Source: Owenia fusiformis (Eukaryota; Annelida; Polychaeta; Sabellida; Oweniidae). Taken from it: a DNA stretch of 64,000 nt. Both the position numbers and the translations under genes were made by a program. Positions within the stretch are counted from its first letter, which is position 1. The number at the start of each line of letters is the position of its first letter. The DNA lies in the NCBI GenBank assembly GCA_903813345.2, contig CAIIXF020000010.1, positions 34,773,425-34,837,424 of the forward strand. Reading direction: 5' to 3'. The notes beneath the pieces were generated by a model. It saw only the letters and a program-made list of their open reading frames with translations, was not told the origin of the DNA and searched no databases. Positions 1 through 64,000 of this stretch are shown piece by piece.

Positions 1-499
1 GTGTACCTTTTGGCTCCCTTGGCCATTGGTCCCCTTTATTACCTTTTTGCCCTTTTGGACCTATTGGCCCGATAGGTCCAACAGGTCCTTTTGCTCCAGG
101 GGGTCCAATTGGGCCTTGGCTGCCATTTAACCCTGCTTTTCCTTGATCGCCCATTCTTCCTGGATATCCATGCTCTCCTCTGAGACCTTGTTCACCTTTG
201 TCTCCCTTTGGTCCTTTCACTTTTTTTACTTTACACTTCTTACTACATTTTTGGCTCAATTGTTCCAGGAGAATTTCCAGTTTGATGACGTTTCTCTCCA
301 AAGCAGATATTTCGGTAGCATGATCTCTAAGATCTCTTTGTTGTTCTTCAACAATATTCGAAAGTTTATCACACTTTTCCATAAGTTGTTTGAAATCACT
401 ATCAGTTGGTGCTGCTCTAACCACAGTGAAGTGAAACCCTGAGAAACTCAGAAACGTAAGTCCAATACACATAGCGTGTTTGAGCGTTAAACCTGCCAT
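1..499 (-). CDS. Collagen-like secreted protein, gene A (5' exon, partial)
   Basis: The first exon of a collagen-like gene is read from the ATG at 497-499 leftwards and runs off the window edge. It begins with a hydrophobic signal peptide (about residues 1-30, starting [10 protein letters not shown]). A heptad-like charged segment follows (about 34-85), then a Cys/Lys-rich hinge ([13 protein letters not shown]) and Gly-X-Y triplets. The order matches the first exons of genes B and C at 9122-10028 and 18679-19522, so this is the third tandem paralogue. Near the left edge one triplet Gly is replaced by Trp ([10 protein letters not shown]) where gene B has [10 protein letters not shown]. The likely role is a secreted, trimer-forming extracellular protein; that is inference from domains. 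Downstream exons, probably TSP1 with or without vWA, lie outside. Confidence 0.8.
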
Positions 500-2454
500 T
501 GCTCTGGTATTACAGTTGGAGACTTCAATGGTATATGCCGAACTGCAAATGTTTTATTATTCAGCATTATTTATCATGTCGATTAGCCAAGCTATTTCTA
601 TAGATTAGATTGTTCATTTTGTATTGTTATTGAGGAAACTGTGATAAACAAACATATACAACATATCAAGCCGTTTTTGCTACACAAACGATGTCATTTT
701 TAATATTGATGAAACATGCCTGTCTGAAAGTATCTAACGCGTATTCCAGTGTTAATTATTAAAAATTCTCATTTGGAAGTAACACCTGGTAGAAATTTGA
801 ATTTGCACTTACTTAAAACTTATTTGAAATAACGTCCTATAGTATGATTAGTGACATTTTCAAGCCAATGCTTAAATAGGATACTATTTATATAATTTAA
901 TGAAATTGCCAACGTCCATAGTATCTCCAAAAAGATGTAACAATAGTTGAAGAATGTAATACAGTGTCCCTTCTTCACAAAACCTGGGCTGTTGCAATTA
1001 CACCGCGTGCCTTCTTAAAGCGCAGGGCGTGGTGCCACGATTTAAACCAAAATTTGACATAGATCAGATGCCTTCAGAGTTTTACAAATATTAATTAAAG
1101 TCTTTTTTAGACACACATATCTGTAAGATTATCCAAGAGAGTACTTGTGATGGTTAATTCCTTATGCACCTTGAAAACATATATCTGGATCAACGTATTC
1201 AATACAGAGACAAATCGTTTGGGGATATTAAGGGAATTGGTATTGTTTAATATGTGCTGGTCAAATGATCCACGGATTGATGTGTGTTTATTCAGGCTTT
1301 TAATGTTATTTCTCATGTTTTACAAATGTATGTAAAGGGACATGGTTTGTAGATGTTGTGAATAAACTATCAAAATTTCAAACAAAAATATTTATTACGA
1401 AAAATTCCCGCGGCGGTGACCAATTTCTTAAATATTCTCCAAAGAATAATTTGACACTGAATAAGTTATTGTTAACCTGAAGGTTATCTTTTCTGGCCAT
1501 ATTGTATTTATCATTTAGAAATTGATTTTCATTAAATCAATTATTTGGGATGAAAGGGTTTCTATCTATTTTACCAAAAGTTCGAATGGAGGTCTGATAT
1601 TTTTAAAGCCGACACTCTCAGCTTTCCAATAGTGGTATTGGAACCTTAGTGTAGATGAGGTCATTTATTTGACCCTAGTTTGCACAAGTATACGTTCAGG
1701 CGTAACATAATGAACCTCTTTTGAATGTTCATGAACCAGTGCTCGGCGTTTGGCGATATTCTGATTGAGATGCAACTTTGGTTCGGGATCATTTATACCG
1801 ACCCAAGAAAAGGCAATAACACCATGTTTAAAGGCCTCAACAATTACAACAATTATATATAAATTACAATTTCAACTTTAAATACCCTCTAAGATGAGTG
1901 GAGTGCATCTGAAAAACAAAACTGATTTTCGCAATGGGTTGATTTTCATTATTTAATGAAATTAATTTACTCTGGGGACTTACCAGCTCCGGGGGCTTCC
2001 CAGGAAATATTTTTATTTATCTTTTAAACAAAACATAACCAAGGCGCGACTTTGAAGATCTTTTGATTTTACTAAGATGCCTGCAATTACGATTTATATA
2101 TGTAACTGCATTTTTCAATGTTTGTGCATGTACGGGAATAATAGTGAATGTTTGGTGATACTATTACTAAGTTTGGTGTTACAACTCCAATCATTTTCAG
2201 AGCTAAGTCTCTACTTGAGTTATTTGTTGATCGTCCCATGGAGAAAGGATTGGTATCGATATGGAGAACTGAATTCAACAATGTTTTTCTCTAAACCAAT
2301 CATTGAAAACATTCTGTAAAAATCACTGTATTTTATGTAATGTTGACTGATTGACAACAATTTAATGCGAAAATTATTTAGAAATATTTTATATAACTGT
2401 TTTTGTTAACATTTCTTGTTTTTTAGTGCAAATGTTTTTGCTCCTTTCTACCAA

Positions 2455-2785
2455 TTCTTGAGAATGAAATAAAATGTCTTTCCGAACCTTGTTGGAACAA
2501 AATAGCATATACAACATGTTTTTAGACCTCTCAATATTATAGTTATACAAAGGAATTTTTGGTTGATTTTAAAAAAAATGTATTCAAAAAATTTAAACAA
2601 AATCCCCCCCCCCCAAAAAAATAGATAAAAATCAAGATAAACCTTTTATTTCATTAACAAGACACTTTTTAAGAATCAACCAAAATCTCCTTTGTACAAT
2701 TACAATATTGAGAGACCTAAACATGTCGTGTTTATGTCGTTTTGTTCTAATGAGGTTCGGAGAGATGTTTCATTTCACTCTGGAA
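2455..2785. repeat. Foldback (inverted) repeat
   Basis: The left arm (about 2455-2575) reads back as the complement of the right arm (about 2665-2785). Both arms share the tract around ACATGTTTTTAGACCTCTC and its reverse complement GAGAGACCTAAACATGT. The spacer contains a poly-C run at about 2605. The arms differ by scattered changes, so the insertion is old. It is a MITE-like foldback of unassigned superfamily. Confidence 0.65.
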
Positions 2786-3280
2786 ACATGATACCAAGAA
2801 CAACAAGTGTTTGATGTGTTTTCTAAATCAATATAGATGAAAGTATATATATATTTTCCAAATTATATTATCACCATTCAAAAGATGACCATTAAATTGA
2901 CGATGTGTTATTTTTAGATTTTTTTATGACTGGTTTAAGAGAAACGTGTGTTCAAAAAGTTCTCCAAATCGATATCACTCCTTTCGGAGTGGGATGGCAC
3001 ATTGTAAATTGTGGTTTAGCAAACTTTATATCGATATGGTGTAGTAATGCGTTACATGTCACGTGTAGTTTGCTTCCGATTGCTTCCATCTTTTCATATT
3101 TCACATTTCATATTTAGTTTGAAAATGGAAGTGACGGATATGGTTTAACTGATCTCATCTTTCCAGCCATCTAATTTTAAAATTAGAAAAAATACACATA
3201 AATGGGAGAAAATGCAGCTTTACAAAAAGGACTCACTCATTTTGTACCCTGTATTCGTGCGGAAAGAATTTTTTTTAATA

Positions 3281-3740
3281 TCAGGGGGTCATTAACAGAA
3301 CTTTCGCAAAGTCATCTTATATCATTATTTAGCACAAATAGAAATATGATGTCATTTGATATCATTGCGCGCTGTGTGATTAAACCTGTCTCCGCGATTT
3401 CAAAGATTCCCAGCTCAGGAACATATTTGCTTATCATGTAAGAATAGGGGAATATTTTAGCTTGAAACTTAACATGCATATAAAGAACAATTTCTTGTTG
3501 CCAACCTGTATACCTTACATAAGAACTGGATGAGAAATATGCCATTCGCAAAGTTATGAAAGGGTCTGAGGTGCTATTAAAGTTACGAACGAAAGCATAC
3601 GTGACGTCATTTTTTCGTAACTTTGCGAATCGTTCGTAACTTTACGAAAGTTCTGTTAATGCACATTTACCAAAACCGTAAAATTAACAATTGACTTGCA
3701 AACTCGTAACTTTGCGAAAGTTCTGTTAATGACCCCCTGA
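3281..3740. repeat. MITE with 30-bp terminal inverted repeats
   Basis: The element opens at 3281 with TCAGGGGGTCATTAACAGAA and closes at 3740 with the reverse complement. The inverted repeat continues through ACTTTCGCAAAG. The interior repeats variants of CGTAACTTTGCGAA several times. There is no coding capacity. The well-matched ends suggest a fairly recent non-autonomous DNA transposon. Confidence 0.75.
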
Positions 3741-4551
3741 ATCGTTATTTAAGTATACGATATTTTATAAGTACCAAATATCAGTCAGTTACGATAAAAT
3801 GTCTTCATTTGCTACATTTTTGCGAAAACGGTTTGGCATAATTTTTGCAGAAATGTATCTTTTACGACATTATACGCATGATTGCATTCCAAGAATAGCA
3901 AACTATAACGTATATAACTGATTGAGATATATTTCTCTCATCATTAATCACTTAAGAATATTAGAACGAACTTTAAAATGTGTAAAACTGGGAATAGATC
4001 CATAATAACTATTATATATATGCACATTTATTACAAACAAAGGCTGTTGACATAGCAGCAGGGAAGACAAATTTAAATGGAATTTGCCAGACGTACCAAG
4101 TAACTTGATTACTGTTATCCTGTAAATATTAAGATGATTGAACATTTATTCCAGGAATTATACATGACAAAGTACCACCTCAAAAATTATTCCAGGGTGT
4201 AAATGTCTGTATTTTTCAAAAACGTTGAAAGTAGACATTAGTATTCTAAGAATCAATGAAGAATCATAAACCACAAACAACTGACTTAATGAGAAATTGC
4301 TGTTTTTCAAAACCAAAGTTAGGCTACACCACGCTTGTACTGTAAAGAATTTTTTAGACATTGCACGGGGTTGCTTATTTTGTCTTAGATTGAACAGCTT
4401 TTCAAAAATTCAAAAATACATCATCCGAAATTATTGACATTTCTTGGCAAGATGTCATGCTACTGTACTTTACCAAAATTATCCGTGTCCACTGCGTCTA
4501 AAACCATGAAAATAAAAATAAAATCAACAAATCATGGAAGTTACATTCTCG

Positions 4552-4557
4552 TTTTAT
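4552..4557 (-). terminator. Polyadenylation signal of gene B
   Basis: AATAAA on the minus strand lies about 30 bases beyond the stop codon of the last gene B exon (4586). It is the nearest canonical signal. Confidence 0.5.
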
Positions 4558-4585
4558 TGCAGATAGAAGTGAAATTATAGCGTTA

Positions 4586-7500
4586 TTATAAATCCCCGCA
4601 CGATGATCGGAGAATAGGAACAATTACATCATTGAGCTCATCGAAACTGTCGAGTATATAAAGATGTTCCGCGCCTGGTGACGGTATCGCTGCAAATTCA
4701 GTGCTCATGATTTTTTGCAACATGGCCTTTTGTACGGCTGACATTCCATCTGAAGTTTCTTGAAGATTTGGAGTTTTTACCAAAAATACAGTTGGTGGGG
4801 TAACTCCTTCTTGGTAACTCTTTGGGTCCTTCAATAGCTTGGCTTCCTTTATAGTCTCAGATGACTTGGAATGCGGATAAGTGACGCCATTTGTCACCAG
4901 TAGGGTAACAGCCTTAAACAAAGTATACAGTTATAGCTGTGCAAACTGCAAACGAGAGCTTCCTAATTCATCGGTGAAAAATTGATTTTGCATTTTGTCC
5001 CAAGGTTCCAAAAAACTATTCGAAAGGTGAGGAACCCGGCCTTTGAGGATCTGGCCTACTTACGAAATGTAATTATCCCATTTACCGTTTCATCACAAGG
5101 TTGTTTAATTTAGTGCATCACAATTTTATTCTTAAACATTTCTTGAAGAATAAAGAAAATGGTCATAATCTCAAAATAGTTTATCATAAATTCTTATCTT
5201 TTCTACATCAGTGCCACACAGATTATTGTTCTCAACAATGTTTGATCCTTGTACCTGATCACTTTCCTCTTTTTTGTGCAAAAGTGAAACCCTTGGAGAA
5301 ATGGCGTCATTCTTTTGAGCCTCGCTTGCTCAACTATTATTTTGGTACATGTTGTTATCGTGATGCTATCCAACAGATAAACAGATAGAAAAATTTAATT
5401 CCTACCTTTTTGCCTCGTCTACGTCCATTTTCAGTTGTTAACTGTTCTCTGGCCTCTCGTAAAGCAAGAAAGGTAGGCCTAGCTCTTCCCTTCTTTGGGT
5501 TCATTTCCATTTTACTTATTGCTTTCAGGATCTACATACAAATGGCGAAAATGAAAAGACAAAACTTAAAATAAAGATTTTGAAAAAATCTGGTTCTGCT
5601 CTAAGATGTTTATTTTTGCTATGTTTCATGTGTTTCGTATTCAGTTCCAACAAAAGGTTCTAAAAGCAAGCCCAATCTTTAAATACCCCTATTCTTGCTA
5701 TTGAAATGAGGATTTCTGCAAGGGTGCAATTGGTTTAACGTGGGGTTGATTATTGACTCAGCATCGGGATACCACCATGTATGTCTCCATGGGGATACAT
5801 ACAAAATTCTCATTTTCTCAAGTTGATCGAACCTCAACAAGTACATTCATATGGGGAAGTATTGCTAGAATCCATTGTCAAGAGTTAAAATACGTTAACA
5901 AAACATTAAAGCCTTTTTGAAATGTTCAGTTAGCACAAGTTCTCTTTGTTCTTTAATCAAACAGGGTCCCGAGACTCTCATCTTTAAAATAGTGAGTGTA
6001 CAAGACAGTACTACAAGAAGAAAACAATCTCAATCAACCAAGATTACACGAGTATAAGCTAATTAAAATTGATACGATTGGAAAGTTTGGATTACCAAGG
6101 TATGGACTTTTAATATCTGTGATTGAAAATTAATCTGGTTATGGCTGGGTCACATTTGCTCCGATCCATCGGCCGGCGCCCGGCCGATTGAGTGTTTTGC
6201 TCAATATTGTATTCAATGTTGAACAAAATACTCAATCGGCCGGGTGCCGTAGTGAAAATCGGAGCAAATGTGACCACGGTATTAGGGAGCCTGTTGATCA
6301 TCGCTCGTGCAAGTAAACTGTCACTCATACAAGTGTCAAATATCAGACTTACCGATGTCGGCGTATTGTACGAGTTGAATTTGATAAAATTGTGGACCTC
6401 ATCTCCATAAGTTGATCCTGACACCAATGTAAATGCATCTCCAAGTCGAAAAGTTTTCACAAGGGTCAAAATAAAGCTTCTTACTTTCACTTTATCTATG
6501 TAAGCGCTAATGGAATTTGACATATCTATTATTAAGTTCAGATCAAGTCCACAAGCGTGTACCAGTTCCGGGTCGTCTGAAAATAAAGATGATTTGAAGT
6601 ACAGGGCGTTCATTAAGTTCGTGCACAGGTACTTTAAAATTTTTGTTTCTTCTTCAATCAGGCTGAAATTTTCACCCAGTATACCTACACTATTCATACA
6701 TTAGAATCCTAAATTATAATGAATAGGTCTTTGAGGACAAAACGTTATGGTTTCTGTAGTAGCAAGAGTCTGGAGTAGGCGGAGCAGGGAAAAGGGATCT
6801 GTTTTGTTTGAATTTTCACAATTTTTTCATTTTGTCCTATTTATTTAAATAACAGTATCTCAAGGGTATAGGTGTTCAACATAATGTCCATCACTGGTCT
6901 ATACACATTTGATGTCTCAATACTAATATCCCAAAAACAGATTGAGGAACCCATTTAGGAAATATCTTGCGATTGGTCTTGTATTGATGCCATAAAATCT
7001 CCTCCTTGTCGAATGGCGAATTCCAAGAAATCATTCCTCGCCAGTGCCATTCGCAAAAAGAGAGTAACGCATGGAGAGCCAGCGGACCCTAGCTACTATA
7101 CTTATCATGATGATAATGCCCCAAGCAACACCTCAAATCTTGTCAAGGATATTATCTCTAAAAAAATGAAGATGGATTGACAATCTTGATCAAGCCCTTA
7201 TTCACCTTACGAGGCACCCCTTGACTTTGGGGTTTCAGGCAGAATAAATAATGATTTTGGTGGAATTCATCATTCTACCTGAGTGAAACGTATGGTATCC
7301 ATACAAGGATCAATCGCCAGATATTTCCCAAATATGTTCTGCCATCTTTTCGTGAGGAATGGGTAGTGATACAGCATGGGTGTATACACCATGATGGAGA
7401 TGCCATGATGGACATTATGTTGAACACCTATACCCTTGAAATACTGTTAGTTAAACAAATAGGACAAAATGAAAAAATTGTGAACATTCAAACAAAGCAG

Positions 7501-10028
7501 ATCTTTGTTGCCTGCTCCGCCTACCCCGGACTCATGCTACTATAGCAACCATAACTTTTTTTCTTCAAAGACCTATTCATTGTATTTTGGGATTTCAATG
7601 TAGGAATAGTATAGGTATACTGAGTGGAAATTTCAGCCAGATTGACAGAGAAACAAAAATTTTAGAGTACCTTTGCACGAACATAATGAACGCCCTGTAC
7701 ACGTTCGTATTACATGCTGAACAATCATTTCGATGTAAATCCATAGCCATCGTCCAGTATCAAAAAGAATGAAATAAAATGTTCAAATCGTCGATTTTGT
7801 TGTCTATTTGGAAAGAGATGGGAATGCCGTCTGTAGCTCGAGGTAAAATGGAAGAGCGAATTATCATGGTTGTTTTAAGAGTAAAAAGCCTAAGCTTAGT
7901 TGATCATCCAGGGATTATCTGTAACGTTATGGTTTATTACATACGACCCGGTAACCTTTATAACCTTCAAATCCCTGTTTCCGAACGGGAAAGTACGGGT
8001 GGTTTCACTTTAAACGTGCGTGTGTCCAACTTCTGCAGACGTCAAGTCAATTAAAAGTGTCAGTTGGGGTGTTGTAGGATTTCTATCACTGATCTCAAAT
8101 ATAAGTATATATATTTGTACTCACCACATTGCTCTATTATACATAACTTGGTCAATTTTTCTGTATCTATACCACCACAATGACTGGATTTTCTCGTTCT
8201 TGTACCCAGACGAATTCCAAAGCCACATGTTCTAGAACAACGACCAAAACTCCATGGCGACCAAGTTGTCCATTGGCAACCTGCGATATTTTCACAATGA
8301 TTGTGATTAGTTTGCCAGCCCGGTGGATGGCCTGGTGGCTTGGATGGATTCTGGAATCTAGGACTAATTATTATTGAGAATGTTTGGTAAATTGTAAGGT
8401 GGTCGTTTTCGACCAAATCGTTTCATCGATAGATTGTTTTTCCCAGACGTCTTTAATTTCAAATACGAGTAGTAGATGTAGTACAGGGTGGTCAAAAAAT
8501 GGAAACCCTTACACCATTTTCCTCATATATTTGTCATTTTAAGAAATAACTCCCTGATATTTTTCACATTTGAACATCATTCAATTTCCTACCAGCCTAC
8601 TTTATTTCATGACCATCAAATTGATAGTCACAATGTTACAGCACTTTACAGAACATGCCCTAGTGGCCAATATTGCCCTGTCGGGCCACCTGCACTCGCC
8701 GTCCAAAATGTCCCTACCTGTAGGGATATGGCAAGGAAAAAGTGTATGAGAATGACATCAGGACAATCACAAACCTCAAAAGTGAGATCATCCGTATCAT
8801 TCAGGCCATACCTGCTGAGAAATACATTCGGCCCATTGATAACTGTGCAGGTTTGCCTACAGCGCAATAATGCCAAACCTGAAGCATGTTGTTCAAAGTG
8901 CTGTAAAATTGTGACTATCATGATGGTCATGAAATTTGGTAGGGTGGTAGGAAATTGAATGATGTACAAATATTTGAAATATCAGGGAGTAATTCCTTAA
9001 AATGACAAAGATATTAGGAAAATGCAGGGTTCCCATTTTTTTGACCACCCTGTACTATAATCTAGTTTTTGATCACATAGTTGAATCCAGTGAAACATAC
9101 TTTAAAGTATTAAATACTTACTATTCGCAATGTTTCCTTGTTCACCCTTTTGACCTTTTTGACCCTTCGGACCAATGCTTCCCGTTCCACCAGTTGCCCC
9201 TGTCGGCCCTCGGTCACCTGTTGCACCTTTTGGCCCTTGTGGACCTGTTGCCCCAGTCGGCCCACGGTCACCTGTTGCACCTTTTGGCCCTTGTAGGCCT
9301 GTTGCTCCAGTCGACCCTCGGTCACCTGTTACACCTTTTTGCCCTTGTGGGCCTGTTGCCCCAGTTGGCCCACGGTCACCTGTTGCACCTTTTGGCCCTT
9401 GTGGGCCTGTTGCTCCAGTCGGCCCTCGGTCACCCGTTGCACCTTTTGGTCCTTTTGGGCCTGTTGCCCCAGTCGGCCCTCGGTCACCTGTTGCCCCTGT
9501 CAGCCCTCGGTCACCTGTTGCCCCTGTCGGCCCTCGATCACCTTTCTGCCCTTTTGGACAAATGATACATGGTGGTGTACCTTTTGGCTCATTTGGCCCT
9601 TGGTCACCCTTCGCACCTTTTTGCCCTTTTGAACCTGTTGTCCCGGTAACCCCCTTGTCACCTTTCGGTCCTTGTGGACCTTCCGCCCCATTCAGCCCTT
9701 TGTCACCTTTCGGTCCTTGAGGACCTATTGCTCCAGGAGGTCCTTTCACTTTCTTTACTTTACACTTTTTATTACATTTCTTGCTTAATTGTTCAACAAG
9801 AATTTCCAATTTAATAGCGTTTCTCTCTAAAGCACCTATTTCAATAGCTTGATCTCTGAGATCTCTTTGCTGTTCTACAACAGTATTTGAAAGTTTATCA
9901 ACCTTTTTCCCAAGTTGTTTGCATTCATCATCAGTTGATGCTAATCCAACTATAGTGCAATGAAATCCCGAAAAGCTCAAAATAGAAATTCCAATCCAAA
10001 CAGCTTGTATGAGCGTTAAACTTAACAT
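4586..10028 (-). CDS. Secreted collagen-TSP1-vWA protein (gene B)
   Basis: I join five exons on the minus strand: 10028-9122, 8280-8125, 6576-6353, 5531-5406 and 4912-4586. All have GT/AG borders and matching phases, giving about 579 aa. Domains in order are a signal peptide (1-30), coiled-coil-like segment (35-85), Cys-rich basic hinge (84-95) and Gly-X-Y collagen (96-299), interrupted near 145-157 by a two-Cys insert (PPCIIC). A TSP1 repeat follows (about 303-355; [18 protein letters not shown]), then vWA (about 356-579) with the MIDAS DMSNS (DxSxS) and the ALREAR helix. The collagen exon itself is a minisatellite of a GPTGATG(P/D)-type unit. It is probably a trimeric extracellular matrix or recognition protein whose vWA domain binds a ligand through a metal ion. 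Function is inferred. Introns carry two mariner-type elements and a small foldback. Confidence 0.85.
6142..6279. repeat. Small foldback MITE in a gene B intron
   Basis: TGGGTCACATTTGCTCCGAT at the left returns in reverse complement at the right (ATCGGAGCAAATGTGACCAC). Both arms also contain the CGGCCGG and CAATCGGCCGG tracts. It lies directly 3' of the vWA exon ending at 6353. A related start (TGGGTCACACTTGTTCCGAT) recurs at about 13487, so the family has more than one copy here. Confidence 0.75.
6602..7697. mobile_element. Large palindromic mariner-type MITE, copy 1
   Basis: The ends are CAGGGCGTTCATT at 6602 and its reverse complement at 7697, flanked by TA on both sides (6600-6601 and 7698-7699). 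TA duplication and CAGGG ends fit the Tc1/mariner superfamily. Inverted arms are at least 330 bp, and similarity continues towards the centre, so nearly the whole 1.1 kb is a palindrome. The middle holds a 55-codon open frame at 7013-7180 (plus strand, starting MANSKKSF) that I do not recognise. The element sits in gene B between the TSP1 and vWA exons. A second, more diverged copy lies at about 32913-33905. Confidence 0.75.
8484..9052 (+). mobile_element. Mariner-like element with degenerate transposase C-terminus
   Basis: The terminal inverted repeats are CAGGGTGGTCAAAAAA... at 8484 and its complement ending 9052, with TA on both flanks. The plus-strand interior (about 8660-8870) translates to a broken reading of the mariner transposase C-terminal region. 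It shows WP-x-x-P followed by a stop, then [20 protein letters not shown] and IQAIPAE, as in the family pattern of a WG-Y-L-K-x-K-V-Y block followed by a helix. Stops and substitutions interrupt it. At 569 bp it is an internally deleted, inactive copy in the intron between the collagen and TSP1 exons of gene B. Confidence 0.8.
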
Positions 10029-11300
10029 GGCTTTGGTATTTCAAGTTTTACAGCCGCAGTGTTCAATGATATTAGCAATTGCAGTCAAGTTGTTTAACAA
10101 GTTCGATATTGAATTCAGATTATAATATGTAATAATTCAAAAGGTAATGTAGACATTTGCATACTTCATTTAATTTTATATTTCTAAAGTACTAAGTTGT
10201 TACAACCATCTAATGTTGATTTGAAATAATTTTCAAGCAATATTTTTAATATTGCATCATTTTTATTTCTTAACTGCATTATTTATGTCGATTACCTAAG
10301 CTATTCTTATCGATTAGATTGTTTATATTTGTATTGTTATTGCGGAAACCATAGTTTTAATTTGTTATTTGTTTGAGTTTAAACATTTACAATAAATCAA
10401 CCCCACTCTTGCTTAACAAACGCTAAATAAACTTTAATATAGATAAGCAAAGCTATTTGAAAGTATCTACTTTAACTGTTCCAACCGTAAATCAAAGACA
10501 CATTTAAAAACAAACCTCCAATAGATATTTGAATTTGCTAACTTATTTGATATAAATTTGAAATGAAGTCAAATGATATTTTATTGACATTTTCAAGTCT
10601 GTACTAAATAGGATAGCAGTATTTATTATTAGTTTTTGACACAATTGCTAACTCTACAGGCAGAGGGGGAAAAACACCAGAGTTTAAAGATGACATACGC
10701 TTATAATGTAAACCTGTATTGAGATGACATACATCTCTTGTTTGTCAAAAGTGGACTAACAAATGATGTCATCAATGGCAGTTTCAAATTATGTTCCTTT
10801 CTGGCGTGTTAACCAATATCATAACTTCTCATTTCACATCAAGATAAAGAAAGGTTTACGGAATATGCATATATCAATTAAAACATCCCATCGACGTGTA
10901 GTATTTGATAACGTAGCCGATGAAAATTGTAACGAACGAAGGTGGTAAGCAAGAGACGTAATTATGTCTGTCATCTTTAAACTCTGGGGCTTTCCCTCCT
11001 CTTCTATACAGGTCGGTTATACAGTTTCTCCAAAAAATGATTTGAGTAGTTCAAAAACATGATAAATTATTTCCTCTCCACACCAACAATTACAGATGGC
11101 TGTAAGATAAAAGAAATTTGAAATAAAATTCAGAAGTTATCGTTTCACGTTTTGGAATATCTTGGGCAGTTCTTGCTACGATGATGATTCATGGAAACAA
11201 TTTAAAACTTCAAATGTAAATCATATTTTTATTTTATTCATTAGGAGCGCGGAATCATAGTGTATCAAAAAACGTGTAAACCAATAGGAAATGGTTGGGT
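10029..11300. repeat. Segmental duplication, partner of 19523-20500
   Basis: Sequence immediately upstream of gene B matches sequence upstream of gene C over about 1 kb. Examples are the block beginning ATGGCTTTGGTATTTCAAGT (near 10026) against 19520, and the block around ACAGATGGCTGTAAGATAAA (about 11090) against about 20306. Gene C lacks the MITE at 10662-11002, which interrupts the gene B copy. The upstream region was therefore duplicated with the gene, and the MITE inserted later or was lost from one copy. Confidence 0.75.
10662..11002. repeat. MITE in the gene B upstream region
   Basis: Near-perfect inverted ends (AGAGGGGGAAAAACACCAGA on the left, matching TCTGGGGCTTTCCCTCCTCT on the right) continue through AGTTTAAAGATGACA. 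The duplicated region near gene C lacks this insert, giving a natural empty-site comparison. The 61-codon open frame inside is not supported as a gene. Confidence 0.75.
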
Positions 11301-12296
11301 TGCCATAAGTCATATGAGATACGATTCATCCATCCGATTGCTTAGAATTTTAAGAGGCAATTAAATTTGCTAGGTTGTCCACTGGACAAAAATATGATTT
11401 AATCTTCCAGGCTTTGCAAAAGTTCAGTGAGGTGGTCAAAATTACTTTAAAGCTCTGTATCGCTCATTTTAACAATATAAGCGAGACATTTAGCATGTTA
11501 AATATAAAACAATTAAATTTTTTACTCAAAAAATATTTCTAACAAATATATTACTGAATAGATATTCCAAAATTTGAGTTGCCCCAAAGCCACCATTCCC
11601 CATTTGTTTAACATGGGATCTGCCATTTTTTGTAACATGAAATTCATCAACTTTGACATCAAATTTTGACCTATTGTAATGGAGATATTATTTAATTTTG
11701 CAGACTTAATAGAGAATAGAATCAAGATACAGATTTAATTACTCTATCAGATTTTCTTTTGTTACATGCTAAGAAAATAGTCGATCAAACAAATATGTGG
11801 GTTAAGATGTAAACCAACGAGGAAAACCACACATTCTTAACTTTGTTCGAGGAGTATTTATTAAAACTTTGTCCCCGGCTGACCTTGCTTGGCGGCTTGG
11901 CCCAATGTATTAAATGAGTAACCTTTCGGCTAACCACGACCCAATGTGAATACATTTTGGTACAATGAATGAAATCGATGGTAAAAATATGAGCCAATAA
12001 AGTAACATTACAAACCTTGTAAGTCTTCAATAAATTAAAAGGCTTTACCCTATTCGATTCAAAATACTGTATTTGTGGAGGCTTGGTCACATGTCATGCA
12101 AGTCCGGTTTTACACATCTTCGCACGCTCGGTCTCCACTGCCTTCATCGCCAAGCATGATCGGGAGTCAGATAATTCATCACCCCTTTCTGTCATGGGAG
12201 CTATCTACTGGGCATATCCAGCTGTCTGATCTGCAGCATGTGTACAGGTATCAGATACCGACGGGAGCCGAGTGAACGAAGATGGGTTTTACATGT

Positions 12297-12500
12297 ATTC
12301 TATATCAAGGTGCAACAATTAGTCAACGATCATCGACCTGTGTCAAAATAGATTCAAGTTTGAATATTTTATCAAGAGTAACATATAGTCTTATTATCTA
12401 CAAAGAAGCCCCTTGTATGAACATTATTTCAGCTGATATTTCTCTTGCAATGCGTTGTATCTTAATATAGAAGCTTTAAACTGAATTTACACTTCATAAT
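12297..12500 (+). repeat. Dispersed repeat shared with 52540-52795
   Basis: The block starting AGGTGCAACAATTAGT and running through CAACGATCATCGA, ATTTCAGCTGATATT and AGAAGCTTTAAACTGAATTTACA recurs in reverse orientation at about 52795-52540 with small gaps. Its family was not recognised. Confidence 0.65.
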
Positions 12501-12874
12501 AGATAGTTTGATAATATTGCCCCGATAGTTCAGAAAAAGTAATAACCAGATAAGTCAAATGCACCCTTTGCAGACAGAGCCTGTGGGAAATATTGGGTGC
12601 GGCGCAAATGAGCGGAGGGTGCGGAGCTAACGGTCATTTTTGAATTTAAAATTGGGATATTTCTGAAACTAAGCCGTTTTGGGACTTCAAATATACCAAG
12701 ATATGTGTATTTGACACCAAATATCAATACAATTGTGAAAATAGTAGTGCAATTCATTTTATAGCGACGCAGTATGCCTTAAACATTTCCCAGACCTATA
12801 TATTTTGAGACTATCCTTTTAATACTGCGTCCCCAGCATTCATAAGAAATGGTGTAGACAAATTACGATAATAA

Positions 12875-13453
12875 TACGCAGCTAACGAAAATTGACCGGT
12901 ACGGGTCAAAAGATATAGATTTTTAAACGGATCAAAACTCTCTAAATGCGCATTTATGCTCTTTTCTCTCGAGAACGACTGTCTCATTTTCACGATAACT
13001 TTTATTTAGTACTTCTAACGTATAAGATCTATTTTTCCCCATCAAGGTATGATGTAAATGACATGCTATTTACATCTTGTGAGTTTCAATGACGCGCGTT
13101 TGATTTTATAAAAAATGCCAAACTTTGTGACAAAGAATTTCATCATGCTTGCAGCGAGAAGACGGTCCGGTTCGGGGCAATCTGCTTGCATGGAGAAGAC
13201 GGACCGGTTCGGGGCAATAGCTGATGAAATAGCTGAGAAAAGAGCATAAATGCGCATTTAGAGAGTTTTGGTCCGTTTAAAAATCTGTAAAAAATTGGGG
13301 TATTTAAAAGCATCGGGAGGCATCATATATTGCAAATTAGACACGAGGAAGTCAATATTGAGCAAGTTATGGCTGTTTTAAATTCAAATAAAACCGTTAA
13401 CCCGTACCGGTCCAGCTTTTGACCCGTACCGGTCAATTTTCGTTAGCTGCGTA
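12875..13453. repeat. Foldback element with long arms
   Basis: The left end TACGCAGCTAACGAAAATTG is mirrored at 13434-13453. The arms include GACCGGTACGGGTCAAAAG and, deeper, CTCTAAATGCGCATTTA with GAGAAAAGAGCATAAATGCG. The centre carries a short direct repeat (GACGGTCCGGTTCGGGGCAA at about 13160 and a near copy at about 13200). No coding capacity was seen. Confidence 0.75.
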
Positions 13454-13639
13454 TACCAAGGGTGGGGTGGGGGTCTCGTTAATGCCTGGGTCACACTTGT
13501 TCCGATTCATCGGCCAGCGCTTGGGAGTATTCGGTGTGCATAGAAACGAATCCACGAATCGCTATTAACGATTCGTTAATAACGATAAGTTACGAGACGA
13601 TAAGCTCCAAGGTCGCGTGACGACTGGGGATTAAGGATG

Positions 13640-14230
13640 TTAGCTGGTTTGAATTGTAACACCTTGTCACAAAGTTGGCTGGTTGCCCTTGTCTCTGTCG
13701 ATGTTGGAGTTGTGAGTTCTGATATGTATTTCCTCTTTGATTAAACGTTTGTTTCTATCTACCTCACTGTCTAAAATTGAGTATTCCTTGAACTTTATCA
13801 CACAGTTATTTCTTACTACATGATCCGTAATCGCAGATTCATGCATTACGTCTAATGATTGCTTCCTTAAATTACGGGTATAGTGTATGTTGCTCATTGT
13901 CCTTATTGATCCTAACTTAAACCTTTCTGGCTGTTTCCCCTATATATTCTTTTTTTGCAAATACATGGGCCAATGTATATAACATTGGAGGCATAGAATC
14001 TGCTTAATCGTGGTGTGTGGTTTTGTGGCACTATCTATCTTGTATTTCTTATAAACTCTTCTTATCTTTTCTGTGAATCCTTGAACATAAGGTATGGTAG
14101 TAAATGCTACACTGTCTTTCTCCTCCCTGGGTTTCTTTTGGACCTTTTAATTCACTATCTTCCTTCTGGATTAATGATGCGGGATATCCACACTTACCTA
14201 ACACTTTGACAATGTGGTGATAATCTAATT
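13640..14230 (-). pseudogene. Penelope-like retroelement relic (RT C-terminus to GIY-YIG)
   Basis: Read on the minus strand across several frames, the segment keeps fragments typical of the 3' half of Penelope-like elements. From about 14200 down these are a GYP block, IPYVQGFTEKIRRVYKKY (about 14100-14040) and KPHTTIKQILC. A GIY-YIG-endonuclease-type tail follows (13897-13667; SAITDHVVRNN, YSILDSEVDRNKRLIKEEIHI, NIDRDKGNQ). Frameshifts and stops separate the pieces and no full reverse transcriptase is left, so this is a dead 3' fragment. The assignment rests on family pattern recognition; a profile search for GIY-YIG and RVT would settle it. Confidence 0.65.
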
Positions 14231-14273
14231 TCTTGCCTTGACAAGAAACTAACAACCAGTAGCCAAACAGTGC

Positions 14274-14303
14274 CTGATGAAGATGGACGTAGCCCATCGA
14301 AAC
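14274..14303 (+). other. Hammerhead-ribozyme-like core motif
   Basis: CTGATGA (14274-14280) is followed by a 5-bp stem (GATGG at 14282-14286 with CCATC at 14294-14298) and then GAAAC (14299-14303). This is the conserved catalytic arrangement of hammerhead ribozymes, which are known from Penelope-like retroelements. I could not fold a convincing stem I with a cleavage triplet. The motif also lies opposite the coding strand of the adjacent relic, so it may be a decayed or chance copy. Confidence 0.35.
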
Positions 14304-14507
14304 GTTGCAAGCATGTTTCAAAATATTGGATAAGTCAAGCATATTGTAATAACTCGTATATAATACTATCCAGATAGGCATATTCAATAACATGTAAAAT
14401 CGTTTTCAGAAAATACCGTACATGTACATATAATGAATACCGTACATCACATGATGTATTTACAAAACAAATATAATGTCTTTGTAAATATTGAATTGGT
14501 AACCCCC

Positions 14508-14917
14508 CTATCACACCAAACTAGCTCTTACCAGTTCTTGCAAGTCCTACAAAAAAGTCGTAAAACTGACTCAATCTGGCTGTGGTCGGGAAATAGTCTA
14601 AAATAATTAGCTACTTCGTTCATAAACAGTCTTCAATACATCCATCTCATTCGCAGTTCGTTCAGGTCGCACCAGGTCGGTGTGCAACGTCGTATAACGC
14701 GTCCCTTAGTCTAGAAGGTCATCATGACCTGATTACAGAACGGTATGGTCGCCATCGAATTTTGAATCGATTCAAAATTCTAAAATTACATTCCCGTCTG
14801 AGAACGTTTATGAAGTTCGTAAATAGACCTTAGAAAGTTGCAGCTACGTTCATTCCGTTCGCACACAGTTTAAAACCAGTTTTGAAGAACGCAGTGGCAA
14901 CTTGTTTGGTGTGATAG
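14508..14917. repeat. MITE family with CTATCACACCAAACTAG ends, copy 1
   Basis: It opens with CTATCACACCAAACTAG and closes with TTGTTTGGTGTGATAG. The interior includes TTTTGAATCGATTCAAAATT and a GAACGGTATGGTC tract that recur in copy 3 (21156-21599) in the opposite orientation. No protein coding was seen. Confidence 0.75.
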
Positions 14918-15337
14918 CTATATTTTTGCTAACTCGTTCATAAGCAGTCTTAAATACGTTCTTAATCGTTCATAAGCAGTCTTAAATACGTTCTTAATTA
15001 GTTTAAACCCGTTTGCAATTCGTTCTACCTCGTTCTCAATACGTCCTCAGACAGTTCAACTTGTTGTTAAAAAACGTCCCTAGTAGGATTGAAGTACGAC
15101 GGTTCCGTTCGTAGTACGTCCAGCTCGTCGTTAGTACGTTGTCACTCGTTCTAATTGTAGAACGTATCGGCCAAGAGAACATTTTGAGCATGTTCTAAGT
15201 TCTAGGGACCTACCCGTTCGAGTACGTTCCATGAAGTTTAAAAATAGACCCAAAGCGGTTCTAGGTTCGTCCAGTCCGTTCGTACACAGTTGAAGCCCGT
15301 TTTCGAGAACGTAGTGAAAACTAGTTTGGTGTGATAG
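14918..15337. repeat. MITE family copy 2 (adjacent, one end clear)
   Basis: This stretch follows copy 1 directly and ends at 15337 with CTAGTTTGGTGTGATAG. It is rich in GTTCGTA/CGTTC-type words and repeats a 34-bp tract (TCGTTCATAAGCAGTCTTAA and onwards) twice near 14935-15000. It looks like a partial or rearranged second copy sharing the right end. Confidence 0.6.
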
Positions 15338-15637
15338 TAGGGTAAGTAAATAGGTGATGAATTATGTAATGTAATGTATGATTTTTAAGCCCAATATGAC
15401 CTATCCAATATCCATATACATAATAGCTGAAAAAACAAAATGACTCGCGTGTACATCAATTAACTTGCTGACAAAGAACGATAATTGTTAGAGTAATACA
15501 GAATAGTATCAAGAGGATTAACATTAATAACATTCAACAAAACAATATTTAGATTAATTGATATATCTATTTGATGTGTATTTTTACTTTGTCTAAGTAA
15601 TTGTGGTAAGTACACTGTTATTACGGATTGTAACAGT

Positions 15638-15862
15638 CCCGGGGGGTACTCCCATATATTGACTATATGGGGGTCACTTTTTCGCCGAAAATCCCTAGAT
15701 CTGGGTCCCATTTTGAAGAAAACCCCCAGATATGGGTCCCATTTTGATGAAAAAAATCCTAAAACTGGGTACTGTTTTGAAAAAAATCGCCGGGAGTGTT
15801 TTTTTTTAAAAAATTACCTTGAAGTGGGTCTATTTTTTGAAAGGAAGACCCCCGGGGTAACA
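15638..15862. repeat. Repeat bounded by CCCGGGG ends that truncates gene C
   Basis: The left end CCCGGGGGGTACTCCCATAT and the right end with ACCCCCGGGGTAAC form short inverted termini. The interior repeats a GGGTCCCATTTTGA-type phrase about three times. The last codons and the stop of the gene C model (15830-15832) lie inside it. Confidence 0.65.
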
Positions 15863-18800
15863 ATGCTTTATTAAATCGTAGTCATCGCCATAAAATGGAA
15901 CACCCGGATCATATTCTTCATCATATATAAAGTAAGCCTCATCGCAACTAACATGCTTAGTTTCAGTGTCAAAACCCGGACACACAGGTGAGCTGCCCGT
16001 CGTGGAGATTACTTCAGTACGTTCTCTATGTATAGGCTGAATACAGATAGAGGGGTTACACGGTCCGTAAATAATCCAATTACCCCAACTGCTCCACTCA
16101 CAGTATTCTATGAAAATAATACAAGAGAATCATGGTTGTGCTTTAATTTTGTACAATTGCCATCTTCGATCTAATTGTTATTATGAACGGATCTAGGAAT
16201 CGAGGGTGCGCGTATTTGAAATCATAGGAAGGTTAAGTTACACGTTTTTAGGAGAACCTGTATGTGACCCCCACGGATTACTGTCCCACTCTCACTTTTT
16301 CAGGGACTTAATTACAACTCTTTTTTATACCTTTATACTCAATATCCTAGATGCGAGTAGAAATAATCTTGATTTACGTCATTAAAAATTCGAAATTCAG
16401 TCAAATTGATGTCATATTTGGAATCTACATGTAAAATTACATCTGGAAATATGGTTTTGGAAAGAGTTTATCAACTTTGAAAATTGTATTTTCTTTGAAA
16501 CTGCGACTTCTAGGTCGGGGAGATTCCCCATAGCCCCCATGTTGGAAAATCACAAAAATGGAAATATCTTTTCTTCTGTTGGGCAGATAATAGTTTCTTT
16601 TACTGGACATATTTTAATTTGTATAACTATCAGATACATAAGGGTAATATGATAAGTGAACCACTAAAACTGATAAATATTCAAGTTTAAGGGAATTTTG
16701 TAATACCCTGCCATGTTATTTCCCCCGAATCAGCCACCTGGTGGCGAAACTGGTAACTACCTACTCGCATCTGAGTAATTGACCAAGTAAACACTACAAA
16801 TGGGAGAACTAATCCAAAGTAGAGGACCATAATCCAACATGTGCACGTAAAAATGTTAACTTGAATTTCCTTTCACAATCTTTGGAGCTGGCGCAAAATA
16901 TCTAACGCAACTGAAAAACAGACATTTCATGTTTTTTCTCAGTTTATTTTGCTCTATAAAATGCCACGGGTCTCATCTGAAAATAATAAGGCGTTGCAGC
17001 TCCACCTGTCAAGTTCAAATTTATGTCATAAAAAAGTCCGGATTTTTTTGTTTTTACCCCGGTTTTTGGTCAAAACTCTGATTTTCAAAAACCATTTCAC
17101 AAAGTTTTTGGTAAAGCTTGATTTTTGCCCTTTTTATGTTTACCAATCCGGATTTTCTCCCAAGTTTTTGTAATCCTGATTTCCCTCCAAATTATTTGTT
17201 AGAAATCTCCCCCTTTTTCAGAAAATGAACCTCGTTTTTCACCACTTTTCTTTGCCAAACAAAGTTTGAAGTTGAAATTGTTTGCTATTAGCAAACGAAT
17301 AGTTTAAAATGTGAAAACCCAGTGGAAGAAAAACCTACACACTTCAGAATTTTTATATGAATGTCTTACGACAAACTACTGTCCCCATGAAAATTGTCTT
17401 GTCGAATTTTAAATTTAGTGTGATTAAAGTTTGAAAAAGTGAGTGCATCCTCCAAGTCCTAAAGATATTGTGATCTAAGGTTGCAGGAAAATATGACATG
17501 AAAGGATGTTTCATTGCTAAATCCACATTTGCATTTCACTATTTTTGCCTGTACATTAGTGACGTTTGGAGCAACACACTGGGATTGTAAGATCAGATTG
17601 CAGCGCATCTTATTTACAATCTCAGAAGAGGTCATGATATTTGTTGTCGGTAATTTTCTTTTTAATTCAGATTTTTACTTGACAGGTAAGTTGCAGTTCC
17701 GGACTAAATGAAAACGTTATTTTTTCATCAACAATCCTAATTTCCGTAGCGAAAACATATATCATAATGAATTGTAACGTAACGTAATAGTAAAAAGATC
17801 TGATGAGGTTCCTAAAAACCCTATTTAGAATAGGACAGTAATCCACTGTTTTTTTTGTTATCACCCTTCAGGCACAAGTTAATTTAAAACATATAACCTC
17901 TTGTTTGCGAACAAGAAAATACAGAAAGCTTCAATTTGAATGTGAATCTAAGGTCTGTAGACTGTCAAATCAATCAAAAGTACCAGTTGGGGGAGGGTGG
18001 TTGTAGGAGTCCTATCATCTCAAGAACAAATATATTTGTACTCACTACATTCTTCTATAAAACACGGCATGGTCCTTGTTTCTGTAGCTGTACCAGATAC
18101 ACAATGAGTGTATCTTCTGGTTCTTGTTTCCGAACGCGTTCCATTGCCACAAGTTCTAGAACAAGCGCCAGTACTCCATGCCGTCCAACCTGTCCATTGG
18201 CAACCTTTGAATTTTATAATATTATTTTTTTAGTTTTAATTATATAATATAATCTTATAATTCTGTTATTAGGATACCCAAACGGGGGGCCACCTATTAA
18301 TTTTATGGATATTATTCTTTATTTATTCTTTATTCTTCCTCACACGTTTTCTTCTTCTAAATCGAGTTCAATAAGATACTACATACTTCTACTAGGGACC
18401 TAGGCTGAACTTTTTAGGAATTTATATCTAGGTCAAGGTCAGAGGTCAAATTCTAGGTCAAACCTTAGTTTTTTCGAGTTTCCCAAAACCTGACGCTACA
18501 TTTATCTATTTTTGCCGTCTACACAAATTTTGCCTATTTTGATTATAAGATATTGAAGGTCAAAAAAGGTATTTTTCAACTTATTGCTTCGGAAGGTCAA
18601 AAAATTGCTTTTTGAAATTGATTTTTGGACTTAGAATAAGGTCATCTCGAAGTGTTCTTTTAAGTAGTAAATACTTACTGTCCGCACTGTTCCCTTGTTC
18701 ACCCTTCTGACCTTTTTGCCCTTGTGGACCTGTGTTACCCGTTCTACCAGTTGCCCCAGTAGGACCTCGGTCACCTTTTGCACCTTTTTGCCCTTTCGGA

Positions 18801-19522
18801 CCAATGCTTCCCGTTGCCCCAGTCGGCCCTCGGTCACCTTTTTGCCCTTTTGAACCCGGTGCCCCGGTATGCCCTTTGTCACCTTTCGGTCCTTGTGGAC
18901 CTGTCGCCCCAATAGGGCCTTGGTCACCTTTTGCACCTTTTTGAGCTGTTGCACCGGTAGGCCCATGGTCACCTTTTGGGCCAGTAGGTCCTCGCTCACC
19001 TTTTGGCCCTTGTGTACCTGTTGCACCTTTCGGCCCGTGTGTACCTGTTACACCAGTAGGGCCCTTGTCCCCTTTTGCACCTTTCAGCCCTTGTGGACCT
19101 GTTGCACCTTTTGGCCCATGTGGACCTGTTGCACCAGGGGGGCATTTGTCACCTTTTGGACCAGTGAGCCCTGGATCACCTTTTGCGCCTTCCGGCCCTT
19201 GTGGACCTGTCGTTCCATTCAGTCCTTTGTCGCCTTTTGGTCCTTGGTCACCTTTTGTTCCAGGGGGTCCAATTGGGCCTTTCACTTTCTTTACTCTACA
19301 TTTTTTACTACATTTTATGCTCAATTGTTCAAGGAGAATTTCCAGTTTGATGACGTTTCTCTCCAAAGCAGATATTTTAGTGGCCTGATCTTTAAGATCT
19401 CTTGAGAGTTGTTTGAATTCATCATCAGTTGGTGCTGCTCCAACTATAGCGACATGAAATCCTGAAAAGCTCATCATAGTAATTCCAATCCAAACAGCTT
19501 GTATGAGCGTTAAACTTAACAT
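15830..19522 (-). CDS. Collagen-TSP1 secreted protein lacking vWA (gene C)
   Basis: I join exons 19522-18679, 18204-18046 and 16107-15830 on the minus strand with phases 1, 1 and stop, giving 426 aa. The start [14 protein letters not shown] is identical to that of gene B. A signal peptide (1-30), a short helical segment (35-68), a Cys/Lys hinge and Gly-X-Y collagen (about 82-278) follow. Then come a TSP1 repeat (about 283-334; [21 protein letters not shown]) and a second TSP1-like unit (about 336-400; WSSWGNW) with an acidic Asp/Tyr tail. The final codons and stop come from the inserted repeat 15638-15862, so the 3' end may be broken. The TSP1 acceptor (TTCAAAG) lacks a pyrimidine tract. Against gene B it has lost, or never had, the vWA domain. 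Confidence 0.7.
18415..18640. repeat. AGGTCA-rich fragment related to the 53.7-55.5 kb satellite
   Basis: The gene C intron contains several AGGTCA words and the phrase GGTCAAAAAAGGTATTTTTC, which also occurs in the satellite units inside the LYSMD intron. It appears to be an isolated, diverged piece of the same repeat family. Confidence 0.5.
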
Positions 19523-21155
19523 GGCTTTGATATTTCAAGTTTTACAGCCGGAGTGTTCAATGATATTTTCGATTGCAGTTAAGTTGTTTCATAACTTCAA
19601 TATTGAATTCAGTTTATAATATGCAATAATTCAAAAGGTAATGTAGACATTTGTATACTTCATTTAACTTAATCCAGCAATATTTTTAACATAGCATCAT
19701 TTTTATTTCTTAACTGCCAATGTTTTATTATTCAGCATTATTTAATGTGTCGATTACCCAAGCTACTCTTATTGATTATATTGTTTATCCTTGTATTGTT
19801 ATTGCAGAAACCATAGTTTAATTTGCTATTTGTTTGAGTTTAAACATTTACAATAAATCAACTCCACTCTTGCTTTGCAAACGCTATATAATTGTTAATA
19901 TAGATAAACAAAGCTATTTGAAAGTATCTTCCTTGAGGTATAAAGCTTTTTCCAATTGAAATCAAAGACTCATTTAAAAACAAAAATCCAATAGAAATTT
20001 GAGTTTGCTAACTTATTTGGCATGAATATGAAATGAAGTCAGTTGATATTTTATTGACGTTTTCATGTCAGTACTAGAATAGCATAGCAGTAGTTATAAT
20101 ATTTTTTTACACAATTGCTAAGTATGGAGGTGTTCGTTTCCAAAAAGAGAAAACTATGTCTACTTTTTGACGTACAATGACTCAGAGAGCAAATCATAAG
20201 TTAATACAGTTCCAAAAGAACCCCAGGTCCGTAATACAGTTTCTCCAAAAAATAATTTGACAAGTTGAAAAACATGATAAATTGCCTCTCTACATTAACA
20301 ATTACAGATGGCTGTAAGATAAAGAAAATTTGAAATAAATCAGAAGTTATCGTTTTACACATTGGGATATCTTTGGTAGTACTTGCTAGGATGATGATTC
20401 GTGGAACCAAGATTTAGACAATCACATTTTTATTTTGATCCTTCTGAGCGCAACTTGTGGAATCCTACAGTATGTATCAAATAACGCAACAGAAACTCCA
20501 CTCGAAAAACCACAATCAGTGCAAGGGGCCAAGTGATATTGGAAGAACTCCTGATCTGAATTGTTGTGACCTTTTACCTTTGGGGCTATCTATCAAGAGC
20601 AATGTTACCCATCCCTCCATCAGACATTAAAACGTTTCGAGAAAAATCACCAATGGGCTGCTGTTTCCACCTGAACCCACAGATGTCCCAAAGAGCCATA
20701 ACATGGAGAGATGAGTGGGTAGCGATGAGTGCATCTTCGTGTGAACAAATGGTGGCCATACGAAGTTAAAACTTGGTCCCGGTGTAAAAAGAGTAGGAGG
20801 CCCTATCAAATTATACTCCTACTCTCTATTGATATATTATGGTGACTTCTTTCACTTATTATCTTATAAACAATCAGGGCCAGCAAGGGCCCTTAAGAAG
20901 GGGGACCATAATCCCTGGGGACCATAATTTATTTCACACCTGGCTTTGGCCCAGTGTCTTAAATGAGTAACTTTTCGGCTAACCACGACCCCATGTGAAT
21001 GAATGACATAGCATTGCAGAGGAGAAACGTGGCTTTATGGTTCTTTAAACGAAATCATGCAGCCATCACTGGTTTTGTGATTTGATGAGTTCAGTGTCTG
21101 TTGTGTTTGTTTGCTATGCACTGTATATTTGTCGATGGGTGTTCTTTTAACCCTA

Positions 21156-21599
21156 CTATCACACCAAACTAGTTCTCACTACGTTCTCGAAAACGGGCTT
21201 AAACTGTGCACGAACGGATTTGACGTACTAAGAATCCACTAAGAACCGTTTGGGATCTGTTTACAAACTTCATGAAACTACTAGAACGAGTAGAACTTTA
21301 AGCATCGTCAAAACGTTGCCGAATCGGTTTTAAACTGTGTGCGAACTGAATGAACGTAACTAGCTACAATGTTCTACGGTCTGTTTACGAACTTCATGGA
21401 CTCTCCCGGACGGGGAATGTGATTTAGAATTTTGAATCGATTCAAAATTCGATGGTGACCATACCGTTCTGTAATCAGGTCTAGACTAAGGGACGCGTTA
21501 TACGACATTGATATTTCCCGACCACAGCCAGATTGAGCCCGTTTTACGACGTTTTCGTAGGACTGGCAAGAACGGGTAAGAACTAGTTTGGTGTGATAG
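21156..21599. repeat. MITE family with CTATCACACCAAACTAG ends, copy 3
   Basis: Both ends are well preserved (CTATCACACCAAACTAGTT and its complement). The interior matches copy 1 in reverse, including GAATTTTGAATCGATTCAAA and GGGACGCGTTATACGAC. The element is 444 bp and non-coding; an 82-codon open frame inside is a by-product. Confidence 0.8.
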
Positions 21600-22149
21600 G
21601 GGGTATCAACCAAAGTACACAAAATGTAACATTTAATATCTCATTATCTTTATTCACTGTGACATCATTAATTACATATAAAAGTATAGTTTTCAAATAT
21701 CATCAATATTTGATGTGGAGCTTTAAAACTAAATAACCTCACCCATTTATCTGCAGAGTGTTGTATTTAGTGATCTGATAAATTGTTTTTGTAGATTGAT
21801 GCTATTAAAGCATGTATATGTACATAATACTACAACCAGGTTAATTCTAAATAAATGATGTGTGGATGTTGTTTAACGTTATAGTCATGTGCAGTTTAAA
21901 CTTCCAGTTACAAGTTCACAACTAAACTTTGCCGTTGTTTACATGATCATAGTATGTTCTGACTTATTGGAAGTTACCCTTCAAAAGCCATCTTGGTACA
22001 CTGAAAATGACATTGTGTCACACTATGACAATAGGGCAGTTTTGAGATAAAGCTATGTTGTTTTCTGACTTAAATCTTATGGAAATTCAGTTAGTCTTTA
22101 CAAAAATGGGTATAACTAGCCCTTCACCATATTTCTGTGTATATTTCAT

Positions 22150-22292
22150 AAATGTTCATGAACATTTCAAAAATGTTCTTGAATGTCCATTAAGATTCTA
22201 TGATCATGAATGTTCATGAATATTCCATAAATGTTCTTGAATGTCCATTAACATTCCATGAGTGTTCTTGAATGTTTATGAATATTCCATTT
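22150..22292. repeat. Degenerate tandem array resembling heat-shock elements
   Basis: The block repeats TTCATGAA/TTCTTGAATG words. Several fit the inverted nTTCnnGAAnnTTC pattern of heat-shock elements, with a perfect TTCATGAATATTC at 22213-22225 and a near one at 22155-22167. It lies about 1.7 kb beyond the CLPX stop codon. It may be only a minisatellite. Confidence 0.5.
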
Positions 22293-23591
22293 TTATGGCT
22301 GTTTCAAAATTTCAATTGATTACATGAAATGTATAGCTCAGTGTATTCAATTTCAAAATTCACATTTGGCACTTATTTAACTTCTTAACCAAAAAACATA
22401 ATCATTGTTTTACATTTGTAACGAAGCCCTAAAGACTCAATCAGACATCTACCAAACAATAACTGTAGCTAAAAGCCACAAATATATTGTTACAGCAATA
22501 CAAGTGATCTTGTATATATAATAAACAAAAACTGTTGTTGTTTAAACCTATCACATAATCACAAAGTAATTAGAATATGATATAACATTTCTTATGACCT
22601 TTACACATTTTATATTAGTTTTAAATGGTTCAATCAGTAACTCTGATTCTACAATATTATAATGACATATTGCTTGCACCATTGAAAACTTAATACAACC
22701 ATTCCCTTTGAAATTTACACAAATGAAGGTTTCCATCGATTTCTATTAATGCTACAAATTATAGTCATTACAATTTTAAACACTTTGGGGATACTATAGG
22801 GTCAGGAAAAGGCCGAACCACTTTAATATGTACAAAATTACACTGCATAATGTACCTATGAGGATAACGACTCATAGGCTGATTCAAGCGCTAAAGGGTC
22901 AAACAAAACCATTAAATCAAGGGGATGCATATATTATTTGTGCGATTGGACCCAATGTATATATTTCCTGAACTATATAATAATATAATAGGCTCTGACT
23001 TCCCACTCATTCACCAAGCTAATAATCATTTTATGTATGATAAAAATAGTGACCTTAAGTAAAATTAGATGTGATTCTGATTCTTTTGACAGAAATATTT
23101 CATATTCCTTATTCCTTACCCTGTCCCCTCCCCCGGTAAGTCTAACAGTCTACCCCTTATGATCCTTTATGATGTTCCCCTCTTAGTGTCAACCATGATT
23201 TTTTACATAATACACAAGTCGTATCAATAGCATATGTACAATATGTAGTACCCTGAATAAAAATGAATTAATTCAACAAAACCTGGTCCTCAAAACAACA
23301 TGCATTTTTGGTACAAATCAACTGATTTTGGTACAAATCAACTGATTATGGTACAAATCAATGAAAAAGAAATGTTGCGTGCTACTTCTGATGGTTTATA
23401 TTAATCTCAGCTGCACCTGATGAATTATTTTAGATTCTAGTAGATGCTGGTTTAAAATTTTAAAATTCTTCTGAGCTATCATTTATATTATTACAGGTGT
23501 TTAAATGGGCCAGATTATCTCAGTTCTTGAATTTTTCAAATAATATTCAAGAATTCATTCAATCCTCGTGTCGTGATAACATGTTTATTTA

Positions 23592-23710
23592 GTCATGATA
23601 TACTCAATTACATATAATTAATCTTGATATACTCAATTACATACAATGAACATGATATACTCATCAATAACATACGATGAATCGTGATATACTCAATTAC
23701 ATATTATGAA
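23592..23710. repeat. Tandem repeat, about 31-bp unit, four copies
   Basis: TGATATACTCAATTACATA recurs four times with variable A/T linkers. It is non-coding, just beyond the 3' end of CLPX. Confidence 0.7.
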
Positions 23711-23997
23711 AATAGGGCTTAGGTTAAGCTATGGGGGATTAACAAGCTATGTTCAACAAGTAACTGTTAATAAATGACTCCATACATTAATAAAAAGAAT
23801 ACTGACTCAATATAATGAAACATTTACTGTCTCCAAACTATCTTCCTTTTAAACTAAATTCTCAGTTATACAATCTAAAATCCATTGCTGCCTTCAATTT
23901 AAATTCGCCTCTATCCATAACTTTCCAAAATGTCCCACCTCCTAGTTTTATTCACTTTCATCAAATCTAAAATTTACTGCATTCGTTTATTCATAGT

Positions 23998-35122
<11,125 letters not shown>

Positions 35123-35821
35123 ATGCACAAATATTTGCAAAATAAAAAGTCCTTAGATGCAGATCAATTTATCATGAAGATAAATCACTTTATATGATTC
35201 TTTAACTGTTTGTTTTGCGATTTAGACCGATGTGAAGTTTTAGAACTTGGTTTGGTAAATTAAATTCCAGATCCAAAAAACTGTTCGAATTAAATCGGCT
35301 GTATGCTGAGATTAGCTCACACATCAAAATATAAACTAGATTTATAGTTTTCTTTGTGGTTCCAGTTTTTGTTTGGATGTTGCCTGAATGTAAATTAAGT
35401 TCGAGAAATGAGAAATCTAAGGTTAAAGTCAAAACTTATGCAATTTCTAGTTTTTGTTTTTGTCGGCCATGTTGCTTTTGCGTTCTGAGTCTGCGCATTG
35501 AACAATTGAATTTTGGGGGACGATCTCAAGATCAAGTTATTGTTTATTAGAATTTTGTTGTTTGACATCATGTATCCATTCACATAAACAAAAGCACCAG
35601 ATTCTTTATATATATTTGAAGATGTTTATAAAAATAAATACTAAACATGAATGAATGATATGAATATTTCATTTATTAAATTTTCAGAATTAAAGATTTG
35701 AACTGATCCTTGTCACATGACAGACAAAATGGCAGCGCCCATGAAAGAATGAAAATGTGGAAATATTTGTCATATTTTCGTGTATCGATAAGCTGACTGA
35801 GTTTTCAAAACTAAGCACAGG
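35123..35821. promoter_or_regulatory. Bidirectional promoter of CLPX and POLR3G
   Basis: The two start codons are 700 bp apart and divergent. Visible motifs include the palindrome GTCACATGAC (35712-35721), an M-box/CLEAR-like E-box bound by MiT/TFE or USF factors in other animals. A YY1-like AAAATGGC (35726-35733) follows. The latter overlaps a seven-codon upstream open frame (35729-35752) ahead of the POLR3G start, which could damp translation. Motif roles are inferred by resemblance only. Confidence 0.55.
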
Positions 35822-38800
35822 ATGGCAGGTCGAGGGCGGGGCCGTGGGAGAGGTACACTCTCATTTTCAACTGAATCTCTTGGATTTGGGAGGGGTGAAG
35901 CTCTACCAACTTGTATTTTGCAGCCTCCACCAATTTATCCTGTGAGTATACACTTTATACCTTACATGTATTGCTCTTCAACACTTTTCACTTTTTATTT
36001 AACTATCCATTCGATTGAACACCGACTTGCAGCCTCAGTTTATGGACACAAAACAACATTGGCCTTAAAATTAATTTTTGTTTGAGAGATGGAAATCTGA
36101 TTGGAACTCTTTTTATGTCACCAACAAAAATGATGACAAAATGTCATAGTCTCCAGGTTTTTCGTGAATGGTGTTTTTTGTTCTGCAATTTTTCGTGGTT
36201 GGCATTTGGCATCTGTAAAACTTTTGCAGGTGGTCACAATTTGTCATGTTGTACCTTGCTGTATACTGTGCAGTTTCCCTTATTTCAGACTTTGGAATTC
36301 CACCCTGTCCCACTATTAGGAGGAGAAAGGCAGGCATACATGTTGGCACTGAAGCAAGAGTTCCGCAACACAATGAGAGAATCTCCACACTTCATACAGG
36401 CTGAGGAAAAGAAAAAGGACATTGAAAGATACTCGGATAAATACCAGCTGGGCCCCCAAGACAATACTATAAACTGGGAACCTGGTATGAAATACAGTAA
36501 AACCTGTGTATGTGGAACACCTTTAGAACTTCTAAAAAGTGTTCCACTTGTGAGGTGTTCCACGAAAAGAGGTTCATCATTTGGTCTTAGAATATTATGA
36601 AAAGTGTTCCACTTACAGAGGTGTTCCACTTCTAGAGGTGTTCCAATTTACAGGTTTCACTGCATATGCAAAAATGAATGTTCAATCAGCAATTCAGTCT
36701 TCATTTAGATACAGTACATGTGCAGAATGCCTGATGCTTGTAGTTACTATGTTATGAATAACTTTTGCTCTGATTTTGAAAACAAACCTATATCCAAAAG
36801 GGGATATTATAGATACAGTTTACATATCTCCATGATTGAGCTCAGGGAGGGCAAAAACAAAAAAAGTATTTTGATTTTGTGAAATATTTGTATATTTATA
36901 TATTGTATATCTTTGTGTGATTCTATACTGAGTCTCAAACCATACATAGACCATTGTCATTAGCTAATTGTCATATACATTGTAAAATATATAATTGAAT
37001 AACCTTGACGGTGTTTGAGATGTCCAAATGGTTCTGAAGAACTATTGATGCAGCATAAGTTTTACTATGTGTAGCTGCAGACAAACTTCACAGGCTAGAA
37101 TTTTCCAAGGGGGGTTCACTTTTCCAAAAAATTCTAGGGGGTTCACTTTGGCAAAGGAGTTGGGTAAACTAGCAACAGAGAGTGCCCCAATTGAAGTGTG
37201 AAAAAACTTTTTTTAAGAATAGGAGAAAAAAACATCAGAAATGCATAGATTGAAGTCTATATTTTTGGGTAGTATTTTTAAAAAAATTTAGAAAAAATTG
37301 TTACGGTGTCTGGAGACCTTCAAAGAGGGTGGGGGCCAGAAGGAAAAAAATTCACATATTTTACAACCCTCTTGATGAATTCCAATTTACTCAGCTATGA
37401 ATGAATGTTTTTGATTTATCTGTCCAGGATTATGTAAATATATATTTATTTGATCCATACATACAATTGATTTAAACAATATGTACAGTTTAGAGGTAAG
37501 TAAAGCTTTGAAAGGACATTTCATGCTGAGTCTGGGTGACATTTTTATTCACTGGAGGTAGTAATCCTTTGAGTGTTTTCACATAGAGCATAACAAGTCT
37601 CCACTTTAATAAGTGCTTCTTTAGTTACATAAATGTTATATTGTTGCATACAAAGAATAATTTTGATGGAGACTAATTATGCTCGATGTGAATTTTAGAA
37701 CTTTATAGAAAATTTTGCCTGCCATTTTTGTTGATTATTCAAAATGGCCAAATGCTATTCATGCTGCATATGTAGGAAGTAGGTACATTCTCCTAGAAAA
37801 CGGAGAAAGGTTACAGAAGATTTAGCTTCACAAGTCAAGACTATTGCAACTAATAATAGAAGTGATATTGAGGTAATATAAGCTTGATTTGGGAGGAGAT
37901 TGTTGTGATATTAGGTTGATATCAGAACTTATATTTTTTGATATTGCTTATGTAATGGCAATATGTTGGTAATTGGGCAGATATAAAGTTAATATTGGAT
38001 TGAATTTGTCAGAAATTGCTATCGAATTGGGCTTATATTTGGGTGATATTGCTATAATATTGGGCTAATATTTGGGTGATATTGGATTGATATTGGGCCA
38101 ATATTTGCTTGATATTTGGGTGATATTGCTATCACATTGGGCCAATATTTGGGTGATATTGGATTGATATTGGGGTGATATCGCTATCATATTGGGTCCA
38201 TTATTTGGCTCATATTTGGCTGATATTGGATTTACAGTGGGATATTATTACAATCAGAATAATTGGGTGATATTTGGTAAATAAGAGGGTTGATATTGGA
38301 CTGTTACTTAAATAATATGAGGCCAATACTTGGGTTATTTTGGATTGATATAGAGTGACATTTGATTGACAATTGGTTGATGTTGCTATGATATTAGGAC
38401 ATTATCTGGGTCATATTTGGGTGATATTGAATTGGGTGATATTGCTATTGAATACATAGAGGTTATATAATGGGAGGGATGGAATATGAATTTTATCCTG
38501 AGGGAAAATATGATATTGGCAGAGGAAAATCATGAAATGTACATTCTGAATTTAAATGAATTAAAAATAATAAAGTATTTTCATTATTTTAGGTACTTTT
38601 GTTCTCTTTCAGTGTTGCGTGGGAAGGGCGGAATATATTAATATAAATATCTCATTATTGGCAAATTGCCAATTTACTATATATTGTAATTCCAACCTCT
38701 ATGAGACTAAATTCCTACAGATATTTGTGATATTTTAACCAAAAAGGTATATTTTGGTAGAAAATAATGAATTTTTTTAATTTGACCTTGACCTGGGGAA

Positions 38801-41800
38801 TATGACCTTGACCTAAATTTTCATACATTTTTGAAACACTTATATCACATAGATTAATAAAATAAAGAGAAAACTTGAAAATCAGGTGGGGCTTAAAATG
38901 GCCTTGTTTACCCAACTCCTTTGGCCAAAAATCACCCCCAAAATAGTCAGAATGGTGAAAAACTGCATGATTTTGAAAGAAATTTTGTCTACAGGCCTGC
39001 TTCATGTACCTACTTCATAAGCAGAGACCAATTAACTTTGGAATTCCCAAAATAAATGTTAAAGCAATATCAATATTTATTTCAGATTTTTCTCGGCTTC
39101 CCAAGGAATTAAGAATTAAAGTGAGAAGATCTGCACGGAAATATAAGACTAATGTAAAACCAAATATTTCCACTGCTAAACATAAAGGTGCTGAAGATGC
39201 CAAAGATATTGAAAAGAAATTAGAGGTATGTCATGTTATGTTGTTCATATGTCATGTTATGTTGTTCATATGTCATGTTATGTTGTTCATGTGTCATGTT
39301 ATGTTGTTCATATGTCATGTTATGTTCATATGTCATGTTATGTTGTTCATGTGTCATGTTATGTTGTTCATATGTCATGTCATGTTATCTTATGCTCTAC
39401 TCTGTAGTATTGTCCTGTGTTTTGCCATGATGTGAAGAATTGTCTTATGTAGTATTTTGTAGTGTTTTTTGTACACATCTAATATTACTTGTATTGAAAT
39501 ATATATGCAGTATCTAAATTTGTAACTGACAAAGTAGAGAAAGTTTCAAAATCCTTGAAGAGATTATGTTCTTAACTCCTAAATATATATACAGTATGTA
39601 CATGTTAAAATTGAATGAACTCAAGATGTCATTTTATTTATCTACAACCTTCTAATTATTTAAGGCACTTGAAAAACTTGAGGAGACCAAAGGTGATGAA
39701 GAGGAAGATGAGGAAGACAAAGAGAAAAAGAAGGAAGGAGAGGATAAAGGGGAAGAGGAGCCAGAAGAAGAGGACTTCTATGATGAAGAGGAATTAGAGG
39801 AGGTACATTTTGACGGCTTACGGACACTTCATCCCCTAGACAACTCATCCGGACAACTCATCCCCTGGACATCTCATCCCCTGGACAACTCATCCCCTAG
39901 ACAACTCATCCCCTGGATAACTCATCCCCTAGACAACTCATCCCCTGGACAACTCATCCTTTATCACATGAAGCCAAATTGTAAAGTGTTTCATGAATAA
40001 AAATAGTTAATCAAATCTTCAATCAAAGTTAATATAATATTGAAATTGTACATTAAAAGTAAAATTAAAGTTAAATATTTACAAAACAAATTGTAGATTA
40101 ATTGGTTGATTATTTCCTTGACAATATTAAAGTTTTTAAACAATTTTTCAGATTTCCCCTCCAGAAAATCTTTGTTCACTTGTACTCCACTCGATTATGC
40201 TTTTTACTGAATCGGATCCCTTCATATCCCTTTAATCATATGTTTAAGAAAAAACGTAATCGAGTAATCGGAATACCAGTGTTCATGTAGTATATGTTTT
40301 TGAAACTTAAACTGATCATTTTGATAACCAAAACATTTAAAAATAATTTGAATAATACATGATAATAGATAATATAAGTGTAACATTAAATAAATAAAAG
40401 ATGCCAAAGGATGAGTCATCCAGGGGATGAGTTGTCCAGGGGATGAGTTGTCTAAGGGATGAGTCATCTAGGGGATGAGTTGTCCAGGGGATGAGTCTTC
40501 CAGGGGATGAGTTGTCCAGGGGATGAGTTGTCTAAGGGATGAGTCATCTAGGGGATGAGTTGTCTAGGGGATGAGTTGTCCAGGGGATGAGTCGTCCAGG
40601 GGATGAGTTGTCTAAGGGATGAGTCATCTAGGGGATGAGTTGTCTAGGGGATGAGTTGTCCAGGGGATGAGTCATCCAGGGGATGAGTTGTCCAGGGGAT
40701 GAGTCATCCAGGGGATGAGTTGTCCAGGGGATGAGTTGTCTAAGGGATGAGTTGTCTAGGGGATGAGTTGTCCAGGGGATGAGTCGTCCAGGGGATGAGT
40801 TGTCCAGGGGATGAGTCATCCAGGGGATGAGTTGTCCAGGGGATGAGTTGTCTGGTAGATGAGTTGTCCATGGATGAGTTATCTAGGGGATGAGCTGTCC
40901 GGTTACCCATTTTGACATATTCACGAGTGTGCTGACAATTTTCATCTGTTTTCAGAATATTGTCTAGTCTAGTCTTAAACATAGACATTTCAGGCCCGTA
41001 GCCAGGATTTGCCAAGGGGGGGGGTTTAGTTTTCAGAAATTTCCAGGGGGGGTTCACACTTTAAAAGTGCTCAAAATGGTGAAAAACTGCATGGTTTTGA
41101 AAGAATTTTTGGCCAGGGGGGGAACCCTGCGAACCCCCCCCCCCCCCCCCCCCCGGCTACAGGCCTGCATTTCCAATAAACCCCTCCACTTTTTAATGCG
41201 CAATATACTCCCTTCATTGGGTGAATTCATGATGCAATAGGTTGTTGGTAGCAATATTTTACAAAACCAAATAAGGTATTTTAAGGAATTGCCAATTAGT
41301 TAATCATTATTTTTATTGAGAATCTTACTACATGTACATAAATTTCATGATATCATTAACCTCTGGTTCTATAAAGTGCAAAAACATCGTTTATAAATGG
41401 TCTATAATTGTTTAGTTTGTTCAATATATCCATTACAATTAATGTCCATCTTCTTTGACAATATTTGGTCACATGCATGACACAATGTTTATTTGCTTAC
41501 AATAAACTGTATGACTCCCACATCAAAAATTAGCCACATTTTAATTCTTCAAAGTTCATTCAATGTTATGTTAACTTATCTTACACATTTCTGTGCCATG
41601 TTTTGATATTGTCCAATCAGATGCTTGAATAAAATGAAATTGTGTCACTTGCAAATGCAAAATTCTGTAAATACATAACCTTATTACAGTCCTTGTCCTG
41701 TGCTGCAGGGTGGACTTTCAACTCAAAATTTTGCATTTGCAAGAGCAGACTAGACAAGTGTCAAGATCTGATTGTGTTTCGGGCATTCTGGGTAAATTAC

Positions 41801-41951
41801 ATGGCAGCCATTTTGCTCTACAGCATGCAATATTCATCACTATGTTTCTTGTTTCTTTTTGCAGGAAACAGATTACAATCTCAATTATTTTGACAATGGC
41901 GAGGAAATTGATGAAGAAGATGATAATCTTGATGAAGGTGCCATCTATTGA
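35822..41951 (+). CDS. POLR3G: RNA polymerase III subunit RPC7
   Basis: Five exons are joined: 35822-35941, 36289-36484, 39086-39225, 39665-39802 and 41865-41951. Borders and phases agree, giving 226 aa against about 220 for the vertebrate POLR3G/POLR3GL proteins. It starts with an Arg/Gly-rich segment (MAGRGRGRGRG), then the conserved PPPIYP-LEFHPVPL stretch (about 35-50), a YMLALKQEFR helix, the DIERYSDKY segment and P-DFSRLPKEL (about 105-115). It ends in a long Glu/Asp/Lys tail closing with an acidic C-terminus (DEGAIY). RPC7 belongs to the RPC3-RPC6-RPC7 initiation subcomplex of Pol III. A single orthologue of the vertebrate POLR3G/POLR3GL pair is expected in an invertebrate; I cannot tell which paralogue name fits better. 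Its introns are crowded with transposons. Confidence 0.93.
36493..36664. repeat. MITE with ACAGTAAAACCTGT ends
   Basis: The left end TACAGTAAAACCTG and right end CAGGTTTCACTGCA are inverted copies. Between them GTGTTCCACTT phrases repeat four times. It starts only about 9 bp inside intron 2 of POLR3G. Diverged relatives occur at about 33905-33965 and 49856-50000. Confidence 0.65.
37153..38922. mobile_element. Element nested inside the hAT-like MITE
   Basis: Perfect 17-bp inverted ends AAAGGAGTTGGGTAAAC (37153-37169) and its complement (38906-38922) interrupt the MITE exactly between its GGTTCACTTTGGC and GGCCAAAAATCAC segments. The interior has no transposase that I recognise. It includes a TGATATTG-type tandem tract (37861-38455). 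Confidence 0.6.
37861..38455 (+). repeat. Degenerate tandem repeat of TTGGGTGATATTG units
   Basis: Words such as TTGGGTGATATTG, TTGGGCTAATATTTGG and GGATTGATATTGG recur about 30 times with variable spacing. The units are non-coding and form the core of the nested element in POLR3G intron 2. Confidence 0.75.
39226..39395 (+). repeat. 21-bp minisatellite starting at the POLR3G exon 3 donor
   Basis: Eight units of 21 bp follow the donor site immediately. The period is a multiple of three and the frame continuing from exon 3 stays open, encoding CHVMLFI repeats until a stop at about 39433. Reading through this donor would therefore add about 69 Cys/Met-rich hydrophobic residues. The intron reading is preferred because the next exon (39665) joins in phase to the conserved acidic tail. 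Confidence 0.8.
39826..40905. mobile_element. Foldback-type element with arms of 16-bp tandem repeats
   Basis: The left arm (about 39826-39962) is a tandem array of a 16-bp unit (ACTCATCCCCTGGACA). The right arm (about 40405-40905) is a longer array of the reverse complement (GGATGAGTTGTCCAGG), roughly 30 units. The outer ends have the related border GGTAACCGGACA. Inverted arms built of short tandem repeats around an AT-rich, non-coding centre are the hallmark of Foldback/Galileo-type elements. A solitary arm of the same family is at 43184-43305. The 16-bp period gives artefactual open frames of 16-residue repeats. Confidence 0.75.
40991..41167 (+). mobile_element. hAT5-like MITE, complete copy
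   Basis: It runs from CAGGCCCGTAGCCAGGATTT to GGCTACAGGCCTG, flanked by the 5-bp duplication CATTT (40986-40990 and 41168-41172). It contains an 18-base C run near the right end. It is in POLR3G intron 4. Confidence 0.85.
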
Positions 41952-41968
41952 GAAACTCAGGAACTAGA

Positions 41969-41974
41969 AATAAA
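41969..41974 (+). terminator. Polyadenylation signal of POLR3G
   Basis: AATAAA lies 17 bases after the stop codon. Further AATAAA hexamers follow in the repeats downstream, so the used site is uncertain. Confidence 0.4.
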
Positions 41975-44245
41975 TACAACGATCAGGATCATCATCATTT
42001 TCTATGAATGTAAACCAACTGGAGAGAAAATGTACACTCTTCCTATATATTTATTGGGGAACAATGGCAATTTTTGCCAACAAAGTTGCAGAAATGTGGG
42101 CATATATTATGCAATATTGATGAATCACCCGTAGTGATGACTCCAAGGTGTGAATACTGATATGGGGTTAACTATGGGGCGTATTAAAGCCATTAGTTCA
42201 TACTGAATGTTGGCCATTCAGTGATGTCACTAAGGTCCAACTGTATGCTGTTTATAGAAACTTCTCTTTATGGTTTGTTTGGAAATCATGGTTTGTTTAA
42301 AAATCATGGTTTGACAAACAGCATATCAGTAAATAATTATTTTGATATTGAAATTAAAAAATTGAATTGAATATGAATTGAATTAAAGATGCACACATGT
42401 TTGTATCAGTTTTGTGGTTTATAGAAAGGATCAGAAATTTGAATATGAATTATTCCAAGAAATAAAAATAACAAATTAAAATTGATTGTATAAGGATATA
42501 AGATGCACTGAAGTTTTGTATACAAGGATACTCATTTGACATTTGGTATGTGTAGCCAAGTGAGAATGGTGGAAGAGGAATGGTTATTTGAAATTTAAAA
42601 ATTAAAATTGAATTGAATTACAATCCACATGTGTTTGTATTAACTCTGTGATTCACGTTTTATAGAAAGAAAATATGAATTATTCCGAGAAATAAAAATA
42701 TTAAACTAAAAATTGATTGTACAAGAGTAATGATTACTGTATTTTGAAAGTGAAAAATTGAAAGTTGAATTAAAAATCCACATGTGCTTGTATTAATTCA
42801 TGTTCTATAAAAGGAAAAAAGGTTACTTATTTGGCATACCACCAGTATGGTAAATGGTCTGTGGGAGAAAAGCTGTGGGTGCAAATGGAATGATTATTTT
42901 GAAATTGAAAATTGAATTAAAAATGCACATGTGTTTATAGAAAAGAAAAAATCTGAAAATGGATTATTCCAAGAATTAAATAAATATCATCAAACTATGA
43001 AAAATTGAAAATTGGATTGAATTAAAAACATGTTTGTTAGTTCTGTGGTTTATAGAAAGGATAGAAATCTGAAAATGGATTATTCAAAGAAATAAAAATA
43101 TCAAACTACAAATTGATTGTTCAGTTAGTTGAGTTGATTAGGTGTGTAGTGAAGATAAAGAATTTGGTGACATATTGCCAATGCCAGGGGATGAGTTGTC
43201 CAGGGGATGAGTCGTCCAGGGGATGAGTTGTCCAGGGGATGAGTTGTCTAGGGGATGAGTTGTCCAGGGATGAGTCGTCTAGGGGATGAGTTGTCCGGTT
43301 ACCATTCATTAACATCCAGGGTTCAGCATCAGTGGTCGGTGTATGTGGCACTTCTGCTTTTCCATTTGCAGGTGGCGACATTTTAGTCTTGCTCAAAGAC
43401 TGTATCCACCCCCCCCCCCCGTCACCTTCACTCTCTTTACCTGGCAATATACAGAGAAGGATAAAGCGGGGGGGGGGAGTACAGGGGCTTTTAAGCAAGA
43501 CAAGACTAGTGACATTTCAATTTTTCGGATTGATGAAAATGAGGAAATATCCCATGATTCCTTGATGTACCTACATCTTTGTGTAAAGGTAAACCTCTAA
43601 CATGGAAACAGGTTAATCTATGAATTCTGGAATATTTCCCTCTTTGATGAAGCCTTGCTTTATTATATGCATTTCTTCATGTATGACAAACCCTCCCAAT
43701 TGACCAATATTGTGCTTTTGACATAGAGACTAGAATACCACAAGACCTATGTATGCATAACCAAGGATAAAAATCATTGTGGAATGGGGGTTAGTATTTT
43801 ATATACCATATTTCTTTTTCATTTTTTCCGAAAGCCCTCTATCCCTATCCCTATAAATATCACTTCAATGAAGTGTTTTAGTGGTACAGCCTCCAACTTT
43901 TTTTGTGACTTGCATTGGACACCTAAGTGGGCAAATTATCTGTGACATATTGTAACATTTTTGTGACCACTTGCAAAAACTTGAGGGAGTGTTCAGCTTG
44001 ACTATAAATTCTTTTTGCGAACAGAGATATGTGTCAACAGTTAGTTTGAAATATGCCATTTACAATGAACTGAAGACTTAGAGGTCTGTAACATTTTTGT
44101 GACATAGTTTTAAGTAATCAACTAATAACTAAATATATTATGAGATTGGAATGACTTAAAATTAAAAAGAATCGCTATAGAAATGTGACAAAGGTGTTTC
44201 TGGGAAATATCCATTACCATGGCGATGAATTAGGGGACTAAAAAC
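41975..44245. other. Intergenic region between POLR3G and the LINE
   Basis: From about 42340 to 43110 an imperfect long tandem repeat (about 150-200 bp, four to five units) recurs, with phrases such as GAATTATTCCAAGAAATAAA and TTTATAGAAAGGAT. A solitary Foldback-type arm lies at 43184-43305, and a poly-C/poly-G hairpin at about 43405-43480. No gene was recognised. Confidence 0.6.
43184..43305 (+). repeat. Solitary arm of the 16-bp-repeat foldback family
   Basis: About seven units of GGATGAGTTGTCCAGG end in the same border, TTGTCCGGTTACC, as the element at 39826-40905. No opposite arm is present nearby. Confidence 0.8.
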
Positions 44246-44261
44246 GCTAAAAACATTTGTT
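44246..44261. repeat. Target-site duplication of the LINE, left copy
   Basis: GCTAAAAACATTTGTT here is identical to 48788-48803 and borders the poly-A end of the minus-strand element. The 16-bp length is typical of L1-type target-primed insertion. Confidence 0.9.
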
Positions 44262-44331
44262 TTTTTTTTCTTTTCAATATAGTTTATTTCAGTTTTTTAA
44301 AGTAAGTACAGATACAGTAGTAATAAATCAA

Positions 44332-47300
44332 TTACAATCTTATCATATTCCATTTGTTTTTAAAAAATACATTTTTACGTACATAAATTTCGAATTTTAG
44401 AGTTTTAACAATTCCTTCAAAATTCCGTTTTATTCCATTATTTAATTCTTGGATGTATGCTTTATAGATCACAAATGTTACAATACTAATAAAATAGTTC
44501 AAAAATGCAGTCTGGTTGTCATTTCCATTATAGCCTATTATCAACTTTCTATATGTTATTTTTAAACCTGATATATTAAAGATATATTTCCAAACATTTT
44601 GGGAGAGTGTACATGTGAAAAGCAAATGTTTTAATGTACATACTTCTCCGCACAAACTGCAATTAAATGATTCACTTTTTCCATATAAATGTAAGTCATT
44701 TAGACTAGGAAGGATGTTGTTTATAATCTTATAGTTGAAATTAGCTATTTTCTTTTCTTTACATTTTATCTTTGTAAAAAAAAAGTTTTCCCAATTTATT
44801 TCATCGAAGGTTTCATTATTTAAGAAGCAAAATTCACGTTCCCATTTCTTTTTCATGAACCATTTTTCAGATTGCTTATTTTTCAAAATTTCATAAAAGA
44901 ATTTTGATTTTTGATCTCTAATTTGGAATAAAACATTATTTGCTTTCAATCTGTAATTTGGAATGTTTGTGTATTTTGCTTTATTGACATCAATAAAACC
45001 TCTTGCAATATTCATACTTGAGTTAACTTGATAAAATTCAGAAATCCAATTTTGTTTTTCCTGTAACTTTTGAAAAATGTGGTTGATATCATTAAATGTA
45101 TCCTCTATTATTAGATCCTTTACATAGACAATACCACTTTCAATCCAATTTCTAAAATACAGAGTTTTTTTGTTTACAGTAAACAAACTATTACCCCATA
45201 TAGTCTCTTGCAGGATATCACATGTTTTCATATTTTCAAGATTTTTTTTGTCTTTACATTTGGCATGAGCACATAATACTTGCTGATAAAAAATTGGTAT
45301 TTTCTGAAAGTATTGCAAATCAAAACTATTCATTTTCAATAATACATCAAAATCATTTACAATATTATCAAAATAGAGATATGGTATTTTATTCATCATT
45401 TGTTTTTTATCATATAACCTTGGAATCCAAGCAGCTTTTAGAGCATGCAATTGAGATTCAAAGTCTATCATGTTAAGTCCACCTTTTTCTAATGAATTTA
45501 TAATAATAGTTCGCCTTATTTTATCTTTTCCATCCCAAAGGAATTTATAAATTATTGTATTAGCTCTTTTTACAATTTCATTATCATATTGAAGTATTGA
45601 TGCTGCATAAATCAATTTTGGAAGGGCGATTGATTTTATCACTGTTATTTTTCCAATTAATGTTAAATTCCTCTTTTTCCAAGAATCTAACACTTTCTCT
45701 AATTTTGTTATCCTGTTCAGCCAATTTAGCTCATAACATTTGTCTTTATCATGTCCAATAAAAATGCCAAGAGTTTTTACCGGCTCATTGCTAAATTTTA
45801 TATTTGCAAAGTTATTTTCATTCACTTTACTTCTCCCTAACCAAATTCCTTCAGTTTTGTCTATATTTAGTTCTAATCCAGAAACATAAGAGAATGATTG
45901 AATCGTTTGAATTGCTTGCAATATTGAATCTTTGTCTTTTAAAAATAAATTAGCATCATCTGCATATTGAGAGAGTTTGTATTCATTATTGTTTATTTCA
46001 ATGCCTTTTATGTTAATATTCTGTTTTATTTTAAGTGCAAGGACCTCTGTGCACATAATAAATGCCAAAGCAGATACTGGACAGCCTTGCCGACAGGATC
46101 TTTGCATGTGTATATTTTCAGAAAACCATCCATTTTGTTTTATAGTTACCATTGGTTTTACATAGAGTATTTTTATCCACTTAATAAACTGTTCAGGAAA
46201 ATTGAATTTTTTGAATGTTTCAAAGATGAAATTCCACTCGATACTATCAAAAGATTTTTTAAAATCAATGAATAAAATAGCGCCCTCTTTTTCATAATTT
46301 TCAGCATATTCATAAATATCAAGCGTAAGTCGACAACTATTTCCAATAAAACGATTATTTATATAGGCAGTCTGCTGAGACCCAATTATTTTTGCAATTA
46401 CTTTTTGCATTCGCTTTGCCAAAATAAAAGCTAGTATCTTGTAGTCTGTATTAGAGAGTGAGATAGGTCTAAAGTTTTTCAAAAGTTCCCTATCTCCTTT
46501 TTTAAAAAGTAAACTAATTATAATTTTTCTAAAAGATGGTGGCATTATGCCAGTTTCATAGGATTCATTTATAGCATTTATAACATACAAACTAACATCC
46601 TGCCAAAAGAACTTGTAAAAATTAGATGTAAGTCCATCTGACCCAGGAGATATATTTAACTTCATATTTTTTATCACTGTTAAGCATTCTTCATTTGTTA
46701 CTTTTCCAATCAAAAAGTTTTTGTCATTTTCATCTAATATTTTTGGAAAATTAATGCTATTAAAGTATGTAACAAGCTCTTCGTTAGTGCAAGCTTTAGA
46801 TTTATACAATTCTTTATAGAAGAGAACCTCCTCTTTCATTATCTCTGCATCTGAGGATACAGTTCCAGAGTTTGTTTTTAAAGATCCAATTACATTACTA
46901 CTCTGTCTAGTTTTTTCAAGATTTAGAAATAATTTGCTATTTTTGTCTCCATCTTTTATCCATTCCTGTTTGGATCTCAAAATAGCCCCTGATGTTTTTT
47001 CTATTAAATCATTTTCTAAAGACGTCAATATTGTTGCACGTCTAATTTGTTCAGTTTCTGATAATACATTCATTTTCTCTAAATCCTCAAGTTCATTTTC
47101 CATATCTTTTATCATGGTATTTTTCGAATGTCTCAGTTTAATTGAATATCGAATTGTTTCTTCTTTAATTTTGATTTTAAGATATTCCCATTTTAATTGA
47201 TTAGATTGAAGTTGAGGATTTTTTTGATCATGATGGTATATTATGTGTTTGATCATTTTAACATAGTTGTCATCTTGTAAAAGCAAATTATTGAATTTCC

Positions 47301-48039
47301 AATATCCTGGTCCTTTTTCATTCGAAGTTATATTCAAAGTTAGTAAAAGTATTTTATGGTCTGAGAAAGCAAAATGCTTCTTCTCTTTTTTCAAAATTTT
47401 AAATTGAGCATTTTCTTGAACAAGCATATAGTCAATTCTTGATTTGCTATTACCCTGACGTGACATACATGTGAAACCTTGATGTTTCATCTCATCAATT
47501 AGATCTAAATATTTTATCATATTTTCAAAATACATTCTACTTTGATCATTTTCAAGCACCTGATTTTGTTTGTCATGTTGTGTTCTATCACAATTCATGT
47601 CACCACATACATATACATTTTCAATAAGCCCAATATGTTGTTTGATCTTTTTTGAATTTTGCTTGAAGAATTCAAGCCTTGATTTGGGGTTGTTAGGTGC
47701 ATACATTGAAACAAAAGAAAATATATTATTATTTATCTTTACATTTGCCAATATCATTCTTGCGTCATCACTTTTAAAAGTTTCAATAACACTTACATTC
47801 AAAGTTTCATTGAATAAGATAGAAACACCCCTACTGTGGGGGGAGTTACTCACATTGTGAATTGCTTCCCCTGGCCATTCTTGGTCAATTTCATTTACAA
47901 TTAATTGAGTGATGAATGTTTCTTGGAGAAGAATTACATCAGCATTATACTGCTTGAAAAGGTTAAAGGTTCTCTTTCGCTTTACCTTATCATTTAGGCC
48001 TCTCACATTGAGAGATAAAATTGTAAGTTTTTCTGCCAT
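44332..48039 (-). CDS. LINE ORF2: AP endonuclease and reverse transcriptase
   Basis: The 1235-residue open frame begins MAEKLTILSLNVRGLND, the start of an APE-type endonuclease. Catalytic landmarks are QETF (near 40), GDMNCD (near 145), SRIDYML (near 200) and SDHK (near 225). Reverse transcriptase motifs follow: GSDGLTSNFYK, FRPISLSN, FIDFKKSFDSI, RQGCPVSALAF and the active-site YADDANLF (about 690). The C-terminal region carries C-x2-C...H-x4-C (CSLCGEVCTLKHLLFTC), as in L1/Tx1 proteins. No stop or frameshift is seen, so the protein may be functional. It would nick target DNA and reverse-transcribe its own RNA. Confidence 0.95.
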   Translation of the reverse strand: MAEKLTILSLNVRGLNDKVKRKRTFNLFKQYNADVILLQETFITQLIVNEIDQEWPGEAIHNVSNSPHSRGVSILFNETLNVSVIETFKSDDARMILANVKINNNIFSFVSMYAPNNPKSRLEFFKQNSKKIKQHIGLIENVYVCGDMNCDRTQHDKQNQVLENDQSRMYFENMIKYLDLIDEMKHQGFTCMSRQGNSKSRIDYMLVQENAQFKILKKEKKHFAFSDHKILLLTLNITSNEKGPGYWKFNNLLLQDDNYVKMIKHIIYHHDQKNPQLQSNQLKWEYLKIKIKEETIRYSIKLRHSKNTMIKDMENELEDLEKMNVLSETEQIRRATILTSLENDLIEKTSGAILRSKQEWIKDGDKNSKLFLNLEKTRQSSNVIGSLKTNSGTVSSDAEIMKEEVLFYKELYKSKACTNEELVTYFNSINFPKILDENDKNFLIGKVTNEECLTVIKNMKLNISPGSDGLTSNFYKFFWQDVSLYVINAINESYETGIMPPSFRKIIISLLFKKGDRELLKNFRPISLSNTDYKILAFILAKRMQKVIAKIIGSQQTAYINNRFIGNSCRLTLDIYEYAENYEKEGAILFIDFKKSFDSIEWNFIFETFKKFNFPEQFIKWIKILYVKPMVTIKQNGWFSENIHMQRSCRQGCPVSALAFIMCTEVLALKIKQNINIKGIEINNNEYKLSQYADDANLFLKDKDSILQAIQTIQSFSYVSGLELNIDKTEGIWLGRSKVNENNFANIKFSNEPVKTLGIFIGHDKDKCYELNWLNRITKLEKVLDSWKKRNLTLIGKITVIKSIALPKLIYAASILQYDNEIVKRANTIIYKFLWDGKDKIRRTIIINSLEKGGLNMIDFESQLHALKAAWIPRLYDKKQMMNKIPYLYFDNIVNDFDVLLKMNSFDLQYFQKIPIFYQQVLCAHAKCKDKKNLENMKTCDILQETIWGNSLFTVNKKTLYFRNWIESGIVYVKDLIIEDTFNDINHIFQKLQEKQNWISEFYQVNSSMNIARGFIDVNKAKYTNIPNYRLKANNVLFQIRDQKSKFFYEILKNKQSEKWFMKKKWEREFCFLNNETFDEINWENFFFTKIKCKEKKIANFNYKIINNILPSLNDLHLYGKSESFNCSLCGEVCTLKHLLFTCTLSQNVWKYIFNISGLKITYRKLIIGYNGNDNQTAFLNYFISIVTFVIYKAYIQELNNGIKRNFEGIVKTLKFEIYVRKNVFFKNKWNMIRL

Positions 48040-48210
48040 TATTTATGGTTTTTAATAAAAATATTCATAATAACAGAATACCAAGAAAAACAAAAACAGA
48101 AATATTTACATTTTTTACATATTATACATATCTGTCTATCACTGTGTACTAGTGCAAATACAGTGTTCATGTATTTATATTTACAAGTTAACACTGTAAT
48201 CATCAGATGT

Positions 48211-48783
48211 CTATGAGGGGTCACTGTCATAAGTGAGAGGGGAATAACTGTTGTCAATTTTGGTCTCAAAATGTTTCAGTGGATTTGGTTTCTTTGGGGG
48301 ATGTGATGTAGGTTCAGGTGAATCACGGCTCCTCTTACGTCTGAACTTCCTGAGTTTGGATTTAATCCGTTGTGGAGTACTTTCTTTTCTAATTGGAGAA
48401 GGATGCTCTACAGCGTCACTAAAGACTTCTTCATGCTTAGGTGTGGTAGCAGGAGCTAATGTGACATCAGTTTGAGCATAGGAGATATCAGTTATTTCAT
48501 CATTCAGTGTGGAACGTAATTCCATCAAGTAAGAGCCAACTGTATTCTTGCCAGGCCAATGTTCCTGGTCAGTAGTACATGTTAGTTTTTGGCCAAGTCC
48601 ACTTCCCCATGTTGTTTCAAAAGAGGCCATTGCTATATAGGTATCACCAGTATCGAGCAATGTATCTTTGATCTCAGGGTGCTGTTGTATTTTCTCAGAT
48701 ATCAGTTGTTTCATAATATCTATGTTGTTAATATCCCAATCATCAGTGCATTTGATTTCTTTAGCCATCTCACGGGCCTGCAT
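48211..48783 (-). CDS. LINE ORF1, truncated: NADAR-like domain plus basic tail
   Basis: The frame has 190 codons from the Met at 48783 (195 if the ATG inside the target duplication at 48798 is used; that ATG is host sequence and fortuitous). The first about 90 residues read like the C-terminal half of a NADAR (YbiA/DUF1768) domain: a helix with IMKQLISEKIQQHPEIKDTLLDTGD, then TTWGSGLG and WPGKNTVGSYLMELRS. These match the family's WGxG and W-x-G-x-N-x-x-G-x-x-L-M-x-x-R motifs. The rest is a low-complexity Pro/Thr/Glu segment and a Lys/Arg cluster (RIKSKLRKFRRKRSRD), perhaps for nucleic-acid binding. The N-terminal half of the domain is missing because the insertion is 5'-truncated. No coiled coil or RRM of classical L1 ORF1 is visible. 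Confidence 0.8.
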   Translation of the reverse strand: MQAREMAKEIKCTDDWDINNIDIMKQLISEKIQQHPEIKDTLLDTGDTYIAMASFETTWGSGLGQKLTCTTDQEHWPGKNTVGSYLMELRSTLNDEITDISYAQTDVTLAPATTPKHEEVFSDAVEHPSPIRKESTPQRIKSKLRKFRRKRSRDSPEPTSHPPKKPNPLKHFETKIDNSYSPLTYDSDPS

Positions 48784-48787
48784 ACTG

Positions 48788-48803
48788 GCTAAAAACATTT
48801 GTT
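48788..48803. repeat. Target-site duplication of the LINE, right copy
   Basis: It is identical to 44246-44261 and abuts the truncated 5' end of the element. It supplies an in-frame ATG to the ORF1 remnant. Confidence 0.9.
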
Positions 48804-49162
48804 ACATACCGATAACCTGAAAGTCAATGATCACCTATAGGCATGTCTTCAGATTTTAGGTAATTTTGGTTACCATGGCAATGATTCAGTGTAATATGCT
48901 TGAAAACGTTCACAATGGTCATCACTCATAGAAACAATATATAGGGCACAATAAACCAAACCATTACTTGAAATTCGAACATGACTGTATTCACCCCTTC
49001 TTTAGACTGTGAACAAAGTCAACATTTCACCTGGGGAATATTTGTCAATAATGCCCCTGCTAGTACGAGTAATGTGTGACATCATAAAGACGGGCCGTAA
49101 TAATGGCGGACTATTAAATTAATATTTGAATGATTTTGGTGATTTTTTATGTATGAATCGTA

Positions 49163-49296
49163 ATATAGACCTCAGAGCAGGGGAAATATTTTCCAATACA
49201 CCCCTTAAGGCTCGGCACAAACGCTTTCGAACCCCTCACTCCCTTCGGTCATTTGGGGTACAGAAAATATTTGTCCCCTGCTCTTCAGTCTATATT
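49163..49296. repeat. Short foldback repeat
   Basis: The left arm with AGAGCAGGGGAAATATTTTC is mirrored by GAAAATATTTGTCCCCTGCT. Matching ATATAGAC and GTCTATAT tracts lie at the outer ends. It is non-coding. Confidence 0.75.
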
Positions 49297-49683
49297 TCTT
49301 AAACAACTAATACAAACAAATATGTTTCACTAAAATGACTTGCATTCGCATGTTACATTTTATTTCATGATTTATGTTACATCCATACACCTATACATTA
49401 TGTCCAAACATTACATATAATATGGTTTACCATGTAATCATATAGTAACAGTGAGCATACACCTATTATTACCACCTTGCAGGGCCTGTTCTAGGGGTTT
49501 TAGTACTAGTTGAGAAGGCATTTAAATTGCTATATTGACATGAGTAATATTGTGTCGGGCGTTAATGACTTTAGTCAGGCAATAATGACATTATCCGCCC
49601 GGCTATGTTTCCCGGGAAAAGTGATATCGTTCAGTGCGTAAGATTTTCTATTTCAAATTTGCTATTTCAGCCCTGGTCATTAA

Positions 49684-49812
49684 CGGTGGTAATAATAGTA
49701 ATAACGTCATTTCTGCGGGCAAAATAGTGAAATATTGGACCTTGCGGCCCTTGGTCCAATATTTCACTATATTGCCCTTTGAAATGACGTTATTGTACTA
49801 TTATTCCAACCA
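49684..49812. repeat. Near-perfect hairpin repeat
   Basis: Arms of about 55 bp (including AATAGTGAAATATTGGACC and its exact complement) surround a loop of about 10 bp. It is the tightest palindrome in the window and looks like a small MITE. Confidence 0.8.
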
Positions 49813-50237
49813 TTACATATAATACATATGGTAAGACGGTGTGCGTTGTCACAAATACAGTAAAACCTTGGCTCATGGAATGCCTTCAGTACTTCAATAT
49901 AGTGGTCTACTCAGAGGTGTTCCACGTCAGAGGTTTATTTTACATGATGTTCAAGAAACAAGACTTTCAAATGTGTTTCACCATGGATGTCTATTTACAG
50001 GTCTCTTAAACAATAACTTTTCACCATCAGAAGTTTAAGAGTTAATTGGACCTACAGTATTTATATTTTATTGCTTATATCCTCTGCAATCTTCTTTGAA
50101 CATGAATAATGATCAAAACTGGTTTCTAGCACCGATATATTCAAATACCAAATGTTGACCCCTTGGGAGGTTAACAGTGTCAACCATACACCTCTAAATG
50201 ACTAATCAGTTGTGATTTATAAAGTTAATGTACAGTT

Positions 50238-50395
50238 AGTACTAATGATACAATTCATGTCTTATGATAATGATACAATTCATGTCTTATAATAATGATA
50301 CAATTCATGTCTTATAATAATGATACAATTCATGTCTCATAATAATGATACAATTCATGTCTTATAATAATGATACAATTCATGTATTATAATAC
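50238..50395 (+). repeat. Tandem repeat, about 25-bp unit, six copies
   Basis: The word ATGATACAATTCATGTCTTA recurs six times, nearly unchanged. It is non-coding. Confidence 0.85.
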
Positions 50396-50673
50396 TGCAA
50401 TATTGCATATATCTGGTTCCAACACATTATGGTCACCAACGTCCATAATTATGTGAAGTTAAAAAGTTAAATTACTCACTGCAAAAAACACCAATTTGTG
50501 TTGATATGGGTCAAATATTAAAATAATTACTAGAATTTCTCCTTGTAGAGTCCTGTGGAATCACTTTAACCCCAGATTTTTTGAAAACCAATATATACCT
50601 TATGATGGACCAAAGCACAAGTTACGACAGCTCCATAAACGGACTTCTGGGTCATTAATAAAAGTACATTTAT

Positions 50674-50854
50674 CAGGCCCGTAGCCAGAATTTTCCAAGG
50701 GGGGGTTCGTTTTTCTAAAAAATTCTAGGGGGGGTTCACTTTGGCAAATATGGCCAAAAATCACTCAAAAATTAGTCAGAATGGTGAAAAACTGCATGAT
50801 TTTGAAAGAAATTTTGGCCAGGGGGGGCCCGAACCCCCCCTGGCTACGGGCCTG
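50674..50854 (+). mobile_element. hAT5-like MITE, complete copy
   Basis: It runs from CAGGCCCGTAGCCAGAATTT to GGCTACGGGCCTG with the 5-bp duplication TTTAT on both sides (50669-50673 and 50855-50859). At 181 bp it serves as the reference for the split copy at 37091-38999. Confidence 0.88.
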
Positions 50855-52539
50855 TTTATTTTATATTTTCTCAAAGACATCTGTGATCATTAAAGTATGA
50901 AGTTTTTCAACCTTGGAAAGTCAAATTAGTAAGTGAGTATGTAAAAACAACCCATGGGGCTTTACTGAAAGAGCAACTTCAACCTTCAACAATTAGCCCA
51001 TGGGCCAATAATGAGTAAGCCTTATAACCAAAAGTAAATTAAGAAAATACATGATTCTATTAGATTCTCAATTAAATGGCATTGTTGAATAATATTGATA
51101 GCCCCTAATTAACTAATTGGCACATTGCATATTTATGCTTACAAATATTGATTATATCCCATAGTATGTCAATCAACACTTTTGATGAATAAGCCACACC
51201 CCTTGTCCAGTTCCAAAGCAATGTGGTCATAAGTCTATAACAAGAACCAAATGATTAAATTCAGTATTTTAAATTGAAACATTTCTCTAAATGAATTATT
51301 GAAACATATGGGTTTATATCAAACAAAGTTTTTAGATATCAGTTTCTGAAACAACTTTGATTTTTTGATATCTCCCCTTAGTGGTTTTTCAAACATTTAT
51401 TCCCAACCAATAGTATGTTATCAGCATCTATAGAAATTAGTTAGTTTAAAAAGCTGTGTACATAAAAATTAAATGGATGAAATCCCATTACAATAATTTC
51501 TGCCTTATCACGCCACTTTACCATTTCTGTTTAAAATTTGAATCAAGTTCTTGATATTTTTATATATCTAAAGAGTTCATCACATGGCTATTAAATCACT
51601 CTTTACTGATTTTACATCCTCCAATCACAGGGTTTCAAAATCCAGAATATATTCTTTCTTTATACCCCCTGCGATAAGCAGTTGTCATTTCCCCGATTAA
51701 GAACTCGCAATCTGATTGGCTGTCGCAACATATGTATAAGTCATTGCGCATAATTAGATCACGTGATTCAGTTTAATCAGGCGCTTCCAAATTGGTTATA
51801 GCAGGGGGAAGAAGGAGGTACAGTTTCTGGACAACTGCTTAGGAGGATGCTGATTTTATTATTAATAAACTTTTAAATTAATTGATCCTTTTTGTCGGCA
51901 CACTAATATTTGATTGAACAAAATAACATCGTTTTGATGCTAAATATATACTAGACCATTGTTTTAGAGTTTTGGCTGCGCTAAACCTGAGCACACTACA
52001 CAGAATATAAGTTCAGTTGAAAAGGATGCCTGCATCAAAATGGCAGCAAAGGGTATAGAGTATAAGATTTCGGGAACAATCTTTCCATAGAGCATTCCTA
52101 TGTTTTACATTATCATCCATAATTAATATCTAAAAAGAATTTAGGATTTTGACCATACCTGAGATTAATTGACAAATTAAGATTTAAGTGTCTAAATGAC
52201 AGATTTTTTTTCAAATGATATTAAATTGTTATGATATGAAATCAAGATATTTCACATTTCAGAAATGGGTGCTATAAAGAATTCTTTCTTTCCAGCAAAA
52301 AATATTGCAACAATTTAAAAAAATACCCTAAATTCATCTCCGTTTTCAGTGCATTACAAGTTACTGTGGAAACAGGCAAAAATAGAATTACATGTATTTT
52401 AATTAATCCTTTGTAATCACTTTATAGGGGCAACAAGGGCTGTAGAGATAAAATTCAAAAGTTTATATTTTTCTGAGCTATCAGGTCAATATTTGGCTTA
52501 ACATCTTCTTTGACATACCTATTTTCTTAAAATATATGG

Positions 52540-52795
52540 ATAAAGTATCAATTTCAGCATCAAGGAATGTAAATTCAGTTCAAAGCTTCTATAAAGGGAG
52601 TCCCACTTATAGATGTTTAAGATCCACCACGTTTCAAGAAGAATATCAGCTGAAATAATGGACATCCGGGGCGTTTCTTTGCAAATAATAAAAAAAACAT
52701 GGTAGTCTTGATGAAATATATTTTGACACTGCTCGATGATCGTTGAATGGCCCCCTGTACTAGTTGTTGCACCTTTAAATATCTGACTAGCAAAA
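52540..52795 (-). repeat. Dispersed repeat shared with 12297-12500
   Basis: Reverse complement of the repeat at 12297. It shares AGGTGCAACAA, CAACGATCATCGA, ATTATTTCAGCTGATATT and GAATTTACA in order, with a few insertions such as TGGGACTCCC. A 96-codon frame over it is not supported as a gene. Confidence 0.65.
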
Positions 52796-53113
52796 TGCTG
52801 CTTTGTCAATATTCTCTGATATGTTCACAATCATATACATGTAAGTCAATATGAAATATGTTTATTCTTGAGTTAAATATTCTTTCCTCAAATTACACAT
52901 TTGCTTATAAATTGGCATATTAATTTGCCTATCACATTGCATCTACCTAAATCCACATTTATTACACAATTATAACATGAGAGGGTCAAGTCTGAAATCT
53001 GGATCCCTACAGACCCCCCCCTCATCTGAGACGTGTAGAATCTCAGACAAATAAAATGCATTCATTCAATCTCTATACATAATTATATTAATATTTTCTA
53101 TGTCACGTCACCA

Positions 53114-56100
53114 TTAAGCTTTCCCGTATTCAATGTACAAGAAATAAGCCAGTGGCGTGACGAGTCCAATTAAAAACATGACCCCTACGATAGTCCACCA
53201 TCTCATCCCACAGTCTGCACCATCTGCCTTTTTTAGCGGCTGAATACGTTTACACGTTAAAGCAGTCGTCACTTCTTGTAAAGTGTCTTTTTGAGTTTTT
53301 GTTGAGTTTTGTATTTTTAAAAGATCTTTGTCCATTGCTTTGAGGAAGTCGTGAGCTTCCCGGGATTGAGTCCCTAGTGAGTCCCGAATACTCAAAGTTC
53401 GCACCAAGAGGCCCCGCCCCTCTGAATCACTGTTATCTGATTGGTCAGCGTAATCATCTTCAACGCTTACAAATGGTTCGCCTCCAACAGCACCTGAGTT
53501 GGGATTGAGACGAATTTTAGAATTTTTATTTTCTTTATTTTCTTTTTCAATAAGTTCCGTTAACAAGCCATGTCTTTTTATTGGTACTTTGATGACTTTT
53601 TTCGCAAAGAAATCTTGGTCCTGAATCAAATTGTTCAACCTCTTCAACTCGGATACCTGGAAAATAAAAGATAATACAGTATTATGTCACCACCAAAAGT
53701 GGTGACATATTGTTATGGTCTCCGTTGGTTGGTTGGCGTCCGGCGGTTGGAGGTTGGCGTCTGCAACAATTTCTTACAACTTCCCATAACTTAACAAATA
53801 CTGTTTAGACTGACTTCAATTTTTTCTAAATCATCTACATGTTCTCAGAAGTTCAAATCTGACTTTAGATTTGACATTTGACCTTCAATGACCTTCTCAA
53901 GGTCAAAAAGGTCTTTTTTCAACTTGCTTCACATTGACTAAATTTTTTTTCAAAATCATCTACATGTTCTCAGAAATTCAAATCTGACTTTAGATTTGAC
54001 TTTTGACCTTCAATGACCTTCTCAATGTCAAAAAGGTCAAAAAGGTATTTTTTCATCTTGCTTCAAATTGACTAAATTTTTTTTTCAAAATCATCTACGT
54101 GTTCTCAGAAATTCATATATGACTTAAGATTTGACTTAAGATTTGCCATTTGACCTTCAATGACCTTCTCAAGGTCAAAAAAGGTCAAAAGGGTCTGTTT
54201 TCAACTTGCTTCAAATTGACTAAAAAAAAATTTCAAAATCATCTACGTGTTCTCAGAAATTCAAATCTGACTTTAGATTTGACTTAAGATTTGACATTTG
54301 ACCTTCAATGACCTTCTCAAAGTCAAAAAAGGTCAAAAAGGTCTTTTTCAACTTGCTTCAAATTGACTAAATTTTTTTTTCAAAATCATCTACATGTTCT
54401 AAGAAATTCAAATCTGACTTTAGATTTGACATTTGACCTTCAATGACCTTCTCAATGTCAAAAAAGGTCAAAAAGGTATTTTTTCATCTTGCTTCAAATT
54501 GACTAAATTTTTTTTCAAAATCATCTACATGTTCTCAGAAATTCAAATATGACTTTAGATTTGACATTTGACCTTCAATGACCTTCTCAAGGTCAAAAAA
54601 GGTCAAAAAGGTCTTTTTTCAACTTGCTTCAAATTGACTAATTTTTTTTTTCAAAATCATCTACATGTTCTCAGAAATTCAAATCTGACTTTAGATTTGA
54701 CATTTGACCTTTAATGACCTTCTCAAGGTCAAAAAAGGTCAAAAAGGTCTGTTTTCAACTTGCTTCAAATTGACTAAAAAAATTTTTCAAAATCATCTAC
54801 GTGTTCTCAGAAATTCAAATCTGACTTAAGATTTGACTTAAGATTTGACATTTGACCTTCAATGACCTTCTCAAAGTCAAAAAGGTCAAAAAGGTCTTTT
54901 TTCAACTTGCTTCAAATTGACTAATTTTTTTTTCAAAATCATCTACATGTTCTCAGAAGTTCAAATCTGACTTTAGATTTGACATTTGACCTTCAATGAC
55001 CTTCTCAATGTCAAAAAAGGTCAAAAAGGTATTTTTTCATCTTGCTTCAAATTGACTAAATTTTTTTCAAAATCATCTACATGTTCTCAGAAATTCAAAT
55101 ATGACTTTAGATTTGACTTTAGATTTGACATTTGACCTTCAATGACCTTCTCAAGGTCAAAAAAGGTCAAAAAGGTCTTTTTTCAACTTGCTTCAAATTG
55201 ACTAATTTTTTTTTCAAAATCATCTACATGTTCTCAGAAATTCAAATCTGACTTTAGATTTTGACATTTGACCTTTAATGACCTTCTCAAGGTCAAAAAA
55301 GGTCAAAAAGGTCTGTTTTCAACTTGCTTCAAATTGACCAAATTTTTTTTTCAAAATCATCTACATCTTTTCAGAAGTTCAAATTTGACTTTACAAGTTC
55401 TCAGAAATTCAAATCTGACTTAAGTTTGAACTCATAATATTGTGAGCAACTAGGTGGTGACATTTTGTCATGTTAATGCCTTGTTTATTTATGCATTAAT
55501 TATATTCATGAAGATAAGATTCTTCAATTCAATCATTGTTACTATGGAAACAATGAAATCATGCCATGATCAAAGAAATTTAAATCATACAATGTCTGGT
55601 TTACACCCAGAACTGTTTAGTTTTATGTTTTAATCAATATATACATGTTATTTCATTAATCTTTCCGTAACGGTCAAATCAATTTTTTCTCAGGTTACAT
55701 CTCCCTATTGCAAAATGTGGAAACTCTCACTAGAAATCTCAAGAAATCTCATTTGACAAATCGCAGGGAAATTTATTCAAACTAGATTTGGAGAAATTAA
55801 ATTTTCAAATCAAGCAAAGTGTGCAGATGACCCTGTACAGATATAGATTTGATGTGAGTATTTACTCAATACTCAAATTACTCAATACTGAAATAATTAT
55901 GTTGATATTTTTCATAAAATGTGGAGTTTTATGACATATCTTTAATTAATTAATAAATTAATTCTGTGTTAAATCAATTCTTGTTCAAAAATAAATGTTA
56001 TCCAAGTGAACTTAACTTTAAGAGAAGGAAGGCAAGATGTCTAAATATGTCAGATTTGTATCAATGTCCCTGAATACCTCCACAGTTAAAATCAACATCT

Positions 56101-59100
56101 TGTCTCTTGAACATGAGTTTACATTAATTGATGAATCTTCTTAGTTTTGTTGTATAAAACGATTACACCTACTTAAACTGGAAACATTGATTAAAATATA
56201 GATTTTCAGCATATGATATATTAACATTGTTTTTCAATGTTTTAGAATGACTCATACCCAAGCAAATCAATAATAAGTTCATTATCAATTATGGCATGGC
56301 ACCCGATGAGTTGTTACGAATTTAGGACGCAGATGTTGATAATCTTAAGCTAAAGAGCAAAATGTCACATGATGTAATTTATCCAAAATGTTCACACATC
56401 CATTAACCAATACCCTTTTATAATACTAGTAGTATAATACAGTACAGTCATTTAAAATTGCTTATTTGAAAAAGTGATTCATATGTACACTCTGCCTTCA
56501 TATTCATCTGACATATTTTTCTTATTTTCATTTGGAGAGTTGTGATTATTACTACACACGCAATTCACATCGGGCCCATGCGAGCTCGTACAAGCCTCGA
56601 GAATTACGAGCAAAAAGGAACACGATCCTCGTACGGGCTCGAACGGAGCTTGTTTTCGAGGCCAGTATATGAGCAAGTACGATGCTTGTAATTGTTGTTT
56701 CAATTCAGATACCTGATTGGGGAACTGACTATTCTGATATAACCATCACATCTTCCTGTTTTCAGACTAGCAACTACATGTATGTGGATAGGGACATACA
56801 AAAGCATAAATAAATGTCCTTCCATCCTCCATTCGGGCAATTTAGGAGCCTCAATCAACACTATACAGACTCATTAATATATATTATTGATTTAATTTAA
56901 TGGTAGTCTGATATATGTGAGAGCAACAGCCGTTTACTTTTTAAACAATTGCTCAAACAGAAATTAATATTTCTAGATAAGTTGAATAATCAGTTGAGAG
57001 ACCATGATATTTAACATTTGATGATAATATAACATGTTATCTAAATTGTTCTGAAATGTTATGATAATTTTTTATATAAGGTTTGGTGATTGGGAGAATT
57101 CCAAATTCAAATGTTTTAAGTAACAGAAAATGTTTTTTTTTTAATTGAATGGAATTGTTTAAGAGAGTTTTGGGTCAAGTCACTTCAACTACCAACATAC
57201 ATGTAGTACAGATATCTGATTCAAAACAAAGTAAAGGCTGTTAATGAGGACACTTTTTATCGAAAAGATGAGCTTTGATCAAAATGATAGATTTCATTAT
57301 AGTCTCACCCAAGTCAATAGTTCAAAGTTTGTCTGATATTCCATTGCAGAAATTTATCTACATTTTCCTTATTAGCTTACTTTCTCTCAAAACTTTAAAT
57401 AAAATGTGTAATTTAGATGCATTTCTATACAATTTAGTGTGTTAACTACATGCCTGTGTACTTTATTCCTTGCGGACTCCACTCTTTTACACTCTATTTT
57501 AGATTTCAAAACATGACCATTGTGGCATTTATCTTGCGGGAAGTGCAATCAGACCATTGACATAAATGCAACAAGTGATTGTTTGTAAACAAAAAGTGTC
57601 TCGTTCTTCACTTCTTCAGACTTTACACAACAAGGTTGATAAACAGAGTCCATGGTTCAAACTCATCAAATCTTTTTGAAATTTTCAACATCTTAAAATA
57701 TATTCTGGAGAGTATATCTCATATTTGGTATAAACTGAAGTGTTCATAGTTCAAAGAACTCTGTATTAACAACAATAGTTTTGAATCAAGCTCTAGAGCC
57801 AGCCAAAGTGTTTGGATGGGCAGGCAGGCCCATAGCCAGAATTCCAAGGGGGGGGGCTCACTTTTCCAAAAAATTCTAGGGGGGGGGGTTCACGTTGACA
57901 AATTTGGCCAAAAATCACTCCAAAAATAGTCAGAATGGTGAAAAACTGCATGATTTTGAAAGAAATTTTGGCCAGGGGGGGATCGCCTGAACCCCCAAAC
58001 CCCCCCTGGCTACGGGCCTAGCAGGTGTTCACATCTGAAGATGTGCCAGCAGATTAGAAATGATAGAAAATCAGACTTCACATTGAGAGGTGTTCGAATT
58101 TGAGAGGAATTCATTGGTCCATGGGCTTTCTCTTGAACTCTTGACACATCTAGTACTTAAAAATTAGCAAAATCATTTTGAATTGAATAACCTTGAAAGT
58201 TTTAACCAAAGTACAGGTAAATGTGTAAACTTCAAATTCAACGTTTAAGTAAAAGTTCAAAGTCACAGGTTAATGATAACTTATCACGGAGCATATAATC
58301 CTATGATTAAAATTTCATTCTATACCTGCTTATTTCATTTCATTTCTTTCTATTGAGTAAATTTTTAATTTTCTACCGTTATATTCATCTAAAGTGTTAT
58401 TTCCATGCCTGTTCATTTTAATCCTTGCTTTATTCCTCTCTTAAGACTCAAAGTTGGAATTATAACTCTCTAAAGATACTTAACTGATGGGATGGTGCCT
58501 TGTATTCAAGTACAACAAAGTGCTTAAATGTTGACAATTCATAAACAATAAACATAAAAATAAATGGTTTTAATATTGGATTAAAACCATATCGTCTAAA
58601 ATCATACTGTATATTTTTGAATATTTTCATACAGATTTCTTCCAAATAATTAATTCTTCATTTGACGTCTTATAGGCTTATTTCAAATAGCAATAAAGTT
58701 GTCTATCATATCATATGGCATTACTGATAACATAATAAGTGCTATTTTGATTATATAAGAACGTTTTGTAAACCATGGACATTGATCTGATAATCATTAT
58801 TAAGCTTTACAGTAATAAAAATGGCAAATGAACGACCATTTAAATTGTTTATTTTTCTAACCTTGAGTATTCAGTTTATACTACACTTTTGGGTGTGACA
58901 TTCTAGCTGATTGCCCTGTTCCAAATTATTTTAAAATGTTACCATATTTTACTTAGATAAGAAATATATATTGTATATCAAAGAAATAAATCCGACTAAA
59001 GACTCATAGAATGTGTACCATACATCAGTAAAAATCGACTCCATATAAGACACCAAACAAAATATTTATACTCACTGGGCATCCATATTGTAAAGCAATA

Positions 59101-59384
59101 CTTTGAATCGTATCACCCTCATTTACATTCCGCTCAAGAAACACAGGTTCTTCCTCAACCGTGACATGCGTTGACGATCTTTTCCCAGAAGAATTCCCTC
59201 GGGATCTCATTTCTGTCATCTCCATGATATTGTCCTTGAGTTCAGCTTCATCCACGTCAGAACTCCCAAATATATAAACGTTTGTTGATTTGCAGTTTTG
59301 AATTTCAGCATCAGTTGATAAAATTTTGGAACCATATTTTTGTTGTATTTTATTTGAAATGGGAGATATGTAACTTGTAGTCAT
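53114..59384 (-). CDS. LYSMD3: LysM domain membrane protein, LYSMD3/4-like
   Basis: Two exons, 59384-59076 and 53656-53114, join in phase 0 to give 283 aa (vertebrate LYSMD3 is about 306). A charged N-terminus leads to an ELRSRG-like segment (EMRSRGNSS, near 59) and one LysM domain split by the intron (about 85-132; NEGDTIQSIALQYGCP then VSELKRLNNLIQDQDFFA, VIKVPIKRH). A linker with acidic and Ser-rich stretches follows, then the conserved block ending in ALT, and a single membrane segment at the C-terminus (WWTIVGVMFLIGLVTPLAYFLY). LYSMD3 is a single-pass Golgi/plasma membrane protein linked to chitin sensing in mammals; the role here is inferred. LYSMD4 is the alternative name. The 5.4-kb intron holds a satellite-filled element. 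A possible AATAAA lies at 52958-52963. Confidence 0.88.
53700..55472 (+). repeat. Satellite-filled element with AGGTCA arrays in LYSMD intron
   Basis: The borders AGTGGTGACATATTGTTAT and GGTGGTGACATTTTGTC match the short elements at 26454 and 31996. Between them about 11 tandem units start at roughly 53881, 54006, 54152, 54301, 54436, 54571, 54706, 54857, 54990, 55136 and 55271. The spacing of 125-151 bp reflects an optional 12-bp duplication (GACTTAAGATTT). Each unit contains TTTGACCTTCAATGACCTTC followed by TCAAGGTCA and further AGGTCA copies at spacings of 4 and 3 bp. It is non-coding. Confidence 0.85.
57825..58020 (+). mobile_element. hAT5-like MITE, complete copy
   Basis: It runs from CAGGCCCATAGCCAGAATTC to GGCTACGGGCCTA with the 5-bp duplication GCAGG on both sides (57820-57824 and 58021-58025). 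The last base is changed from G to A. It is in the LYSMD intron. Confidence 0.82.
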
Positions 59385-59899
59385 ATCTGCGAGATTGACT
59401 CGATTTGTCTAAATTTAATATCAAATGACACATTAGTAATCACTTAAAGTGTCTATAACATTGAATTTTACATATGTGTCCAGATCTACGAGTATATCAA
59501 CTTTTAATCTTCAATTTTGACAAACTTCAAAATTCCGGAAGTACATGGCAATCCAATTACGCATGCGCATTATTAATTGTTCATGGAACTCAAACTATTT
59601 GTATAAAAGAAGTTATTCGACTGTAATTTTATATTATTAAATATTGTACCAAACACACTAAATAATCATTATTAAGTTATTCAAATCTTTTGTTGCAATT
59701 AATAATTGATTTACTTGGACAGGTTATTTTTATGTCAAGTTTTCGTTTTAAAAGTTGTTCATTTAGAGGGAATCCTTGAAAATAATATCATCACAAAATT
59801 TCTCCGAAAAACGATTGATATCATCGATAATCTGACATATATTGCTTTTTGGAAACTACCAGAATTTTTTCTTTGGTATAAAGATCAGACTGTGAGAAA
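59385..59899. promoter_or_regulatory. Bidirectional promoter of LYSMD3 and C18orf32-like genes
   Basis: The divergent start codons are 515 bp apart. The centre has a consensus ETS/GABP site CCGGAAGT (59535-59542) and an NRF1-like core ACGCATGCGCA (59559-59569) within 35 bp, with CCAAT at 59553-59557. Clustering of these motifs is typical of housekeeping bidirectional promoters. Binding is inferred from the motif match. Confidence 0.6.
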
Positions 59900-61184
59900 A
59901 TGGTGTGTGTCCCCTGTATTGTAATCCCCCTTTGTCTATGGGTGTTCCACAGATTCATCAAGCCTTGGATTCCAGAGACATGGATTCAACCATTTCAAGA
60001 TTACGTGAACAGTTGGTGGCCTAAAGTAAAATCAGAGGATAGTGAAACTGAAACTAAGGTTTGTGTGCATTCAGTGTTGTTTGTTTGCTTCTGACCTCAT
60101 CAATGTTGTCAGCCATGCAACATGTTAGGACAATGGGCCCCGGGAGCATGTATAAAAATTGAGTTTGATATGAATAGAGCTCTAATCTCTTTTGTTAGGG
60201 AACTGCACTCAAATTTTTATACATCCTCCTGAGGCCTATGATTAGAATGTACCTGGAAGGACAGGTGTATTAGAATCTAGTCTATGCATGTGTGCTCCAT
60301 GTAGTTTATTGCTAGCCACACTTGAAGTAGCGAGGCATTTGTCTGGGGATTATCTATAAAGGCAACATTTCCTTACTGTACCAGAGAGGGTTTACATTTA
60401 TCACTGGTGGATTAGGGGGGGGGGGGGGGGGCTGGGCTCCCCCTCCTTGGGTGGGCCAAGAAAAAAAAAATGGGGCTAAAAAAATTTTTGAGCCAAAAAA
60501 GGCCTTCTGCCTCCAAAAAGTGGGCCTTTTGGTCATTACTGGGCCTTTTAAGGCCTTATTTTTTAATTTCAGGCCAAATTTTGAAGAAAATGGGCCTCAA
60601 AATTTCAAAATTTGGGCCCACTTTTGGGTTTTAGGGGCCCAAAGTTTTTTCCGCTGACCTGAAATTTGGGCCCCCCCCCCCTTGTTGGTTTCCAGATCCG
60701 CCCGTGTTTATCTTGGTAGCCCCAATTCATCGTTTTTATAGATTCCTCACTCCCATATTGTCTGTCTTACATACAGTATCTTCATTTCAACTAAAGTCCA
60801 CCTTGTATTCCCCCTCTTCCAGTCCCTTTGATCGTACGCTTTCAAGAGCAACTGCTCCTGCCAAAACAAATTTAAACTACCTGTGTACCAAAACTAATTC
60901 TTTCCCTTTTTAAGTAAGAGAAATGTCAAAAGTGTTCAGATTTCAAGGTTTTGTAAACAATATGAGAATATAAAATATAAAATTTGGGACCAAGAAAAAG
61001 GGTTCACACGATGAAATTGATCACACTAATAATTCATGAATTTTACTTTCAGGGAAAAGGGGATAAACCATCGTGTCCATTTTCATCAAAAGACAAAGCA
61101 AATGGAGTTTCAAATGGTGATGCAAATGGACATATCGAGAAAGAGACACTGACGGCAGGAGATTCAAACAAGAAGACTGATTAA
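59900..61184 (+). CDS. C18orf32: UPF0729 protein, C18orf32-like
   Basis: Two exons, 59900-60058 and 61053-61184, join in phase 0 to give 96 aa (vertebrate C18orf32 is 76). The first exon is diagnostic: MVCVPCIVIPLCLWVFHRFI is a Cys-containing hydrophobic start nearly the same as the vertebrate protein, followed by a WIPET..WWPK segment. The second exon is hydrophilic (GKGDKPSCPFSSKD), with Asn/Gly/Asp repeats and a KKTD end like the vertebrate KKKD. The family is a small ER/lipid-droplet-associated protein; its precise function is poorly defined. It shares a promoter with the LYSMD gene. The start is fixed by conservation; a longer frame beginning upstream at 59706 is in another frame. Confidence 0.88.
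60402..60706. mobile_element. hAT-like MITE in the C18orf32-like intron
   Basis: The ends CACTGGTGGATTAGGGGG and TCCAGATCCGCCCGTG are imperfect inverted repeats. The 5-bp duplication TTTAT lies on both sides (60397-60401 and 60707-60711). The interior is made of GGGCC/GGCCC words with a 17-base G run. It is a different family from the CAGGCCCGTAGCC elements, with the same duplication length. Confidence 0.8.
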
Positions 61185-61263
61185 CCATATAATTAAAGGA
61201 AAACAGATGCAGTTATTACTAGGAATTATCATATTCAGTTTAAGATGTAGGACATATATGCAG

Positions 61264-61269
61264 AATAAA
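61264..61269 (+). terminator. Polyadenylation signal of the C18orf32-like gene
   Basis: AATAAA lies 80 bases after the stop. A second block with a similar GATAAATCGACTGAAA context occurs at about 61411, and another AATAAA at about 61713. Confidence 0.4.
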
Positions 61270-61847
61270 TCGACTGAAACAAAAAGACTGATAAATCATA
61301 CAATTAGAGGAAAACTTGAAAATTAGAGGAATTATCATATTCAAGCATTTGAGACAGTTATGAATGGTTGATTGGATAATATAAGTAAATAATCGTATAC
61401 AGTATATTCAGGATAAATCGACTGAAAGTCTCAATACAGCTGGAACTTTGATTTGCAAGTGTAATCCATAAAATGCAATTTTTTATGTCTGCTCATTAGC
61501 TTACCAATGCCTCTATTTAAAATATGAATGAAGCATGGTATGAGATAATATCTGGATTTTTGAAAAAGTCTGGAGAGTTCAGATTTCTCTCCATTTAAAG
61601 TTTGAATCAAATGCTTATGAGTGAAAATGTTAAATAGCAACTGTCTGAGATGTAAATACTTTTTAGATTTGTAAATATAATTGTTTATGTGTAAAGATGT
61701 TATTTATCAAAAAATAAAAAGTATAGGCTATTTGTTGTAAAAATGTCTAGATTTGTGTGGATCATAACTTGGTTAAGTAGAAGAGGATTGGAGATAAACC
61801 ATAGTTCACAAACCCATTTATTTTCTATTTTCTTAACATTAATATTA

Positions 61848-62043
61848 CAGACCAGTGGCCAGGATTTGCCAAGGGGAGGGTCATTTTTTGAAAAATTCCA
61901 GGGGGGTTCACTTTTGACAATTTTGGTTCAAAAATGGCCAATATCACTTAAAAAGTGCTCAGAATGATGGAAAACTGCATGATTTGCCAGGGGGGGGGGT
62001 CGCTCGAACCCATCGAACCCCCCCCCCCCTGGCTATGGACCTG
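61848..62043 (+). mobile_element. hAT5-like MITE, complete copy
   Basis: It runs from CAGACCAGTGGCCAGGATTT to GGCTATGGACCTG with the 5-bp duplication TATTA on both sides (61843-61847 and 62044-62048). It is more diverged than the other copies. Confidence 0.82.
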
Positions 62044-62189
62044 TATTATAAATGGCCTAAACATATTCCTTACATTTTTATCACAATGTTACTTTACATT
62101 ACCACGCCCAGTGTCAGAGTGTATATAAGACATTATAAGAGATGTGACTCGACTTTTAAGTCCTGCTCCAAATTTCCTCATTTTTTTTT

Positions 62190-62272
62190 CTTCAGAGGAG
62201 TCATTTTTTCATTCTTCAGAGGTGTCATTTTTTCATTCTTCAGAGGTGCCATTTTTCATTCTTCAGAGAATT
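62190..62272 (+). repeat. Tandem repeat, about 26-bp unit, three copies
   Basis: The phrase TTCTTCAGAGGTGTCATTTT occurs three times with small changes. It is non-coding. Confidence 0.75.
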
Positions 62273-64000
62273 AACATCCAGTTTCTCACTAAGTTACTGA
62301 GTTCAATTTTCAAATACAAGAATTTGTGTAAAGTTGTTTCACTTTATAGACATATTGCTCCCCCTCTGCCTGAGTCACATTTTCTATTATTTTCTGTACA
62401 ACATATGGAAACTTATTTTATAAAGTCAGCAATGGCATTAATTTAGTTATGAAAACGTCACTTACAAGTATTTATTACAGGTTGTGTAGACTATTGTTGC
62501 TTGATTTATATAAAAACTAAATTAATGCTATTGCTGATAAATGTCTATAAAGTGAAAAAATTTGTGCTACATGACACTAGGGGAATCCATGATTCCAAGT
62601 GCAGCTTAAATTCTACCTTATTGGTCTATGACATCATATATTACTGCTTGGTCAGAAGTAATTTATTGAGCATCAGTGGCTCAGAAAAAATGGACGATTC
62701 AAAATTGCTTTGAAAAAATTATAGTTTCTGGCATCATTAAGCAACATTACCAGTAATCACACCCAGTGATCATGATGGAGAGGGGGAGCAGGCAATTTCT
62801 GCTAGAAAAGGTTTAATATTGAATTGCTGAATGGATAGGCGCACAGTATGACATGTATGGTAAAATATGTTAGGATTTCTGAGATTTTTACTTAACTGAT
62901 ATACTTCCAAGATATGAGATCTATATTATTAACTAATATATAAAACATTGACTTGTGCACGTTGGTGGCCTTGCACCTTTTATAATTATAGATCTCATAA
63001 TAATTCTTAATTTAATTCTTCATTTATGAGTGATATCATACTCCACAATTTCATACTGTGCAACCACAGTTTAACATTCAGAACACGAAATAACATTTCA
63101 ATATAATTTACAAAATTTATTTTATCTTTTTATACATTATCTTATATATGTACAAAAATGTACAATTTATTTTAATACTCACAATGTGTCCCAGAAATAG
63201 ACAAGAATAAGATTCATGTTTTGGGCACACCCTGTAAAAAGTACACAATTGTTCTAGCCTATGTACTTACACCACCCTAAATAAGTTTGTAAAAAGTACA
63301 CCATTGTTACATGTAATTACACCCCTCTAAATAAGTCTAGTAATGCAAAGTCTCCATTAGATAACTTGTTTATGTAAATGTTAAAATGTTTTAACATCTG
63401 AAATCTAAGAGCAGAAATTTTTAACAGATTTAAATAATTTTTTTTTCAAAATTGCCAGAAATTTAGAAGACTTTTTCACATAAGCTGAAAAGAGACTTCA
63501 ATTTGCGAAACATTTGGAGGGGAGTGTATATTTATACGTACAATCACAATGGTAAACATATTCAAACTTGTTGAAATATATCCATACAAAATGAACAGGG
63601 TGTCAAAAAAGTATGTATCACATTTCATACATTTTCATAATATTTTCAGACACTCTGTTCAAATCGCTGTTATACGTAACTTATGTTACACATCAACACC
63701 ATTTACATTTCTAATGCTTACAACTAGATATGTGCTTTAAGCGACTAATTTTGTGCTGAATGCTGAACATAAGTCTCATAATTTTTTCCCATCCTACATC
63801 TTTGAATAATACATAACCAGATAATCTAAACACACACGTTTAAATTGATACTAAAATATGTTAAGTCAGTTTTATTTGGTACTTAGCTATAAATAAAAGA
63901 ATCAATGAATAACATAATAATAAACACATTTCAGATAAACATTTTTGATGAATGTAAATTTTTGAGGACGGCTTTATACTCTTACGGAATGCAATACATT

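Follow-up and report, generated by a model that had tools for sequence, protein, structure and literature searches.

A NADAR domain as the C-terminal ORF1 module of a young L1-group LINE in Owenia fusiformis

Results

The LINE copy in the window

The DNA analysed here (the window) is a stretch of 64,000 nt from the genome of Owenia fusiformis. A LINE copy was found on its minus strand, bounded by a duplicated target site. Its features are listed below, with L007 denoting a complete copy of the same element on another contig.

44246..44261, no strand: target-site duplication GCTAAAAACATTTGTT, 3'-end copy; perfect 16-bp direct repeat
44262..44275, minus strand: A-rich 3' tail (T-rich on the plus strand); similar tail in L007
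44262..48787, minus strand: LINE copy, 5'-truncated; 99.71% identity to L007 (4529 aligned bases, 13 mismatches)
44335..48042, minus strand: ORF2, open frame of 1236 aa (stop to stop) with L1-group endonuclease and reverse transcriptase (Pfam)
45763..46500, minus strand: RVT_1 reverse transcriptase domain (Pfam, E = 1.5e-31)
47356..48018, minus strand: Exo_endo_phos endonuclease domain (Pfam, E = 2.8e-13)
48214..48504, minus strand: tail of ORF1, by eye rich in Lys/Arg and Pro/Ser; nothing matched in Pfam at E <= 1
48214..48787, minus strand: ORF1, C-terminal part only, corresponding to residues ~296 to 487 of L007 ORF1
48505..48783, minus strand: NADAR domain, C-terminal part (PF08719 positions 68-162 of 163); the N-terminal part is present in L007
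48788..48803, no strand: target-site duplication GCTAAAAACATTTGTT, 5'-end copy; perfect 16-bp direct repeat

An earlier note, made from the letters of this DNA, had described 16-bp duplications around the element, NADAR motifs in the frame upstream of ORF2 and a Lys/Arg-rich tail behind them, and all of these were found again, the tail by eye. Both motifs lie in the minus-strand frame at 48211-48801 (196 residues). The profile search that the note had suggested was carried out on this frame, and residues 7-99 matched positions 68-162 of the 163 positions of PF08719 (Pfam, E = 2e-18, 67.6 bits against a cut-off of 35.1). This match is far above chance.

Because the 16-bp duplication places the start of the element (48787) inside the NADAR domain, the window element is a 5'-truncated copy. 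Missing from it are residues 1 to ~295 of ORF1, and thereby the N-terminal portion of NADAR together with the active-site residues E43 and K50 discussed below. Each of the five codons at the start of the frame is wholly or partly flanking DNA. The structure predicted for the truncated protein, which was aligned with 15 bacterial NADARs, was a poor model (mean pLDDT 64.6, pTM 0.43); when it was compared with the PDB, there was no match at E <= 0.001, and neither of the two matches at E <= 10 was a NADAR.

Two other repeats were seen elsewhere in the window. A 25-bp tandem repeat occupies 50243-50394 (6.1 copies, 96% matches), and an inverted-repeat-like pair, CAGGCCCGTAGCCAG and CTGGCTACGGGCCTG, flanks a short G-rich stretch at 50677-50860 and looks MITE-like by eye.

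The complete element and its near-identical copies

The host genome (498 Mb, 525 contigs) was searched with the 196-aa frame. Five matches were obtained, namely the window, two near-identical copies (L006 and L007) and two weak ones. In L007, on contig C6, ORF1 and ORF2 are both open. Its ORF1, 487 aa from stop to stop, contains in this order an N-terminal region, a CCHC knuckle (Pfam zf-CCHC, E = 4.5e-6), a near-complete NADAR domain (PF08719 positions 20-162 of 163, E = 1.7e-21, 77.6 bits against the cut-off of 35.1) and a basic tail. Thus, a full-length copy with the complete domain, which the earlier note had proposed to look for, exists in the same genome. The same note had supposed that NADAR stands in place of the usual ORF1 domains; this did not hold, since L007 ORF1 has the CCHC knuckle and an N-terminal region common to other LINEs of this genome. 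Searches of Pfam and of the PDB gave no RRM match in the N-terminal region upstream of the zf-CCHC match. RRM and CCHC together make up the ORF1 type I of Khazina and Weichenrieder, as given in PMC4120745.

ORF2 of L007 is open for 1236 aa and is 99.4% identical to ORF2 of the window. Among solved structures, it was nearest to human LINE-1 ORF2p (2.3e-83), the best R2 match being 3.1e-15. An 11-bp candidate target-site duplication was found for L007, one copy directly after the A-rich tail and the other ~380 bases before the start of ORF1. The element thus has the marks of the L1 group: an endonuclease and a reverse transcriptase (RT) nearest to L1 ORF2p among solved structures, an A-rich tail and a target-site duplication. 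Within that group the family is presumably Tx1-like, by analogy with the literature.

The second near-identical copy, L006, lies on contig C78; its ORF1 is truncated, and its ORF2 frame is 230 aa long. In a DNA search with ORF1 and the spacer, NADAR was found in all three near-identical copies that extend upstream of ORF2 (window, L006 and L007), and a fourth copy, a 74% identical relic, matched the ORF1 tail only. It can be concluded that the window family is a young L1-group LINE carrying NADAR as the C-terminal module of ORF1. The proposal that NADAR was captured as the ORF1 of this LINE is therefore retained as regards the presence of the domain, which recurs in 3/3 copies, and is corrected as regards its extent, since NADAR is one module of ORF1 and not the whole of it.

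NADAR loci across the genome

A PF08719 profile search of the genome, in which all 26 candidates were scored, gave at least 24 matches, 23 of them above the cut-off; the counts that follow are lower bounds. The 24 matches correspond to 22 loci, of which 21 are LINE ORF1s of two architectures and one is a host gene. Type I comprises four loci (window, L006, L007 and L038, the last with a broken ORF1), and type II comprises 17 (L020-L034, L036 and L037). ORF2 homology on the same strand was present downstream of 4/4 type I and 15/17 type II loci. For two type II loci, L023 and L027, this homology is a fragment several kb off; for L028 and L034 it was not seen in the stretch fetched, and these two are assigned to LINEs by the likeness of their ORF1 alone. 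L007, L020, L021, L022, L024 and L026 each combine a NADAR-bearing ORF1 with a long open ORF2 of 1236-1275 aa.

The type II ORF1 consists of a coiled-coil-like N-terminus, a conserved middle region and NADAR at the extreme C-terminus. By eye, the middle region presumably resembles L1 ORF1p, a likeness that Pfam and the PDB did not support: Transposase_22, by which an ORF1 of type II in the published classification (coiled coil, RRM and CTD) would be recognised, was neither among the Pfam families shown for five members (25 of 44 shown) nor found in the PDB profile search. The matches seen were coiled-coil-like only. In L029-L032, ORF1 and ORF2 are separated by a stretch of 3.2-3.8 kb. Much of this stretch in L032 (2342-4534) consists of tandem repeats of ~110 bp, which are common to L031.

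The remaining locus, L035, appears to be a host NADAR gene split over two or more exons, with 2.7 kb between the two seen, and no ORF2 match was present in the 7 kb fetched. The existence of this apparently intron-split gene is what could be said for a one-off transduction of a host NADAR gene; chance likeness was also considered. Against both stand the E value of 2e-18, the 21 LINE loci and the other copies, and against a host source also the fact that the nearest rows to L035 were bacterial NADARs (50% identity to L112) and not those of the LINEs. Both were rejected as very improbable.

Relatives were also sought in viral contigs by back-translation of a single protein, and none was confirmed; the alignments contained no stretch of sufficient conservation for an alignment-based scan.

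The C-terminal slot of ORF1

The genome was searched with the RT of L007, which gave 132 scored copies out of 3017 first-look candidates. From these 132, 20 copies were chosen for a long open ORF2 or high RT identity, and their upstream 2.3 kb were fetched; the set is a selection and not a census. The profile search found NADAR in the upstream DNA of 0/20. An ORF1 of the GDSL kind was present in six (L045, L046, L049, L050, L051 and L056), a CCHC knuckle with no enzyme domain in one (L055) and an L038-type tail in one (L044, in which 676 bases align with the L038 family tail at 97% identity), and 12 had no recognised ORF1. When six of these regions were submitted to Pfam, a GDSL lipase/esterase domain was above the cut-off in L045, L049, L051 and L056 and below it in L050 (E = 6.8e-5), and L055 had CCHC alone. 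L046 was placed with the GDSL kind by its alignment to L049 (1543 bases, 64%).

Residues 36-245 of L007 ORF1 aligned with L050 ORF1 at 1e-16, and overlapping parts aligned with L045, L049, L051 and L055. All of these alignments end by residue 251, which is the start of the NADAR match. Judged by such comparisons, the C-terminal slot of ORF1 is swappable: neighbouring LINE families have a GDSL esterase where the window family has NADAR. Among 14 further copies of the window family and its neighbours, likewise a selection, a recognised ORF1 or NADAR was found in 0/14, and the ORF1 of the families whose RT is 64-68% identical to that of the window was not found among the copies examined. In one of the stretches fetched, L142, a truncated LINE copy is directly preceded by an open frame of 407 aa (1-1221) that by eye looks like another LINE-type reverse transcriptase.

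RT and NADAR trees

The RT tree (31 rows, midpoint root) grouped the window family with families of unknown ORF1 and with the L063/L064 family at 94/92, slightly below the 95/80 mark. L064 was counted as type I solely because the DNA upstream of it (L044) matches the L038 tail at 97% identity. This group adjoins a clade of five GDSL rows and three rows of unknown ORF1 (100/99). The type II RTs fell in the other half of the tree and were flagged for long branches. When the 12 NADAR-labelled RTs were constrained to one group, the resulting tree was rejected (AU p = 1e-131). The distribution of NADAR is thus not that of a single RT clade, and no firm number of captures follows from it.

In the NADAR tree, type I formed one group (99/97) and type II another (100/99). 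Two histories were weighed: two captures, or one ancient capture, by a LINE of the L1 group, followed by recombination that moved the domain between the two ORF1 architectures. A NADAR tree that gives both types a single origin was not rejected (AU p = 0.43), which is consistent with one capture. However, in the best NADAR tree the types are apart: type I is grouped, on long branches, with three phage NADARs (99/92). Their RTs, too, occupy separate regions of the RT tree. A single capture is a tentative reading to which we give somewhat better than a one-in-three chance.

Selection on the NADAR domain

dN/dS was computed for 13 NADAR pairs; the pairs of the window with L007 and with L006 were left out, since their rows include flanking residues. 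Two of the ten type II pairs were usable, and six had saturated dS. The ratio was 0.078 for L027/L028 (150 codons, dS 1.18) and 0.15 for L020/L026 (dS 2.3, near saturation). Among young type II pairs, it was 0.28 on four changes for L022/L024 and 0.60 on three changes for L029/L030, and the type I pair L007/L006 gave 0.55 on three changes. In a clean comparison of the window with L007, one synonymous and one replacement change were counted in 190 ORF1 codons, against three and eight, respectively, in ORF2. Purifying selection on NADAR was thus observed for type II only, in two usable pairs.

The NADAR active site

According to PMC11543638, NADARs hydrolyse guanine-ADP-ribose; in the Phytophthora nicotianae enzyme, contacts to the distal ribose come from E43 and E125 and those to the phosphates from K50, and the equivalent residues of the E. 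coli C7 NADAR (E88, K95 and D171) matter. Efficient activity of the latter is lost on substitution of D171 by A or N, and E88A (equivalent to E43) has a minor effect in vitro yet does not rescue cells. For the N-glycosidase YbiA, four critical residues are mentioned in PMC9303266; from their spacing, these appear to be E43, the W before the middle helix, D130 and W133.

The P. nicotianae numbering was transferred through an alignment of L021 with PDB 8bau and an alignment of 39 rows. The reference rows, a small and chosen set, were eight phage records picked from two tblastn lists and 20 bacterial loci out of the 49 obtained with one YbiA-like query. E43, K50, E125, D130 and W133 were all kept in 28/28 of them. 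By eye, the clostridial NADAR frames L128, L130 and L132 continue into an apparent macro domain.

Type I was represented by two rows, one intact copy (L007, with E, K, M, E and W at the five positions) and one broken copy (L038, with E, K, L, D and W). Type II was represented by eight of its 17 loci (L020, L021, L024, L026, L027, L028, L029 and L032), near-copies and broken ones being excluded. In these eight rows, E43 is replaced by T, S or A, K50 is K, R or Q (Q in 4/8), E125 is kept in 8/8, D130 is D, E or N (D in 6/8) and W133 is kept in 0/8. In the host gene L035, E125, D130 and W133 are conserved; the exon expected to encode E43 was not located.

The set E43, K50 and E125 (or D in the last place, as in D171 of C7), by which a hydrolase would be recognised, was thus complete in neither type, and the effects of changes at these three residues are those measured in NADARs other than the LINE ones. 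Because neither architecture keeps all five residues found in 28/28 phage and bacterial NADARs, a role as a plain ADP-ribosyl hydrolase is doubtful. The four positions that appear to be critical in YbiA are all kept in L038, and L007 has E for D130. Type I may thus still act as an N-glycosidase, as most of what YbiA seems to need is kept. In type II some activity could remain, by analogy with the E. coli C7 NADAR, because there E88A had only a minor effect in vitro.

Discussion

A LINE with a NADAR-bearing ORF1 is already in print. The earlier note knew of no description of such an element, but a 2025 paper (PMC12477816) reports that the ORF1 proteins of several Crassostrea gigas Tx1 LINEs in Repbase appear to be YbiA-family NADAR domains, a description that the window element fits. 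The comparison can be made by description only, as the statement there takes one sentence, which does not go into the architecture of ORF1, its active site, selection on it or any link with esterase ORF1s. Beyond that paper, no other report of NADAR in transposable elements was found in the portion of the open-licence PMC literature consulted, in which PMC7853720 deals with host genes. What is added here is the swappable slot beside esterase-bearing relatives, the two architectures, selection in two pairs and the altered active site.

Several known systems resemble the element in part. An LTR retrotransposon with a captured NADAR shares the capture, whereas the type of element, the protein concerned and the position of the domain are different. 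The esterase (type IV) ORF1 of CR1/L2 LINEs such as ZfL2-1 (PMC3905857, PMC4120745) is likewise an enzyme-derived ORF1 module, with a GDSL/SGNH fold instead of NADAR; the cases described in those sources are CR1/L2, whereas the GDSL-bearing LINEs of Owenia belong to the L1 group and have CCHC knuckles. The NADARs of E. coli C7, Geobacter lovleyi and P. nicotianae treated in PMC11543638 are of the same family and share E43 and K50 with type I, which differs from them in having M or L at E125/D171 and in lying within ORF1p. Nematode SNA-3, a component of the SL1 snRNP in the account of PMC9303266, has animal NADAR domains in an RNA-protein particle and is a precedent for NADAR in an RNP; unlike the LINE protein, it is the product of a host gene, has three NADAR domains and acts in trans-splicing.

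The best explanation of these results, to which we give a probability of about one in two, is that the young L1-group LINE would use the NADAR of its ORF1 as a binding module of the RNP, with ADP-ribose or a related molecule as the ligand and hydrolysis weak or changed. The N-terminal region, the knuckle and the basic tail would let ORF1p coat the RNA of the LINE; NADAR would provide the RNP with a pocket for an ADP-ribose, ADP-ribose-like or nucleic-acid ligand. The pocket may be used to dock on or sense host ADP-ribosylation, for example at DNA ends marked by PARP, or on RNA that is modified or NAD-capped. With the full conserved active site kept in neither LINE type, any hydrolysis is probably weak or altered.

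The earlier note had suggested that the element reverses ADP-ribosylation or counters an NAD-based host defence, an idea that the altered active site, as read from the alignments, has weakened. As an active enzyme of counter-defence, NADAR would be predicted to remove ADP-ribose from guanine in the LINE RNA or cDNA, or from proteins of the RNP, and so to undo a PARP-type restriction by the host. The activity of NADARs on guanine-ADP-ribose (PMC11543638), the proposal made in PMC9503650 that NADAR domains of animal RNA viruses counter host ADP-ribosylation, and the retention of E43, K50 and W133 in type I all agree with such a role. It is nevertheless unlikely, at perhaps half the weight of the binding module, since the E125 position of type I is occupied by M or L, and the E. 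coli C7 NADAR depends on the corresponding D171 (PMC11543638); type II has lost E43 and W133 in 8/8 rows and has Q at K50 in 4/8.

A slightly less probable alternative is that the domain is purely a nucleic-acid-binding or folding module, which would make multimer contacts of ORF1p or contacts with RNA and would have no ADP-ribose ligand. The loss of active-site residues in both types and the basic tail adjoining NADAR are in line with this, as is the report in PMC9303266 that NADAR domain 1 of SNA-3, itself in an RNP protein, lacks key residues. However, E43, K50 and W133 in type I, and E125 (8/8) and D130 (6/8) in type II, amount to more of a pocket than scaffolding needs.

The binding-module reading can be extended to a wider and decidedly speculative one, which we hold to be improbable as it stands. 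The C-terminal slot of LINE ORF1 would take folds of enzymes at the interface with the host, such as GDSL esterase and NADAR, and the NADARs of the two architectures, having apparently lost complementary parts of the active site, would now read ADP-ribose and so let host ADP-ribosylation guide the retrotransposon RNP.

With L007, in which both ORFs are open, the role of ADP-ribose in retrotransposition and that of ADP-ribosylation as a host defence become testable with one element.
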